A stretch of 64,000 nucleotides of DNA, taken from the NCBI RefSeq assembly GCF_001314325.1, contig NZ_CP009429.1, forward strand, positions 1,488,501 to 1,552,500. Reading direction: 5' to 3'. The notes below the pieces were generated by a model. It made no database searches. It worked only from the letters and a program-made list of their open reading frames with translations, and had not been told where the DNA came from. This DNA is from Sphingopyxis macrogoltabida. GTDB lineage: Bacteria; Pseudomonadota; Alphaproteobacteria; Sphingomonadales; Sphingomonadaceae. The stretch's first letter is position 1; each line of letters opens with the position of its first letter. The position numbers and the translations under genes are program-made. Of this stretch, positions 1-64,000 are shown piece after piece.

Positions 1-86
1 ATGTCGACGGGGCGCTGGTCGGCGGCGCGAGCCTGACCGCGGGTAAATTCGTGCCGATTGTCGAGGCCGCGGCCGCGCTCGGCTGA
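1..86 (+). CDS. tpiA: Triosephosphate isomerase, C-terminal end (partial)
   Basis: The window opens inside a reading frame (first full codon at 3) that encodes VDGALVGGASLT and ends in a stop at 84-86. The DGALVGGASL stretch is the conserved phosphate-binding end of triosephosphate isomerase, which interconverts dihydroxyacetone phosphate and glyceraldehyde 3-phosphate in glycolysis. Only about 27 residues are visible. The tpiA-secG-pyrG order that follows is common in alphaproteobacteria and supports the call. The 5' part lies outside the window. Confidence 0.85.
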   Translation, partial: VDGALVGGASLTAGKFVPIVEAAAALG

Positions 87-170
87 GCCTTGTGGGTTGA
101 AGCGGCGCGCCTTCGTCTCTATGTGCGCCGCGGGCGCGGACCAAGTGAGGCCGCGCGAGTTCGGGAAAAA

Positions 171-617
171 ATGATGTCCAACCTGTTCACCTTCCTGCTC
201 GTCGTCCAGGCGCTCGTCGCCGCGGTGATGATCGGCGTCATTCTGATGCAGAAGTCGGAAGGTGGCGGCCTCGGCGTCGGCGGCAGCCCCGCAGGGCTGC
301 TCTCGGCGCGCGGCGCGGCGGATTTCCTGACCCGCGCGACGACGATCCTCGCCTGCCTGTTCGTCGGCCTCTCGATCCTTCTCGCCGCGATGGCTTCGGT
401 CGGTCGCGGCGGATCGACGATCGACACATCGCTGTCGAAAGCGGCGCAGCAGCAGTCGGCACCGTCGTCGTCGCTGACCGGCCCGGCGCAGCAGCCCGCA
501 CAGGGCGCCGCAGCTCCGGCGCAGGCGCCGATGAGCGACGATCCGCTGGCAGCGGCCGCCGCAGCAGCCGCGGCGAAGGACGCCCCCGCGCAGCCGCAGG
601 CGCCCGCAAAGAAGTAA
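171..617 (+). CDS. secG: Preprotein translocase subunit SecG
   Basis: SecG is the small inner-membrane subunit of the SecYEG translocon. Two hydrophobic segments are visible at about residues 5-25 and 53-74, with the SecG signature LMQKSEGGGLG just after the first and a Gly-rich loop between them. The tail from about residue 85 is low-complexity Ala/Pro/Gln and ends in Lys-Lys, which is longer than in enterobacterial SecG but usual in this order. The frame is open upstream to a TTG at 90, but the ATG at 171 (or 174) directly precedes the first membrane helix and follows a GGGAAAAA run, so I start there. It lies 84 nt after tpiA. Confidence 0.92.
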   Translation: MMSNLFTFLLVVQALVAAVMIGVILMQKSEGGGLGVGGSPAGLLSARGAADFLTRATTILACLFVGLSILLAAMASVGRGGSTIDTSLSKAAQQQSAPSSSLTGPAQQPAQGAAAPAQAPMSDDPLAAAAAAAAAKDAPAQPQAPAKK

Positions 618-629
618 AGCCGATCCAGC

Positions 630-706
630 GGAGGCTCCGGCCTCCACCCCCAATCCCGCGCGGCGGAATTATTTCCGCCGTTTGCGATTCGACGGCTTGC
701 GCCGTC
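630..706 (+). terminator. Three tandem hairpins between secG and pyrG
   Basis: The 118-nt gap holds three perfect stem-loops in a row. The first is 630-645 (GGAGGC, TCCG loop, GCCTCC). The second is 661-680 (CGGCGGAA, TTAT loop, TTCCGCCG, 8 bp). The third is 691-706 (GACGGC, TTGC loop, GCCGTC). The second is followed by TTTGCGATT and could end secG transcription. None has a long T tail, so attenuation or RNA stability are alternative roles for the group. Confidence 0.5.
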
Positions 707-735
707 CCCCTCCTGTTGAGTAAGTCTTTCCTCCC

Positions 736-2367
736 ATGGCGCGGTTCATTTTTATCACCGGCGGCGTGGTCTCCTCCCTTGGCAAAGGTTTGATGGCGGC
801 TAGCCTTGCGGCTCTGTTGCAGGCGCGGGGTTACCGCGTCCGCATCCGGAAATTCGATCCCTATCTGAACGTCGATCCGGGCACGATGTCGCCCTATCAG
901 CATGGCGAGGTCTATGTGACCGACGACGGGGCCGAGACCGACCTCGACCTTGGCCATTACGAACGCTTTACCGGCGTTGCGGCGCGGCAGAGCGATAACG
1001 TCACGTCGGGCCGCATCTATCAGCAGATCATCACCAAGGAACGCCGCGGAGACTATCTCGGCGCGACGGTGCAGGTCGTCCCGCACGTCACCGACGCGAT
1101 CAAGGCGTTCGCGCGCACCGACATCGACGACCTCGATTTCGTGCTGTGCGAGATCGGCGGCACCGTCGGCGACATCGAATCGCTGCCGTTCATCGAGGCG
1201 ATCCGCCAGCTTCGCAACGAAGAGGGGCGCGAGAACACGCTTTCGGTCCACGTCACGCTGGTGCCGTACATCGCGGCAGCGGGTGAACTGAAGACCAAGC
1301 CGACGCAGCACAGCGTGCGCGAGCTCGCTTCGCTGGGCGTCCAGCCCGACATCCTGCTCTGCCGCTGCGAAAAGCCGCTGCCCGAGGGCGAGCGCGCGAA
1401 GATCGCGCAATTCTGCAACGTGCGGAAGGAAGCGGTGATCCCGGCGCTCGATGCCGACAGCATCTATGCAGTGCCGGTACAATATCATGGCGAGGGGCTC
1501 GACAGCGAAGTCCTACGCGCCTTCGGCATCCACGACGCGCCCGACCCCGACCTGTCGCGCTGGTACGACATCATGGACCGCAAGCAGCATCCCGAGGGCG
1601 AGGTCACGATCGGCGTCGTCGGCAAATATGTGTCGCTGCCCGATGCCTATAAATCGCTCAACGAGGCGCTCGTCCATGGCGGCATGGCGCACCGGGTCAA
1701 GGTCAACATCCGCTGGCTCGACGCCGAAATGTTCGAGCAGGACGAGGATCTGGCGGCGAATCTCGAGCCGCTGCACGGTATTCTCGTGCCCGGCGGCTTC
1801 GGCGAGCGCGGGTCCGAAGGCAAGATCGCCAGCGTCCGCTTCGCGCGCGAGCGCAATGTGCCCTTCTTCGGCATCTGCCTCGGCATGCAGATGGCGTGCA
1901 TCGAGGGCGCGCGGAACACGAGCGGGATCGACAAGGCGTCGAGCACCGAATTCGGTCCGACCGAGGAACCGATCGTCGGCCTGATCACCGAATGGATGAG
2001 CGCCGAAGGGCTGCAGAAGCGCGGCGCGAACACCGACCTCGGCGGCACGATGCGGCTCGGCGCCTATGAAGCGAAGCTGTCCCCGAACAGCCATGTCGCG
2101 AGCGTTTATGGCGCGAACGAGATCAGCGAGCGCCACCGCCACCGTTACGAGGTCAATGGAGCCTATCGCGACCGGCTCGAAGCCGGCGGGCTCGTCTTTT
2201 CGGGCATGTCGCCCGACGGGATGCTGCCGGAAATCGTTGAGCGTCCCGACCATCCGTGGTTTATCGGGGTGCAGTTCCATCCGGAGCTCAAGTCGAAACC
2301 CTTCGACCCGCACCCCTTGTTCGCGGGATTCATCGAAGCGGCGGTCAAGCAGAGCCGTCTGGTCTAG
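736..2367 (+). CDS. pyrG: CTP synthase
   Basis: PyrG makes CTP from UTP, ATP and glutamine, the last step of pyrimidine nucleotide synthesis. The 543-residue length matches the family. The synthase domain begins with [14 protein letters not shown] (nucleotide-binding loop near residues 5-19). The C-terminal class I glutaminase has its nucleophile Cys at residue 381 in FFGICLGMQ and the His/Glu pair of GVQFHPE at about 515-517, the same positions as in the E. coli enzyme. The ATG at 736 fits the conserved N-terminus [10 protein letters not shown]. Confidence 0.98.
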
Positions 2368-2393
2368 GACCGGCGGCGGAAAAGGGTCAGGGC

Positions 2394-3077
2394 ATGGATC
2401 ACGCGAAACTCGCCGAATTGCAGGGCCCCGAGAGTATTTTTTCCGGCCTGTCGATTCAGGACTGGGCCGATATCGCAGGCCGTGCAGTCCAGATCAATTT
2501 CACCAAGGGCAAGGAATTGCTGGCCCAGGGCGACACGGGCGACAGCCTGCTGATCCTGACCGAGGGCAGCGCGCGCGTATCGATGCTGACCGCGAACGGG
2601 CGCGAAATCGTGCTGGCTTATGCCGAACCGGGCGCCGTGCTCGGCGAGATCGCACTCCTCGACGGCGGCGAGCGCACCGCATCGGTGACTGCGACCAGCG
2701 CTGGTAGCGCGCTCCAGCTCGGCCGCAACGCAATGCGCGATTTCGCAACCAGCCATCCCGAATTCGCCTGGTCGCTGATGCAGCAGCTCGCACGCCGCCT
2801 GCGCACCGCCGACCAGACGATCGAGAGCGACCGCGCTTATGCTTCGGGGCCGCGGCTGGCGCGCTATCTCAAGCGGCTGATTCGCAAGGATGCCGAGGCA
2901 TCGCAACGCGTCGAACTGAGCCAGACCGAACTCGGCAATTTTGCGGGAATGAGCCGCGAGCATATCAACCGCCAGCTCAAGAGCTGGGAAGAATCGGGTG
3001 TTATCTCGCTGGAGCAGGGCCGGGTGCGCGTGCTCGACGCCGATATGCTGGAGGATATCAGCGAGAGCGAAGGCTAG
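2394..3077 (+). CDS. Crp/Fnr-family transcriptional regulator
   Basis: This 227-residue protein has a cyclic-nucleotide-binding-type beta-barrel at about residues 18-135, with the phosphate-cassette-like GEIALLDGGERTASV, a long linking helix, and a winged helix-turn-helix at about 165-215 (LSQTELGNFAGMSREHINRQ). No cysteine cluster of an FNR iron-sulfur sensor is visible, so a Crp-like ligand sensor is more likely than an oxygen sensor. The start at ATG 2394 follows an AAAGGGTCAGGGC stretch; the frame is open upstream into pyrG but that part is an overlap. It lies 26 nt after pyrG. Its targets are unknown. Confidence 0.88.
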   Translation: MDHAKLAELQGPESIFSGLSIQDWADIAGRAVQINFTKGKELLAQGDTGDSLLILTEGSARVSMLTANGREIVLAYAEPGAVLGEIALLDGGERTASVTATSAGSALQLGRNAMRDFATSHPEFAWSLMQQLARRLRTADQTIESDRAYASGPRLARYLKRLIRKDAEASQRVELSQTELGNFAGMSREHINRQLKSWEESGVISLEQGRVRVLDADMLEDISESEG

Positions 3078-3180
3078 GCCCGAACGCTCCTGCAGACTGC
3101 GCCCGGCTTGGCGTGCGGCTGTCGAGACGCTACCGGCTGTATATGTTCCGCTGAATCATGGCGTTAACGGGAGTTGGGCA

Positions 3181-4422
3181 ATGCTCGCAAGGCTGTTGCT
3201 GGCGGCATGGGTTGCATTCGCTTGGGCAGGCGTTTGCCTGGCGAACAATATTCCCGATCTGACCGCTGCACAGTGGCGCGAAGATATCGACGCGCTCGTT
3301 GCAGGGATGGAGCGGAACCATCGCGATCCCTGGAACTTCGCTTCGCAGGCCGAAATCGGGCGGCTTGCCGATGAAGCGGCGGCCAAAGCCGGCAAGGCCG
3401 ACAATTTCGCCATGCTGGTGGCCCTGCAGCGGATCGCCGCCGCCATCGGCGACGGGCATAGTTTCGTCGCCGTGTCCGACCGATATTGGCGATACCCCGT
3501 CGAAATTCGCTGGATCGAAGGCGAATTCCATATCGTCGGCGCTTTGCCCGGGCGCAGCGACATGCTGGGCAGCAAGCTGATCGCGATCGACGATGTTCCA
3601 ACCGCACAGGCCGTCGAAAAGCTGTTGGCCCTCGTGCCGCGGAATGAAAATCGCTGGTACGAACGCGATGCGGTTGCCGGGCTGTTGACTCAAGCCCAAC
3701 CTTTGAACGCGCTCGGCGTGACACGCCGCGCGGCCGAGGCGACTTTCACGGTCGAGACCGCCGCCGGGCTCCGCAAGCAGATGCGGATGTCATCATATGC
3801 GCCGGCCGACCGACCTTCGCTCGTAACGATCGGCAACGAGGGGGCGCCCGTTGTTTCGGAGCCCGAGCGCGGTTTGCGGCTTCGCCTGTTCGACGATGTC
3901 GCCTATCTCGATTTCGCCGGTTATCAGGACCTCGCGAAGACAGGCCCCGGCATCTGGGCGGCGATCGACGATGCCAAGCCTCGTGCGCTCATCGTCGACT
4001 TCCGAAAAAATCGCGGCGGCTCGTTGCCGGCGGGACGGCAATATATGGTCTATCCCGCGTGGGAGCGCACTCAACTCAATCGTGAAGGCTGCCTGTTCGT
4101 CCTGACCGGGCCCGCGACCTTTTCCGCTGCCATGACCAATGTCACCGATATGCGGCGCGAAACCGAAGCAATCCTCGTCGGGCTGCCGACGGGCGCTCGT
4201 CCGAACGGCTATCAGGAGAACAAGTGGTTTGCATTGCCGAACTCGGGTCTTCGCGTATCCGCGGCGCAACGCCGCTATCGGTTCGGCGCGCCGGGCGAAA
4301 CGACGGTCACCCCCGATATTCAGGTCGAACAGACGATCGATGACTGGCGGCACGGGCGGGACACGGTGTTGCAGACCGCGCTTGCCATGGCAGGCAATTG
4401 CCAACGCGACCAACGGCATTGA
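3181..4422 (+). CDS. Secreted S41-family peptidase-like protein
   Basis: A 413-residue exported protein. An N-terminal signal peptide (about residues 1-21, ending GVCLA) starts at ATG 3181. The C-terminal half resembles the tail-specific protease fold: a strand-turn VDFRKNRGG at about residue 275, in the position of the DLRGNGGG motif, and GPATFSAAM with a Ser at residue 315, in the position of the catalytic Ser. No clear PDZ domain is visible, and the family Lys is not obvious. Proteolytic activity is therefore inferred; a non-catalytic member is possible. Confidence 0.65.
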   Translation: MLARLLLAAWVAFAWAGVCLANNIPDLTAAQWREDIDALVAGMERNHRDPWNFASQAEIGRLADEAAAKAGKADNFAMLVALQRIAAAIGDGHSFVAVSDRYWRYPVEIRWIEGEFHIVGALPGRSDMLGSKLIAIDDVPTAQAVEKLLALVPRNENRWYERDAVAGLLTQAQPLNALGVTRRAAEATFTVETAAGLRKQMRMSSYAPADRPSLVTIGNEGAPVVSEPERGLRLRLFDDVAYLDFAGYQDLAKTGPGIWAAIDDAKPRALIVDFRKNRGGSLPAGRQYMVYPAWERTQLNREGCLFVLTGPATFSAAMTNVTDMRRETEAILVGLPTGARPNGYQENKWFALPNSGLRVSAAQRRYRFGAPGETTVTPDIQVEQTIDDWRHGRDTVLQTALAMAGNCQRDQRH

Positions 4423-4814
4423 ATCGTCGCCGTCAGCAATCGATCATCAGGCAATTTTGGCACCGGAGGGGCGGGAATCACAACGCCCGGGCCTCCTTCG
4501 AGACCCGGGCGCCTGTGACGAACATCGCCATCCCCCTTTGCGCAGGCCAGGCGAATGGCCTGCACTCCCTGGAGCCGGGCCTTTGGGCCGCGTTGAACCA
4601 GAAGTCATCGGGCTAGGGCGTAGAGGGCGGCTTGTCACCCTTTGCGAACGCTCCCAGACGGTTTTTGCCCGGCCCTGTGGCCGATGGGCAACATATTTTG
4701 CGAATCGCTCGCAACTTTGTCGCGACTCCGGCAGCCATTGCCAGCGCTTCCGGCGCTCCCTAAAGCGGGCGGCATGACCGCAATGCGCCCCGCCCCGAAA
4801 AGGCCGTCCGCCTC
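4423..4814. other. 392-bp gene-poor gap with three hairpins
   Basis: No convincing gene is seen between the S41-like gene and lolC. Three inverted repeats stand out: 4484-4511 (CGCCCGGG arms, 12-nt loop), which may terminate the upstream gene; 4542-4563 (GCAGGCCA arms, 6-nt loop); and 4665-4691 (TTGCCC...GGGCAA enclosing GGCC...GGCC), followed by ACATATTTT. No tRNA, SRP RNA, RNase P or tmRNA signature was recognised. A small RNA cannot be excluded. Confidence 0.5.
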
Positions 4815-6057
4815 ATGATCCTGCGTCCGTACGAACGCACCATCTTCAAGCGTTACCTGCTTCCGCAACGCGGCGAGGGCTTCATTTTCGTCGCCGCGGC
4901 GTTCAGCTTTACCGCCGTGATGCTGGGCGTTGCGGCGCTGGTGATCGTGATGAGCGTGATGAACGGCGTCCGCGCCGACCTGTTCGACAAGATCGTCGGG
5001 CTCAACGGCCATGCCGTGGTGCAAGGCTTCGGCGGCCGGCTCGACGACTGGCAGGGCGTGCTCAAGGAAGCGAAGGCGACGCCCGGCGTCGTGTCGGCGA
5101 CGCCGCTGATCGAACAGCCCTTGCTCGCGACCTTCAGCGGGCGGGTCGAGGGCGTGCTGGTTCGCGGCATGACGGTTCCCGACATCCGCAAGAACGAGAC
5201 GCTCGGCGGCAAGGTGCTGCAGGGCAGCCTCAATTCGCTGACCCCCAATTCGGGCAATATCGCGATCGGCAGCGAACTGGCGCGCAACCTTGGCGCGACG
5301 GTCGGTTCGAACCTGACGATCATCAACCCCGCCGGCCGCTCGACGCCCTTCGGTACAGTGCCGCGCGAGATCAGCTACCGCGTGTCGGCGGTGTTCGAGA
5401 TCGGCGTCTATGATTTCGACAAGGCCTATGTCGTCATGCCGATGGAGGATGCGCAACTCCTGCTGCTCACCGGCGACCAGATCGGGATGATCGAGGTCAA
5501 GGTGACCGATCCCGACAAGGTCGGCACGATCCTGCAGCCGCTGGCCGAAAAGGTGGCCGCGCAGGCGATCATCTCCGACTGGCGGTCGATGAACGCCAGC
5601 CTGTTCGAGGCGCTGTCGGTCGAACGCGTCGCGATGTTCGTGATTCTGTCGCTGATCATCCTCGTCGCGTCGTTCAACATCATCTCCTCGCTGATCATGC
5701 TGGTGCGGGCGAAGACGCGCGACATGGCGATCCTGCGCACGATGGGGGCGCCGCGCGACGCGGTGATGCGGATATTTATGGCCATCGGCCTCGCGATCGG
5801 CGTTTCGGGCACGCTCGTCGGGATGGCGCTCGGGTTCGCCACGCTGTTCTTCCGGCAGGGCGTGCTGCGCGGCGTCGAGTTCCTGACCGGGCAGCAGCTC
5901 TGGGACCCGTCGATCCGCTTCCTGACCGAACTGCCGTCGAAGCCCGACCCGTTCGAAATCACCCTGATCGCGGTGATGACGATCCTCTTCAGCTTCCTCG
6001 CGACGCTCTATCCTGCGTACAAGGCGGCGAATACCGATCCCGTACAGGTGCTGCGCT

Positions 6058-6065
<8 letters not shown>
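4815..6065 (+). CDS. lolC: Lipoprotein-releasing ABC transporter permease
   Basis: LolC/E-type permease of the Lol system, which extracts lipoproteins from the inner membrane for transfer to LolA. The 416-residue protein has one membrane helix near residues 27-50, a large periplasmic domain, and three C-terminal helices (about 272-295, 318-345 and 375-400), the FtsX-like/MacB-like topology. The N-terminus [14 protein letters not shown] is typical. Its stop overlaps the lolD start by 8 nt. In many alphaproteobacteria proS sits directly upstream; here an S41-like gene and a 392-bp gap take that place. Confidence 0.95.
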
Positions 6066-6735
<670 letters not shown>

Positions 6736-6763
6736 GCTGACGCCCGAAAGCAGGGGACGGAAT

Positions 6764-7240
6764 ATGGGACTTTACGATCTTTCGGCGAAGCTTCCCGGCG
6801 GCGGCGCGCAGTCGCTCGCCGATTACCGCGGCAAGGTGCTGCTGATCGTCAACACCGCGTCGAAATGCGGCTTCACCCCGCAATATGAGGGGCTCGAGGA
6901 ACTCTACCGTGATTACAAGGATCGCGAGTTCGAGATACTGGCCTTTCCGTGTAACCAGTTCGGTGCGCAGGAGCCCGGTGACGCGGCGGAGATCGCAAAC
7001 TTCTGTTCGCTGACCTATGACGTTAGCTTTCCTTTGATGGCGAAGATCGACGTCAACGGCGACGATGCCGATCCGATTTTCAAGCATCTGAAGAAGGAAA
7101 AGACCGGCCTGCTCGGCAGCGGCATCAAATGGAATTTCACCAAATTCCTCGTCGATCGCGACGGCAAGACCGTCTCGCGCCACGCACCGACGACGAAGCC
7201 CGAGCAGCTTCGCAAGGAAATCGAGGAATTGCTGGGCTGA
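6764..7240 (+). CDS. Glutathione peroxidase family protein
   Basis: A 158-residue thiol peroxidase of the GPx family, which reduces hydroperoxides with glutathione or thioredoxin. The peroxidatic Cys is residue 35 in NTASKCGFT; the Gln of FPCNQFGAQEPG and the Trp/Asn of KWNFTKF complete the usual tetrad. There is no signal peptide, so it is cytoplasmic. ATG 6764 follows CAGGGGACGGA, a good ribosome site. It is 28 nt after lolD and may be read through from it. The glutathione reductase gene lies at 61415. Confidence 0.93.
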   Translation: MGLYDLSAKLPGGGAQSLADYRGKVLLIVNTASKCGFTPQYEGLEELYRDYKDREFEILAFPCNQFGAQEPGDAAEIANFCSLTYDVSFPLMAKIDVNGDDADPIFKHLKKEKTGLLGSGIKWNFTKFLVDRDGKTVSRHAPTTKPEQLRKEIEELLG

Positions 7241-7243
7241 TCG

Positions 7244-8944
7244 CTAGCGTGCGTCGAAATCGGTCGCGGGCGGCCGCGCCACGGCGCTGCGCCGCACCTC
7301 GACCCATATCGGCTTGCGTCCCAGTCGGGCGTTGAACAGGCTGTTGAAGGTGGCGGGGTCGGCGCGCGCCGAATCGAGCGCTTCGCCGTAGAGGCGGCGG
7401 ACCGCGTCACGATCATAGCCCATGGCGCCGAGCAGGGTCGGAAAGATCCGGTAATGGCTCGATGCGTCGAAATTCGCCTTTGCGGCGGCAGCCCAGCGAT
7501 CGTCATCGCCAATGACGACGAGCGGCACGGCGCCCTCTTCGGCTTCCGGAAACGGGCTGCAATGCGTCGTCGTGCCGGGATCGCCGCGTTCGTGGAGATT
7601 CTGGCCATGATCGGCGGTGTAGACGATCAGCGCGCCGTCGAGACGGGCGCCCGCGAACAGCCGGTCGAAGAAGGCACCGACCGTCCAGGCGACGGTGTTG
7701 CGGTAGCTGTTGCGATAGAGCCGCCACGCCTCGGCGCCGCTGAACAGATTTTCGGGCAGCCGCATTTCAGTGACGTTGGCGGTTTCTCCGCGTGGCAAGG
7801 CCGGGCCGAAGGCTGCAGCGGTCTCGGGATATTTGTCCGCTACCGGAAAATGGGCGCCCATCTTGTTGATGAGGATGAAGTCGCGGCGGCCATTGCCCAG
7901 CAGCGCGATCAGCGCGTCCGCGGCCGCCATGTCGCGATCGACGACCGGCGTGTCGTCGAACTGGACAAAATGGTCGATGTCGCGCCGCTCGGCGTCGTCC
8001 ATGCCGTTCTGATAGGCGCCGCCGGTGCGCTGCGCGTCGATATAGGTCGTCGCGAAGCCCGCTCGCCTTGCATAGGCGAAGATCGAAGGCAGCGCGGCAT
8101 TCTGCCGCTGATATCCGTCACGCGTGCCGCCGTAGCGAAGGGTGAGGTTGCTGCCGTAGCTGCAATTGGTGATCGACGCGGCGATCCCGAAATTGGCGAC
8201 GGCGACGTTGCCGGACGGCGATTTCAGTCCCGAGCGGACACCGGCGTCGTCGTTGATGTCGAGATAGCGCGCGGCGATGCTTTCATCGATGATCAGCACG
8301 ACGTCGCCCTGTCCGGCCGAAGGTCGCGGAACGAGGCGCACCGGCTGACGCGGCGGGATGGGCTCGGTCACCGCTTCGATCGCATAGAGCGCCGCATAGG
8401 AGGTTCCGACCCACGCGCCGGGCAGGCCGCGCGCGCCTTCGCCGCCGCGGAAAAACAGCAGGATGGTCAGGATCGCCAGTCCGGCAAAGGGCGCCGCCAG
8501 CGCCACCGTGCGGGGAATCCACCGCCGCGGTCCGGGCTCGAGCCCGATAGCGAGCAGGACGAGCAACGCGCCCGCCGCCGCCCGGGCGATCGAGGCGCCA
8601 TGTTGCATCAGCGCATCGTCGGCGAAGCCCGCCGAATGGAGCATGGTGACGAAGGCGTCGTAGCTCATCGCCTCGGCCGTGGCGGCCTGGAAACCGTCGA
8701 CGAGCAGCGCCGCGAGCGCGAGCAGCGTTGCCCAGGCCCAGCGCAGCGGCGCCGACCCGATAAAGGCAGCACCCCACAGGCAGACGGCGAGAAGGCCATA
8801 AAGCGCGGCGTAGAATAGCAAGGATGGCGACGCTCCCAGCGTCGCGACGCGCGCCGCGATCTCGCCGATGCCGAATGCCAGCGCGAGCAGCAGCAGAATC
8901 GTCTTGGCTGCGCCGCGCGCATGGCTTGCTGTCGTCGCCCGCAT
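7244..8944 (-). CDS. Membrane-anchored sulfatase/phosphoethanolamine-transferase-like protein
   Basis: A 566-residue protein with about five hydrophobic helices in the first 200 residues, followed by a periplasmic alkaline-phosphatase-superfamily domain. Visible motifs are VVLIIDESIAARYLD (first metal-binding acid), SITNCSYGSNLT (region of the Thr/Ser nucleophile), INKMGAHFP and IVYTADHGQNL (metal-binding Asp-His). This is the layout of EptA/OpgE-type enzymes that move phosphoethanolamine or phosphoglycerol onto envelope glycolipids; the substrate cannot be told. The start ATG (8944) precedes the first helix. The frame is open further upstream across dnaE, but that is a composition artefact. 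It ends 3 nt from the end of the peroxidase gene. Confidence 0.8.
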   Translation of the reverse strand: MRATTASHARGAAKTILLLLALAFGIGEIAARVATLGASPSLLFYAALYGLLAVCLWGAAFIGSAPLRWAWATLLALAALLVDGFQAATAEAMSYDAFVTMLHSAGFADDALMQHGASIARAAAGALLVLLAIGLEPGPRRWIPRTVALAAPFAGLAILTILLFFRGGEGARGLPGAWVGTSYAALYAIEAVTEPIPPRQPVRLVPRPSAGQGDVVLIIDESIAARYLDINDDAGVRSGLKSPSGNVAVANFGIAASITNCSYGSNLTLRYGGTRDGYQRQNAALPSIFAYARRAGFATTYIDAQRTGGAYQNGMDDAERRDIDHFVQFDDTPVVDRDMAAADALIALLGNGRRDFILINKMGAHFPVADKYPETAAAFGPALPRGETANVTEMRLPENLFSGAEAWRLYRNSYRNTVAWTVGAFFDRLFAGARLDGALIVYTADHGQNLHERGDPGTTTHCSPFPEAEEGAVPLVVIGDDDRWAAAAKANFDASSHYRIFPTLLGAMGYDRDAVRRLYGEALDSARADPATFNSLFNARLGRKPIWVEVRRSAVARPPATDFDAR

Positions 8945-9061
8945 ATTGCTCCGTTTTCTGGTCAAGGGCGGCCATTGCCACAGAGATATTGAGATTCCAT
9001 CTGCGCCATGAACGGGCAATCGCCCCTTTCCCGAATCATTGCGCCCGCCTAGCCTGTTTCG

Positions 9062-12550
<3,489 letters not shown>

Positions 12551-12669
12551 GCGACGTCTTCGGGCGCTGGCCATACCCGGCGGGAATGACCGCGGTGACT
12601 ATCCGGTGCTTGCGCCGAAGGCCTTTCCCGACCTATCGCTTGTCCAAAGATAAATGGAGAGGTGCCACG

Positions 12670-14274
12670 ATGGGAATGCAAGGCCAGCCGCTGCTCGTCA
12701 CCAGCCTGATCGATCATGCCGCGCGCGAGCATGGCGAACGCGAGATTATTTCGCGCTGGGCCGACGGCAGTCTGACGCGATCGACCTGGGGCGAAGTCGG
12801 TGCCGATGCCCGGCGTTTCGCCGCTGCGATGGTGAAGCTGGGAATGAAAAAGGGCGACCGCATCGCGACGCTCGCGATGAATCACGGCCATCACCTCGTA
12901 AGCTGGTACGGTACCGCCGGGATGGGCGGGGTGCTGCACACGGTGAACCCGCGGCTGTTCGACGAGCAGCTCGTCTATATCGTCAATCATGCCGAGGACC
13001 GGGTGCTGCTGTTCGACGCGGCCTTCCTGCCGATCGTCGAGCGGTTGCGCGACCAGCTACCGACGGTCGAGCATTTCATCCTGTTCGACGCGCCCGCGCG
13101 CGATGGCTATCTGTCCTATCGCGACCTGATCGATGCGGAGGACGGTAGCTTTGCGTGGGTCCAGCTCGACGAGCGTGATCCGGTCGGGCTTTGCTATACC
13201 AGCGGCACGACGGGCAATCCCAAGGGCGTGATCTACGAACATCGCTCGAACGTCATCCATGCGATCACCGAGATCCAGCCCGACGTGTTCGACCTGTCGA
13301 ACCGCAGCGTGATCCTGCCGATCGTGCCGATGTTCCACGCCAATAGCTGGGGCATCCCGTTCGCCGCGGCGACGATCGGCGCGAAGCTGGTGTTTTCGGC
13401 GACGAACGATGCGCAGGTGCTGTGCGACCTGATGCACGACGAAGGCGTGACGCACAGCGCCGGCGTGCCGACGGTGTGGATCGCGATGTTCGCGCATATG
13501 GATGCGACGGGCATCGGTTATGGCGCGCTCCGGCGCGTGATCATCGGCGGGTCGGCCGCGCCGCGCGCGATGATCGAGCGCTTCATGAACGCCGGGATCG
13601 ATGTCGCGCACGCGTGGGGCATGACCGAAACTTCGCCGATCGGGACGATGGGCAAGAAGCCGTGGAACTGGGACGCGATGAGCTTCAACGAGCGCGTCGA
13701 TGTCGTCTGCCGTCAGGGCTGTCCGCCGTTCGGGGTCGAGCTGCGCGTCGTCGACGACGAAGACAATGTCCTGCCGCACGACGGCGTGTCGAGCGGGCGA
13801 TTGCAGATCCGCGGGCCATGGATCATCCAGCGCTATTTCCGCGCCGACGAGGATGCGGCCGACGACGATGGCTGGTTCGATACCGGCGACGTGTCGGTGA
13901 TCCATCCCGACGGCGTCATGCAAATCACCGACCGCGCGAAGGACGTCATCAAGTCGGGCGGCGAGTGGATCAGCTCGATCGAGCTCGAAAATGCGGCGGT
14001 CGGCGCGCCCGGCGTGCAGGAAGCCGCCGCGGTCGGCGTCTATCACCCGAAATGGGACGAGCGGCCGATCCTGCTCATCGTCCGCAAACCCGGCGCGGAG
14101 GTCAGCGAGGCGGCGATCGTCGAATATCTGGCCGACAAGGTCGCTAAATGGTGGCTGCCCGACGAGGTCGTGTTCGTCGACGAACTACCGCACACCGCGA
14201 CCGGAAAGATACTCAAGCGGCAGCTTCGCGACGATTACAAGGATTACAAGCTGAAGTCGCTGGCGGCCGCCTAG
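12670..14274 (+). CDS. Long/medium-chain fatty acid-CoA ligase (AMP-forming)
   Basis: A 534-residue adenylate-forming enzyme that activates a carboxylic acid to its acyl-CoA. The P-loop [12 protein letters not shown] starts near residue 175, followed by [10 protein letters not shown] (A5), WFDTGD (A7), [15 protein letters not shown] (A8) and the C-terminal catalytic Lys in [11 protein letters not shown]. Overall it resembles the AlkK/FadD3 group. The ATG at 12670 follows GGAGAGG. Its stop codon shares the CTAG at 14271-14274 with the convergent radical SAM gene. The exact acyl substrate is not determinable. Confidence 0.9.
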
Positions 14275-15365
14275 GTCCGGAACAGCTCCATCTGCCCGTC
14301 GCGTTCGGGCGGTTGGAACAGGTCGCTGCGGAGCGGCGGGAAGCTTTTGTCCATGCCATGCTCGCGCGCCGCGCGCTTCATGCGCTGACGGATCAGTTGC
14401 GGCCAGACGCCCTGACCCTTCATGCGCGTGAAGAAGTTCGGGTCGTTGTCGCGGCCGCCGCGGATATCCTGCACCATGTGCATCACCTTGTCGGCGCGGT
14501 CGGGATAATGTGCGGCAAGCCAGGCGCGGAACAGCGGTGCAACCTCGAAGGGCAGGCGCATCAATATATAGGAAGCGCGGATCGCGCCCGCCTTCGCGGC
14601 GACGGCCATGATCGCCTCGATCTCGTGATCGGTGATCGCGGGGATGATCGGCGAGATATTGACCTGCGTCGGTACCCCGGCGTCGACCAGCGCCCGGATT
14701 GCGGCGAGGCGGCGGCGCGGATGCGGCGCCCGCGGTTCGAGCGTGCGCGCGACCTTGGGATCGAGCGTCGTCACGGAAATCGCGACGCCGACCAGATTGT
14801 CGGCCGCCATTTGCGCGAGCAGGTCGATGTCACGGAGCAGGCGGTCGGACTTGGTGGTGATCAGCAGCGGATGCCTGGTTTCGGCGAGCACCTCGACGAT
14901 CTGGCGGGTGATGCCCCATTCGCGTTCAATCGGCTGGTAACCGTCGGTGTTGGTGCCGATCGCGATCGGCGCGACCTTGTAATTGCGCTTGGCGAGTTCG
15001 GCGCGCAGCAGCTTTGCGGCGTCGGGTTTCGCGAACAGCTTGCTTTCGAAATCCAGACCCGGCGACAGGTCGTGAAAGGCGTGCGTCGGCCGCGCGAAGC
15101 AATAGATGCAGCCATGCTCGCAGCCGCGGTAGGGATTGATCGAGCGGTCGAAGCCGATGTCGGGCGAGCTGTTGCGGGCGATGATCGTCTTCGGATGCTC
15201 GACCGACACCGTCGTGCGCAGGGGCGGCGGCGCACCGTCGATATCGTCGGCTGCGTCGAGCCAGTCGCCGTCGGCAACCCGCTCGGCCGACCCGGTGCGT
15301 GTCGGCCGCAAATTGGTCGGCGCGCCGCGCCCGGCGATCGGGGGCAGGGGCTTGGTTGATTCCAT
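14271..15365 (-). CDS. PA0069-family radical SAM protein
   Basis: A 364-residue radical S-adenosylmethionine protein related to the spore-photoproduct-lyase-like/Rv2578c group. The iron-sulfur cysteines are residues 82, 86 and 89 in GCEHGCIYCFARP, a CxxxCxxC motif. Later conserved blocks include IGTNTDGYQPIE and VTTLDPKVARTLEPR. Its reaction is unknown. The start is the ATG at 15365; ten more codons are open upstream to 15395. It ends head-on with the acyl-CoA ligase, sharing four bases. Confidence 0.9.
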   Translation of the reverse strand: MESTKPLPPIAGRGAPTNLRPTRTGSAERVADGDWLDAADDIDGAPPPLRTTVSVEHPKTIIARNSSPDIGFDRSINPYRGCEHGCIYCFARPTHAFHDLSPGLDFESKLFAKPDAAKLLRAELAKRNYKVAPIAIGTNTDGYQPIEREWGITRQIVEVLAETRHPLLITTKSDRLLRDIDLLAQMAADNLVGVAISVTTLDPKVARTLEPRAPHPRRRLAAIRALVDAGVPTQVNISPIIPAITDHEIEAIMAVAAKAGAIRASYILMRLPFEVAPLFRAWLAAHYPDRADKVMHMVQDIRGGRDNDPNFFTRMKGQGVWPQLIRQRMKRAAREHGMDKSFPPLRSDLFQPPERDGQMELFRT

Positions 15366-15411
15366 CGGGCGAGAATATCGCGCCGATGAGAACAAAGAAA
15401 GAACAAATGCG

Positions 15412-15936
15412 CTATTCGGTGAGCCGGGGCATCAATTCGACGAAGTTGCAGGGCTTGTGCCGGCTGTCGAGCTGGGTCGACAAAATGCCTTCCCATGCGT
15501 CGGTCACCGCGCCGGTCGATCCGGGCAGCGCGAAGATATAGGTACCGCGCGCGACGACGGCGCAGGCGCGCGACTGGATCGTCGAGGTGCCGATCTTCTG
15601 ATAGCTGAGCCAGCGGAACAGCTCGCCGAAGCCGGGAATATCCTTGCCGTCGAGGCGGTGCAGCGCCTCGGGCGTCACGTCGCGGCCGGTGACGCCGGTC
15701 CCGCCGGTGGTGATCACGACATCGACTTCGGCATCGTCGATCCAGTTATGCAGCCGCGAGACGATCAGATCGCCCTCGTCGCGGATGATCGCGCGCGCGG
15801 CGAGGACGTGGCCGGCATCGGTCAGCAATTCGACCAGCTTGTCGCCCGATCGGTCGTCGGCCTCGCTGCGGCTGTCCGAAATCGTCAGGATGGCGATCCG
15901 GACCGGCCGGAACTCGAGGGTCTCGTCAATTGGCAT
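15412..15936 (-). CDS. moaB: Molybdenum cofactor biosynthesis protein B
   Basis: MoaB/Mog-type protein for molybdopterin adenylylation. The motif [19 protein letters not shown] in the middle is the signature of the family, and the length (174 residues from the ATG at 15936) fits. The frame is open to an ATG at 15954, but ATG 15936 lies inside the last codons of the upstream lytic transglycosylase gene and gives the usual N-terminus before [15 protein letters not shown]. The 11-nt overlap suggests coupled translation. No other cofactor genes are nearby. Confidence 0.9.
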
Positions 15937-17683
15937 CGGCGAGGCCGCCGGCATAGCTCAGCCGGACGCGGTCGTTGCCGTCGGGAAAGCGCGGCCATTT
16001 GCCCTGCGCGAGCGCGGCGCGGCTGACCGACGGCTTGCCCTGCTGCGCTTCGTACATCCAGTAATTGCGCAGCACGATGCCGACATAGCCCCGCGTCTCC
16101 CAATAAGGGATCGATTCCATGTAGAGCAGGGGGTCGCCCTGATCGCGGATCTCGGTCTGCCAGCGCGCGACGGGAGCCGGACCGGCGTTATAGGCGGCGA
16201 TGACCTTGGGCAGCAGGCCGCCGGTCGCGCCGTCGCGGCTCAGATATTGCAGATAGCTCTGCCCGAAATCCATGTTGACCGCCGGGATGCGAAGGTCGCC
16301 GGTACCGCTGTCGCCGCGCCAGCGTGCAACGTCGCGCGCGGTGCCGGGCAGCACCTGCATGAGGCCGAAGGCGCCAGCCGGGCTGACCACGGTGCGCTGG
16401 AAACGCGATTCCTGCAGCGTGTGCGCAAAGACGAGCGCCGGATCGACCTTCCAGCCGCCATTGGGTTCCCATTTCGGCTGCGGGTAGCGCGTTTGCGCCG
16501 CGAGCTTACGGCCCTGCGGCGTGTTGTGCGCGAGATAGAGCTGCGTTTCGGGCAGGCTGAGCGCGCCCGCCATGCCGATCAACTGGGCATGCTGTTCGGG
16601 ATTGCCGATCTGCGCCTGATGACGCAGCGCCGCGCCAGCATATTTATCCTCGCCGATTTCGGCGAGCGCCATGGCGATGCGGACGTTGGGCAAATCCTCC
16701 AGCGCCCGCCAGGCGCTGCGGTCGGCGCGGACATTCTCGCGCTGACTGCCGGTCTCGACGCCCAGCGTTTCGGCGGCGAGCAGGCCGTAGAGCGTTTCCT
16801 CGTTCGCGGCGGCGGCACGCAGCCGAGGCTGCACCGATGCGGGGTCGCCGGCGGCGATCGCGGCGCGCGCCGCCCAATAATAAGCGGCGGCGCGGGTTTC
16901 GCTGTCGGGTGCTTCCTTGGCAACGCGGTCGAAGGCGACGAGCGCGGTGCGGTAATCGTGAAGGCGCCACGAGGCGAGGCCCTGGACCCACGCGCCCTGT
17001 GTGGCCCACGCGCCACCGCCGGACGTGCAGGCGAGCGAAAGCCTGAGCGCGTTCTGGTCGTCATTCTCGATATAATAGGACCAGGCGACCTTTTGTGTCC
17101 ATTCGGCGCGCGCTTGCGGCGTGAGCTGGTCGGCGACCGCGTTGAGCAGCGCTTCGGCGCCCGCGGGATCATCGTTCTTGATGCGATCGGGGATCGTCGC
17201 GGCAAGGCGCGCGGCGACCGGATCGCTGACGCTGTCGGCACCCAGCCGGCGCGGGGCGCTGCCGGCCCATGACAGGCGCGTCTGCATCGGCAGCGTCGGC
17301 AGATCGGTCGCACCGCGCTTGGCGGCGAGGCGGCCGAGCTGCTCGGCCTGCGGCAATTGCGGCGAGCGCGCGAGGATCGGCATGATGTCGGCGACTTCGG
17401 CGCGCGGGCTGTTCGGTGCGGTGAGCAGTTCGGCGCGGAGGAAATCGTTGAGCGGGCCGTTATCAGCACTGTCGAGGAGGGATTTTGCCTCGGCCCAACG
17501 CTGGCCGCGGATCGCCACGATCACCTGCGTGTAAAGCTGTTTCTGTTTCGACGATAATATGTCGGGCACCGTCTGCGGCTGCGCGGTCAGGTTGCGCTCG
17601 CCGGCGTCTGCGGCCATGGCGGGCGCCGTGCAGAGCGCAGCGGCCGCAAGAGTGCAGGAGAGAAAAATTGTCTTTATCGTCAT
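15926..17683 (-). CDS. slt: Soluble lytic murein transglycosylase
   Basis: A 585-residue periplasmic enzyme that cleaves peptidoglycan to 1,6-anhydromuropeptides. A signal peptide covers residues 1 to about 24 (ending PAMAA). A long helical superhelix of repeat-like segments occupies about 40-380, and the C-terminal SLT (lysozyme-like) domain starts near 410: [11 protein letters not shown] with catalytic Glu at 425, then [16 protein letters not shown] and a later [13 protein letters not shown]. It begins 3 nt downstream of the uracil-glycosylase-like gene and overlaps moaB, so all three probably share a transcript. Confidence 0.94.
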
Positions 17684-17686
17684 CTG

Positions 17687-18472
17687 TCAACGTCCCCGGT
17701 TGAACAGTTTGAGGCTATCCCAGGCCGCTGCCTTGTGGGCGGGCCGGGCCAGCAGCATCGCGGGGTGCGCGACGGCCACTGTCTCCATCTTGCGGCCATC
17801 TTGGTTAACATCGAGTAACCTTCCGCGCGCATCGGCAAGCGCGATGTTCGCGGCCATGCGCACGATGTCGCTGCCGATCAGCAGGAGCCGTTCGGGCCCC
17901 GCAAGCCGCAGATGATGCCAGAGCAGCCGGTCGAGTTCGGCCGTGTCCCGCTCGTCGCAGCGGCCGCCCGGCGGCCGGGTGATGGCGAGGCTCGCGACAT
18001 AACAGTCGGCGCGGCTGGCGCCGATCGCGCGGAGCATCGCATCGAGTAAGGTTCCCGCGGGACCCGCAAACAAGGCGCCGTCGCGCTGGTCGTCGACCTC
18101 GGGCCAGGCGGTGAACAGCATCAGCGGCGCGCCGGGATTTCCGGTGGGCAGGACGCGGCGGGCATCCCACTGGCTGCCCGGAACGTCGGGATCTTCGGCC
18201 AGCCAGTTCTGGAACGCGGCCCAGTCTTCCGGAAAGACGACGGGGCCCTTGGCGGCGGGCGCTACCGGCGCTTCCTGCCGCTGGAGCGCGGCCGGGAGGG
18301 GCATCGCTTCGGGCTCGGCGGCGGGCGCCTTGAGTTTCGGAGGAGCGGCATCATTCGCCGGCGGCAGGACCAGCCAGCCTGCCGGCTCCTCGCCGACAAG
18401 TCCATCGACGCCAGCCAGCGACCACCAGTCGCAAATGCTTTCCGCCAACAAGGCCGATTTTTGCCCACCCAT
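17687..18472 (-). CDS. Uracil-DNA glycosylase superfamily protein with altered active site
   Basis: A 261-residue protein whose C-terminal 170 residues follow the family 4/5 uracil-DNA glycosylase pattern: FAGPAGTLLDAML (for PFVGxAG), YVASLAITRPPGGR (for NVVKCRPPxNR), LLLIGSDIV and VAVAHPAMLLARP (for the HPxxLL motif). The catalytic GEAPG motif is replaced by FTAWP, and the four cysteines of the usual Fe-S cluster are not seen. The N-terminal 90 residues are Pro/Ala-rich. Function as a glycosylase is doubtful; a DNA-binding or diverged repair role is possible. Confidence 0.7.
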   Translation of the reverse strand: MGGQKSALLAESICDWWSLAGVDGLVGEEPAGWLVLPPANDAAPPKLKAPAAEPEAMPLPAALQRQEAPVAPAAKGPVVFPEDWAAFQNWLAEDPDVPGSQWDARRVLPTGNPGAPLMLFTAWPEVDDQRDGALFAGPAGTLLDAMLRAIGASRADCYVASLAITRPPGGRCDERDTAELDRLLWHHLRLAGPERLLLIGSDIVRMAANIALADARGRLLDVNQDGRKMETVAVAHPAMLLARPAHKAAAWDSLKLFNRGR

Positions 18473-18493
18473 GAATTTGTTTCAAACAGAGAG

Positions 18494-18509
18494 TTGACGG
18501 ACGCGTCAA
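18494..18509. promoter_or_regulatory. Palindrome TTGACG-GACG-CGTCAA between divergent genes
   Basis: A perfect 6+6 bp palindrome with a 4-bp spacer sits 22 bp upstream of the UDG-like gene (minus) and 83 bp upstream of the ETF-ubiquinone oxidoreductase start (plus). Each arm also reads as a -35-like TTGACG, one on each strand. It could be a shared operator or overlapping divergent promoter elements. No regulator is known. Confidence 0.35.
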
Positions 18510-18591
18510 TTGGCGGGCATCGCAATTCGTGACAGAATGAGCGCCGGACACGATGAATGATCGGCGCGGGGACGGCAGAAAGGTTATTGCG

Positions 18592-20247
18592 GTGAGCGAA
18601 CGGGAATCGATGCCCTATGACGTGGTCATCGTCGGAGCGGGTCCGGCGGGCCTTTCGGCGGCGATCCGCCTCAAGCAACTCGCGAACGAAGCGGGCAGCG
18701 AACTATCGGTGTGTATCCTCGAAAAAGGATCCGAGGTCGGAGCGCATATCCTGTCGGGCGCCGTGATCGACCCGAAGTCGCTCGACGAACTGATCCCCGA
18801 CTGGCGCGAACAGGGCTGCCCGCTCGCGCAGGTGCCGGTCAACGACAACCAGCATTGGGTGCTGACCAAGACGAAGAAATTCGGCCTGCCCGAATTTATC
18901 TCGCCCGGCTTCATGCACAACAAGGGCACCTATACCGGCAGCCTTGGCAACCTCTGCCGCTGGCTCGCCGAGCAGGCCGAAGGTCTGGGGGTCGAGATTT
19001 TCGCGGGCTTCCCTGCCGCCGAAATCCTCTACAATGACGATGGTTCGGTGAAGGGCGTCGCGACCGGCGACATGGGCGTCGCGCGCGACGGCAGCCACAA
19101 GGGCGATTATCAGCCGGGCCTTGAACTCCACACCAAATATACATTCTTCGGCGAGGGCGTTCGCGGCCACCTGACCAAGATGCTGAAGCCGCAATTCGCG
19201 CTCGATGCCGACTGCGAGCCGCAAGTCTATGGCCTCGGCGTCAAGGAATTGTGGGACATCAAGCCCGAGAATCATGCCGAGGGCCGCGTCATCCACACGC
19301 AGGGCTGGCCGCTCGACCATAATACGAACGGTGGCGGCTTCCTCTATCATCAGGCGAACGGACAGGTCGCGCTCGGTTTCGTGACCTGGCTCAACTATCG
19401 CAACCCGCACACCTCGCCCTTCCAGGAAATGCAGAAGTGGAAGACACACCCCGAGATCGCCAGGATCCTGAAGGGCGGCAAGCGCGTCTCCTACGGCGCC
19501 CGCGCGATCAGCGACGGCGGCTATCAGTCGGTGCCGAAGCTCGCCTTTCCGGGCGGCGCGCTGATCGGCGACAGCGCCGGTTTCCTCAATGTGCCGCGCA
19601 TCAAGGGCACTCACACCGCGATGAAGTCCGGCATGATGGCGGCCGAGGCAGCTTTTGCGGCCGTCACCGCCGGCCGCGGCAGCGACACGCTGACTGCCTA
19701 TCAGGATGCCTATGACGATAGCTGGGTGAAGAAGGAACTCAGCGTCGTTCGCAACGTCCTGCCGCTCGTCGAGAAATATGGCGACCTTGCGGGCACTTTG
19801 CTGTCTGGGATCACGATGTGGGCGGAAACGCTGAAGATCCGCATGCCCTTCACGATGAAGCATCATCCCGACAACACGACGCTCTATCGCGCCGACATGA
19901 TGCCGAAGCCCGATTATCCGAAGCCCGACGGGGTGCTGACTTTCGACCGCCTGTCGTCGGTGTTCCTTTCGAACACCAACCATGAGGAGGACCAGCCGGT
20001 CCACCTCCAGCTCAAGGATCCGTCGATCCCGGTCGAATATAATCTGCCGCTCTATGACGAGCCCGCGCAGCGCTATTGCCCGGCGGGGGTGTATGAGATC
20101 GTCGGCGAGGCCGAGGGCGATCCGAAGTTTGTGATCAACGCGCAGAATTGCGTCCATTGCAAGACGTGCGACATCAAGGACCCGACCCAGAATATCAACT
20201 GGGTCACCCCCGAAGGCGGCGGAGGCCCCAATTATCCGAACATGTAA
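18592..20247 (+). CDS. Electron transfer flavoprotein-ubiquinone oxidoreductase
   Basis: Membrane-associated FAD and 4Fe-4S enzyme that passes electrons from ETF (fatty acid and amino acid oxidation) to ubiquinone. The FAD motif VVIVGAGPAGLSAAI lies at about residues 10-24. The C-terminal ferredoxin-like domain has YCPAGVYE and CVHCKTCDIKDP, supplying the four cluster cysteines. I choose GTG 18592: it gives the typical ERESMPYDVV N-terminus and has AGAAAGG at a good distance. An in-frame ATG at 18553 would add 13 residues. Length about 551, normal for the family. Confidence 0.93.
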   Translation: MSERESMPYDVVIVGAGPAGLSAAIRLKQLANEAGSELSVCILEKGSEVGAHILSGAVIDPKSLDELIPDWREQGCPLAQVPVNDNQHWVLTKTKKFGLPEFISPGFMHNKGTYTGSLGNLCRWLAEQAEGLGVEIFAGFPAAEILYNDDGSVKGVATGDMGVARDGSHKGDYQPGLELHTKYTFFGEGVRGHLTKMLKPQFALDADCEPQVYGLGVKELWDIKPENHAEGRVIHTQGWPLDHNTNGGGFLYHQANGQVALGFVTWLNYRNPHTSPFQEMQKWKTHPEIARILKGGKRVSYGARAISDGGYQSVPKLAFPGGALIGDSAGFLNVPRIKGTHTAMKSGMMAAEAAFAAVTAGRGSDTLTAYQDAYDDSWVKKELSVVRNVLPLVEKYGDLAGTLLSGITMWAETLKIRMPFTMKHHPDNTTLYRADMMPKPDYPKPDGVLTFDRLSSVFLSNTNHEEDQPVHLQLKDPSIPVEYNLPLYDEPAQRYCPAGVYEIVGEAEGDPKFVINAQNCVHCKTCDIKDPTQNINWVTPEGGGGPNYPNM

Positions 20248-20266
20248 GTCCGCCCGGTTCCTTGCG

Positions 20267-21931
20267 GTGCGCTTCCTCGCGGTTGGGGGCGCCGCGCTGC
20301 CGATGCTGGCGCTCGCATCGCCCGCGTGGGGCGCCGAGGACAATGGCGGGGCGCTGAATGCGCTGGTGCGGGCGCGGCTGGCCGAGGAGGCCGGCGACCC
20401 TGCCGCGGCCCTGTCGGCCCTCGAAACGCTCGCCAGTCACGTGCCGACGCTTCCCGGGCTGCGCGGGCGGATTCTCGAACGGGCGATCGAGACGGGCGAC
20501 CTCGCAGTAGCACGCGGCGCCGCGGCGCAGCTCTGGCAGGCCGGCGACCGCCGTTTCGACGCCCAACTCGTCCTACTGGTCGACGCGATCCGCCGCGCCG
20601 ACTGGAAGGGGGCGCAGCTCTATATGAGCGGTCGCGCCGACAAGACCGGTGGCGACGCGATATCGCGCCTGATCCAGCCGACGCTCGACACATGGATCGA
20701 TGTCGGCGCGCGGGCGAAGCAGCCCGAACGTCATCTCGCCGCTGCCAGCGTCCGGGCGCGGCCCGAACCAGCGCTGCTGCTCGAAGCGGCATTGGTCAAG
20801 CTCGCAACCGGCCGGCCGGCCGAAGCCGTGTCGATTACCGACGAGATCATATTGACCGACCGGACGAGCCAGCTCGTCGCCCTTCGCGTCGCGGCGACGC
20901 TCGACAAGGCGGGGCAGGGCGAAGCGGGCGACCGGCTGCGCGGACGTATCGCGCTCGCATCGGGCGGCCGCGAGGATCCGATGCTGCTCTTGCCCGACCA
21001 GCCGGTATCGACGCCGCGCAGCGGGATCGGCCACTGGATGGCGCTGCTCGCCGACGCTTTCGCGCGCACGCCGAACAGCAGCCCGAAACTATCCTTGTTG
21101 TTCGGGCGCACGGCCTTTTGGCTCGACGAGAGCGACTGGATGGCGCGGTCGGCGCTGGTCGAGGCGCTCGATCGCAACGATCAGCGGCAGGACGCGCTGG
21201 CACTGCTCGCCAGCAGCCGCCGCGCGATGCCGCCGGTGCTCGACATGCGCCGCGCCGAGCTGATGGCCGATGCGGGCGATCTGGCGGGCGCCGCGAAGCT
21301 AGCGGAGGCGGCCGCTGCGCAGGAACCGCCGGTGCGTAGCCTGCTTGTGCGCTTTGCCGATATCGCGCGGCGATCGGACGATCCGAAGGCGGCCGAACGC
21401 GCCTATGCGCGGCTCGAAGCGACGCTCGGTACGGGGGAAGACGACGCGGCGCTGCGCGGGACGCTGCTCATCGCGCGCGCCGAACTCTTGCTGCAGGCCG
21501 ACGCCTGGGGCGAAGCCGAACCCTTGCTCGAAAAGGCGGTGGCGCTGCGGCCGAACGATGCCACCGTTCTGAACTTCGCGGGCTATTCGGCGCTCGAGCG
21601 GCGCAAGGACGTCAAGACCTCGCTCGCCCGCATCGAGGCGGCGTGGAACGAAGAACCGCAGAATGCCAGCATCACCGACTCGCTCGGCTGGGCCTATTTC
21701 CTGACCGGCCGCGTCGAGGAGGCGGTGCCGCTGCTCGAAAAGGCGCAAGCGGGCGAACCCGACAATCCGGTGATCGTCGAGCATCTCGGCGATGCCTATT
21801 GGAAGGCCGGGCGGCGGTTTCAGGCACGCTATAGCTGGCGCGCCGCGGCGCTGCTCGCCGAGGCCGACATGGCGACGCGGATCGAGGCGAAGCTCCGCGA
21901 CGGGCTGAGCGAGGCGACGACCGCGCCATGA
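20267..21931 (+). CDS. Exported tetratricopeptide-repeat protein
   Basis: A 554-residue protein starting at GTG 20267, with a short signal-like N-terminus (to about residue 23, ending AWGAE), then helical repeats throughout. The clearest TPR units lie in the C-terminal third (about 420-530: LLEKAVALRPNDATVLNFAG, then DSLGWAYFLTGRVEEA and LGDAYWKAGRRFQARY). It sits 19 nt after the ETF-QO gene and overlaps ispE by 4 nt (ATGA). No enzyme motif is present; an envelope scaffold role is inferred only from export and repeats. Confidence 0.8.
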   Translation: MRFLAVGGAALPMLALASPAWGAEDNGGALNALVRARLAEEAGDPAAALSALETLASHVPTLPGLRGRILERAIETGDLAVARGAAAQLWQAGDRRFDAQLVLLVDAIRRADWKGAQLYMSGRADKTGGDAISRLIQPTLDTWIDVGARAKQPERHLAAASVRARPEPALLLEAALVKLATGRPAEAVSITDEIILTDRTSQLVALRVAATLDKAGQGEAGDRLRGRIALASGGREDPMLLLPDQPVSTPRSGIGHWMALLADAFARTPNSSPKLSLLFGRTAFWLDESDWMARSALVEALDRNDQRQDALALLASSRRAMPPVLDMRRAELMADAGDLAGAAKLAEAAAAQEPPVRSLLVRFADIARRSDDPKAAERAYARLEATLGTGEDDAALRGTLLIARAELLLQADAWGEAEPLLEKAVALRPNDATVLNFAGYSALERRKDVKTSLARIEAAWNEEPQNASITDSLGWAYFLTGRVEEAVPLLEKAQAGEPDNPVIVEHLGDAYWKAGRRFQARYSWRAAALLAEADMATRIEAKLRDGLSEATTAP

Positions 21932-22776
21932 CCGCCTTTCGCGAAACCGGCTGGGCGAAGATCAACCTCGCGCTGCACGTCCGCGGACGGCGTGCCGACG
22001 GCTATCACGATATCGAGACGCTGTTCGCCTTCGTCGACGATGGCGATGGAATCGAAGCGGAGTTCGCCGACGCCGACAGCCTGAGCATAGACGGCGATTT
22101 CGCCGAAGGGCTGACCGCCGGCGACGACAATCTGGTTCGCCGGGTACTGACGTTGCTGCGCACGCGCTATGGTGCCGACCGCGTGCCGCCGCTGGCCGTC
22201 ACGCTGACCAAGCGCCTGCCGGTCGCCGCCGGAATCGGCGGCGGGTCGGCCGACGCGGCGGCGATGGCGCGGCTGGTCCGCCGTCATTTCCTGCCCGAAC
22301 TGGGCGATGCCGGGCTGGCGCGGCTGGTTGCGACCCTCGGCGCCGATATCGCGGCCTGCGTTGCCAGCGCGACCTGCCTCGGCCTCGGGACAGGAGACGA
22401 GCTGAGCCCGCTTCCCGAACTGCGGCTGTCCGGTACCCCCGTGCTGCTCGTCAACCCGCGCCAGCCGGTGGCGACCGGGCCGGTGTTCGCGGCGTGGGAC
22501 GGCATCGATCGCGGCCCCTTGTTCACCGGAGCAGACCTCCGCGCGCAGCTGTTTGCCGGGCGCAACGACCTGCAGCGTGCCGCGATCGCCCAATGTCCGG
22601 CGATCGTCGACGTGCTGACCGAACTCGGCGCCCTGCGCCCGTGGCTGGCGCGAATGTCGGGATCGGGCGCGACCTGTTTCGCGCTGTTCGACGCGCCGGC
22701 CGAGCGCGACGCCGCGGCGGCGCATCTGGCGCAAAGCCGGCCGCACTGGTGGCAGATGGCGGGAGCATTGCGATGA
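21928..22776 (+). CDS. ispE: 4-diphosphocytidyl-2-C-methyl-D-erythritol kinase
   Basis: GHMP-family kinase of the MEP isoprenoid pathway. It phosphorylates CDP-methylerythritol at the 2-hydroxyl. The 282-residue protein opens with GWAKINLALHVRGRRADGYH (substrate-binding, with the catalytic Lys and His), carries the ATP-binding motif LPVAAGIGGGSADAAA near residues 91-106, and the C-terminal MSGSGATCFALF motif. It overlaps the TPR gene upstream and the amidohydrolase downstream by 4 nt each, so this is one operon. Confidence 0.96.
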   Translation: MTAFRETGWAKINLALHVRGRRADGYHDIETLFAFVDDGDGIEAEFADADSLSIDGDFAEGLTAGDDNLVRRVLTLLRTRYGADRVPPLAVTLTKRLPVAAGIGGGSADAAAMARLVRRHFLPELGDAGLARLVATLGADIAACVASATCLGLGTGDELSPLPELRLSGTPVLLVNPRQPVATGPVFAAWDGIDRGPLFTGADLRAQLFAGRNDLQRAAIAQCPAIVDVLTELGALRPWLARMSGSGATCFALFDAPAERDAAAAHLAQSRPHWWQMAGALR

Positions 22777-23504
22777 GCGAGGCTTGGCGGCAACTGGGCG
22801 AGGCGCGGGCAGGGGGCATCCTGCTGATCGCCGACCATGCCTCGGCCTTCGTCCCCGCCGATATCGATCTCGGCATCGATCCCGCGTTGCTGCGCGAGCA
22901 TATCGCGATCGACATCGGGGTTGCCGAAGTGGCGGCGCTGCTCGTCGAAGGCGGCGCGGTCGATGCCGCGATCCTCGGCGGCGTGTCGCGGCTGGTGGTC
23001 GACTGCAACCGTGAAGAAGACGCCCCCGGCGTGCTGCCGATCGCCAGCGACGGGCACGCGGTGCCGGGCAATGCGCTCGATGATGCGGGGCGCGAGGCGC
23101 GGCTGGTGCGCTTTTTCCGGCCCTATCACGACCATATTGCCGCGACGATTGCAGCGCACCGCCCGGCGATGATCCTGTCGCTGCACAGCTTTACCCCGGC
23201 GCTGGCGGCGCATCCCGAACAGGCGCGGCCATGGCATGTCGGGGTTCTCTATAATGAGGACGACCGGCTCGCCGCGGCGGCGATCGCTGCGCTGGCGGCC
23301 GAAGGGCTGAATGTCGGCGACCAGCTTCCTTACTCGGGCAAATTGCTCAACGCGACGATGAACCGCCATGCCGAAGGCAATGGGATTCCCTATGTCGGCA
23401 TCGAGATGCGGCAGGACCTTGTGCGCGATGCGGCGGGGCAAGCGCTGTTTGCTGAACGGCTTTCTCGCATGTGCAGCAAAGTTACATTGAATCTGGCCGG
23501 ATAG
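22773..23504 (+). CDS. N-formylglutamate amidohydrolase family protein
   Basis: A 243-residue member of the HutG-like zinc amidohydrolase family. Visible conserved blocks are LLIADHASAFVP near the N-terminus, VVDCNREEDAPGVLP at about 75-89, ILSLHSFTP near 133 and GIEMRQDLV near the C-terminus; these hold the metal-binding and substrate-binding residues. No histidine-degradation genes are nearby, so the substrate may differ from N-formylglutamate. The start ATG 22773 overlaps the ispE stop (ATGA). Confidence 0.88.
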   Translation: MSEAWRQLGEARAGGILLIADHASAFVPADIDLGIDPALLREHIAIDIGVAEVAALLVEGGAVDAAILGGVSRLVVDCNREEDAPGVLPIASDGHAVPGNALDDAGREARLVRFFRPYHDHIAATIAAHRPAMILSLHSFTPALAAHPEQARPWHVGVLYNEDDRLAAAAIAALAAEGLNVGDQLPYSGKLLNATMNRHAEGNGIPYVGIEMRQDLVRDAAGQALFAERLSRMCSKVTLNLAG

Positions 23505-23563
23505 GCGTGTAGAGGCGCGTTTCGTCGCTTATTTTTGAAATAAAATTATCAGGACTGTCGAAA

Positions 23564-25426
23564 ATGCCTTCATATCGTTCGCGCACCACCACCCACGGCC
23601 GTAACATGGCCGGCGCCCGCGGGCTATGGCGCGCGACGGGGATGAAGGATAGCGACTTCGGCAAGCCGATCATCGCGGTCGTCAACAGCTTCACCCAGTT
23701 CGTTCCCGGCCACGTCCACCTGAAGGACCTCGGCCAGATGGTCGCGCGCGAGATCGAGGCGGCGGGCGGGGTTGCCAAGGAATTCAACACGATCGCGGTC
23801 GACGACGGCATTGCGATGGGGCACGACGGGATGCTCTACAGCCTGCCGAGCCGCGACCTGATCGCCGACAGCGTCGAATATATGGTCAACGCACATTGCG
23901 CCGACGCGATGGTGTGCATCTCCAACTGCGACAAGATCACCCCGGGCATGCTGATGGCGGCGCTGCGCATCAATATCCCCGTCGTCTTCGTGTCGGGCGG
24001 ACCGATGGAGGCGGGCAAGGTGGTGCTCAAGGGCAAGGAGGTCGCCCTTGATCTGGTCGATGCGATGGTGGTCGCGGCCGACGAGAAATATACCGACGAG
24101 GAAGTCGCGGCGGTCGAACGCTCGGCGTGTCCGACCTGCGGGTCCTGCTCAGGCATGTTTACCGCCAATTCGATGAACTGCCTGACTGAGGCGCTGGGGC
24201 TGTCGCTGCCCGGCAATGGCTCGACGCTCGCGACCCATGCCGATCGCAAGCAATTGTTCCTGCGCGCGGGGCGGATCGCGGTCGAGATGTGCAAACGCTA
24301 TTATGAGCAGGATGACGAGAGCGTGCTGCCGCGCAATATCGCGACCTTCGAGGCGTTCGAAAATGCGATGAGCCTCGACATCGCGATGGGCGGATCGACC
24401 AACACCGTGCTCCACCTGCTCGCCGCTGCGTTCGAGGCCGGGGTCGATTTCACCATGACCGACATCGACCGGCTGTCGCGCCGCGTGCCGTGCCTGTCGA
24501 AGGTCGCGCCGGCGAAGAGCGACGTCCATATGGAGGATGTCCACCGAGCCGGTGGGATCATGGCGATCCTCGGCGAACTCGAGCGCGCGGGGCTGATCCA
24601 TGCCCATCTGCCGACGGTACACAGCGCCACGCTGGGCGATGCGCTGAACAAATGGGATATCGGGCGGACGAACGACCCCGAGGTGCAGAAGTTCTTCATG
24701 GCGGCGCCCGGGGGCGTGCCGACGCAGGTGGCATTCAGCCAGGACCGGCGCTGGGACGACCTCGACCTCGATCGCGAAGCCGGCGTGATCCGCTCGGCCG
24801 ACCATGCGTTCAGCAAGGACGGCGGGCTGGCGGTGCTGACCGGCAATATCGCCCTCGACGGCTGTATCGTGAAGACCGCAGGCGTCGACGAGAAGATTCT
24901 GAAATTTTCAGGTCCGGCGAAGGTTTATGAAAGCCAGGACGCCGCCGTTGCGGGCATCCTGACCGGACAGGTCGAGTCGGGCGACGTCGTCGTCATTCGC
25001 TACGAGGGACCGAAGGGCGGGCCGGGAATGCAGGAAATGCTCTATCCGACGAGCTATCTGAAGTCGAAGGGGCTCGGCGCCGCCTGCGCGCTAATCACCG
25101 ACGGGCGCTTTTCGGGCGGTACGTCGGGGCTGTCGATCGGCCATGTCTCGCCCGAAGCGGCCGAAGGCGGGACGATCGGCCTGGTCGAAAACGGCGACCG
25201 GATCGAGATCGATATTCCGGCGCGCACCATCACGCTCGCCGTTCCTGAGGGCGAACTGGCTTCGCGCCGAGTAGCGATGGAGGCCAAGGGCGATGCCGCG
25301 TGGCAGCCCGCCAAGCCGCGGCCGCGCAAGGTTTCGGTAGCACTTCAGGCCTATGCTGCGATGACGACGAGCGCCGCGCGCGGCGCGGTGCGCGACCTGT
25401 CGCAGCTTAAGGGGGGCAAGCCATGA
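23564..25426 (+). CDS. ilvD: Dihydroxy-acid dehydratase
   Basis: Iron-sulfur dehydratase of branched-chain amino acid synthesis; it converts 2,3-dihydroxyisovalerate and its homologue to the 2-oxo acids. The 620-residue length and the cysteine motifs [11 protein letters not shown] (about residues 118-128) and [20 protein letters not shown] (about 187-206) are diagnostic of the long IlvD form, as is [19 protein letters not shown] near the C-terminus. A 59-nt AT-rich gap precedes it, so it may have its own promoter in addition to readthrough. It overlaps the next gene by 4 nt. Confidence 0.97.
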
Positions 25427-25812
25427 TATCGAACCGGGGCGCATTCCTGCCGTTCCTGTTGCTTGCTGGATGCAGCGGCGCCCCCGATAATGGCGAACTC
25501 GCCGAAGCCGAAGCGCGCGGATCGCGCGAGGCGGCCGAAAACGGCCGTATCGAATGCGCGCTCGAAGGAGCGAAGCTGTTCGACCGGACCTGCACCGTCG
25601 AGGAGATGAGTGGTGCCGACGGGACCGTGCTGGTGGTCGGCCGCGGCGATGTCGGATATCGGCGCCTGCTGATCGCGACCGACGGGCGCGGGCTGGTGTC
25701 GGCCGACGGGTCCGAACTGGCAAAGGTCACGATCGTCGGCGACAAGCTGATCGAAGTTGCGGTCGGTGCCGACCGTTATCGCCTGCCCGCCAATACCGGC
25801 GGTCCGAAATAG
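25423..25812 (+). CDS. Small predicted lipoprotein
   Basis: A 129-residue protein with a lipobox LLAGC (lipidated Cys at residue 17) after a short hydrophobic stretch. The mature part contains a pair of cysteines (IECALEG and DRTCTVEE) that may form a disulfide, and alternating beta-type sequence ([20 protein letters not shown]). I do not recognise a characterised family. It overlaps ilvD by 4 nt (ATGA) and lies 31 nt before nnrD. Confidence 0.8.
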
Positions 25813-25843
25813 GCTTTTGGGCAGGACATGATAGGGTAGCGCC

Positions 25844-27196
25844 ATGTCGATACCCCCGGATGCCCCGATCCTGACCGGCGCCGCGATGCGCGAAGCGGAG
25901 GCGGCGTGCGCGATCCAGGGGACATCGCTTTCGGAGTTGATGGATCATGCGGGAGCGGCGGTTGCCGATACCGCGTGGCGGATGGCGGCGGGAGCGCCGA
26001 TCCTGATCCTCTGCGGTCCCGGTAACAATGGCGGCGACGGCTATGTCGCGGCACAAATGCTCGCGGAGCGTGGAGCGAATGCGCGCGTCGCCGCGCTCGC
26101 GGAGCCGGCGACGAAGTTGGCGACGGCGGCGCGTGCGCGCTGGAACGGACCGGTCGAAACTCTCGATGAGCAGACGAAGCCGGCGCCGCTGATCGTCGAT
26201 GCCTTGTTCGGGGTCGGCCTGTCGCGGCCGCTCGCCGACGGTCTGGCGGCGACGCTGCGCCGTTTCGCCGCGAGCCGCATCCTTGCCGTCGATGTGCCGA
26301 GTGGCGCCGACGGCGATGGGGCCAAGGATTGGGTGCCGCCGCTTCCGGCTGACGTGACGCTGGCGCTCGGGGCGCTGAAGCCGGCGCATGTGCTGTTGCC
26401 GACGGCGGCGGCGTGCGGGCGCGTCCTGCTGGCGCCGATCGGCATCTCGGCGAACCGGGCGATGCGCAGCCTGCCGGCGATACGGCCCGCCAAACCCCGT
26501 CCCGATGCTCACAAGTTCAGCCGCGGGATGGTGCTGGTCTTCGCGGGACCGATGCCGGGCGCCGCCGAACTGACTGCGGCGGCGGCGCTGCGGGCGGGGG
26601 CAGGCTATGTCGTCCTCGACGGCAGCGAGCGGGCGCCGTTCGCCGCGATCATCGTCGAGGGCGAGGACAAGTTCGGCGAACGGCTCGACGATCCGCGCGT
26701 CGGTGCGGTGGTGATCGGGCCGGGCTTTCCGGCGGGCGACGAGCTGCTGTTCGATGTCGAGGCGGTGCTCGATTCGGGCAAGCCGCTCGTCCTCGACGCC
26801 GCGGCGATCGCGGCGGCGTTGCCGCGCCTCTCCGAAACGCCGTGCAAGGCGATCCTGACACCGCACGAAGGCGAGTTCGCGCGCACCTTCCCACAGCTAT
26901 ACGGCAGCAAGATCGATCGCGCGAAGGCCGCCGCCGTGCGGACGCAGGCTGTGGTCGTCTACAAGGGCGCCGACACGATCATCGCCGCGCCCGACGGCCG
27001 CGTTGCTGCCGCTTGGCCGGGCAGCCCGTGGCTCGCGACCGCCGGAACAGGCGATGTCCTCGCGGGGGCGTGCGGCGCGATGCTGGCGCGCGGCGGCGAT
27101 CCCTTCGACGCCGCGGTCGCAGCGGTGGGGTGGCATATCGCGCGCGGGCAGGCTATCGGCCCCGGCCTTGTAGCGGACGATTTGGTAAGAGCATGA
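25844..27196 (+). CDS. nnr: Bifunctional NAD(P)H-hydrate epimerase/dehydratase
   Basis: Repairs damaged NAD(P)HX. The N-terminal YjeF_N epimerase domain (about residues 1-200) shows LCGPGNNGGDGYVAA at about 48-62 and VDALFGVGLSRPL; the C-terminal ribokinase-like dehydratase domain (about 215-445) ends with the catalytic motif ATAGTGDVLAGACGA. The length of 450 is slightly short for the fusion (about 500 in E. coli) but both domains are complete. ATG overlap (27193-27196) couples it to the RNA methyltransferase. Confidence 0.93.
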   Translation: MSIPPDAPILTGAAMREAEAACAIQGTSLSELMDHAGAAVADTAWRMAAGAPILILCGPGNNGGDGYVAAQMLAERGANARVAALAEPATKLATAARARWNGPVETLDEQTKPAPLIVDALFGVGLSRPLADGLAATLRRFAASRILAVDVPSGADGDGAKDWVPPLPADVTLALGALKPAHVLLPTAAACGRVLLAPIGISANRAMRSLPAIRPAKPRPDAHKFSRGMVLVFAGPMPGAAELTAAAALRAGAGYVVLDGSERAPFAAIIVEGEDKFGERLDDPRVGAVVIGPGFPAGDELLFDVEAVLDSGKPLVLDAAAIAAALPRLSETPCKAILTPHEGEFARTFPQLYGSKIDRAKAAAVRTQAVVVYKGADTIIAAPDGRVAAAWPGSPWLATAGTGDVLAGACGAMLARGGDPFDAAVAAVGWHIARGQAIGPGLVADDLVRA

Positions 27197-28398
27197 CGGA
27201 AGCAAATTTGATCGAGCGCATCGCCGCGCGCGGCGATGGCGTGACGGGCGACGGGCGCCACGTGATGGGCGGCGTGCCCGGCGACCGCGTGCGCGACGAC
27301 GGCATCATCATCCCCGGCCCGAACCGCGCCGATCCCCCGTGCCGGCATTTCGGCAAATGCGGCGGCTGCCAGCTCCAGCATGTTGCCGAACCCGCGCTCG
27401 CCGAATTCGTGCGCGATCGCGTCGCTGGTGCGCTGGCCGGACAGGATGTCGCGGGCGGCGAGGTGCTGCCGGCGCACTTGTCGCCGCCTCAGAGCCGCCG
27501 CCGTGCGACGCTCACGGCGCTGCGGACGGGCAAGCAGGTCGCGCTCGGCTTCAACGCGGCGCAGAGCAACCAGATCGTCGACATGCGGATGTGCCCGCTG
27601 CTCCTGCCCGAATTGTTCGCGCTGGTCGCGCCGGTGCGCGAGTTGCTGACGGTCATCGCGCCGCAAAGGCGCCCGGTAAAGGTCAAGCTCCAGATGCTCG
27701 ATCAGGGCGTCGAACTGATCCTCGAGGGCGTGAAGGCCGAAGGGCTCGACGCGGCGATGGCGATCCAGGATTTCGCGGGCGCGCATGGCCTTGCCCGTCT
27801 GGCGATCGATCAGGGCGACGGGCTCGAAACGCTGTGGCAGCCCGAACCGCCGACGGTGCGCTTCGGCGACATATCGGTCGAGGTGCCGCCATTCGCCTTT
27901 TTGCAGGCGACGGCTGCGGGTCAGGCGGCGCTGATCGACGCGGTCCGGCGCGCGATCGGCGATGCCGGTGCGGTTGCCGACCTGTTCGCGGGGGTCGGCA
28001 CCTTCGCGCTGTCGGTGCAGGCCGGGCGCAAAGTCTATGCTGCAGAGGGCGCGCGCGATGCGATCGCGGCGCTGACGGGCGCCGCAAATCGCGCCCGGGC
28101 GCTTGTTGCCACCGAACATCGCGACCTGTTCCGGCGGCCGCTGGTGCCAGCCGAACTGAACCGTTTCGGCGCGGTGATCCTCGATCCGCCGCGGGCGGGG
28201 GCCGAGGAGCAGGTGAAGCAGCTTGCGGCGTCGCAGGTGCCCGTCATCGCTTATGTGAGCTGCAATCCCGCGAGCTTCGCGCGCGATGCGAAGCTGCTGG
28301 TCGCGGGCGGCTATAGGCTCGATTGGGTAAAACCGGTCGGCCAGTTCCGCTGGTCGACCCATGTGGAACTGGCCGCACGTTTCTCACGCCACGGTTAG
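27193..28398 (+). CDS. Class I SAM-dependent RNA uracil-5-methyltransferase (TrmA/RlmC/RlmD family)
   Basis: A 401-residue tRNA/rRNA m5U methyltransferase. The N-terminal iron-sulfur cysteines lie in PCRHFGKCGGCQLQH, with the fourth in MRMCPLL; the SAM-binding loop is VADLFAGVGTFAL; ILDPPRAG and YVSCNPASFARD hold the catalytic residues. The N-terminal TRAM-like part is short. Family members cannot be told apart by eye, so 23S rRNA versus tRNA is left open. The start ATG overlaps the preceding stop; the end shares TTAG at 28395-28398 with the convergent MAPEG gene. Confidence 0.9.
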   Translation: MTEANLIERIAARGDGVTGDGRHVMGGVPGDRVRDDGIIIPGPNRADPPCRHFGKCGGCQLQHVAEPALAEFVRDRVAGALAGQDVAGGEVLPAHLSPPQSRRRATLTALRTGKQVALGFNAAQSNQIVDMRMCPLLLPELFALVAPVRELLTVIAPQRRPVKVKLQMLDQGVELILEGVKAEGLDAAMAIQDFAGAHGLARLAIDQGDGLETLWQPEPPTVRFGDISVEVPPFAFLQATAAGQAALIDAVRRAIGDAGAVADLFAGVGTFALSVQAGRKVYAAEGARDAIAALTGAANRARALVATEHRDLFRRPLVPAELNRFGAVILDPPRAGAEEQVKQLAASQVPVIAYVSCNPASFARDAKLLVAGGYRLDWVKPVGQFRWSTHVELAARFSRHG

Positions 28399-28829
28399 TG
28401 TAGCACGAACCCGATAAAGGCGTGCACGCACAGCGCGATCAGCGCGAGGCTCGCCAGCGCGAAGATGCCGAAGCGCCACATCACGCGGTTCACCGTTGCC
28501 TGAACAAGGCTGTGGACGATGCGTAGCGCGACATAGCCCCATGCGAGCTGCGCGTTGAGCCCGCCGCCCATGCCGCCGATCGCGAGCGCGAGCGCCACGG
28601 CATAGAAGACGGTCGGCTGTTCCATCAGATGGTTGTAGTTATGGGCCTTCCACTGCACTTCGGCGGGCAGCAGATCGTCGAGCCCCTTGCCGGTGCCGCC
28701 GACCAGCTTTGCGGCGTCGATCTTGGCGCGCTGCATCGCCGGGATACGCGTCGCATACATCCACACCCACATGATCATCGACCAGAGCGCGAGCGTCGCG
28801 ACCGGTCCCAATATTGCGTTGTTATCCAT
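28395..28829 (-). CDS. MAPEG family membrane protein (copy 1)
   Basis: A 144-residue four-helix membrane protein. Helices are predicted near 5-27, 73-92, 96-115 and 119-141. HNYNHLMEQPTVFYAVALAL and the RIVHSLVQATVNRVMWRF stretch are typical of the MAPEG superfamily (glutathione-linked membrane enzymes). The ATG at 28829 has GGGGGAG 4-5 nt upstream. It is a paralogue of the adjacent gene, with the same motif order. Its substrate is unknown. Confidence 0.88.
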   Translation of the reverse strand: MDNNAILGPVATLALWSMIMWVWMYATRIPAMQRAKIDAAKLVGGTGKGLDDLLPAEVQWKAHNYNHLMEQPTVFYAVALALAIGGMGGGLNAQLAWGYVALRIVHSLVQATVNRVMWRFGIFALASLALIALCVHAFIGFVLH

Positions 28830-28840
28830 ATTTCTCCCCC

Positions 28841-29272
28841 TCAACCCAAAGTGGCGATGACCGCAAGCAGCGACAGTGCGAGCAGGCACAGCGTCGACAG
28901 CAGGAACAGCGTGAAACGCACCGGAATGCGGTTGACCGTCGCCTGCCACAGACTGTGCACGATGCGCAGCACGACATAGGTCCAGGCAATCCAGACGACA
29001 TAGGCGGGATAGCCGCCCACGGCGTGCAGGATCAGGATGACGGCATAGAAGATCGTCGGCTGCTCGAGCAGATGCGTGTAATTATGCGATTTCCAGTTGA
29101 TTTCGGGCGGCAATATCTTTTCGAGATCGGCGCCGCGCCCGCCCGGCGGCGTTTTCTTGAGGTCGATCCCCGCTTTCTTGAGCGCCGGGAAGCGCGTCGC
29201 GGCAACCCACAGGAACATGACGAGCGTCCATAGGATCAGGACGGCTCCCGGTGCGAGCAGGTTTGCGGACAT
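28841..29272 (-). CDS. MAPEG family membrane protein (copy 2)
   Basis: A 143-residue paralogue of the following gene. It shares SHNYTHLLEQPTIFYAVILI and VVLRIVHSLWQATVNRIPVR with it and has four predicted helices. I prefer the ATG at 29272: the GGGGGAG ribosome site lies at proper spacing to it but only 1-2 nt from the alternative ATG at 29278. The 11-nt gap to copy 1 suggests an operon from a tandem duplication. Confidence 0.88.
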   Translation of the reverse strand: MSANLLAPGAVLILWTLVMFLWVAATRFPALKKAGIDLKKTPPGGRGADLEKILPPEINWKSHNYTHLLEQPTIFYAVILILHAVGGYPAYVVWIAWTYVVLRIVHSLWQATVNRIPVRFTLFLLSTLCLLALSLLAVIATLG

Positions 29273-29338
29273 AGGCATCTCCCCCTGTTGTTCTCCTGCA
29301 ATGCTAGGCCGTGCCCGGCGAGATGCAATCGCAGAACG

Positions 29339-30499
29339 TCATGGCCGTTTGCCGGCGACCTCGGCCCGGATCGCGGGACCGTCGCCGTCGATCCGCGGCG
29401 CGAAGCCGGGTTCGCGGGGCGCGGCGGCGCCATATCTGACCGGCGGCCGCATCTCGTGAAACGCGCCGACGTCGGGGTGGACGCGGCGGCGGAAAAATCC
29501 GGTCGCCTTAAGGTGCGGATCGTCCTTGATATCCTCGAGGTCGCGCACGGCGATGGCGGGAATGTCGTTCGCGGCAAAGATTTCGAGCCATTCGGCGGTC
29601 GTCCGGGCTGGCGTTTTTCGCGCAATTTCGCCGTAGACGAGCGCCATATGCTGGCCGCACATTTTGGCTGCCTCGAAATCCGGCGAGGTGAGGAGCGCGT
29701 CGCTGCCAAGCAGCCCCATCAACCGCGCGGTCGAGGCCGGCGTGTAGGGGACGACCGCGATATGGCCGTCGGCGGTCGGGAACGGCTGGCGGGCCGGGTC
29801 GAGCTGGCGCGGATATCCGGCAGGGCCGATCGGCGGATCGAGCGCCGCATCGCGGAGGTGCTCGGTGAGCATGAAAGCCGCGAAGCATTCGAACATCGGT
29901 ACCTCGACCGCCTGACCTTCGCCGGTTCTGAGTTTGTGGACGAGCGCGGCGAGGATTGCCTGCGCGCCGAACTGGCCGGCGACCTTGTCGGCGATCAGCG
30001 AGGGCAGGTAGCGCGGCCGCGGATCGCCGTCGACGCGCGGCAGCAGGCTGGTCGTCCCGGTCGCGGCCTGGATGACATCGTCATAAGCCTGCAGGTCGGC
30101 ATAGGGGCCGTCCTGCCCGAAACCGGTGCCGTGGATATAGATGATGTCGGGCTTGAGTGCCTTGCACGCCGCATAGTCGAACCCCAGCCGCGCGATCGCC
30201 TTGCCGCGGACATTGTGGATGAAGACGTCGGCGGCCCGGATCAGGTCGCGAAGGACCCCGGCGTCCTCCGGCCGTTTGAGATCGAGCGCGATCGACCTTT
30301 TGCCGCGGTTAACGGTCAGGTGGACCGACCCCATCGTCGGGTCGGAGGCGCCGCTGCCGAGATAGCGCGACACGTCGCCGATGCCCGGGGTTTCGACCTT
30401 GATCACCTCGGCGCCGAGATCGGCGAGCATCTGGGTCGCATAGGGGCCGAAAATCACCGTCGTCAGGTCGATGATGCGGATACCTTCGAGCATGGTCAT
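29339..30499 (-). CDS. CaiB/BaiF family acyl-CoA transferase
   Basis: A 386-residue family III CoA transferase, moving CoA between carboxylic acids. Visible features are the N-terminal IRIIDLTTVIFGPYATQMLADLGAEVIKVE split over the Rossmann-like start, then HNVRGKAIARLG, AYDDVIQAATG and SLIADKVAGQFGAQAI, whose Asp is the expected acyl-bound nucleophile. The second half closes the interlocked dimer fold. Donor and acceptor are unknown; a role in carnitine, bile-acid-like or terpenoid degradation is speculative. Confidence 0.9.
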   Translation of the reverse strand: MTMLEGIRIIDLTTVIFGPYATQMLADLGAEVIKVETPGIGDVSRYLGSGASDPTMGSVHLTVNRGKRSIALDLKRPEDAGVLRDLIRAADVFIHNVRGKAIARLGFDYAACKALKPDIIYIHGTGFGQDGPYADLQAYDDVIQAATGTTSLLPRVDGDPRPRYLPSLIADKVAGQFGAQAILAALVHKLRTGEGQAVEVPMFECFAAFMLTEHLRDAALDPPIGPAGYPRQLDPARQPFPTADGHIAVVPYTPASTARLMGLLGSDALLTSPDFEAAKMCGQHMALVYGEIARKTPARTTAEWLEIFAANDIPAIAVRDLEDIKDDPHLKATGFFRRRVHPDVGAFHEMRPPVRYGAAAPREPGFAPRIDGDGPAIRAEVAGKRP

Positions 30500-30569
30500 T
30501 CAGAGATCGCTCCTTAGCCGCCGACTTTCGCAAAGCGGCGCGTGGGCGCAAGAAAAATCGCTTGGTGGG

Positions 30570-31895
30570 CTAAGCCTCGGCGGCAGCCAACCGGGCCTCG
30601 CCGGCGCCCGCAGCATAGGCGGCCGAAATCCGGCGATAGGACTTCGACCGGAACGCGGCGATCGTCGCGACGACGCCGAGCAGGCCGGTGATCGTGAACA
30701 CAGCGGCGATCCCGCGTTCGGGCCCGCGGCCGTACCAGTCGCCGATCGCGTCGGCCCCCGCGCCGTCGGTCATCAGCGGCACGAAGACGAACTGGGTCAG
30801 CGGCGCGATGAGGAAGGCGGTCAGCGGCGACGCGGCCTGCTCGACCGATTGCGCAAAGCCGAAGACGCGGCCTTGGCGTTCGTAGGGGACGACCTTTTGC
30901 AGCACCGTCTGCTCGGCTGCCTCGGCATAGGGGCCGAGGAAGAGCCACACGAAGCAGCCGATCGCGAGCAGCGGGATCGACGACTGGACGGTGAAGACGG
31001 CGGCGACGATCCATTCGACGAGGCAGACCAAAAGCAGCGTCCGCACCGGATTGGCGCCAAGCCCCGTCCTTGAAATCAGCGCCCCGCTGACGATGAAGGC
31101 GCACGACATCACCGCCCACAACAGGCCCCATTGCTCGACCGCCATCAGCGACAGGCCATAGGCGTCCATCAGCGCCATGAACACGCCGCCGAGCAGGTTG
31201 TTGAGCGCGGTGAAGAGGATCAGCGCGAACAGGCCCGAAATGCCGAGGACAAGGCGAAACGTCCCGGCGAGATCGACGCTGCGTGGGGTATTGTGCGTAC
31301 CGGTGTCGCGGGGTTCGTCGATATGCACGAACAGCAGATGCAGCGCGGCGAGCAGCGACAGGCCGACGGCAAACACCAAAGTTGCGGCGATGCCGCCCCA
31401 CGCGACAAGGAAGCCGCTGATCGCCGAGGTGGTCAGGAAACCAATGCCGCTGACCACGCCGACCAGCCCGTTCGCCCGGTCGCGCCGGTCTTCGGGCACG
31501 AGCAGGGTGACGAGGGTCGGCAGCGCGATCATCCGGATATTGCCGACGATGACGCCGAACATCGTCAGCAGGATGAACAGCCACAGCGTCGCGCTGTCCT
31601 GCCTGACGGCGCGAATATCGGGATCGAGCGCATAGGCGGCGAGCGCGAAGGCATAGATCGCCAGCGATGCGAGGCTCGAAACCAGCATCATGTTGCGCTT
31701 GCGATGATGGTCGACGAGGCTGCCGAACCAGATGCCGAGCGCCGAGGTGAACACCAGATAGATGCCCGCGATCATCCCCGTGGCGAAGACCGACTGGCTC
31801 TCGAGGAAAATCCAGAAGGTGAGCGCGAACCACACCGTGAAGTTGGTGATGTTGGCGACGAGGTTGTTGACGAGGAGATGGTGGAAGGGCTGCAT
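30570..31895 (-). CDS. MFS transporter
   Basis: A 441-residue major facilitator protein with about 12 hydrophobic helices and the loop-2-like motif GSLVDHHRKRNMML near residues 57-70. EDRRDRANGLVG lies in the expected region of the following cytoplasmic loop. It resembles enterobactin-exporter/macrolide-efflux type (EntS/MefA-like) transporters; the substrate is not known. The start ATG is only 12 nt from the edge of a MITE-like element (31908-32177), which therefore contains or displaces the native promoter. Confidence 0.85.
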   Translation of the reverse strand: MQPFHHLLVNNLVANITNFTVWFALTFWIFLESQSVFATGMIAGIYLVFTSALGIWFGSLVDHHRKRNMMLVSSLASLAIYAFALAAYALDPDIRAVRQDSATLWLFILLTMFGVIVGNIRMIALPTLVTLLVPEDRRDRANGLVGVVSGIGFLTTSAISGFLVAWGGIAATLVFAVGLSLLAALHLLFVHIDEPRDTGTHNTPRSVDLAGTFRLVLGISGLFALILFTALNNLLGGVFMALMDAYGLSLMAVEQWGLLWAVMSCAFIVSGALISRTGLGANPVRTLLLVCLVEWIVAAVFTVQSSIPLLAIGCFVWLFLGPYAEAAEQTVLQKVVPYERQGRVFGFAQSVEQAASPLTAFLIAPLTQFVFVPLMTDGAGADAIGDWYGRGPERGIAAVFTITGLLGVVATIAAFRSKSYRRISAAYAAGAGEARLAAAEA

Positions 31896-31907
31896 GGGCG
31901 GCGCAAT

Positions 31908-32177
31908 CTAGGGTCAGGATCCACCAATTGCGCGGTCGAGGCGCCGAAATGGCGAAGATATCGGGTTCGGGCGGGCGCGGCGGGTAGCATCGCTACCCGC
32001 AAGGCCGCGCGGGCCCAAGATCAAAGCCATTTCGACGTCCCTGCGGGATTTGACCGATTTTGCCCATGGCTTCGTCAGCAAGTCTTGGAATATTGACATA
32101 TGCCTTCGCCTTGCCTCCTCGCCCTGCGCAAAATCGCTTCAAACCTCGATCGCGCAATTGGTGAATCCTGACCCTAG
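31908..32177. mobile_element. MITE-like element with 34-nt terminal inverted repeats
   Basis: The left end 31908-31941 and the right end 32144-32177 are inverted copies matching at 32 of 34 positions; both ends read CTAGGGTCAGGAT inward. A TA dinucleotide sits at each outer edge (31909-31910 and 32175-32176), as expected for a TA-target element such as the IS630/Tc1 group. No transposase is inside; the only open frame (61 codons, minus) looks spurious. An internal perfect hairpin lies at 31980-32000 (GCGGGTAGC, ATC loop). This is inference from structure; the family was not checked against other copies. Confidence 0.6.
31980..32000. repeat. Perfect 9-bp hairpin inside the MITE-like element
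   Basis: GCGGGTAGC, a 3-nt ATC loop and GCTACCCGC form a strong stem-loop readable on both strands. It lies 85 nt upstream of the MFS start and within the mobile-like element, and could stop readthrough from the ornithine decarboxylase side or protect an RNA end. Confidence 0.55.
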
Positions 32178-32198
32178 CGCCTTGGTTCGAAAGCGAAA

Positions 32199-32225
32199 GG
32201 GCCGGTCACATTGCTGTGCCGGCCC
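32199..32225 (-). terminator. Rho-independent-type terminator of ornithine decarboxylase
   Basis: Read on the minus strand, a GGGCCGGCAC...GTGACCGGCCC stem with one bulge and a short loop is followed by TTTCGCTTTC. It starts about 28 nt after the ornithine decarboxylase stop, in the right orientation. Confidence 0.65.
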
Positions 32226-32252
32226 CTCGATTCTTGTGGCAGACCCTGAAGG

Positions 32253-33446
32253 TCAGAACAGCTTGGTCACCGTCGCGCTGCGGCGTTCCGGTTCGGTTTC
32301 GCCGGTGTAGAGGCTCACCATCGGTTCGTCGCTGACGACGTGGATTTCCTCCGCCCCGAACCCATTGAACTTCGTCCGCATCGCGCAGCCATAGGCGCCG
32401 AGCATGCCGATTTCGATGAAATCGCCAGCCTTGATATCGTCGGGCAGGAAGAAAGGCCCGGCCATATGGTCGAGGTCGTCGCAGGTCGGACCGTAAAAGC
32501 TGAACGCCGTCATTTCCGCGTCGCTCTTGCCTTCGCGAAGCAGGCTGACCGGAAAGCGCCAGCCGACATGCGCGGCGTCGAACAACGCGCCATAGGCACC
32601 GTCGTTGATATAGAGTTCCTCGCCGCGGCGCTTTTCGACACGGACGATCAGCGAGCTATACTCGGCCGACAGCGCGCGGCCCGGTTCGCACCAGAGTTCG
32701 GCCGAATAGCTGATCGGCAGGCTTTCGAAGCTGCGATGGATCGTCTCGAAATAGGCGTCGAGCGGCGGCGGCTCCATGCCCGGATAGCTCGACGGGAAGC
32801 CGCCCCCGACATCGATGATGTCGACGGTCACCGACGCCGCGACGATCGCGGCGCGAACGCGTTCCATCGCCTGCGCATAGGCATGCGGGGTCATCGCCTG
32901 GCTGCCGACATGGAAGCAGATGCCGAGCGCGTCGCTGGCCTGGCGCGTCGCCATCAGCAGTTCGGCGACCTCGTCGGCTTCTGCGCCGAACTTGGCGGCG
33001 AGGCTGAGCTTCGAATGGTCGGACGAGACGCGGAGGCGGACCAGCAGGTTGAGATCCTGCGCGCCTTCGGTGGCGCGGACGATCTTCTCCAGCTCTTCCA
33101 TCGTGTCGAGCGAGAAGGTGCGGACGCCATGCTTCCAATAGGCTTCGGAAATCGCTTCCTCGGCCTTCACCGGATGCATGAAACAGAGCGTCGCTTTCGG
33201 CAGGGTGCGCGCGACGAGGCGCACCTCGGCGATCGAGGCGACGTCATAATGGGTGACGCCCGAATCCCACAGCACGCGCAAGAGGTCGGGCGACGGATTC
33301 GCCTTGACCGCATACATGGTCGTGCCGGGAAATCGCTCGATGAAGAAACGCGCTGCGCGCGCCGCGGCGTGCGGGCGGACAAGCGTAACAGGTTCGACCG
33401 GCGAAAGTGCCTGAATCAGCCCGTGGGCGCTATGATGCTGGTGCAA
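32253..33446 (-). CDS. speC: Type III PLP-dependent ornithine (or ornithine/lysine) decarboxylase
   Basis: Decarboxylates ornithine to putrescine, the first step of polyamine synthesis. The alanine-racemase-type fold is shown by YAVKANPSP (PLP Lys48), FHVGSQ, the glycine-rich DVGGGFPSSYPGM, CEPGRAL and the active-site Cys in YGPTCDDLDHM. Lysine activity cannot be excluded. In this frame no ATG or GTG exists between the upstream stop (33471-33473) and the conserved core; the only start is TTG at 33446, which sits 9 nt after a GGGGG stretch buried in a leader stem. Polyamine genes at 35341 and 39093 continue the pathway. In alphaproteobacterial literature this gene is also called speF. Confidence 0.9.
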   Translation of the reverse strand: MHQHHSAHGLIQALSPVEPVTLVRPHAAARAARFFIERFPGTTMYAVKANPSPDLLRVLWDSGVTHYDVASIAEVRLVARTLPKATLCFMHPVKAEEAISEAYWKHGVRTFSLDTMEELEKIVRATEGAQDLNLLVRLRVSSDHSKLSLAAKFGAEADEVAELLMATRQASDALGICFHVGSQAMTPHAYAQAMERVRAAIVAASVTVDIIDVGGGFPSSYPGMEPPPLDAYFETIHRSFESLPISYSAELWCEPGRALSAEYSSLIVRVEKRRGEELYINDGAYGALFDAAHVGWRFPVSLLREGKSDAEMTAFSFYGPTCDDLDHMAGPFFLPDDIKAGDFIEIGMLGAYGCAMRTKFNGFGAEEIHVVSDEPMVSLYTGETEPERRSATVTKLF

Positions 33447-33478
33447 CTCAAGGGACCCCCAAAAAATACGTTAAACAT
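33416..33478 (-). CDS. Possible 20-codon leader ORF overlapping the decarboxylase start
   Basis: An ATG at 33478 opens a 20-residue frame beginning MFNVFFGG and ending at TGA 33416-33418, in a different frame from the decarboxylase and crossing its TTG start by 31 nt. Its ATG lies in the loop of the C-D stem. No clear ribosome site precedes it. Translation could open the stem that masks the decarboxylase start, but this may also be a chance frame. Confidence 0.3.
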   Translation of the reverse strand: MFNVFFGGPLSCTSIIAPTG

Positions 33479-33552
33479 CCAAGGCTGCCTTGCGGTTATT
33501 GGAAGTCCCCCTGGGGCAGCGGAGGGCGATATATGCAGGGGGGTCCCCCCTG
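33447..33552 (-). promoter_or_regulatory. Structured mRNA leader of ornithine decarboxylase (speF-leader-like)
   Basis: Read on the minus strand, four segments can pair: A 33552-33546 (CAGGGGG), B 33542-33536 (CCCCCUG), C 33513-33507 (CAGGGGG) and D 33460-33450 (GGGGGUCCCUU, which includes the ribosome-binding site). B can pair perfectly with A or with C; C can also join an 11-pair stem with D that hides the site. The two folds exclude each other, as in a translational riboswitch or attenuator. Position upstream of ornithine decarboxylase matches the speF leader class described in alphaproteobacteria; identity with it is inferred, not tested. Confidence 0.6.
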
Positions 33553-33701
33553 TAAAGACCCTTTGGCGCAATTTTGTAATAAGCCGGTAACAGTGGGGCC
33601 GAACCGGGGCTGACGTGCGCCAGACCGCGCAAATGCAAGACAAGTCCCGATCGTCGCGCTAGGCTTGGCGCATCGATAAAACCGGAAAGGACCGCCCCGC
33701 C

Positions 33702-35360
33702 ATGGTCTCGCGCGCCGACGTGAATCACGATTTTTCCGACGCCGAACTGGAAGAGCTTGCGGGGTTCGGAACCATCGAATCGCACAAGGCGGGCGACCTG
33801 CTCGTCGAGGAGGGCGCGATGGCGCCCGACTGCATCGTCACCCTGTCGGGCCATACCGACATCTTCGCCTCGACCGACGAAGGGCGCAAGCGCGTCGGCT
33901 GGATGGAGCGTGGCCAGTTCGCTGGCGATCTGTCGGTGCTGACCGGGCAGCGCCATCTGTCGCGCGTCGAAATGGGCGCCGACGGCGATATCCTGCGGAT
34001 CGCGCACGGCGATTTCCAGCGCCTGATCGCGGGCAATTCCCATTATTCCGACATCTTCGTTCGCGTCCTGTCGGCGCGCCGCGAGTTCAGCAACACGCGC
34101 GGATTCGCGGTCACGATCGTGATCGGTGCGGCGATGGACCGCAGCGTCTATGCGCTGCGTGACCTGCTGATGAAGCATGGCGTAGCGCATCGCTGGTTCG
34201 ATCCGGCCGACGGGCCGGTCGCGGCGCATCTGATGGCCGAACGCGGACTGACCGAAGCCGATCTGCCCGCGGTCATTCTCGGCGCCGCCGACGTGCTGGT
34301 CCAGCCGACGCCCGAACAGCTCGCGGCGGGGCTCGGGCTCGATCTGCTCCCCGACGGGGCGACCGCCGATGTGCTCGTCGTCGGCAGCGGCCCGGGCGGG
34401 CTCGCAGCAGCTGTCTATGCGGCATCGGAGGGGCTGACGGTGATCGCGCTCGACGCGCTGGCGCCGGGCGGGCAGGCCGGGACATCGTCGAAGATCGAAA
34501 ATTACCTCGGCTTCCCGACCGGCATTTCGGGCAACGAGCTGGCGCGGCGTGCGACGGTGCAAGCTCAGAAATTCGGCGCGCGGCTGGTGGCGCCGGTGCG
34601 CGCGGCGTCGATTGGGCGCGACGGCGACGCCTATTGCCTCCATCTCGCCGACGGGCGCAAGCTGCGTAGCCGCGCGGTCGTCGTTGCCAGCGGGGCGCAA
34701 TATCAGCGGCTGCCGATCGACGGCATCGAGGCCTATGAGGGCCGCGGCATCTATTATGGCGCGACGCCGATGGAAGCGCAGCTCTGCGGTAATGCCGAGG
34801 TCACCGTCGTCGGTGCGGGCAATTCGGCGGGACAGGGCGCCATCTATCTCGCGAGCGTCGCGAAGAAGGTGCATGTCATCTTTCGCCGGTCGAGCCTGCG
34901 CGACACCATGTCCGAATATCTGGTCAAGCGGCTGGAGGAGCATCCGAATATCGAGATCATTCCGTCGACCGATGTCACCGCGCTGCACGGCGAGGAGGGA
35001 TTGGTCGGGCTGACCTATCGTTGCCGCGAGACCGGCGCCGAGGGCCATTGCGACTGCCGCTTCCTGTTCCTCTTCCTCGGCGCCAGCCCCAACACCGGCT
35101 GGCTGCCGCGCGAAATGGTCTGCGACGAGCGCGGTTTCGTGAAGACCGGCGCCGATATCGCGCCGATGGAGCTGGTCAAGGCGGGCTGGTCGCTCGACCG
35201 CATGCCGAGCCGCTACGAGACGAGCTGGCCGCGCATCTACGCTATCGGTGACGTGCGCAAGGGATCGGTCAAGCGCGTCGCGTCGTCGGTAGGCGAGGGG
35301 TCGGTGGTGGTCAGCGACATCCATCAGGCGCTGGCGGAGATCATCCCAGCCGCGTCTTGA
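33702..35360 (+). CDS. Cyclic-nucleotide-binding/thioredoxin-reductase-like FAD oxidoreductase
   Basis: A 552-residue three-part protein. Residues about 5-115 form a cNMP-binding-type barrel (GDLLVEEGAMAPDCIVTLSG), about 135-205 a glutaredoxin/thioredoxin-fold-like segment (ALRDLLMKHGVAHRWFD), and from about 222 a thioredoxin-reductase-type module with FAD motif VVGSGPGGLAAAVYA and NAD(P)H motif VVGAGNSAGQGA near 369. Where thioredoxin reductases carry the CxxC redox pair, this protein reads GRGIYYGATPMEA (about 347-359), with no cysteine. It may act as an NADPH oxidase or sensor rather than a disulfide reductase. ATG 33702 follows GGAAAGGA. Its end overlaps the convergent nspC by 20 nt. Confidence 0.85.
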   Translation: MVSRADVNHDFSDAELEELAGFGTIESHKAGDLLVEEGAMAPDCIVTLSGHTDIFASTDEGRKRVGWMERGQFAGDLSVLTGQRHLSRVEMGADGDILRIAHGDFQRLIAGNSHYSDIFVRVLSARREFSNTRGFAVTIVIGAAMDRSVYALRDLLMKHGVAHRWFDPADGPVAAHLMAERGLTEADLPAVILGAADVLVQPTPEQLAAGLGLDLLPDGATADVLVVGSGPGGLAAAVYAASEGLTVIALDALAPGGQAGTSSKIENYLGFPTGISGNELARRATVQAQKFGARLVAPVRAASIGRDGDAYCLHLADGRKLRSRAVVVASGAQYQRLPIDGIEAYEGRGIYYGATPMEAQLCGNAEVTVVGAGNSAGQGAIYLASVAKKVHVIFRRSSLRDTMSEYLVKRLEEHPNIEIIPSTDVTALHGEEGLVGLTYRCRETGAEGHCDCRFLFLFLGASPNTGWLPREMVCDERGFVKTGADIAPMELVKAGWSLDRMPSRYETSWPRIYAIGDVRKGSVKRVASSVGEGSVVVSDIHQALAEIIPAAS

Positions 35361-36528
35361 AGTCCTCGTAGCCGAATTCGCGGACAAGCTTCAGTTCGTC
35401 GGTCTCGCTGTCCCACAGCCAGATCGACGGCAACGGCACGCCGTTGAAGCTGTTGGTCTTGACCATCGAATAATGCGCCTGGTCGAGGAAGGCGAAGCGC
35501 TGGCCGACGCGCGCGCCGCCGGGCAGGCGGTAGTCGCCGATCACGTCGCCCGCGAGGCACGACGGGCCGCCGAGGCGCGTCGGCATCCCCTCGCTGCCTT
35601 CGTCCAGCATCGCGGGGCGATAGGGCGCTTCGATCACATCGGGCATGTGGCAGGTCGCCGAAATGTCGGTGATGCCGATGGACATGCCGTTGTCGAAGAG
35701 GTCGAGCACTTCGCCGACGAGGATGCCGGCGTCAAGCGCGATTGCTTCGCCGGGTTCGATCATCACATCGCAGTCGGTCGCGGCGCGCACTTGCTTAAGA
35801 AAGGCGATGAGGTCGTCGGTCTGGTAATCGGCGCGGGTGACGTGGTGCCCGCCGCCGAAATTGATCCATTTGAGCCGCCCGAAGAAGGGGCGCAGCATCG
35901 GCTGGACGGCATTCCACGTCCGCTGGAGCGGCGGGAAATCCTGTTCGCACAGGCTGTGCATATGCACGCCGTCGACGCCCTCCAGATGTTCGGGCAGCAA
36001 TTGCGTGACGGGGAAGCCAAGGCGGCTGCACGGCGCCGCAGGGTCGTATTTGGCGACTTCGCCCTCGCTGTGCATCGGATTGATGCGCAGCCCGACGTCG
36101 AAGCGTTCGCCCCTCGCGCGAAGATCGTCGAGCAGCGGACGGAAGCGGGCGATCTGGCCGGGCGAATTGAAGATCAGATGATCCGACAGCCGCGCGATTT
36201 CGGGAAGATCGGCTTCCTTGTAACCGGCGCAATAGGTCGCGACCTCCTTGTCGCCCTGTGCACCGCCATATTCCTCGCGCCCGAGCTTCGCTTCGTAGAG
36301 CCCCGACGCGCAGACGCCGTCGAGATATGTCGCGACTGTCGGGCCGAGCGACCACATCGAAAAGGCCTTGAGTGCCGCGAGCACGCGGGCGCCGGAGGCG
36401 TCGCCGATGTGGCGTAGCACCGCCAGGTTCGCGCGTATCTTCGCCGCGTCGACGACGAAAGCGGGCGAGGGGACGCGGGTAAGGTCGAAGCGGGCAAACG
36501 CCCCGGGATCGCCGGCTCTGGTTTCCAT
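35341..36528 (-). CDS. nspC: Carboxynorspermidine/carboxyspermidine decarboxylase
   Basis: PLP-dependent decarboxylase converting carboxyspermidine (or carboxynorspermidine) to spermidine (or norspermidine). The 395-residue protein shows VLAALKAFSMWSL (PLP Lys54), LGLRINP-type strand DVGLRINPMHSEG, WINFGGGHHVTR, MIEPGEAI, GGPSCLAGDV (active-site Cys) and FLDQAHYSMVK. Together with the dehydrogenase at 39093 and the decarboxylase at 32253 it forms a route to spermidine that needs no S-adenosylmethionine decarboxylase. It is a distant relative of the ornithine decarboxylase fold. Confidence 0.93.
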   Translation of the reverse strand: METRAGDPGAFARFDLTRVPSPAFVVDAAKIRANLAVLRHIGDASGARVLAALKAFSMWSLGPTVATYLDGVCASGLYEAKLGREEYGGAQGDKEVATYCAGYKEADLPEIARLSDHLIFNSPGQIARFRPLLDDLRARGERFDVGLRINPMHSEGEVAKYDPAAPCSRLGFPVTQLLPEHLEGVDGVHMHSLCEQDFPPLQRTWNAVQPMLRPFFGRLKWINFGGGHHVTRADYQTDDLIAFLKQVRAATDCDVMIEPGEAIALDAGILVGEVLDLFDNGMSIGITDISATCHMPDVIEAPYRPAMLDEGSEGMPTRLGGPSCLAGDVIGDYRLPGGARVGQRFAFLDQAHYSMVKTNSFNGVPLPSIWLWDSETDELKLVREFGYEDFKTRLG

Positions 36529-36609
36529 GGGGCGCCTCTAGAGTTTTTTGGTTCGCGATGAAAGCGAGTCGGTTCCGCGGTCGCTAAATGTGGAGACGGG
36601 GCGCCGTTT

Positions 36610-37611
36610 TCAAGCGACGGGGACTTTCACGTTCCCCGCCGCGGTCTGGACCGAATAGCTGAACGGCTCGTCCTTCCAGCCGGTCTTGGCGCCGCCGTGC
36701 GCGCCGTCGCGGCGCATCACCGCGATGCCGCCGTCGATTTCATAACCCGCCTCCTCGATCCGCCGGATCGCGGCTTCGGCGGCCGCCTGCGGCTCCATCC
36801 CGCCGCGCATCAGTTCGACGGCGTGATAGGTCGGGAGAAAGCGCATCATCACGTCGCCATTCCCCGTTGCGACCGCCGCGCCGACCGCCTGATCGCAATA
36901 GGCCCCGGCGCCGATGATCGGCGAATCGCCGACGCGCCCCGGAATCTTGAATTCGCGCCCGTTGGTCGAGCAGCCGACGCAAAGATGGCCTGCCGCATCG
37001 AGCGCGATAGAGCCGACCGTGTCGTGACCGGCGAGCTTCGGATTCTTGCCGATCGGTTCGGGAGCGAAAGCGTTGGTCTTTTCGCCCTTGGCCGCCCATT
37101 TGTCCCACGCCTGCTGCGATACGACGCTGGTCAGCGAGGTCTCGGTGAAGCCCATGCGTGCGGCGAAGCGCGTTGCGTCGTCGCCGACGATCAGGCTGTG
37201 CTGGGTTTCTTCCATCACCTTTCGCGCCACGGAAATGGCGCGCTTGACCCGCTTGAGGCAGCCGACCGCGCCGGCGTCGTGCGTCGGTCCCCACATGATC
37301 ATCGCATCGAGCGTCGTCTCGCCGACCTCGTTGGGAACGCCGCCCGCACCGACCCAATAGTCGCCGAGCAGCTCGACATGGTTGATCGCCGCCTCGACGA
37401 CGTCGAGCGCCGAGGCACCCGCCGCGAGCATCGGCCAGCCGACGGCGTTCGCCCCCGGCCCGAAATCCCACGTCGTCATGATGAAGGGCTTGCCGGTCGC
37501 GATGGCTTCCGGCTTGGCCGGTTTTGCCGTCGCCCCGCTGGTCCCCAGCGCCGCCAGTCCGGCCGCGGCGGTGCCGAATGCACGCCGCGAGATCATCCGC
37601 TTGTCCGTCAT
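36610..37611 (-). CDS. Tat-exported N4-(beta-N-acetylglucosaminyl)-L-asparaginase/isoaspartyl peptidase-like
   Basis: A 333-residue Ntn hydrolase. The N-terminus MISRRAFGTAAAGLAALG is a twin-arginine signal. The self-cleavage site is GHDTVGSIALD, with nucleophile Thr198, followed by TNGREFKIPGRVGDSPIIGA, which binds substrate. Glycosylasparaginase is the closest family; in bacteria the actual substrates are often asparagine or isoaspartyl peptides. The ATG at 37611 is chosen because it is next to the twin Arg; the frame is open to 37662. It splits the two carboxyspermidine genes. Confidence 0.9.
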   Translation of the reverse strand: MTDKRMISRRAFGTAAAGLAALGTSGATAKPAKPEAIATGKPFIMTTWDFGPGANAVGWPMLAAGASALDVVEAAINHVELLGDYWVGAGGVPNEVGETTLDAMIMWGPTHDAGAVGCLKRVKRAISVARKVMEETQHSLIVGDDATRFAARMGFTETSLTSVVSQQAWDKWAAKGEKTNAFAPEPIGKNPKLAGHDTVGSIALDAAGHLCVGCSTNGREFKIPGRVGDSPIIGAGAYCDQAVGAAVATGNGDVMMRFLPTYHAVELMRGGMEPQAAAEAAIRRIEEAGYEIDGGIAVMRRDGAHGGAKTGWKDEPFSYSVQTAAGNVKVPVA

Positions 37612-37651
37612 CGCCCGTCCTCCTGCTGACGCGAGGCTAGCGCCCTGCGGA

Positions 37652-38002
37652 TCAGGCGGCAATCGGTCCCTTGAAGATGAAGAAGGCGCCGCCGGCGATC
37701 AGCAGAAAACCGACGAGATGGTTGATCGTCAGTTTCTCGCCGAGCCAGAACACGGCGAAGCCCGCGAACACCAGCAGGGTGATCACTTCCTGCATCGTTT
37801 TCAGCTCGGCAGTCGAATAGACGCCGTGACCGATCCGGTTCGCTGGCACTGCGAGGCAATATTCGAAAAAGGCGATGCCCCACGCGATCAGAATCGCGAG
37901 CCACATCGGACGCGAAACATCACCGAGATGGCCGTACCAGGCAAAGGTCATGAAGATGTTGGAAATGACCAGCAGTCCGATGGGCGCAAGATAGGGCGTC
38001 AT
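37652..38002 (-). CDS. DUF486/DMT-like small membrane protein
   Basis: A 116-residue protein of four hydrophobic helices (about 5-25, 33-52, 70-90 and 93-112) with the motifs FMTFAWYGHL, FFEYCLAVPANRIG and LKTMQEVITL of the DUF486 family, a small relative of the drug/metabolite transporter fold. Function is unknown. Its start overlaps the stop of the upstream alpha/beta hydrolase by 4 nt, so the two are likely cotranslated. Confidence 0.9.
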   Translation of the reverse strand: MTPYLAPIGLLVISNIFMTFAWYGHLGDVSRPMWLAILIAWGIAFFEYCLAVPANRIGHGVYSTAELKTMQEVITLLVFAGFAVFWLGEKLTINHLVGFLLIAGGAFFIFKGPIAA

Positions 38003-39090
38003 GGCTTGTCCTTTGCGAGCGGCAGGACGTCGCGGAGCAGCGCGGCGAAGAAGATTCCGGGTTCCTCGACCATCGGCATATGCGCCGAATGTTCGAGCCA
38101 GACGAGCGTCTTCGACGGCGCCTGCACCTTGCCGAACCACTCGGCCGCGACCGGCGACGGCACGGTATAGTCGTGGCGGCCGAGCAGGAAGACCAGCGGC
38201 ACGTCCATCTTGCGCACCGGTTTGAAGCTGACGTCGGCGAGCCGCGGCCACAATGTCGTCACCGAAAATTCGCTGCCCTTACCCCAAGCCTGTATGTCTG
38301 CCGGGCCATATTCGGGCGACAGGTGCGGGGTCTGGAAATAATATTTGAGATCGGGCTTGTTGTAGATGAGCGAGCCGTAGGGGATCGCATATTTGCGCCA
38401 GCCGTCGGCCTTGGCGATGGTGAACTCGCCTTGCGGATAGGGAGCGAGCGCGTCGATGGCCTGCACCGCTTCTTTGTTCCCTGCGGCGAGTGCCCTGGCA
38501 CGCGTCCACGCCATGCCGGCCTTTTCGCCTTCGCGGAAATCGATGCCCTGACCGACGCCGACATAGGCGTAGAGGAGGTCGGGGCGCTTCACGGCGACCG
38601 ACAGGCCGACGATCGAGCCCCAGCTATGCCCCATCAGCACGACCTTGCGCTTGCCGTAACGCTTTTTGAGCAGCTCGATCAGTTCGATGGCGTCGTCGCG
38701 GTAACGGTCGGGTGTCATCGTCGGAGCCAGCGTGGCGGGATCATTGAGCGGATAGGAACGCCCGGCGCCGCGCTGGTCGTAGTGAACGACGGTGAAGACA
38801 TCCTCCCAAGGTCGCTGAAACGCCCAGGCGAACGGCATCTCGACCGCGCCCGGGCCGCCGTGGACGAAGATGAGCAGCGGATTGTCCTTGTCGGCGCCGC
38901 GCACATTGACGACCTGCCGCGCGCCGCCCAGCGTGGCCTCGAACGTTTCCTGCACCCCGTTCGGCGTCACGATCTTGCCGATGTCGGCGACGATCGCGCG
39001 CGCGGGAGCGTAGGCGTCTTCGGTTTGCGCGACAGCGGGCGCCGTGACCGATGCGATCACGGCGGCGATGGCTCCCAACAGTTTACGCAT
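37999..39090 (-). CDS. Exported alpha/beta hydrolase (proline-iminopeptidase-like)
   Basis: A 363-residue hydrolase with a signal peptide (to about residue 22, VTAPAVAQ). Motifs are FVHGGPGAVEMP (oxyanion), VVHYDQRGAGRSYP, the nucleophile elbow VLMGHSWGS, the acid in LLGRHDYTVP and the His in LEHSAHMP. The DQRGxGxS motif is typical of the S33 proline iminopeptidase group, though other esterases share it. The ATG at 39090 is at the signal peptide; upstream codons belong to overlap with the neighbouring frame. Confidence 0.85.
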   Translation of the reverse strand: MRKLLGAIAAVIASVTAPAVAQTEDAYAPARAIVADIGKIVTPNGVQETFEATLGGARQVVNVRGADKDNPLLIFVHGGPGAVEMPFAWAFQRPWEDVFTVVHYDQRGAGRSYPLNDPATLAPTMTPDRYRDDAIELIELLKKRYGKRKVVLMGHSWGSIVGLSVAVKRPDLLYAYVGVGQGIDFREGEKAGMAWTRARALAAGNKEAVQAIDALAPYPQGEFTIAKADGWRKYAIPYGSLIYNKPDLKYYFQTPHLSPEYGPADIQAWGKGSEFSVTTLWPRLADVSFKPVRKMDVPLVFLLGRHDYTVPSPVAAEWFGKVQAPSKTLVWLEHSAHMPMVEEPGIFFAALLRDVLPLAKDKP

Positions 39091-39092
39091 CG

Positions 39093-40301
<1,209 letters not shown>

Positions 40302-40366
40302 GTGAAAAATCTCCTGCGCCTACCTATGCGGCTTGTCTTGTATGCCCGGCCCTATAGGACGAAGCC

Positions 40367-41356
40367 ATGACACAGCAAAGCCCCGATCCCTTGCTCGACC
40401 CGGCACGCGCGCCGTCGCTCGCAGGTGTCGAACGCGCGGCGGCGAAAGTCGCTGCACTCCTCCCGCAAACCCCGCTGCTGCCGCTTGACGTCGACGGCCG
40501 GACGATCTGGTGCAAGGCCGAATGCCTGCAGCCCGTCGGGGCGTTCAAGATTCGCGGTGCCTGGCACCGGCTGACCGATCTCACGCCCGAACAGGCGGCC
40601 GCGGGCGTGGTCGGCGTCTCGAGCGGTAACCATGCGCAGGGCGTTGCCTGGGCAGCGAAGCGGCTCGGCATCGCGGCAACGATCGTCATGCCGAGCAATG
40701 CGCCGCAGATGAAGCTGGCCGCGACGCGTGCGCTGGGGGCGGAGGTCGTGCTCTACGACCGCGTGACCGAATCGCGCGACGCCGTCGCGGCGAAACTGCT
40801 CGAAGAGCGCGGCGGCACGCTCGTCCACGCCTATGGCGATCCATGGATCATCGAGGGGCAGGGGACAGCGGGGATCGAAGCCCGCGCGCAGATGCAGGAA
40901 CGCGGGATCGACGGCCCCGACAAGGTGATCGCCTGCTGCGGCGGCGGCGGGCTCTCGGCGGGGCTGGCGCTCGCCTTACCCGAAACCGAACTCGTCGCGG
41001 TCGAGCCCGAAGGCTGGGACGATTTAACACGCAGTCTCGAAGCCGGCGAGATATTGTCGGTCGAGGACCTGGCATTTCCTACAGAGTGTGACGCTCTCCA
41101 GACGCCGCAGACCTGGCCGATCAATTTCGCGGTGTTGCAGGCGCGCGGCGTCCGCGGCGTCGTCGCGACGCGCGAGGAAGTGCGCCATGCGATGCGCGTC
41201 GCATTCGAGAAGTTGCACCTTGTCGTCGAACCCGGCGGCGCGGCGGCGCTCGCCGCGGTGCTTGCGGGCAAGGTCGAATTGGGCGATGCGACGTTGGTCA
41301 CCCTGTCGGGCGGCAATGTCGACCCCAGGCACTATGCGGAGATATTGGCGGGATAG
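40367..41356 (+). CDS. Threonine/serine dehydratase
   Basis: Fold-type II PLP enzyme that deaminates threonine to 2-oxobutyrate (serine to pyruvate). PLP Lys61 lies in PVGAFKIRGAW, followed by SSGNHAQGVA (phosphate/substrate loop) and CCGGGGLSAGLAL. The 329-residue length lacks the C-terminal ACT domains of biosynthetic IlvA, so it resembles the catabolic or serine-racemase-like group. It is divergent from the dehydrogenase gene across a 65-nt gap. Confidence 0.9.
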   Translation: MTQQSPDPLLDPARAPSLAGVERAAAKVAALLPQTPLLPLDVDGRTIWCKAECLQPVGAFKIRGAWHRLTDLTPEQAAAGVVGVSSGNHAQGVAWAAKRLGIAATIVMPSNAPQMKLAATRALGAEVVLYDRVTESRDAVAAKLLEERGGTLVHAYGDPWIIEGQGTAGIEARAQMQERGIDGPDKVIACCGGGGLSAGLALALPETELVAVEPEGWDDLTRSLEAGEILSVEDLAFPTECDALQTPQTWPINFAVLQARGVRGVVATREEVRHAMRVAFEKLHLVVEPGGAAALAAVLAGKVELGDATLVTLSGGNVDPRHYAEILAG

Positions 41357-41405
41357 GCGGATACTTATCCCGATGCGTGCGTTTGGACGGGGAAGGAGAA
41401 GCAAG

Positions 41406-41861
41406 ATGCAAAAGAGCTTTCTGATCGGCGCGGCGGCGCTCGTCATCCTGAGCGGCTGCGAAAAGGCCGAGGCGCCCGCGCCGGCCGATACCACTACCAC
41501 CGAGGTTCCGGTCGAGACCACGCCGCCCGAGGGTGCCGCCGACGCCACTGATCCCGCCACCGACCCGGCGACCGCACCGCACCGCTTCGCGAGCTGGGCG
41601 GGCAAATGGACCGGGGTCGAAGGCATGTTCGTCACCATCACTCCGGGCGAGCCGGGCAAGTACAAGCTGGAGATGCAGTCGGACCTCGACACCAAGGGGA
41701 CCTATGACGGCAACGACAGCGAGCATGGCATCAAGTTCAAGCGCGGCAGCGAGGAGTTGAGCCTCCGCCGCGGCAACGGCGACGAGACGGGACTCAAATA
41801 TCTTGCCGGCAAGAAGGAATGCCTGATCGTCAAGGACGGCGAGGGATATTGTCGCGATTGA
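41406..41861 (+). CDS. Predicted lipoprotein
   Basis: A 151-residue protein with a lipobox ILSGC (Cys18), then a Thr/Pro/Ala-rich linker to about residue 58 and a compact domain starting FASWAGKWTGVEG. The domain pattern (GKYKLEMQSDLDTKGTYDG and KRGSEELSLRRGNG) looks like a small beta-barrel, but I do not recognise a named family. ATG 41406 follows AAGGAGA, a strong ribosome site. A terminator follows. Confidence 0.8.
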   Translation: MQKSFLIGAAALVILSGCEKAEAPAPADTTTTEVPVETTPPEGAADATDPATDPATAPHRFASWAGKWTGVEGMFVTITPGEPGKYKLEMQSDLDTKGTYDGNDSEHGIKFKRGSEELSLRRGNGDETGLKYLAGKKECLIVKDGEGYCRD

Positions 41862-41867
41862 TGACCG

Positions 41868-41902
41868 AACCGGCGACAAGGCTTTTCGGCCTGTCGCCGG
41901 TT
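41868..41902 (+). terminator. Hairpin terminator after the lipoprotein gene
   Basis: An 11-bp stem AACCGGCGACA/TGTCGCCGGTT plus an inner 3-bp GGC/GCC and a TTTTC loop, followed by TTTGTCAT, starts 7 nt after the lipoprotein stop. It looks like an intrinsic terminator with a short T run. Confidence 0.65.
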
Positions 41903-41908
41903 TGTCAT
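41891..41908 (+). promoter_or_regulatory. Pho-box-like repeat upstream of btaA
   Basis: CTGTCGC-CGGT-TTGTCAT matches the PhoB consensus (two CTGTCAT with a 4-nt spacer) at 11 of 14 positions and lies 77-94 nt before the btaA start. Betaine lipids are made under phosphate limitation in alphaproteobacteria, so a PhoB site would make sense. It overlaps the 3' arm of a terminator hairpin, so a chance match is possible. Confidence 0.35.
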
Positions 41909-41984
41909 CGAAACGACGCTGAAAACGCATGAATGTCTGCCATGATCGACCCCGGATCCACCTTTCTCCGGGAGACCGTGAATC

Positions 41985-43205
41985 ATGGCCAGGCAGCCCA
42001 ACCGCAAGATCGCCGCGGCGGTCGTCCGGGAAGACGCAGAGCAGAAACAGCGCCTGCTCGATCGCGCTTTCGCTCTCGCCTTCAAGGGGCTGGTCTATGC
42101 CCAGATATGGGAAGATCCCGTCGTCGACATGGAAGCGCTGGCGATTGAGCCGGGCAACCGGATCGCGACGATCGCGAGCGGCGGGTGCAACGTCTTTTCC
42201 TATCTGGTCGGCGATCCGGCAGAGATCGTCGCGGTCGACCTCAACACTGCGCATGTCGCGCTGAATCACCTGAAACGCGTGGCGATCCAGCGGTTGCCCG
42301 ACTACAACAGCTTCCGCCGCTTCTTTGTCGATGCCGACAGCGCCGCCAACATCGCCGACTATCGTGCCTTTGTTCGCCCGCATCTCGATGAGGTCAGCCG
42401 GCGCTATTGGGAGGGGCGCGACCTTGTCGGTCGCCGCCGGATCAACGGCTTTGCGCACGGGCTTTACAAGCGCGGCCTGCTCGGCAATTTCATCGGGGTC
42501 GCGCATCTGGTGGCGCGGATGCACCGCATCGATTTGCGCCAGTTCCTCGAAGCGAAGACGATCGAGGAACAGCGGACGATCTTCGACACGAAGCTGGCGC
42601 CGTTTTTCGACCGCAAGTTCATTCGCTGGATCACCGACCAGCGCTCGTCGCTCTTCGGACTCGGTATTCCGCCGGCCCAATATGACGCACTTGCGGACGG
42701 CAAGCCGATGGCGGACGTGTTGCGCGCCCGACTGGAAAAGCTCGCCTGCGACTTTCCGCTCGAAGAGAATTATTTTGCCTGGCAGGCGTTCGGACGGCGT
42801 TACGGCAGGGGCATCAAGGCACCATTGCCGCCCTATTTGCAGGCGGAAAACCACGCAGTGGTCAGGGATCGCGCTGCGCGGGTGACGATGCTGCATGCGA
42901 ATATGACCGACATGCTCGCCGCGGCCGACGCAGCGAGTTTCGACCGTTATGTGTTTCTCGACGCGCAGGACTGGATGAACGACGTGCAGCTGACCGCATT
43001 GTGGGCCGAGGTTAGCCGCACCGCACGGCCCGGCGCCCGCGTGCTGTTTCGCACGGCCGCCGAACCGAGCTTGCTGCCGGGGCGCTTGCCAGAGGCGCTG
43101 CTCGACCGCTGGGAATATCGCGACGAGGCGTCACGGGACTATACCCGCCGCGATCGTTCGGCCATTTATGGCGGCGTACATCTCTATGTTCTGAAGGCCG
43201 CATGA
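41985..43205 (+). CDS. btaA: S-adenosylmethionine:diacylglycerol 3-amino-3-carboxypropyltransferase
   Basis: First enzyme of betaine lipid (diacylglyceryl-trimethylhomoserine) synthesis; it moves the aminocarboxypropyl group of SAM to diacylglycerol. The 406-residue DUF3419 protein shows YAQIWEDPVVDMEAL near residue 38, the SAM-binding ATIASGGCNVFSYL and EIVAVDLNTAHVAL, and in the C-terminal half DRYVFLDAQDWMND. It is coupled by an ATGA overlap to the methyltransferase btaB, the known bacterial partner. Confidence 0.92.
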   Translation: MARQPNRKIAAAVVREDAEQKQRLLDRAFALAFKGLVYAQIWEDPVVDMEALAIEPGNRIATIASGGCNVFSYLVGDPAEIVAVDLNTAHVALNHLKRVAIQRLPDYNSFRRFFVDADSAANIADYRAFVRPHLDEVSRRYWEGRDLVGRRRINGFAHGLYKRGLLGNFIGVAHLVARMHRIDLRQFLEAKTIEEQRTIFDTKLAPFFDRKFIRWITDQRSSLFGLGIPPAQYDALADGKPMADVLRARLEKLACDFPLEENYFAWQAFGRRYGRGIKAPLPPYLQAENHAVVRDRAARVTMLHANMTDMLAAADAASFDRYVFLDAQDWMNDVQLTALWAEVSRTARPGARVLFRTAAEPSLLPGRLPEALLDRWEYRDEASRDYTRRDRSAIYGGVHLYVLKAA

Positions 43206-43855
43206 CGATGAGCGACGCGCATGGGAAATTGATGGACGGTATCTATCGCTACCAGCGGCATTTCTATGATTTCACGCGAAAATATTTCCTTCTCGGCCGC
43301 GACGAGATGATTGCGGGCCTCGCGCCGCCGCCGGGCGGCGCGGTGCTCGAAATCGGTTGCGGCACCGGCCGTAATCTCGTGCTCGCGGGCCGCGCCTGGC
43401 CCGAGGCGCAGTTGTTCGGTGTCGATATCTCGGCCGCCATGCTGGACACGGCGCGTGCCGCGATGGCGAAAGCGGGGCTGGACGGGCGCGCCGTGCTGGC
43501 GGAAGGCGATGCGCGCGATTTCGACCCCGCCGCCCTGTTCGGCCGTGAGACCTTCGATCGCATCTTCATCAGCTATGCGCTGTCGATGATTCCCGACTGG
43601 GCCACGGCGCTTGCGCATGCGGCGCGATATCTCGCGCCGGGCGGACGGATAGAGATTGTCGATTTCGGCCAGCAGGACCGGCTGCCGACATTGTGGAAGC
43701 GCGCCTTTTTCGGCTGGCTCGCCCATTTTCACGTCGTTCCGCGCGCCGATCTGGCGCGCGTCATCGCGGGGCTCGCCCGCGAAACCGGGATGGCCGGTCA
43801 TTGCCGCAGCATGGCGCGAGGCTATGCGATCCGCGGCGGTCTCGCGCGCGGCTGA
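43202..43855 (+). CDS. btaB: Diacylglyceryl-homoserine N-methyltransferase
   Basis: A 217-residue class I methyltransferase expected to add three methyl groups to the homoserine lipid. The SAM motif VLEIGCGTGRNLVLAG lies near residue 47, with FGVDISAAMLDTAR, AEGDARDFD and FISYALSMIPDW following. N-terminal MDGIYRYQRHFYDFTRKYFLLGRD is typical of BtaB. The function rests on overlap with btaA; alone it would be an unassigned methyltransferase. Confidence 0.9.
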   Translation: MTMSDAHGKLMDGIYRYQRHFYDFTRKYFLLGRDEMIAGLAPPPGGAVLEIGCGTGRNLVLAGRAWPEAQLFGVDISAAMLDTARAAMAKAGLDGRAVLAEGDARDFDPAALFGRETFDRIFISYALSMIPDWATALAHAARYLAPGGRIEIVDFGQQDRLPTLWKRAFFGWLAHFHVVPRADLARVIAGLARETGMAGHCRSMARGYAIRGGLARG

Positions 43856-43891
43856 TTTGCTGCTATGCTTCCCTAAACTGGGGAGCGGTGG

Positions 43892-44491
43892 ATGGGCGAG
43901 GCAATCGAACGGGCAACGGCAGCGCAGCTTGACGATGTCGAGGCGACGCTGGCGCTCGCTTTCCAGACCGATCCGGCGCTGTCGTGGATATTGCCCGATC
44001 CCGGACATCGTGCACGCGCGCTTCGCGGGCTTTTCCATGTGCTTGTTCCCGCCGACTTTCGTGCGGGCACCGTGCTTCGCTCGGCGGGGAACGAGGCTGC
44101 GGCGCTATGGCCTGCGCCGGGGCAGGCGCATGGCGGTACGATCGAGTTTCTGCGCACGGTGATCCCGCTTGTCGCGACCTTTGGCACCGCGCTGCCGCGC
44201 GGGCTGAAAGTGCAGGGCGGCATCGACGCCCACCGCCCGGCTGGGCGCTTCTGGTATCTTCACTATGTCGGCGTGCGCCCTGAATATCAGGGCAAGGGCC
44301 ATGGCGGGCGGATCATCCGCACGCAGACAGCGGCGGCAGACCGCGAGGGGCTGTCTTGCTGGCTGGAAACCGCGACGGCAGAGAATGTGCCGCTATACGA
44401 GCGGCTGGGCTTTGTTACGCAGGTCGAGTGGGACGTACCGGGCGGCGGACCGCATTTCTGGGGAATGATGCGGTCGGCGCGTGGAGCCTAG
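43892..44491 (+). CDS. GNAT family N-acetyltransferase
   Basis: A 199-residue acetyltransferase. The acetyl-CoA-binding motif is VGVRPEYQGKGHGGRI (RxxxGxG type), with WLETATAENVPLYERLGF near the C-terminus. The substrate is unknown. It is 36 nt after btaB, and a role in the lipid pathway is not indicated. The stop shares CTAG (44488-44491) with the convergent small membrane protein gene. Confidence 0.88.
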   Translation: MGEAIERATAAQLDDVEATLALAFQTDPALSWILPDPGHRARALRGLFHVLVPADFRAGTVLRSAGNEAAALWPAPGQAHGGTIEFLRTVIPLVATFGTALPRGLKVQGGIDAHRPAGRFWYLHYVGVRPEYQGKGHGGRIIRTQTAAADREGLSCWLETATAENVPLYERLGFVTQVEWDVPGGGPHFWGMMRSARGA

Positions 44492-44655
44492 ATCAACGAT
44501 TGAAGCAGGTAGCCCGCGACCAGACCCAGCACGACTGCGAGCAGAGCCAAGCATCCGATTTGCAGCCAGCGGTGCTTTTGCAATCCCCGATCGACCGCTC
44601 CAATCATGAAAAAATCGGCAATAGCTCCAAAAGCAGCCGACAGGATTTCGCCCAT
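44488..44655 (-). CDS. 55-residue single-pass membrane protein
   Basis: A 55-codon frame from ATG 44655 to TAG 44488. The N-terminal half (MGEILSAAFGAIADFFMIG) is an amphipathic or weakly hydrophobic helix, followed by VDRGLQKHRW and a clear membrane helix from about residue 32 to 53 (IGCLALLAVVLGLVAGYLL). It starts 13 nt after the nitroreductase stop with AGCAAGG upstream, and its stop falls in the shared CTAG used by other convergent genes here. I do not recognise a family. The fit to the neighbouring gene borders argues it is real. Confidence 0.6.
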   Translation of the reverse strand: MGEILSAAFGAIADFFMIGAVDRGLQKHRWLQIGCLALLAVVLGLVAGYLLQSLI

Positions 44656-44668
44656 GGGCCTTGCTCTG

Positions 44669-45358
44669 TCAGTCGTCGAATCCGACGAAGCGTACCGCCT
44701 CGTCGACGCGCTTGCGGTTCGATACGACGGCGTTCGCCGGGAAATCCTCTGCAGGCCAGCCCATCGCGACGCAGATCATGATAACCTGATCGTCGGCGAT
44801 GCCGGCATGTTCGCGCACCACCGGGCTTTGCATAATGCCCTGGCTGTTGATGACGCAGCCGAGGCCGCGCGACCAGGCGGCGTTGACGAGCGCGTTGGTC
44901 ACCGCGCCGCAATCGAACGGCGCGATATCGCTGCCCAGCAGCACACGGTCGTAGGTGACGACGATGCTGACCGGCGCGTCGAACTGGCGAAAACCGCGCA
45001 AGACCCAGTCCTGCCGGGCATCCTTGTCTTCGCGTGCGATACCCATCGCGCCGAACAATTGCTTGGCGATCTCGATCTGGCGGGCGCGGTGGTCGTCGGC
45101 GATGCCGTCGAAGCGGCGGAATTCGCGGCTGTCGGGGATACCGGCCAGAATGCCGTCGGTGTTGCCTTTGCGGATCGCGTCGAGCGGCGCGCCGGTGACG
45201 ACCGCGAAATTCCAGCACTGATTGTTGAACGAGGAGGGCGCGCGCATCGCGACCTCGATCACCTCGGCGATCAGCGATTTCGGAACAGGCTTGTCGAGGA
45301 AGCCGCGGATCGAGCGGCGTCCCTTTACGACCTCGTCAAAGCCCGGCGTGCCGGTCAC
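44669..45358 (-). CDS. Nitroreductase family FMN oxidoreductase
   Basis: A 229-residue flavoprotein. The N-terminal [13 protein letters not shown] binds FMN phosphate, [17 protein letters not shown] follows, and the C-terminal [16 protein letters not shown] is typical. The GTG start at 45358 overlaps the hemA stop (GTGA), so it is translated together with 5-aminolevulinate synthase. The substrate is unknown; the ATG-free start is supported by the family N-terminus. Confidence 0.9.
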
Positions 45359-46569
45359 GCCGCCTTGCGCAGTTCCAGCCGGTCCCAGATTTCGACGAGC
45401 GCTTGCGTCAGTTCGCGCATCATCGCCTCGTCGTGCGCCGGGCCGGGCGTGAAGCGCAGGCGTTCGGTGCCGCGCGGCACGGTCGGGAAATTGATCGGCT
45501 GCACATAGACACCATATTCGGCGAGCAGGATGTCGCTGATCTTCTTCGCACGCACCGGATCGCCGACCATCAGCGGGACGATATGCGTCGTCGAATCCAT
45601 CACCGGCAGCCCGGCATCGCGGAAGCTCTGCTTGAGATAAGCGGCGGCTTCCTGTTGCGCCTCGCGCTCGACGCTCGATGCCTTGAGATGCCGCACACTG
45701 GCGAGCACCCCGGCGACGAGCACCGGCGACAGGCTGGTCGTGAAGATGAAGCCCGGCGCGTAGGAGCGGATCACGTCGATGATATTTTTGTCGGCAGCGA
45801 TATAGCCGCCCATGACGCCGAACGCCTTGCCCAGCGTGCCTTCGATGATCGTCACGCGGTGCGCGGCTTCGTCGCGGTCGGTGATGCCGCCGCCGCGCGG
45901 GCCGTACATGCCGACGGCATGGACTTCGTCGCAATAGGTCAGGGCGTTATATTTTTCGGCAAGGTCGCAGATCGCGTGGATCGGCGCAACATCGCCGTCC
46001 ATCGAATAGACGCTTTCGAAAGCGATCAGCTTCGCGGCTTCGGGGTCGTCCTGCGCCATCAGCTCTTCGAGATGGGCGAGGTCGTTGTGGCGCCAGACGC
46101 GCTTTTCGCAGCCCGAGTTGCGAATGCCCGCAATCATCGAGGCGTGGTTGAGTTCGTCCGAATAAATGATGCAGTTCGGTAGCAGCTTGCCGAGCGTGCC
46201 GAGCGTCGCTTCGTTCGAGATATAGCCCGAGGTGAACAGCAGCGCGCCTTCCTTGCTGTGCAAATCGGCGAGTTCGGCCTCGAGGTCGATATGATAATGG
46301 GTGTTGCCGCCGATGTTGCGGGTGCCGCCCGAACCGGCGCCGACATCGTGCAGCGCCTCTTCCATCGCGGCGACGACCTTCGGGTGCTGGCCCATCGCGA
46401 GATAGTCGTTCGAGCACCAGACGGTGATCGGCTTCGGACCGTTGTGGCCGGCAAAACAGCGGGCGTTCGGAAAGGCGCCCTTGTTGCGCAATATGTCGAT
46501 GAAGACGCGGTAGCGCCCTTCTTCGTGCAGTCGGTCGATCGCCCGGGCGAAAATATCGTTATAGTTCAC
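45355..46569 (-). CDS. hemA: 5-aminolevulinate synthase
   Basis: PLP enzyme of the Shemin (C4) route, condensing glycine and succinyl-CoA to 5-aminolevulinate, the first step of haem synthesis in alphaproteobacteria. PLP Lys248 lies in [16 protein letters not shown], the same number as in the Rhodobacter enzyme; [21 protein letters not shown] at the N-terminus and [20 protein letters not shown] are family hallmarks. The start is GTG 46569; the open frame upstream to 46752 is not conserved. A GCCGTC...GACGGC stem lies in the 5' leader. Confidence 0.96.
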
Positions 46570-46684
46570 TACGCAGCCCCGCTTGTCAGCTGGTTGCCGT
46601 CCCCCGCCGACGGCTATTAACAGGCGGGCCAATAACGTCGAATCAGGCGGAAATCCAGTGCGAACGATTCGCAATTCACTCGCT

Positions 46685-46699
46685 CGATCAGAGTGATCG
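46685..46699. promoter_or_regulatory. Palindrome CGATCA-GAG-TGATCG between hemA and the divergent gene
   Basis: A perfect 6-bp palindrome with a 3-bp spacer lies 116 bp upstream of the hemA start and 73 bp upstream of the small secreted protein gene. It does not fit the FNR consensus spacing. It is a candidate operator only. Confidence 0.3.
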
Positions 46700-46771
46700 T
46701 GCGCACCGCGGGTCCGCCGCGATATGGATATGGCAGGGATTGAAGAAGGCATGTCGAAGGAGGTCGCGGAT

Positions 46772-47296
46772 ATGCGGATAGTGAAGGTCTTGATCCTGTC
46801 GGTGGCGGTGTCGGCAAGCGGGGCTTCGGCGTCGAAGCCCGCGAAGCCGCCGTTCGAGGGGTTATGGATGAGCTGCGAAAGGTGGCAGGGTTCCTCGATC
46901 TGCGCCTACAAGGCACTTGCGCAGCAGGGGACGCGTGTCTGCGGGGTGCAGAGCGACTTTGCGACCAACCGCTATTACGTCCAGCGCTTCGTCGGCACGG
47001 CGCGGGGCAATGTCGTCGAGATCGACAGAATCTGCGGCGATCCCGGCTCGGAAACCGACACCTATTGTGCGGGACAGGCGCCCGCCGACGCTGCCAAGGT
47101 CGGCTGGGGTGCATCGGACAGGCAATTGTCGCTGTGCGAGGGGCGTCTGCAAGCCGGAAAAAAGGGTGAAGCGGCGCATTGCACGCCTGCATCGGCGCGC
47201 GCCGCCATGCCCAAAACCTCGGGTCGCGATGGCGAAGGGCCGGAGGCCGAGGACCGCGCCTGGATGGCGTCCTGCGCGCAGGGCGACGACGGCTAG
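46772..47296 (+). CDS. Small secreted cysteine-containing protein
   Basis: A 174-residue protein with an N-terminal signal peptide ([20 protein letters not shown]). The mature part has about eight cysteines ([46 protein letters not shown] and others) and probably forms disulfides in the periplasm. I do not recognise a family. ATG 46772 is chosen over upstream ATGs because AAGGAGG lies 8 nt before it. The stop shares CTAG with murI. Confidence 0.75.
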
Positions 47297-48099
47297 ATCG
47301 TCTCGATCCTGTCGATGCCATAGGGCGCCAGCACAGCCAACGGCGGCGGCGGCCGGTCGTCGCTGCGCGTGAAGACCGCGAGGCCGGGCGTTGCCGTCGC
47401 CGGCCAGTCCTGCCCGTCGGTCAGATAGGCGATCCGGCGCGCGATACCGGCGGCGCCGTCGATCAGCCGGACGCCGGGACCGGTGGCTGCCTGCAGCTCG
47501 TCTTCGAGCAGGGGGAAATGGGTGCATGCGAGGACGATCACGTCCATCGCGTCGCCGCCCGGCTGGTCGCGCAGGCCCGAGATGGCACGATCTATCGCAG
47601 GCCAGTTCGGTCCCTGACCGCGGAGTTTCGCCTCGGCCGCGGTGACGAGGCCGGGGCTGCCGTGACGGAGCACGGTCTTGCCGTCCGCGAAACGCGCCGA
47701 AAGGTCATCGACATAGGGCTGGCGCACGGTCGCCTCGGTTCCGAGAACCCCGATCACCCCGCTCTTCGTCATCTCTGCCGCAGGTTTGATCGCCGGGACA
47801 GTGCCGACGATCGGCAGGTCGAGCGCGGCACGGACGTGCGCAAGAGCAATCGTCGAGGCGGTGTTGCATGCGATCACCGCGAGCCGCGGCTGGTAGCGTT
47901 CGACGAGCCGGCCGAGCAGCGCGGGAACGCGCGCCGCCAGTTCGGCCTCGCTTTTCTGGCCATAGGGCAGCCCGGCATAGTCGGCGGCGTAGACGATCGG
48001 CGCGGTGGGCAGCAGCGCGCGCGTCGGCCCCAGGACGGTGAGCCCGCCGAGGCCGCTGTCGAAAAAGAGGATGGGGGCGTCGCGGGACGGGGATGACAT
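47293..48099 (-). CDS. murI: Glutamate racemase
   Basis: Makes D-glutamate for peptidoglycan. The N-terminal FFDSGLGGLTV and the two catalytic cysteines in VIACNTAST and VLACTHFPLLED are all present in the 268-residue protein. The start is placed at ATG 48099, 19 codons after the longest possible start at 48156, because family N-termini begin just before the FDSGLGG strand. Confidence 0.93.
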   Translation of the reverse strand: MSSPSRDAPILFFDSGLGGLTVLGPTRALLPTAPIVYAADYAGLPYGQKSEAELAARVPALLGRLVERYQPRLAVIACNTASTIALAHVRAALDLPIVGTVPAIKPAAEMTKSGVIGVLGTEATVRQPYVDDLSARFADGKTVLRHGSPGLVTAAEAKLRGQGPNWPAIDRAISGLRDQPGGDAMDVIVLACTHFPLLEDELQAATGPGVRLIDGAAGIARRIAYLTDGQDWPATATPGLAVFTRSDDRPPPPLAVLAPYGIDRIETI

Positions 48100-48235
48100 G
48101 GGCAGGGGCGTAGCAGGTGGCCGGGCTGTGCTCAATCCGCTGGCGAGTTTGTCCATTATGGAAAATGACGCACTCGAACCCGTTGATTGAACCGCTCAAC
48201 ATCGCCACAGTGGCGCCGATGGAGCGGGGAGTGTC

Positions 48236-48844
48236 ATGACGATATTTTTGCTGATCGCGCTTGGCTATCTGCTCGGTTCGATCCCCTTTGGCGTCATCCT
48301 GACCCGGCTGTTCGGCGCGGGCGACCTCAGGCAGATCGGATCGGGCAATATCGGCGCGACCAATGTGCTGCGGACCGGGCGCAAGGGGCTGGCGGCGGCG
48401 ACGCTGATCCTCGATGGCGCCAAGGGCGCGGTCGCGGTGCTGCTGGCGCGGCAATTCGTGCCCGAGCTGGCCGAACCGGGCGCGATGCTCGCCGGGGCGG
48501 CCGCGATGATCGGCCATTGCTATCCGGTGTGGCTGAAGTTTCGCGGCGGCAAGGGGGTCGCGACATTGCTCGGCCTGTCCTTTGCGCTCGCCTGGCCGAT
48601 CGGGCTGGTCTTTGCCGCCGTCTGGCTCGGCACCGTGCTGTTGCTTCGTATCTCGTCGCTCGGCGGCATGGTGGGCGCGGTGTCGGCACCCGTCGCCGCG
48701 CTGGCGTTCGGCTATCCCGCCTATGCCCTTGGCCTCGCCGGTCTCGCGGTGATCGTGTTGTGGCGGCATCGCGAAAATATCGCGCGACTGCGGGCGGGGA
48801 CCGAGCCGCGGGTGGGGTCGAAGAAGCAGGACAGCGCCGCGTGA
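48236..48844 (+). CDS. plsY: Acyl-phosphate:glycerol-3-phosphate acyltransferase
   Basis: Inner-membrane enzyme for the first acylation in phospholipid synthesis. The 202-residue protein has five hydrophobic helices and the three PlsY motifs: GSIPFGVIL, GSGNIGATNVLRTG and KFRGGKGVAT. Its stop overlaps dprA (GTGA), as is usual in alphaproteobacteria. Confidence 0.96.
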   Translation: MTIFLLIALGYLLGSIPFGVILTRLFGAGDLRQIGSGNIGATNVLRTGRKGLAAATLILDGAKGAVAVLLARQFVPELAEPGAMLAGAAAMIGHCYPVWLKFRGGKGVATLLGLSFALAWPIGLVFAAVWLGTVLLLRISSLGGMVGAVSAPVAALAFGYPAYALGLAGLAVIVLWRHRENIARLRAGTEPRVGSKKQDSAA

Positions 48845-49941
48845 CCCCAGCCGAACGGCTGGCGCGGCTGCGGTTGATCCGCACGCCGCATGTCGGACCG
48901 GTAAGCTGGCACCAGCTCATGCAGCGTTTCGGCTCGGGCGAGGCGGCGCTCGATGCGCTTCCCGATCTCGTGCTGCGGGGTGGTGCGGGGAGGCCCCGTA
49001 TCGCGCCCGCCGACGCCGTGCTGCGTGAAATCGATCGTGTCGCGGCGCTTGGCGCGCGTCATATTTTCAGTGACGAGGACGATTATTCGCCGTTGCTGCG
49101 CGAGGTCGAGGGCGCGCCGCCGGTCGTCATCGTGCGCGGCGATGCCGCGATGCTGCGCCGCCCTTGTGTCGCGATCGTCGGCGCGCGCAATGCCTCGGCG
49201 GCGGCGTGCCGCTTCGCGCGCCAGCTTGCGGTGGACCTCGCTGCGCAGGGCGTTACGGTCGTCAGCGGCCTTGCGCGCGGGGTCGACACTGCGGCGCATA
49301 TCGGGGCTCTCGGCGGCTCGACGGCGGGCGTGATCGCGAGCGGGATCGACATTGCCTTCCCGCCCGAAAATGCGGCGTTGCAGGAAAAGATCGCGAGCGA
49401 CCAGTTGCTCGTCGCCGAACAGCCGCCGGGCACCGAACCGCTCGCGCGTCATTTTCCGTCGCGCAATCGCATCATCGCCGGGATGGCGCATGGTACGGTG
49501 GTGATCGAGGCGGCACCGCGTTCGGGATCGCTGATCACTGCGCGCCGCGCCGGCGATTACGGGCGCGAGGTGATGGCGGTGCCCGGTTCGCCGCTCGACC
49601 CCCGCGCGCAGGGTTGCAACCTGCTGATCCGCGAAGGCGCGACGCTGATCCAGAATGTCGACGACGTGATCGAGGCGGTCGGGCCGATCGATACGCGCAT
49701 GGTCCGCGAACCGGTCCGGCCTTTTGCCCTAGCCGCCGGCGCCCTTTCGGCTGCCGCGATCGATGCGGGCGAGGGTGACCGGCGCGATGTCGCCGCGCTG
49801 CTCGGACCGACGCCGGTCGCGATCGACGAACTGGTCCGGCAATCGGGTCAAGCCGCGACGACAGTCCAGCTCGTCCTCCTCGAACTCGAGCTCGCGGGCC
49901 GGATCGAGCGGCATGCGGGCGCGCGGGTTTCGCTGGTGTGA
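48841..49941 (+). CDS. dprA: DNA-processing protein DprA
   Basis: Loads RecA on single-stranded DNA taken up in transformation and is widespread also in non-competent bacteria. The 366-residue protein shows the Rossmann-type VAIVGARNASAAACRFARQL, VVSGLARGVDTAAHIGAL, FPSRNRIIAG and a C-terminal winged-helix (DML1-like) domain from about residue 310. The GTG start at 48841 overlaps plsY. No other competence genes are in the window. Confidence 0.95.
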   Translation: MTPAERLARLRLIRTPHVGPVSWHQLMQRFGSGEAALDALPDLVLRGGAGRPRIAPADAVLREIDRVAALGARHIFSDEDDYSPLLREVEGAPPVVIVRGDAAMLRRPCVAIVGARNASAAACRFARQLAVDLAAQGVTVVSGLARGVDTAAHIGALGGSTAGVIASGIDIAFPPENAALQEKIASDQLLVAEQPPGTEPLARHFPSRNRIIAGMAHGTVVIEAAPRSGSLITARRAGDYGREVMAVPGSPLDPRAQGCNLLIREGATLIQNVDDVIEAVGPIDTRMVREPVRPFALAAGALSAAAIDAGEGDRRDVAALLGPTPVAIDELVRQSGQAATTVQLVLLELELAGRIERHAGARVSLV

Positions 49942-50052
49942 CGGCCGGCACAGCGTCCTAACCCTTGGCAATATAACGATTCGTCCCGGTTCAGCCACGG
50001 TTCAGCGGCCGAGCGACAGGCTGATGATATTGTATCACATGAGGGGAGATTG

Positions 50053-51672
50053 ATGATGCGTAGCCGATATCTGACCGGCGTCACGATGTTCGCCGTCCTC
50101 GCGTCGGCCCCGGCGCCGTTGCCGCTGGCGGTTGCCCATGCGCAGCCGGGCAGCCAGCAGGGTTTTTGCCGTACCGCCGATCCCTTGCCGCGTCTCGACC
50201 CTGAAGCCCGGCCGCAACAGCAATCGAACGCAGGCTACAAGACCAAGGGCGGCCGCGTTTCGCGCGGCGAAGCCATGCCGATGGCGTCGCCGCCGCCACC
50301 GCCGCCTCCGCCCCCGCCGCCACCTCCGCCGCCGTCCCCGGTTTATGCGCCCGAGGCGCGTTCGGACGAAAGCGCCGAGGCGGTGGTGGTTACCGGGGCG
50401 AGCGCCGAGCGCGGCGCCGCCGACATGTCGGCACCGGTAGAGAGCGCGCCGCCGCCGGCGCCTCCTCCTCCCGGTTCATCGAGCGACTATGCCCGGACCA
50501 GCCCGACGATCGTGCCGCCCTATCCGCCGCGGCCACGCCCGCAACCGCAGCCGCAATCGGGCATATTGACCGCGGGCGAGCATGACGACCTGCTCAACCC
50601 CGAACTTTATGCCGCCTATGTGAACCGGACCGGCCTGGGTCAGGAAATCCGGGTGCTGCCCCGCGTCGACACGATGCGCGTCGTCACGGTGAAGGTGAAC
50701 GACCGCAGCGGCCAGCCGATCCCCTTCGCCGACGTCGTCGTGACCTGTTCGGACGGCAACAGCATCACCATGGCGACGCAGGCCGACGGGAGCGCGGTCT
50801 TTTTCCCCGGCCTCGACCGGCTGAGCGAACGGATCACGGTCACCGCGCGCAAGGCCGGCCGGACGATTGCCGACGCGCGGCCGGTGCTCGTCGCCGACGC
50901 GCCGGGCGGCCAGACCGTCGGGCTGACCGCGAACCAGGCGGCGGCGAAGGTCAGCAAGCTCGACCTGATGCTCGTCGTCGACACGACGGGGAGCATGGGC
51001 GACGAAATCAGTTACCTGCAGGCCGAATTGCGTTCGATCATCGGCGCCATCACTGCGAAGCACCGCGATCTCGACATCCGGATCGGCTTTGTCTTCTATC
51101 GCGATCTCGGCGACGAATATGTCACGCGGACGATCGCCTTCGACAGCGACATCGGCCGGGTGCAGGGCCAGCTAGCGCAGCAATATGCGAGCGGCGGGGG
51201 CGATTATCCCGAAGCGATGGATCAGGCGCTGATCCGCGCGGTCGGCCAGTCGTGGCGGCCCGATGCGGTGAAGTCGCTGCTGCTCGTCGCCGATGCGCCG
51301 CCGCACGACGACAAGTTCGGCCGGACATGGGCTGCGGCCGAGGCGGCACGTGCCAAGCGCATTCACATCACGCCGGTGGCCGCCTCCGGCGTTGCCGACA
51401 AGGCCGAATATGCAATGCGCGCGATGGCGGCAGCCACGCAGTCGCGGTACCTGTTCCTGACCGACGACAGCGGCGTCGGCAATCCGCACGCGCCGCCGGC
51501 GATCGACTGTTACCTCGTCACCCGGCTCGACGCCCTCGTCCGGCGGGTGATCGACAGCCAGATCAGCGGCCGCCGGATCGAGCCCGCGGATCAGGAAATC
51601 ATCCGCAGCGTCGGCAATTACGATGCCGGGAAGTGCATCCTGCCGGTGGATTTCAAATGGCAGAACGGATGA
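50053..51672 (+). CDS. Exported von Willebrand factor A domain protein with polyproline linker
   Basis: A 539-residue protein: signal peptide (to about residue 30), a run of 15 prolines at residues 80-94 followed by a second Pro-rich stretch to about 170, a small beta domain (VKVNDRSGQPIPFADVVVTC, about 215-290), and a VWA domain from about 305. The metal-ion-dependent adhesion site DTTGS starts at Asp310 and is intact. Proline codons in the run are mixed, so it is not simple slippage. A weak ATG at 50056 is equally possible. Function is unknown; ligand binding at the envelope is inferred. It lies where topA usually follows dprA. Confidence 0.8.
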   Translation: MMRSRYLTGVTMFAVLASAPAPLPLAVAHAQPGSQQGFCRTADPLPRLDPEARPQQQSNAGYKTKGGRVSRGEAMPMASPPPPPPPPPPPPPPPSPVYAPEARSDESAEAVVVTGASAERGAADMSAPVESAPPPAPPPPGSSSDYARTSPTIVPPYPPRPRPQPQPQSGILTAGEHDDLLNPELYAAYVNRTGLGQEIRVLPRVDTMRVVTVKVNDRSGQPIPFADVVVTCSDGNSITMATQADGSAVFFPGLDRLSERITVTARKAGRTIADARPVLVADAPGGQTVGLTANQAAAKVSKLDLMLVVDTTGSMGDEISYLQAELRSIIGAITAKHRDLDIRIGFVFYRDLGDEYVTRTIAFDSDIGRVQGQLAQQYASGGGDYPEAMDQALIRAVGQSWRPDAVKSLLLVADAPPHDDKFGRTWAAAEAARAKRIHITPVAASGVADKAEYAMRAMAAATQSRYLFLTDDSGVGNPHAPPAIDCYLVTRLDALVRRVIDSQISGRRIEPADQEIIRSVGNYDAGKCILPVDFKWQNG

Positions 51673-51697
51673 GGTCCTGACGTCACCCCATTGACAC

Positions 51698-51725
51698 GCC
51701 CCCGCATCTGACCGAATGCGGGGGC
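51698..51725 (+). terminator. Perfect 10-bp hairpin after the VWA gene
   Basis: GCCCCCGCAT, an 8-nt loop and ATGCGGGGGC form a strong stem 26 nt after the VWA stop, without a T run. It separates the VWA gene from the next one. Confidence 0.5.
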
Positions 51726-51794
51726 CGTGGGTCGCTTCGGGGAACCCTTGCCGCCGGTTTGATTCCGGCCGCGGGGGACGGAGGACCAGAATCC

Positions 51795-52787
51795 ATGAAA
51801 AAGCTGCTGTCGGCTGCCGCCGTGCTGGCGTTGCTCGCCCAGCCCATCCATGTCGCCGCGAAACAGGTGGAGCCCGTCAAGATATCGGGGCCTGCGAACG
51901 CGAAGGGCGTCACCAACGTCACCGTCGGCGCGTTCAACGTCGGCTTCATCTTCGAATCGATCGACCGTACGGCCGCATCGGGCGGCCTGATGGGCGCGTT
52001 CGGAGGCACGACCAAGGCGAAGAGCGAACTCGTCGGCGTAACGCCCGAAATGATGCAGGCGATCACCGATGCCGCTTACGCCGACTTCGTCGCCCAACTG
52101 GCCGCGGGCGGCTACACCGTCCAGCCCGCCGCCGACCTGTTCGGCCACACGGCGCTCGCCAAGACCAAGTCGCAGGAAGTCCCGCTCGACATCAACATCG
52201 CGCTCGAAAAGGGCAGCAAGGGCAAGGCGACCTATTTCAAACCGTCGGCGCTGCCGTCGCTGCTGATGATCCCGGGCGACTTCATGGGATCGGGCATGAG
52301 CAGCATGGGGATCAACATGTCGGCCGGGCAGGCGAACATGGCGCTGAACAATTATGCTCGAGAAACCGGGGTCGGGGTGATCGACGTCGTCTATCTCATC
52401 GACTTTTCGCAGCAAAAGCGCCCCGGCGCGTTCAGCTTCGGCGGCCTCCAGGTCAACAGCGCGCTGTCGGTCAGCGCTGACTATTCGCGCATGACGTTGA
52501 TCGCGCCGAGCGGCAAGCAGTCGGTGATCACCGTTAAGGCGCCGGTGGCGGTCGAGGGCGAGTTCGTCGAAAAGAGCGATGCGTCGAGCGGGACCGACAA
52601 GGCGCTGCAGTCGGGCGCGAACGTCGCGGGCGGAGTTGCCGCAGTGATGGGCTTCGGCGGTCTCCGCTTCGGCAAGACGCGCAAGTTCGCCTTCACCGCC
52701 AAACCCGGCAATTATGAGGAAGGCGCGGCGAAAGCAGCGAATCTCGCTAGCGCGATGCTGCTGGGGCGGTTGGGGGCGCTGCGGTAA
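51795..52787 (+). CDS. Secreted protein of unknown function
   Basis: A 330-residue protein with a signal peptide (MKKLLSAAAVLALLAQPIHV). The mature part includes VTVGAFNVGFIFESID near residue 45, a Gly/Met-rich segment DFMGSGMSSMGINMSAG at about 165, and beta-type stretches (IDVVYLIDFSQ, FGGLQVNSALSVSADYSR). No catalytic motif or known domain was recognised. ATG 51795 follows ACGGAGGA. A strong palindrome at 52797 follows the stop. Confidence 0.75.
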   Translation: MKKLLSAAAVLALLAQPIHVAAKQVEPVKISGPANAKGVTNVTVGAFNVGFIFESIDRTAASGGLMGAFGGTTKAKSELVGVTPEMMQAITDAAYADFVAQLAAGGYTVQPAADLFGHTALAKTKSQEVPLDINIALEKGSKGKATYFKPSALPSLLMIPGDFMGSGMSSMGINMSAGQANMALNNYARETGVGVIDVVYLIDFSQQKRPGAFSFGGLQVNSALSVSADYSRMTLIAPSGKQSVITVKAPVAVEGEFVEKSDASSGTDKALQSGANVAGGVAAVMGFGGLRFGKTRKFAFTAKPGNYEEGAAKAANLASAMLLGRLGALR

Positions 52788-52796
52788 ATCCGGTAT

Positions 52797-52826
52797 CCGT
52801 CATCCCGGTACAGGCCGGGATGACGG
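52797..52826. repeat. REP-like palindrome upstream of topA
   Basis: CCGTCATCCCGG, TACAGG, CCGGGATGACGG is a perfect 12-bp inverted repeat 10 nt after the preceding stop. The GTCATCCCGG core is shared with the repeats after topA (55509-55584). It could also end transcription of the secreted protein gene. Confidence 0.7.
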
Positions 52827-52934
52827 AGATCGCCATGACCGAATTTGTTTCGGTTAAATCCCCTTGACGGAACATGCCGCGCCCCGCCACCCTCGCGCGT
52901 ACGTACGTAAGCGTTTTCGGGGATAGAGTTTTTC

Positions 52935-55493
52935 ATGCAATTGGTGATTGTGGAATCGCCCGCCAAGGCGAAGACGATCGAGAAATATCTTGGTCGCGAT
53001 TTCAAGGTGCTGGCCAGCTATGGCCATGTCCGCGACCTGCCGCCGAAGGACGGCTCGGTCGATCCCGACGACGGCTTTTCGATGCAATGGCAGCTTTATC
53101 CCGACAAGGCGAAGCGGCTGAAGGAAATCCAGGACGCGGCCAAGACTGCCGACCGACTGATCCTCGCGACTGACCCTGATCGCGAGGGCGAGGCGATCAG
53201 CTGGCATGTGCAGGAATTGCTGCGCGCGAAGAAGGCACTGCCGCAGGCGGTCGACCGCGTGACCTTCAACGCGATCACCAAGCAGGCGGTGACCGACGCG
53301 ATGGCGCATCCGCGCGCGCTCGATGACGATTTGATCGACGCCTATCGCGCGCGCCGTGCGCTCGACTATCTGGTCGGCTTCACCCTGTCGCCGGTGCTGT
53401 GGCGCAAGCTGCCCGGCGCCAAGTCGGCGGGCCGCGTCCAGTCGGTAACCCTGCGCATGGTCGTCGAGCGCGAGCGCGAGATCGAGGCCTTTGTCGCGCA
53501 GCAATATTGGTCGGTCACCGGCCTGTTCGAAATGGGCGGCACGCCGTTCCGGGCGCGGCTCGCGCGGTGGCGCGGCGACAAGATCGAGCGGCTGTCGATC
53601 GGCACCGAAGCCGACGCTCGCGCCGCCGAAGCCGATGTGAAGGCCGGCCATTTCACCGTCGACACGGTCGAGACCAAGCCGCTGACGCGCAACCCGCCGC
53701 CGCCCTTCACCACCTCGACGCTGCAGCAGGAGGCAGCGCGCAAGCTCGGCTTCTCGGCGAGCCACACGATGCGGATCGCGCAGGCGCTCTACGAGGACGG
53801 CGCGATCACCTATATGCGGACCGACGGCGTCCAGATGGACGGCAGCGCGATCAGCGCGGCGCGCAAGGCGATCGCCGACCGCTATGACGGCGGCTATGTC
53901 CCCGATCAGCCGCGCCAGTATCAGACCAAGGCGAAGAACGCGCAGGAAGCGCACGAAGCGATCCGCCCGACCGACTTTTCGAAGGACAAGGCCGGCAGCG
54001 GCGACCATGCGCGACTGTACGAGCTGGTCTGGAAGCGTGCGCTGGCGAGCCAGATGGCGTCGGCGCGGCTCGAACGCACCAGCATCGACCTCAGCGACGG
54101 CACCGGCAAGACGATGCTGCGCGCGACGGGGCAGGTGGTGAAATTCCCCGGCTTCCTCGCGCTTTATGATGAGGGCCGCGACGATAGCGGCGATGACGAG
54201 GATGCGCGCCTGCTGCCTGCGATGAGCAAGGGCGATGCGCCGGCGAAGACCGGCGTCGAGGTCGAAAGCCACGAAACGCAGCCGCCGCCGCGCTATTCGG
54301 AAGCGAGCCTCGTCAAGAAGATGGAGGAGCTCGGCATCGGGCGCCCGTCGACCTATGCGTCGATCGTCCAGGTGCTCAAGGACCGTGGCTATGTGACCGT
54401 CGAGAAGAACCGCTTCATTCCCGAAGAAAGCGGACGGCTGCTGACTGCCTTCCTCGAACGCTTCTTCGAACGCTATGTCGAATATGACTATACCGCCGGG
54501 CTCGAGGAAGAACTCGACGACGTGTCCGGCGGCCGCGCCCAGTGGCAGGCGGTGCTCGACCGCTTCTGGCGCGATTTTAAGCCGCGCACCGGCGAGGTCA
54601 TGGAGCAGAAGCCGTCGGAGATCACCGCGGCGCTCGACGAATTTCTCGGCCCCTATCTCTTTCCCGACAAGGGCGACGGCAGCGACCCGCGCCTGTGCCC
54701 CAATTGCGGCACCGGGCGGCTCGCGCTGCGCGGCGGCAAATTCGGGCCGTTCATCGCGTGCAGCAACTATCCCGACTGCAAGTTCACGCGGAAATTCGCG
54801 CAGCCGGGAGGCAGCGACGCGGGCGACACGGGGCCGGAGGCGATGGGGACCGATCCCGACAGCGGGCTTGAGGTCACGAAGCGCAGCGGGCGTTTCGGAC
54901 CCTATATCCAGCTCGGCGACGGCAAGGAGGCAAAGCGCTCGTCGATCCCGAAGGATATTCCGGCCGAGGATTTCGACCTCGACTATGCGTTGCGGCTGCT
55001 CAGCCTGCCGCGCGAGGTCGGCGTGCATCCCGAAAGCGGCAAGCCGATCATGGCGGGGCTCGGGCGCTATGGCCCCTATCTGCTTCATGACGGCAAATAT
55101 GCGAAGCTGACCGGTACGGCCGAAATCTTCGACATCGGCATGAACGCCGCGGTCGTCCGGATCGCCGAGGCGGCGAGCGGCGGTGGACGCGGGCGGACCA
55201 AGGCCGAACCGCTCAACACTTTCGGACCGCACCCGACGAGCGGCGGCGAGATGAAGCTGATGGAAGGGCGCTTCGGTCCCTATGTCACCGACGGCACGAC
55301 CAATGCGACTTTGCCCAAGACCGCCGACCCGGCGACGCTGACGCTCGAGGAGGCGATCGCGCTGATCGATGCGCGCGCCGCCAAGGGGCCCGCAAAGGGC
55401 AAGAAAAAGGCAGCGCCGAAGAAAAAGGCTGCTGCGAAGAAGCCTGCAGCCAAAAAGGCGCCGGCGAAAAAGGCGGCGACTGCCAAAGAATGA
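52935..55493 (+). CDS. topA: DNA topoisomerase I
   Basis: Type IA topoisomerase that relaxes negative supercoils. The 852-residue protein begins with the TOPRIM domain (VIVESPAKAKTIEKYLG), has the catalytic Tyr293 in ITYMRTDG, and after about residue 590 a four-cysteine zinc motif (CPNCG...CSNYPDC) and further repeat-like C-terminal segments. The end is a Lys/Ala/Pro-rich tail (about 820-852) that likely binds DNA, common in this lineage. Confidence 0.97.
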   Translation: MQLVIVESPAKAKTIEKYLGRDFKVLASYGHVRDLPPKDGSVDPDDGFSMQWQLYPDKAKRLKEIQDAAKTADRLILATDPDREGEAISWHVQELLRAKKALPQAVDRVTFNAITKQAVTDAMAHPRALDDDLIDAYRARRALDYLVGFTLSPVLWRKLPGAKSAGRVQSVTLRMVVEREREIEAFVAQQYWSVTGLFEMGGTPFRARLARWRGDKIERLSIGTEADARAAEADVKAGHFTVDTVETKPLTRNPPPPFTTSTLQQEAARKLGFSASHTMRIAQALYEDGAITYMRTDGVQMDGSAISAARKAIADRYDGGYVPDQPRQYQTKAKNAQEAHEAIRPTDFSKDKAGSGDHARLYELVWKRALASQMASARLERTSIDLSDGTGKTMLRATGQVVKFPGFLALYDEGRDDSGDDEDARLLPAMSKGDAPAKTGVEVESHETQPPPRYSEASLVKKMEELGIGRPSTYASIVQVLKDRGYVTVEKNRFIPEESGRLLTAFLERFFERYVEYDYTAGLEEELDDVSGGRAQWQAVLDRFWRDFKPRTGEVMEQKPSEITAALDEFLGPYLFPDKGDGSDPRLCPNCGTGRLALRGGKFGPFIACSNYPDCKFTRKFAQPGGSDAGDTGPEAMGTDPDSGLEVTKRSGRFGPYIQLGDGKEAKRSSIPKDIPAEDFDLDYALRLLSLPREVGVHPESGKPIMAGLGRYGPYLLHDGKYAKLTGTAEIFDIGMNAAVVRIAEAASGGGRGRTKAEPLNTFGPHPTSGGEMKLMEGRFGPYVTDGTTNATLPKTADPATLTLEEAIALIDARAAKGPAKGKKKAAPKKKAAAKKPAAKKAPAKKAATAKE

Positions 55494-55508
55494 GGTCATC
55501 AGAATGAG

Positions 55509-55584
55509 GTCATCCCGGCGAAGGCCGGGATCTCACCCTAACGCCATGAAGCAACGGCGAGATCCCGGCCTTCGCCGGGATGAC
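55509..55584. repeat. Paired REP-like sequences in inverted orientation after topA
   Basis: Two perfect 26-bp copies in opposite orientation (55509-55534 and 55559-55584, GTCATCCCGGCGAAGGCCGG and complement) are separated by 24 bp. Each arm folds on itself and the two can pair into one long hairpin. The unit resembles the REP/BIME elements common in sphingomonads. A short direct repeat, TGAGGTCATC, flanks the left copy. Confidence 0.75.
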
Positions 55585-55632
55585 GGTCGCGTTTCCACAT
55601 GATAAGACGGCGTGCATCGGGGAGACCTGTCC

Positions 55633-56757
55633 ATGCGCCACCTGTTCGCCGCCGTCCTGCTCGCCATCCTTTCTGCGCTTTCCGTGCCGGCCGCAGCCCA
55701 GCCGTCGCGCTACCTGATCTCGGCGCAGCCCATGGCGGACGCGCCGCCGGGCGTGCAGGCCTGGCGGGTGCAGTATTGGACTACCAACGGCAGCGGCACA
55801 CGCTTCGCGGTGACCGGCATCGTCGCCGCGCCGATGGAAGCGATCCCGCCGCGTCCGCGCCGGGTGATTGCCTGGACGCACGGCGCTTGGGGCGTCGCCG
55901 AGAAATGCGCGCCCTCGCTCAGCCCGAATTTCTTCGAATATTCGGCGGGCATGAATGCGGTTCGCAACGGCTATGTCGTGGTGGCGCCCGATTATATCGG
56001 TCTTGCCAGTCCGACGATGCATCCGTTTCTGGTCGGCCCCGATACGGCAAATGCCGTCCTCGACGGTGTGCGGGCGGCGCGCGAGATTCCGGGTACGGCG
56101 GCGGGCGGCAGTTTCGCCGTCTGGGGCGAATCGCAGGGCGGACATGCGGCACTATGGACGGCGACGGCGGCGCGCACCTATGCACCCGAATTGACGTTGG
56201 TCGCCACGGCCGCCGCCGCTCCGCCGACCGACCTTGCCGCGAACCTCCGCGAAGGCAGCGACAAGAATGCGCGTGCGTTGCTGATGTCCTTCGCGCTGCA
56301 TAGCTGGTCGACGCTCTATGACTTCCCGCTCGACAGCATTGCCAACCGGACCAATCAGGGCATCATCCACCGGCTCGCCGAGAATAATTGCGTCGCGTTC
56401 AACAAGAAGCCGAAGCTCGGAACGATCCTCGGCATCCTGAGCGTCGCGCGCGCTACGAAGAACAAGGATATCGCAAGGATCGAACCCTTCGGCTCCTTCG
56501 CGCGCGCCAACAGTGTGGATCCGGCGCGCGTTCCGGGGCCGCTCCTGATCGCGCAGAGCAGCAAGGACACGATCGTCGCTCCCGCGGTGACGCGCAAGTT
56601 TGCCAAGGCGGTCTGCAAACGCGGCACGCCCCTTCGCTGGATCGACATGACCGGCGATCATGGCGCGAGCGCAAAGGACAGCGCGCAGGAGACGATCGGC
56701 TGGATCACCGCGCGCTTCGACGGCAATCCGCCGCCGAGTGATTGCCGGCGGATCTAG
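55633..56757 (+). CDS. Secreted lipase-like alpha/beta hydrolase
   Basis: A 374-residue exported hydrolase with signal peptide (to about residue 23, VPAAAQ). The order resembles the secretory lipase (LIP) family: VIAWTHGAWG (oxyanion), YVVVAPDYIGL, nucleophile elbow WGESQGGHAALW, an acid in SSKDTIV and the His in TGDHGAS. Substrate is likely an ester or lipid. The ATG at 55633 follows GGGGAGA. It ends 1 nt from the convergent membrane protein gene. Confidence 0.85.
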   Translation: MRHLFAAVLLAILSALSVPAAAQPSRYLISAQPMADAPPGVQAWRVQYWTTNGSGTRFAVTGIVAAPMEAIPPRPRRVIAWTHGAWGVAEKCAPSLSPNFFEYSAGMNAVRNGYVVVAPDYIGLASPTMHPFLVGPDTANAVLDGVRAAREIPGTAAGGSFAVWGESQGGHAALWTATAARTYAPELTLVATAAAAPPTDLAANLREGSDKNARALLMSFALHSWSTLYDFPLDSIANRTNQGIIHRLAENNCVAFNKKPKLGTILGILSVARATKNKDIARIEPFGSFARANSVDPARVPGPLLIAQSSKDTIVAPAVTRKFAKAVCKRGTPLRWIDMTGDHGASAKDSAQETIGWITARFDGNPPPSDCRRI

Positions 56758-56758
56758 T

Positions 56759-57196
56759 TCAGGAAAAAGTGCCGGGGTCGACGGGAGGCTTGCCGTTGAA
56801 CCATGCCGCTGCGTCGGGCCGGAACAGCATGTAGATCGCCACCCCCTGAAGGATTGTCAGGACGAATGTGACGCCGAGCGACAGGCCCTGCGGTCCCAGC
56901 GGGTTGTCGAGATTCCGCAGGATCGAAACCAGTCCGAGCGCGAAGAAGGCGACCAAAATCCACTTGGCGACTTTGCTGGCTCGCGCCGAGATGAAATACC
57001 AGATGACGAGGTTGATGATCATGCCGATGACGAAGGAGGCGATGATAAAGCCCGATCCGAAACCCGTGGCGGCAAATTCCGGGGAGCTGGCGAGCTTTTC
57101 CGATATGGCGCTCCACCCGATAATGAAATTCAGCGCGCCGAGTACCAAAGACCCGAGATAGAGGCGGTCGAACAATATGATGGAATCGGGTTTCAT
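56759..57196 (-). CDS. Four-helix membrane protein of unknown function
   Basis: A 145-residue protein with four hydrophobic segments (about 8-28, 48-70, 77-96 and 105-125). The N-terminus KPDSIILFDRLYLGSLVLG resembles small uncharacterised inner-membrane proteins; no enzyme motif is seen. It starts 22 nt after the end of era and lies on the same strand. Confidence 0.75.
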   Translation of the reverse strand: MKPDSIILFDRLYLGSLVLGALNFIIGWSAISEKLASSPEFAATGFGSGFIIASFVIGMIINLVIWYFISARASKVAKWILVAFFALGLVSILRNLDNPLGPQGLSLGVTFVLTILQGVAIYMLFRPDAAAWFNGKPPVDPGTFS

Positions 57197-57218
57197 AATG
57201 TTTGCCCCCTCTTTGCCC

Positions 57219-58112
57219 CTAATCGACCCAGTCGAGTCCCATGTCGCGGTAGACGCTGCGGTCCTCGTCCCAGTTTTCCTTGACCTTGACGTGCAGGAAC
57301 AGATGGACCTTGCGGCCCATGAGTTCGGTCAGTTCGGCGCGGGCGCGGGCGCCGATTTCCTTGATTCGGCTGCCGCCCTTGCCGAGTACGATCGCGCGCT
57401 GGTTGTCGCGCGCGACGTAGATTTGCTGGTGGATTTCGGCGCTGCCGTCGGGGCGCGACTTGAACAGTTCGGTCTCGACCGTCGACTGATAGGGCAGTTC
57501 TTCGTGAAGCTGGCGATAGAGTTGTTCGCGCGTGATTTCGGCGGCGAGCATGCGTTCGGGCGCGTCGCTGACCTCGTCCTCGGGGAAATGCCACGGCCCC
57601 TCGGGCATCAGCGCGGCGAGATGCGCCTTGAGTTCGGGGACGCCATCGCCGCTGCTCGCGGCGATGAAGAAGGTTTCGTCGAATGCGACCTTGCCGTTGA
57701 GTTCGGTCGCGATGGTGAGCAGCTTGTCCTTCTTGGTCAGGTCGACCTTGTTGAGGATCAGATATTTTTTCTCGGGCCGGTTAGCGATGCCCTCCAGCAC
57801 GCGCTCGACGCGGCCGGTCAGCTTGGCGGCGGCATCGACCATGACGAGGATCGCTTCGGCCTCCTCGAGGCTGCCCCAGGCGGCGGCGACCATCGCGCGG
57901 TCGAGACGGCGCGTCGGCGCGAAGATGCCGGGCGTGTCGATCAGCACGATCTGCGCGTCGCCTTCCATCGCAACGCCCATCAGCCGCGTCCGCGTCGTCT
58001 GCGCCTTGGGGCTGACGATCGCGACCTTCTGGCCGACCAGCGCGTTGACGAGGGTCGATTTGCCCGCATTGGGCGCGCCGACGACGGCGACGAAACCGCA
58101 ACGCTGGGTCAT
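57219..58112 (-). CDS. era: GTPase Era
   Basis: Ribosome-associated GTPase for 16S rRNA maturation. The G1 loop [17 protein letters not shown]3 DTPGIF, G4 LNKVDL and a C-terminal KH domain with [17 protein letters not shown] are all seen in 297 residues. Overlap with rnc (ATGA) is conserved in bacteria. Confidence 0.97.
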
Positions 58113-58789
58113 TTTTCCTGTCCTTCGAGTTCGGCGAGCAGCGCCGCCGCTGCCGCTTTTTCGGCCGCCTGTTTGCTCGCGCCTTCGGCTTCGGCGCGCG
58201 CGAGCTTGCCGACGCTCACCGCGACGCGAAAGCGCGGGGCATGGTCGGGGCCTTCGCGCGCGACGATCTCATATTCGGGCGGGCGCCGCTTGCGCGCCAG
58301 CGCCCATTCCTGAAGCGCCGCCTTCGGGTGTTTGGGTGCGGCCTGCTGGCCCTCGATCATCGCGCCCCAGTGGGCGAGAATGAAAGCGCGCGCCGCATCG
58401 GCTCCCTGGTCGAGATAGAGCGCGCCGATCAGCGCCTCGATCGCGTCGGCAGCGATATTGTCGCTGTATCGGCCACCATCGCTGCGTGCCTGCGCCCCGA
58501 AGCGGACGAGTGCGGTAAGGTCGAGCCGGCGCGCGATGGCGGCGCAGGTTTCACCCGAGGCGAGCGCATGCAACCGCGACGAAAGCTCGCCCTCGGTTGC
58601 GGCGGGAAAACGCGTATAGAGCTCGGACGCGATGACGAGCCCGAGGACGCGGTCGCCGAGAAATTCGAGCCGCTGATAGTCGGCGCGGCCCGTACTGCCG
58701 TGGGTCAGGGCCTGATCGTAAAGTGCCAGGTTGCCCGGGGCGCGGCCGATGATGTCGGCGAGCGCCCCGGTGTCGAGGGTGTCGTTCAA
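58109..58789 (-). CDS. rnc: Ribonuclease III
   Basis: Double-stranded RNA endonuclease that processes rRNA precursors. The signature [15 protein letters not shown] holds catalytic acids, [15 protein letters not shown] holds the second pair, and a double-stranded RNA-binding domain occupies the last 70 residues. The 226-residue protein overlaps both era and lepB by 4 nt. Confidence 0.97.
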
Positions 58790-59679
58790 AAACCGTCCCC
58801 GATGCGGCTCCAGCGCGCGGCGGTGAACCAGCTGATCGGGTTGAACCAGCTTGCCGACCCGTCGGTCGAGAACATGCCGACCAGCGCGTGGCCGACGAGA
58901 TTCTTTTCGGGGACGAGGCCGATGCCCTCATTCTCTACTGCCGGAAAACGGCTGTCGGCGCTGCGGTCGCGGTTGTCGCCCATCAGGAACAAATGTCCTT
59001 CGGGCACGACGACCAATGCTGTATTGTCCTGCGGGATAGTCGTGATGTCGAGGATCGCATAGCTTTTTCCGCTCGGCAGCGTTTCGCGGAACTGCTTGTA
59101 GCGGCACTGGCGCAGGCCGGCCGCGCTCACTTCCTCGAACTCGGGCGAATAGCAGGGCAGGGTGCCCGTCGCGCGCGATGCTTCGATCATGTTCGGCGTC
59201 ACCGGGATGACGAGATCGGGCATCGCTTCGCGCTTCAGCGGCGCGCCGTTGAGCCAGACGATGCCGTCGCGAACCTGCACGCTGTCGCCGGGCAGGCCGA
59301 TGACGCGCTTGATATAATCATTGTCGGCGACCGGCGGCGCCTTGAAAACGACGACGTCGCCGCGTTCGGGGGTGCGCGCGAAAATCCGGCCGGGGATCAG
59401 CGGGACGCTGAACGGCAGGCTGTACTTCGAATAGCCATAGGCCATTTTGTTGACGAGCAGATAGTCGCCGATCAGCAGTCGCGGCTGCATCGATTCCGAA
59501 GGAATGTTGAAGGGTGACAGGAAAAAGCTGCGGAAAATCAACACTGCGACCGCCAGCAGGGCAAGGAAGCGGACGGTATCGACCGCCTCTTCCTTCGCCG
59601 ACACCGGGGTCGGGGTGGGGGAGGCCGGCGCCGGCTGGTCGGCAGGCGCGTTATCGGCAGTAAAGCTGGCTTCGGTCAT
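58786..59679 (-). CDS. lepB: Signal peptidase I
   Basis: Membrane serine peptidase that removes export signals. The catalytic Ser is in [10 protein letters not shown] (near residue 62), the Lys in [12 protein letters not shown], and [11 protein letters not shown] is the third family box. One membrane helix at about 36-56 follows a Pro/Ala-rich cytoplasmic head. The ATG at 59679 is used; the longer frame beyond it overlaps pgi antisense and is not real. First gene of lepB-rnc-era. Confidence 0.96.
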
Positions 59680-59800
59680 GTCCGCGCATTGGCGATGAAT
59701 AGGTTCCCACGTCAAGCGAATATCGGCGGATGGCGCTGGCGCACCGATGGCGGCGGGCCTATGAAAAGGCCGATCTCGCCCCTCGAAGGAATCCAAGTCC

Positions 59801-61306
59801 ATGACGACCGTCCAGCAGGCCTGGCAGGCCCTTGCCGACTGGCAGCCAAAGCCGTTGACCGATCTTGTCGCTGCCGATCCCGACACGCGGTTGCAGGCTC
59901 TCGTCCGCAGCGTCGCCGATATCCGCTTCGATTTTGCCAAGACCCACCTCGATGACGGCGCGATCGATATCCTGTCGAAACTTGCCGCGGCGCAGGATTT
60001 CGGCGGCCGTCGCAAGACGCTCTTTTCGGGCGGCATCGCCAATCCGACCGAAAACCGGGCCGCCGAACACAGTGCCGAGCGGGGCGACGGGGCGCCCGAG
60101 TCGGTGCATGTCGCGCAGGCGCTGCACCAGCGGATGCGGATGATGATCGACGCGATCGAAGCGGGTGCGTTCGGCGAGATCCGCCACCTGCTCCATATCG
60201 GCATCGGCGGTTCGGCGCTTGGCCCCGACCTGCTCGTCGATGCACTCGGGCGGCACAGTTCGCGCTATGACGTCGCGGTCGTCTCGAACGTCGACGGCGC
60301 CGCTCTGTCAGAAGCCTTTGCGCGCTTCAGCCCCGAACACACGCTTATCGCCGTCGCCTCGAAGACCTTTACCACGACCGAAACGCTGCTCAACGCGGCG
60401 TCAGCGTTGCAGTGGCTGGAGGAAGGCGGCGTCGACGATCCGCTCGGCCGGGTGATCGCGCTGACCGCGATGCCTGAGCGCGCGATCGAGTGGGGCGTCG
60501 ACGAAACGCGTATCCTGCCGTTCAGCGAAACCGTCGGCGGTCGCTATTCGCTCTGGTCGTCGATCGGTTTTCCCGCCGCGCTGGCCTTGGGCTGGGACGC
60601 CTTTGCCGACCTGCTCGAGGGCGCGGCCGAAATGGACCGGCACTTCCGGCTCGCCGACGGTGCCGACAATATCTGCCTGCTCGCGGCTTTCGTCGACCAG
60701 CTCTATGCCAACCGCCTTGGTTGCCAGACGCGCGCGGTCTTTGCCTATGACGAACGGCTGCGTTTGTTGCCCGATTATCTCCAGCAACTCGAAATGGAAT
60801 CGAACGGCAAGTCGGTGACGCTGGACGGCGCGCCGCTCGGACGCCACAGCGCGCCGATCACCTGGGGCGGCGTCGGCACCGACGCGCAGCACGCGGTGTT
60901 CCAGCTCCTCCACCAGGGCACACACCTGACCCCGGTCGAGTTCGTCGTCGCGCGCGAGCCCGACCATCTGCTCGACGATGCGCATCACGAAACGCTTGTC
61001 GCCAATTGCATCGCGCAAGGCGCCGCCTTGATGACGGGCCGCGCGAGCGAGGACGGCGCGCGCAATTATCCGGGCAACCGCCCGTCGACGACGATCCTGC
61101 TCGATCAGGTCAGCCCGCGCAGCCTCGGCGCGCTGATCGCCTTTTACGAGCATCGGGTCTTTGCCAATGCCGTGCTGCTCGGCATCAACCCCTTCGACCA
61201 GTTCGGGGTCGAGCTGGGGAAGGAAATGGCGAAGGGTTTGACCGAAGGAACCATCGAATTCGACCTCGCGACGCAGGCGCTGATGCATGCGGCGCTCGGC
61301 GAATGA
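59801..61306 (+). CDS. pgi: Glucose-6-phosphate isomerase
   Basis: Interconverts glucose 6-phosphate and fructose 6-phosphate. The 501-residue protein shows IGIGGSALGPDLL, VASKTFTTTET, FSETVGGRYSLWSSIG, the family signature region around DYLQQLEMESNGKSV, and a C-terminal FDQFGVELGKEMAK. The ATG at 59801 follows GAAGGAATCC. It is divergent from lepB. Confidence 0.97.
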   Translation: MTTVQQAWQALADWQPKPLTDLVAADPDTRLQALVRSVADIRFDFAKTHLDDGAIDILSKLAAAQDFGGRRKTLFSGGIANPTENRAAEHSAERGDGAPESVHVAQALHQRMRMMIDAIEAGAFGEIRHLLHIGIGGSALGPDLLVDALGRHSSRYDVAVVSNVDGAALSEAFARFSPEHTLIAVASKTFTTTETLLNAASALQWLEEGGVDDPLGRVIALTAMPERAIEWGVDETRILPFSETVGGRYSLWSSIGFPAALALGWDAFADLLEGAAEMDRHFRLADGADNICLLAAFVDQLYANRLGCQTRAVFAYDERLRLLPDYLQQLEMESNGKSVTLDGAPLGRHSAPITWGGVGTDAQHAVFQLLHQGTHLTPVEFVVAREPDHLLDDAHHETLVANCIAQGAALMTGRASEDGARNYPGNRPSTTILLDQVSPRSLGALIAFYEHRVFANAVLLGINPFDQFGVELGKEMAKGLTEGTIEFDLATQALMHAALGE

Positions 61307-61414
61307 GCGGACGTTCATCAGAGTAACCGCAAAATTCGATTGGCAAGTCGTCGCGGCGTAACTACATAGGCGTCCGTTGCCGATTGCAATCCATCACAAG
61401 CGCGGGGTTCATTC

Positions 61415-62761
61415 ATGAGCGAGTTCGACTACGACCTGTTCGTCATCGGTGCGGGGTCCGGCGGGGTGCGCGCCTCGCGCATCGCCGCTTCGCACGGCGC
61501 GCGGGTCGCGGTCGCCGAGGAGCATCGGGTCGGCGGGACCTGCGTCATCCGCGGCTGTGTTCCCAAGAAACTGCTCGTCTATGGCGCCCATTTTGCCGAG
61601 GATATTCACGACGCTCGGAAATTCGGGTGGGAGGTCGCCGACTGCAAGTTCAACTGGGACGTGCTGCGCGACAATGTGCTGGCCGAGGTCGACCGGCTCG
61701 AAGGCCTCTATGGCCAGACGCTCGACAGCCACAAGGTCACCGTCTTCAAAACCCGCGCGACGCTGATCGGGCCGCAGAAGGTCCGCCTTGCCGACGGGCA
61801 GGAAATCAGCGCCGAACGCATCCTGCTCGCGACGGGCGGCTGGCCCTTCGTTCCCGAATTTCCGGGCAGCGAGCATGCGATCACCTCGAACGAGGTCTTC
61901 CATCTCGACAAGCTGCCGAAGCGCGTCGTGATTGCGGGCGGCGGCTATATCGCCAACGAGTTCGCCGGCATCTTCAACGAATTCGGCAGCAAGGTGACGA
62001 TCGTCAATCGCGGCGACACCATATTGCGCGGCTATGACGAACAGATCCGCGATCGCCTGCTCCAGATTTCGATGACCAAGGGGATCGACTTCAAGTTCAA
62101 TGCGCCGTTCCAATCGATCGAGAAGAACGACGACGGCACGCTGACCGTTCACCTCGAAAATTGCGATGCGATAACCGCCGACGCGGTGCTGATCGCGACC
62201 GGGCGGACGCCGAACACCAAGGGGCTGGGCCTTGAGGATGTCGGTGTCGAGCTTGACGAGCATGGCGCTATCAAGGTGGGCGACGACAACCAGTCGTCGG
62301 TACCGAGCATCTACGCCGTCGGCGACGTGACCAACCGCATCCAGTTGACCCCCGTTGCGATCCGCGAAGGGCAGGCGTTCGCGGACTCGGTGTTCGGCGG
62401 CAAGCCGACCGTCGTCGATTACAAGAACGTCCCGAGCGCGGTGTTCAGCCATCCGCCGATCGGGGCGGTCGGGATGACCGAGGCCGAGGCGCGCAACAAG
62501 CTGGGCAGCATCCGCACTTACACGAGCGATTTTCGCGCGATGAAAAATGTCCTCGCGGGCCGTAACGAGCGCGCGCTCTACAAAATGATCGTCAACGCCG
62601 CGACCGATCAGGTCGTGGGCCTCCACATGATCGGGCCCGATGCGCCCGAGATATTGCAGGCGGCCGCGATCGCGGTGAAGGCGGGGCTGACCAAGGCCGA
62701 TTTCGACGCCACCGTCGCGCTGCATCCGAGCATGGCCGAGGAACTGGTGCTCCTGAAATAA
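61415..62761 (+). CDS. gor: Glutathione-disulfide reductase
   Basis: NADPH-dependent flavoenzyme that reduces GSSG. The redox motif GGTCVIRGCVPKKLLVY has both cysteines, the NADPH motif is VIAGGGYIANEFAGI, and the C-terminal catalytic His is in LHPSMAEEL. Length 448 fits. It complements the glutathione peroxidase at 6764. Confidence 0.95.
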   Translation: MSEFDYDLFVIGAGSGGVRASRIAASHGARVAVAEEHRVGGTCVIRGCVPKKLLVYGAHFAEDIHDARKFGWEVADCKFNWDVLRDNVLAEVDRLEGLYGQTLDSHKVTVFKTRATLIGPQKVRLADGQEISAERILLATGGWPFVPEFPGSEHAITSNEVFHLDKLPKRVVIAGGGYIANEFAGIFNEFGSKVTIVNRGDTILRGYDEQIRDRLLQISMTKGIDFKFNAPFQSIEKNDDGTLTVHLENCDAITADAVLIATGRTPNTKGLGLEDVGVELDEHGAIKVGDDNQSSVPSIYAVGDVTNRIQLTPVAIREGQAFADSVFGGKPTVVDYKNVPSAVFSHPPIGAVGMTEAEARNKLGSIRTYTSDFRAMKNVLAGRNERALYKMIVNAATDQVVGLHMIGPDAPEILQAAAIAVKAGLTKADFDATVALHPSMAEELVLLK

Positions 62762-62821
62762 GGTTTCGGCCCGCAACCAAAACGCGCTATCCTTGCGGGA
62801 CAACGGGCAGGGGAGGCGCGG

Positions 62822-63838
62822 ATGGCGGGCACGGCATTGGTCACCGGGGGCAGCGGCTATATCGCGGGCTTCCTGATCCGGCAGCTGATCGCGAATGGCT
62901 GGACCGTCCATGCCACCGTCCGCAGCCTGAAACGCGAGCCCGAGGTTCGCGGTTGGCTCGACGTCGATAACGGCAAGCTCGAATTTTTCGCCGCCGATCT
63001 TGAGCATGACGCGGGCTGGGCCGAGGCTATCGCCGGTTGCACCCATGTGGCGCATGTCGCCTCGCCCTTTCCGCTCGGCGTACCCAAGCATGCCGACGAA
63101 CTTGTCGTTCCCGCGCGCGAAGGCGCGTTGCGCGCGCTCCGCTTTGCGCGTGCGGCAGGAGTGAAACGCTTCATCCTGACCTCATCGATGGCGGCAATCG
63201 CCTATGGCCATGGCAAAGGCCGCGACCTGTATGACGAGGCTGACTGGACCAACCTCGCCAATCCCGATGTCATGCCCTATCCGCGATCGAAGACCGTTGC
63301 CGAGCGCGCCGCGCGCGACTGGGTAGCGGCCGAGGGCGGCGATATGGAGTTCGCCTCGGTCAATCCTGCCGCGGTATTCGGGCCGCTGCTGTCGGACGAT
63401 TTGTCGACCTCGATCGAGGTGGTGAAGCAGCTCCTGGAAGGGAAGGTGCCGATGTGCCCCGACGTCGGCTTCGGCATCATCGACGTGCGCGATGTCGCCG
63501 ACCTCCACTATCGCGCGCTGACCGCCGAGGAGATCAAGAACGAACGGTTCGTCTGCTCGGGTCCATTCCTCAAATTTATCGACGTCGCGCATATCCTGAA
63601 GGCTAATCTGGGCGAGCAGGCGCGCAAGGTGCCGACGCGGAAGATGCCCGACTGGCTGCTCAAGCTGCTCGCGATCGTCCGGCCCGAACTTAAGCAGGTC
63701 GTCGCCGAACTCGGCAATGTGCGCGGCGGCGACAGCAGCCATGCAATGGAGAGGCTGGGCTGGACGATGCGAACGCCCGACGAAGCGCTGCTCGCGACGG
63801 CGAACGGTCTGATCGAGCGCGGGATCGTGAAGGTCTAG
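62822..63838 (+). CDS. NAD(P)-dependent epimerase/dehydratase family (dihydroflavonol-reductase-like SDR)
   Basis: A 338-residue extended SDR. The cofactor motif ALVTGGSGYIAGFLIRQL is at the start, and the active-site YPRSKTVAERAARDW (Tyr-x-x-x-Lys variant) lies near 155-169. It resembles dihydroflavonol-4-reductase/cinnamoyl-CoA-reductase-like oxidoreductases; the substrate is unknown. Its stop shares CTAG at 63835-63838 with the convergent regulator. Confidence 0.9.
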   Translation: MAGTALVTGGSGYIAGFLIRQLIANGWTVHATVRSLKREPEVRGWLDVDNGKLEFFAADLEHDAGWAEAIAGCTHVAHVASPFPLGVPKHADELVVPAREGALRALRFARAAGVKRFILTSSMAAIAYGHGKGRDLYDEADWTNLANPDVMPYPRSKTVAERAARDWVAAEGGDMEFASVNPAAVFGPLLSDDLSTSIEVVKQLLEGKVPMCPDVGFGIIDVRDVADLHYRALTAEEIKNERFVCSGPFLKFIDVAHILKANLGEQARKVPTRKMPDWLLKLLAIVRPELKQVVAELGNVRGGDSSHAMERLGWTMRTPDEALLATANGLIERGIVKV

Positions 63839-64000
63839 CCGATCCGGTACGGCACGACGTCGCGCCGGTCGGGATCGACGAGGATCGGCCGGTCACTGGG
63901 CGGAAAGGCGCGCTGGTCGCAGTCCTCGCGCGGGCAGATGCGGCACGACAGCCCAATCCGCGCAGCCGCCTGTGGCGCAGCGACATCGACGCCGTCGGCA
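63835..64000 (-). CDS. ScfR/RamB-type XRE regulator, C-terminal end (partial)
   Basis: On the minus strand a frame with no start inside the window ends at the shared stop 63835-63837. Its visible residues include GLSCRICPREDCDQRAFPP, the cysteine motif of the C-terminal domain in short-chain-fatty-acyl/glyoxylate-type XRE regulators (DUF2083). The N-terminal helix-turn-helix lies beyond the window edge. Target and ligand are unknown. Confidence 0.8.
   Translation of the reverse strand, partial: ADGVDVAAPQAAARIGLSCRICPREDCDQRAFPPSDRPILVDPDRRDVVPYRIG

Follow-up and report, generated by a model that had tools for sequence, protein, structure and literature searches.

An odc1-type leader with paired UUG starts and an overlapping uORF: candidate start-site control of ornithine decarboxylase in Sphingopyxis macrogoltabida

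The gene and its leader

The window, a stretch of 64,000 nucleotides from Sphingopyxis macrogoltabida (contig NZ_CP009429.1, positions 1,488,501 to 1,552,500), contains on its minus strand a gene whose product carries the Orn_Arg_deC Pfam domains and is matched best, among solved chains, by lysine/ornithine decarboxylases. All NCBIfam models stayed below their cut-offs for this product (best lysA, 129.6 of 297.9 bits), and the gene is assigned here by family as an ornithine decarboxylase (ODC), the substrate being predicted. Two further genes on the same strand encode an nspC-like protein and a saccharopine-dehydrogenase-type protein, which we take to represent the carboxyspermidine route to spermidine, and a pfam02515 CoA transferase is among the next genes downstream of ODC.

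32253..33446, minus strand: ornithine-decarboxylase-type PLP decarboxylase, 397 codons, UUG start (Pfam PF02784 and PF00278)
35341-36528, minus strand: nspC-like carboxynorspermidine decarboxylase (380.4 bits, below the model cut-off of 409)
39093-40301, minus strand: saccharopine-dehydrogenase-type gene

On the plus strand, the divergent neighbour at 33702-35360 joins a cyclic-nucleotide-binding domain to a thioredoxin-reductase-like domain, and 41985-43205 encodes a DUF3419 protein with a strong Pfam match.

The region upstream of ODC holds the following elements, including four GC-rich segments, A to D, that had been singled out in an initial annotation of the locus.

33551..33556, minus strand: -35-like hexamer TTTACA (sequence and relatives)
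33552-33546, minus strand: segment A, CAGGGGG (read from the sequence)
33534..33550, minus strand: 17-bp promoter spacer GGGGGGACCCCCCTGCA, which varies between genera
33542-33536, minus strand: segment B, CCCCCTG, complementary to A and also to C
33528..33533, minus strand: -10-like hexamer TATATC (comparison of leaders)
33519..33523, minus strand: approximate predicted transcription start (from the -10 to CGCTG distance)
33515..33520, minus strand: pseudoknot 5' strand GCUGCC, pairing with 33484-33489
33513-33507, minus strand: segment C, CAGGGGG, which together with the bases after it pairs with D
33499..33511, minus strand: stem P1 5' strand GGGGGACUUCCAA, including most of segment C
33485..33496, minus strand: conserved loop ACCGCAAGGCAG, carrying most of the pseudoknot 3' strand
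33484..33489, minus strand: pseudoknot 3' strand GGCAGC (pairing survey of relatives)
33463..33483, minus strand: variable linker; judged by eye, several relatives have an added hairpin here
33450..33462, minus strand: stem P1 3' strand UUGGGGGUCCCUU, holding segment D
33460-33450, minus strand: segment D, GGGGGTCCCTT, within the P1 3' strand
33456..33460, minus strand: Shine-Dalgarno-like GGGGG (GGAGG in many relatives)
33416..33451, minus strand: uORF from UUG to UGA, MSCTSIIAPTG, 11 codons, overlapping the ODC start

Promoter-like element, stem P1 and pseudoknot

The initial annotation read segments A to D as a translational switch, in which A:B together with C:D would shut translation and B:C would open it. 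The positions of the segments and their complementarities (B to A, B to C and C to D) are as it described, while the pseudoknot, the second UUG start and the uORF are leader features that it did not contain. The final two bases of the -35-like hexamer fall in segment A, and the spacer at 33534..33550 contains all of segment B and five of the seven bases of A. Because both segments fall within the promoter-like TTTACA-17-TATATC, they are probably untranscribed, and A:B and B:C are unlikely to exist in the RNA. A strict scan for sigma-70 promoters gave 0 sites and did not call this element. In a survey of leaders, in which the best hexamers and spacing were chosen for each leader over spacings of 16-19, the best spacing was 17 in 174 of the 191 distinct leaders with enough upstream sequence and the best first hexamer was exactly TTTACA in 136 of them; the hexamer scores are partly selected by this choice of best match, whereas the preference for 17 among four spacings is not. 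The gap from the -10 to CGCTG was 6-8 nt in 169 of the 191 leaders, and in the window's leader about 7 bases separate the -10-like TATATC from GCUGCC.

A palindrome formed by a G-run and a C-run in the spacer (33534-33550) occurs across much of the genus, and some other genera have it too. Among the 118 distinct spacers that follow a TTTAC -35 at a spacing of 17, stems of at least 5 bp occur in 35, against about 8% in shuffles (relatedness not corrected), an excess that could reflect an operator or shared descent. This excess, and the complementarities present in the window itself, are what speaks for the alternating folds, but A and B lie in the promoter-like element, the spacer differs between genera, and the A:B stem is gone in some relatives of the same genus (L032 and L034, where the longest spacer stem is 1 and 2 bp). 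We consider a switch built from the four segments highly improbable.

The part of the initial annotation that holds up is the stem enclosing the ribosome site: segments C and D correspond to stem P1 of the published odc1 RNA, which covers the Shine-Dalgarno stretch. Pairing was surveyed in 198 leaders (195 distinct leaders plus three divergent ones included by hand), each strand being set at its best-pairing position, which favours pairing. All 10 tested pairs of P1 form in 175 of the 198, and at least 9 in 194. Where P1 varies, most changes affect one side only (one pair is found as U-A, U-G or C-G, the outer one as A-U and in a few cases U-A), and 0 pairs changed on both sides among 98 distinct rows. 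In those rows 99.5% of cells pair, a level reached by 21 of 500 shuffles; 7 of 500 shuffles matched or exceeded the covariation score of 0.081, and sliding the structure by one column still gave 0.078. Support for P1 from these alignments thus rests on conservation more than on covariation. Compensatory change in the four segments had been proposed as a check on the switch; C:D is conserved and shows no two-sided change, and A:B is lost in some relatives. The predicted folding energy of the leader was no better than chance (z +1.0 and +0.9).

The pseudoknot joins the 5' end of the leader to the P1 loop, with 6 of 6 pairs in 197 of the 198 leaders at the best-pairing place; the leader with a broken pseudoknot is L146. 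Two-sided variants are found in a few relatives, namely GCAGCC:GGCUGC in L234 and L235 and GCCGCC:GGCGGC in L225, alongside GUUGCC:GGUGAC in L226 and, by eye, GCUGCU:AGCAGU in L231, for which the pairing script took a neighbouring hexamer. The 3' strands of L225-L227 were set by hand, which favours pairing. The loop ACCGCAAGGCAG is invariant in 31 of 31 aligned leaders and broken in some divergent ones. By eye, an extra hairpin lies between the pseudoknot strand and P1 in L142, L225, L226, L232, L234 and L235, an insertion that the model of pseudoknot and P1 allows.

The overlapping uORF and its distribution

Two UUG starts lie 2 nt apart, at 33451 and 33446; the upstream one opens the uORF, whose stop falls 28 nt beyond the ODC start. 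This arrangement was surveyed at 237 loci, six speF loci being excluded on purpose, with a pattern that demanded two NTG-type starts, so that leaders lacking them would be missed. It returned 227 leaders, 195 of them distinct, and gave none at 10 loci (L159, L224-L227 and L239-L243, the last five from outside the family); L132 was too short for its stop to be read, leaving 194 distinct leaders. The start pair is UUG/UUG in 192 of these and AUG/AUG in 2, with mixed UUG/AUG pairs in 0 of the 194, though the search pattern permitted a mixture. The uORF is 11 codons long in 193 of the 194, and the one exception (L060) has a 9-codon uORF with a second stop still at codon 12.

Two groups of relatives depart from the common form. 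In L135, L231 and L252, AUG stands in place of both UUG starts (AUGAGAUG) and the 11-codon uORF is retained, while L061, like L060, combines a 9-codon uORF with a second stop at codon 12.

The position of the stop was further compared at the codon level in 174 leaders with at least 300 ODC codons, with relatedness corrected only in the tree counts. The codon-12 stop is present in all 174 genes and is the best of 736 alternative-frame columns, the next reaching 0.845. The uORF stop begins with the last two bases of main codon 10, and this codon reads CTA, GTA or TTA in 141 of the 174 genes, against 266 A-ending leucine or valine codons among 10,672 from codon 31 on. Synonymous resampling keeps a uORF length of 11 in a mean of 14% and a maximum of 19% of cases, compared with the 173 of 174 observed, and mapping onto the gene tree gives 0, 2 and 2 changes at the three stop positions, as opposed to 17 and 9 at the flanking bases. 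Two other candidates in this region were set aside: a conserved in-frame uORF from an upstream ATG (33478), whose start is missing in many relatives, and a coding-region hairpin around GCGCTGGGGCTAGC, suggested by a conserved CTAG and dropped because the uORF stop accounts for the CTAG.

The initial annotation described a leader of an ornithine decarboxylase gene, and this leader is conserved. Matches to the leader sequence were found in 34 of 60 genomes (own genome counted), all of the same genus, and the leader core recurs across the window's family, Sphingomonadaceae. A leader model (R1) built on 15 short-form leaders matches, under strict filters, 186 of 199 sampled family genomes and 93 of 96 genera; in a sample of the class, where such filters can lose weak matches, it matches 5 of 385 genomes, all five from the window's family. 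At five ODC loci outside the family (L239-L243), no leader-model match was found at E up to 10. Of the 13 family genomes in which the leader model finds nothing, 3 also lack an ODC match at E 1e-60; at the other 10 loci, 8 leaders were readable and 2 (L244 and L253) were not, their pieces being cut short upstream of the gene, as judged from their lengths. The 11-codon uORF is kept in five of the eight readable leaders (L245, L246, L247, L249 and L252), including L247, in which neither P1 nor the pseudoknot is visible by eye, while the uORF extends to 22 codons in L248 and 16 in L250 and runs without a stop through the part of L251 that was read. These four relatives (L247, L248, L250 and L251) have an RNA core of degenerate appearance, and from their patterns the fold and the stop can therefore come apart.

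Class identity and candidate mechanisms

In the pseudoknot riboswitches SAM-II and preQ1, a pseudoknot hides the ribosome site, a likeness to the leader described here; the window differs in that no Rfam family matched it at gathering score, and at E up to 10 the leader matched two snoRNA families only, taken as chance. The initial annotation had assigned the leader, as probable, to the alphaproteobacterial speF class. However, a covariance search with RF00518 was negative in the window (gathering score), in the leader (E up to 10) and in the whole genome, though in a sample of 190 genomes of the class that model gave matches in 6, of which 4 exceeded its cut-off. Leader model R1, for its part, has no hit at E up to 10 in six speF loci (L070-L075). 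The speF leader (RF00518; Corbino et al. 2005, PMC1273637) likewise precedes an ornithine decarboxylase gene (COG0019) in alphaproteobacteria, but it is much longer, the probed RNA being about 400 nt, and the available part of its description has no UUG pair. Membership of the speF class has next to no chance of being correct. The spermidine riboswitch (PMC10853860) is likewise a polyamine-related bacterial RNA control, but it is a variant of a SAM aptamer, and in its main text neither odc1 nor ornithine decarboxylase occurs as a term.

The leader is counted here as a member of the published odc1 (uORF-25-1) class, since all the features described in the odc1 section of that report (Brewer et al. 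2021, PMC8632094; tested representative from Sphingomonas) are present. These are a stem P1 with the ribosome-binding site in its 3' side (here 33499-33511 with 33450-33462), a pseudoknot of the 5' end with the P1 loop (here GCUGCC:GGCAGC, for which a few relatives show compensatory changes), two UUG starts 2 nt apart (UUG-N2-UUG, at 33451 and 33446), an 11-aa uORF (here MSCTSIIAPTG) and an ornithine decarboxylase downstream, which the window's gene is by family, NCBIfam not naming it at its cut-off; the pfam02515 CoA transferase has also been reported with the motif (PMC8632094). The window's leader differs from many of the relatives collected here, rather than from the published figure, in its MSCTSIIAPTG peptide with a UGA stop, in having GGGGG in P1 where others have GGAGG, and in a loop that exceeds the short form by about 3 nt. 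The peptide length given as constant in PMC8632094 has exceptions among our relatives. The class itself is already known. The fixed stop, the joint change of both starts and the promoter-flush 5' end do not appear in the odc1 section of that report.

Sequence comparison brings out the promoter-like layout, the covariation of the pseudoknot, the conservation of P1, the paired starts and the fixed position of the stop. The reading that we favour, with moderate confidence, is an odc1 RNA that controls ornithine decarboxylase at the level of translation, through the choice of start site, the uORF serving as a decoy. Transcription would start just before GCUGCC, and this 5' end would pair with GGCAGC in the P1 loop to form the pseudoknot, while P1 (GGGACUUCC with GGGGGUCCC) would cover the Shine-Dalgarno stretch common to the two UUG starts. 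When P1 opens, ribosomes would choose between the 11-codon uORF and ornithine decarboxylase, with the uORF presumably acting as an overlapping decoy whose stop lies at a fixed place 28 nt past the ODC start; a ribosome starting, translating or terminating on it may interfere with, or hand over to, the ODC start. The RNA fold would in this way set the amount of ODC, most plausibly as feedback on polyamine supply, a signal that is plausible from the gene alone. Reporters of the S. echinoides leader in E. coli show that both starts are used, the uORF being expressed at about three times the level of the main start (PMC8632094). Main-ORF expression was lost on three changes to conserved bases next to the pseudoknot, two of which had little effect on the uORF, and minimal medium gave higher levels of both reporters than rich medium did (PMC8632094).

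Other mechanisms could account for parts of this pattern. In a metabolite riboswitch, a polyamine, ornithine or another compound would bind the pseudoknotted loop, close P1 and shut both starts, which would suit the compact pseudoknot and the strongly conserved loop over the ribosome site. PMC8632094 names this as one possibility, and its higher reporter levels in minimal medium are in line with it; yet it has no known ligand, the term "odc1 motif" was found in PMC8632094 alone in the literature searched, and the different speF RNA was negative in in-line probing with ornithine, putrescine, cadaverine, spermidine and others (PMC1273637). A riboswitch therefore has an appreciable chance of being the answer, though we lean away from it. 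Strong conservation of the loop would suit protein binding no less than ligand binding, and a leader bound at its pseudoknot by a regulator or by ODC itself, which would then control translation, is conceivable and rather unlikely. Slightly less likely again is an arrest peptide, in which the uORF product would sense polyamine or ornithine in the exit tunnel, stall the ribosome and block ODC. The nearly constant length of 11 codons would agree with this, as would the entropy ratio of 0.686 in the uORF frame, since 63 control stretches ranged from 0.711 to 1.023. The same region read in the third frame is just as low, however, at 0.681, so that constraint on the peptide is inseparable from constraint on the bases. 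The peptide C-termini also differ among leaders (RWG, PTG, HRL and HWL), and one distinct leader, L060, has a uORF of only 9 codons. Judged from the alignments, selection looks to act on the stop position and the bases, and not clearly on the peptide.

Within the start-site control that we favour, we tentatively suggest, as a minority view even to ourselves, that the constant site at which the overlapping uORF terminates, 28 nt past the ODC start, is the selected feature rather than the peptide. The fixed stop position, the joint UUG to AUG change and the promoter-flush 5' end offer experimental handles on the element. In 186 of the 199 family genomes sampled, it stands upstream of the gene for the first step in polyamine synthesis, and if the suggestion is true, odc1 would be a bacterial start-site selector in which the position of termination and the pseudoknot tune an upstream-overlapped start, and the mRNA would choose between a throw-away peptide and a metabolic enzyme.
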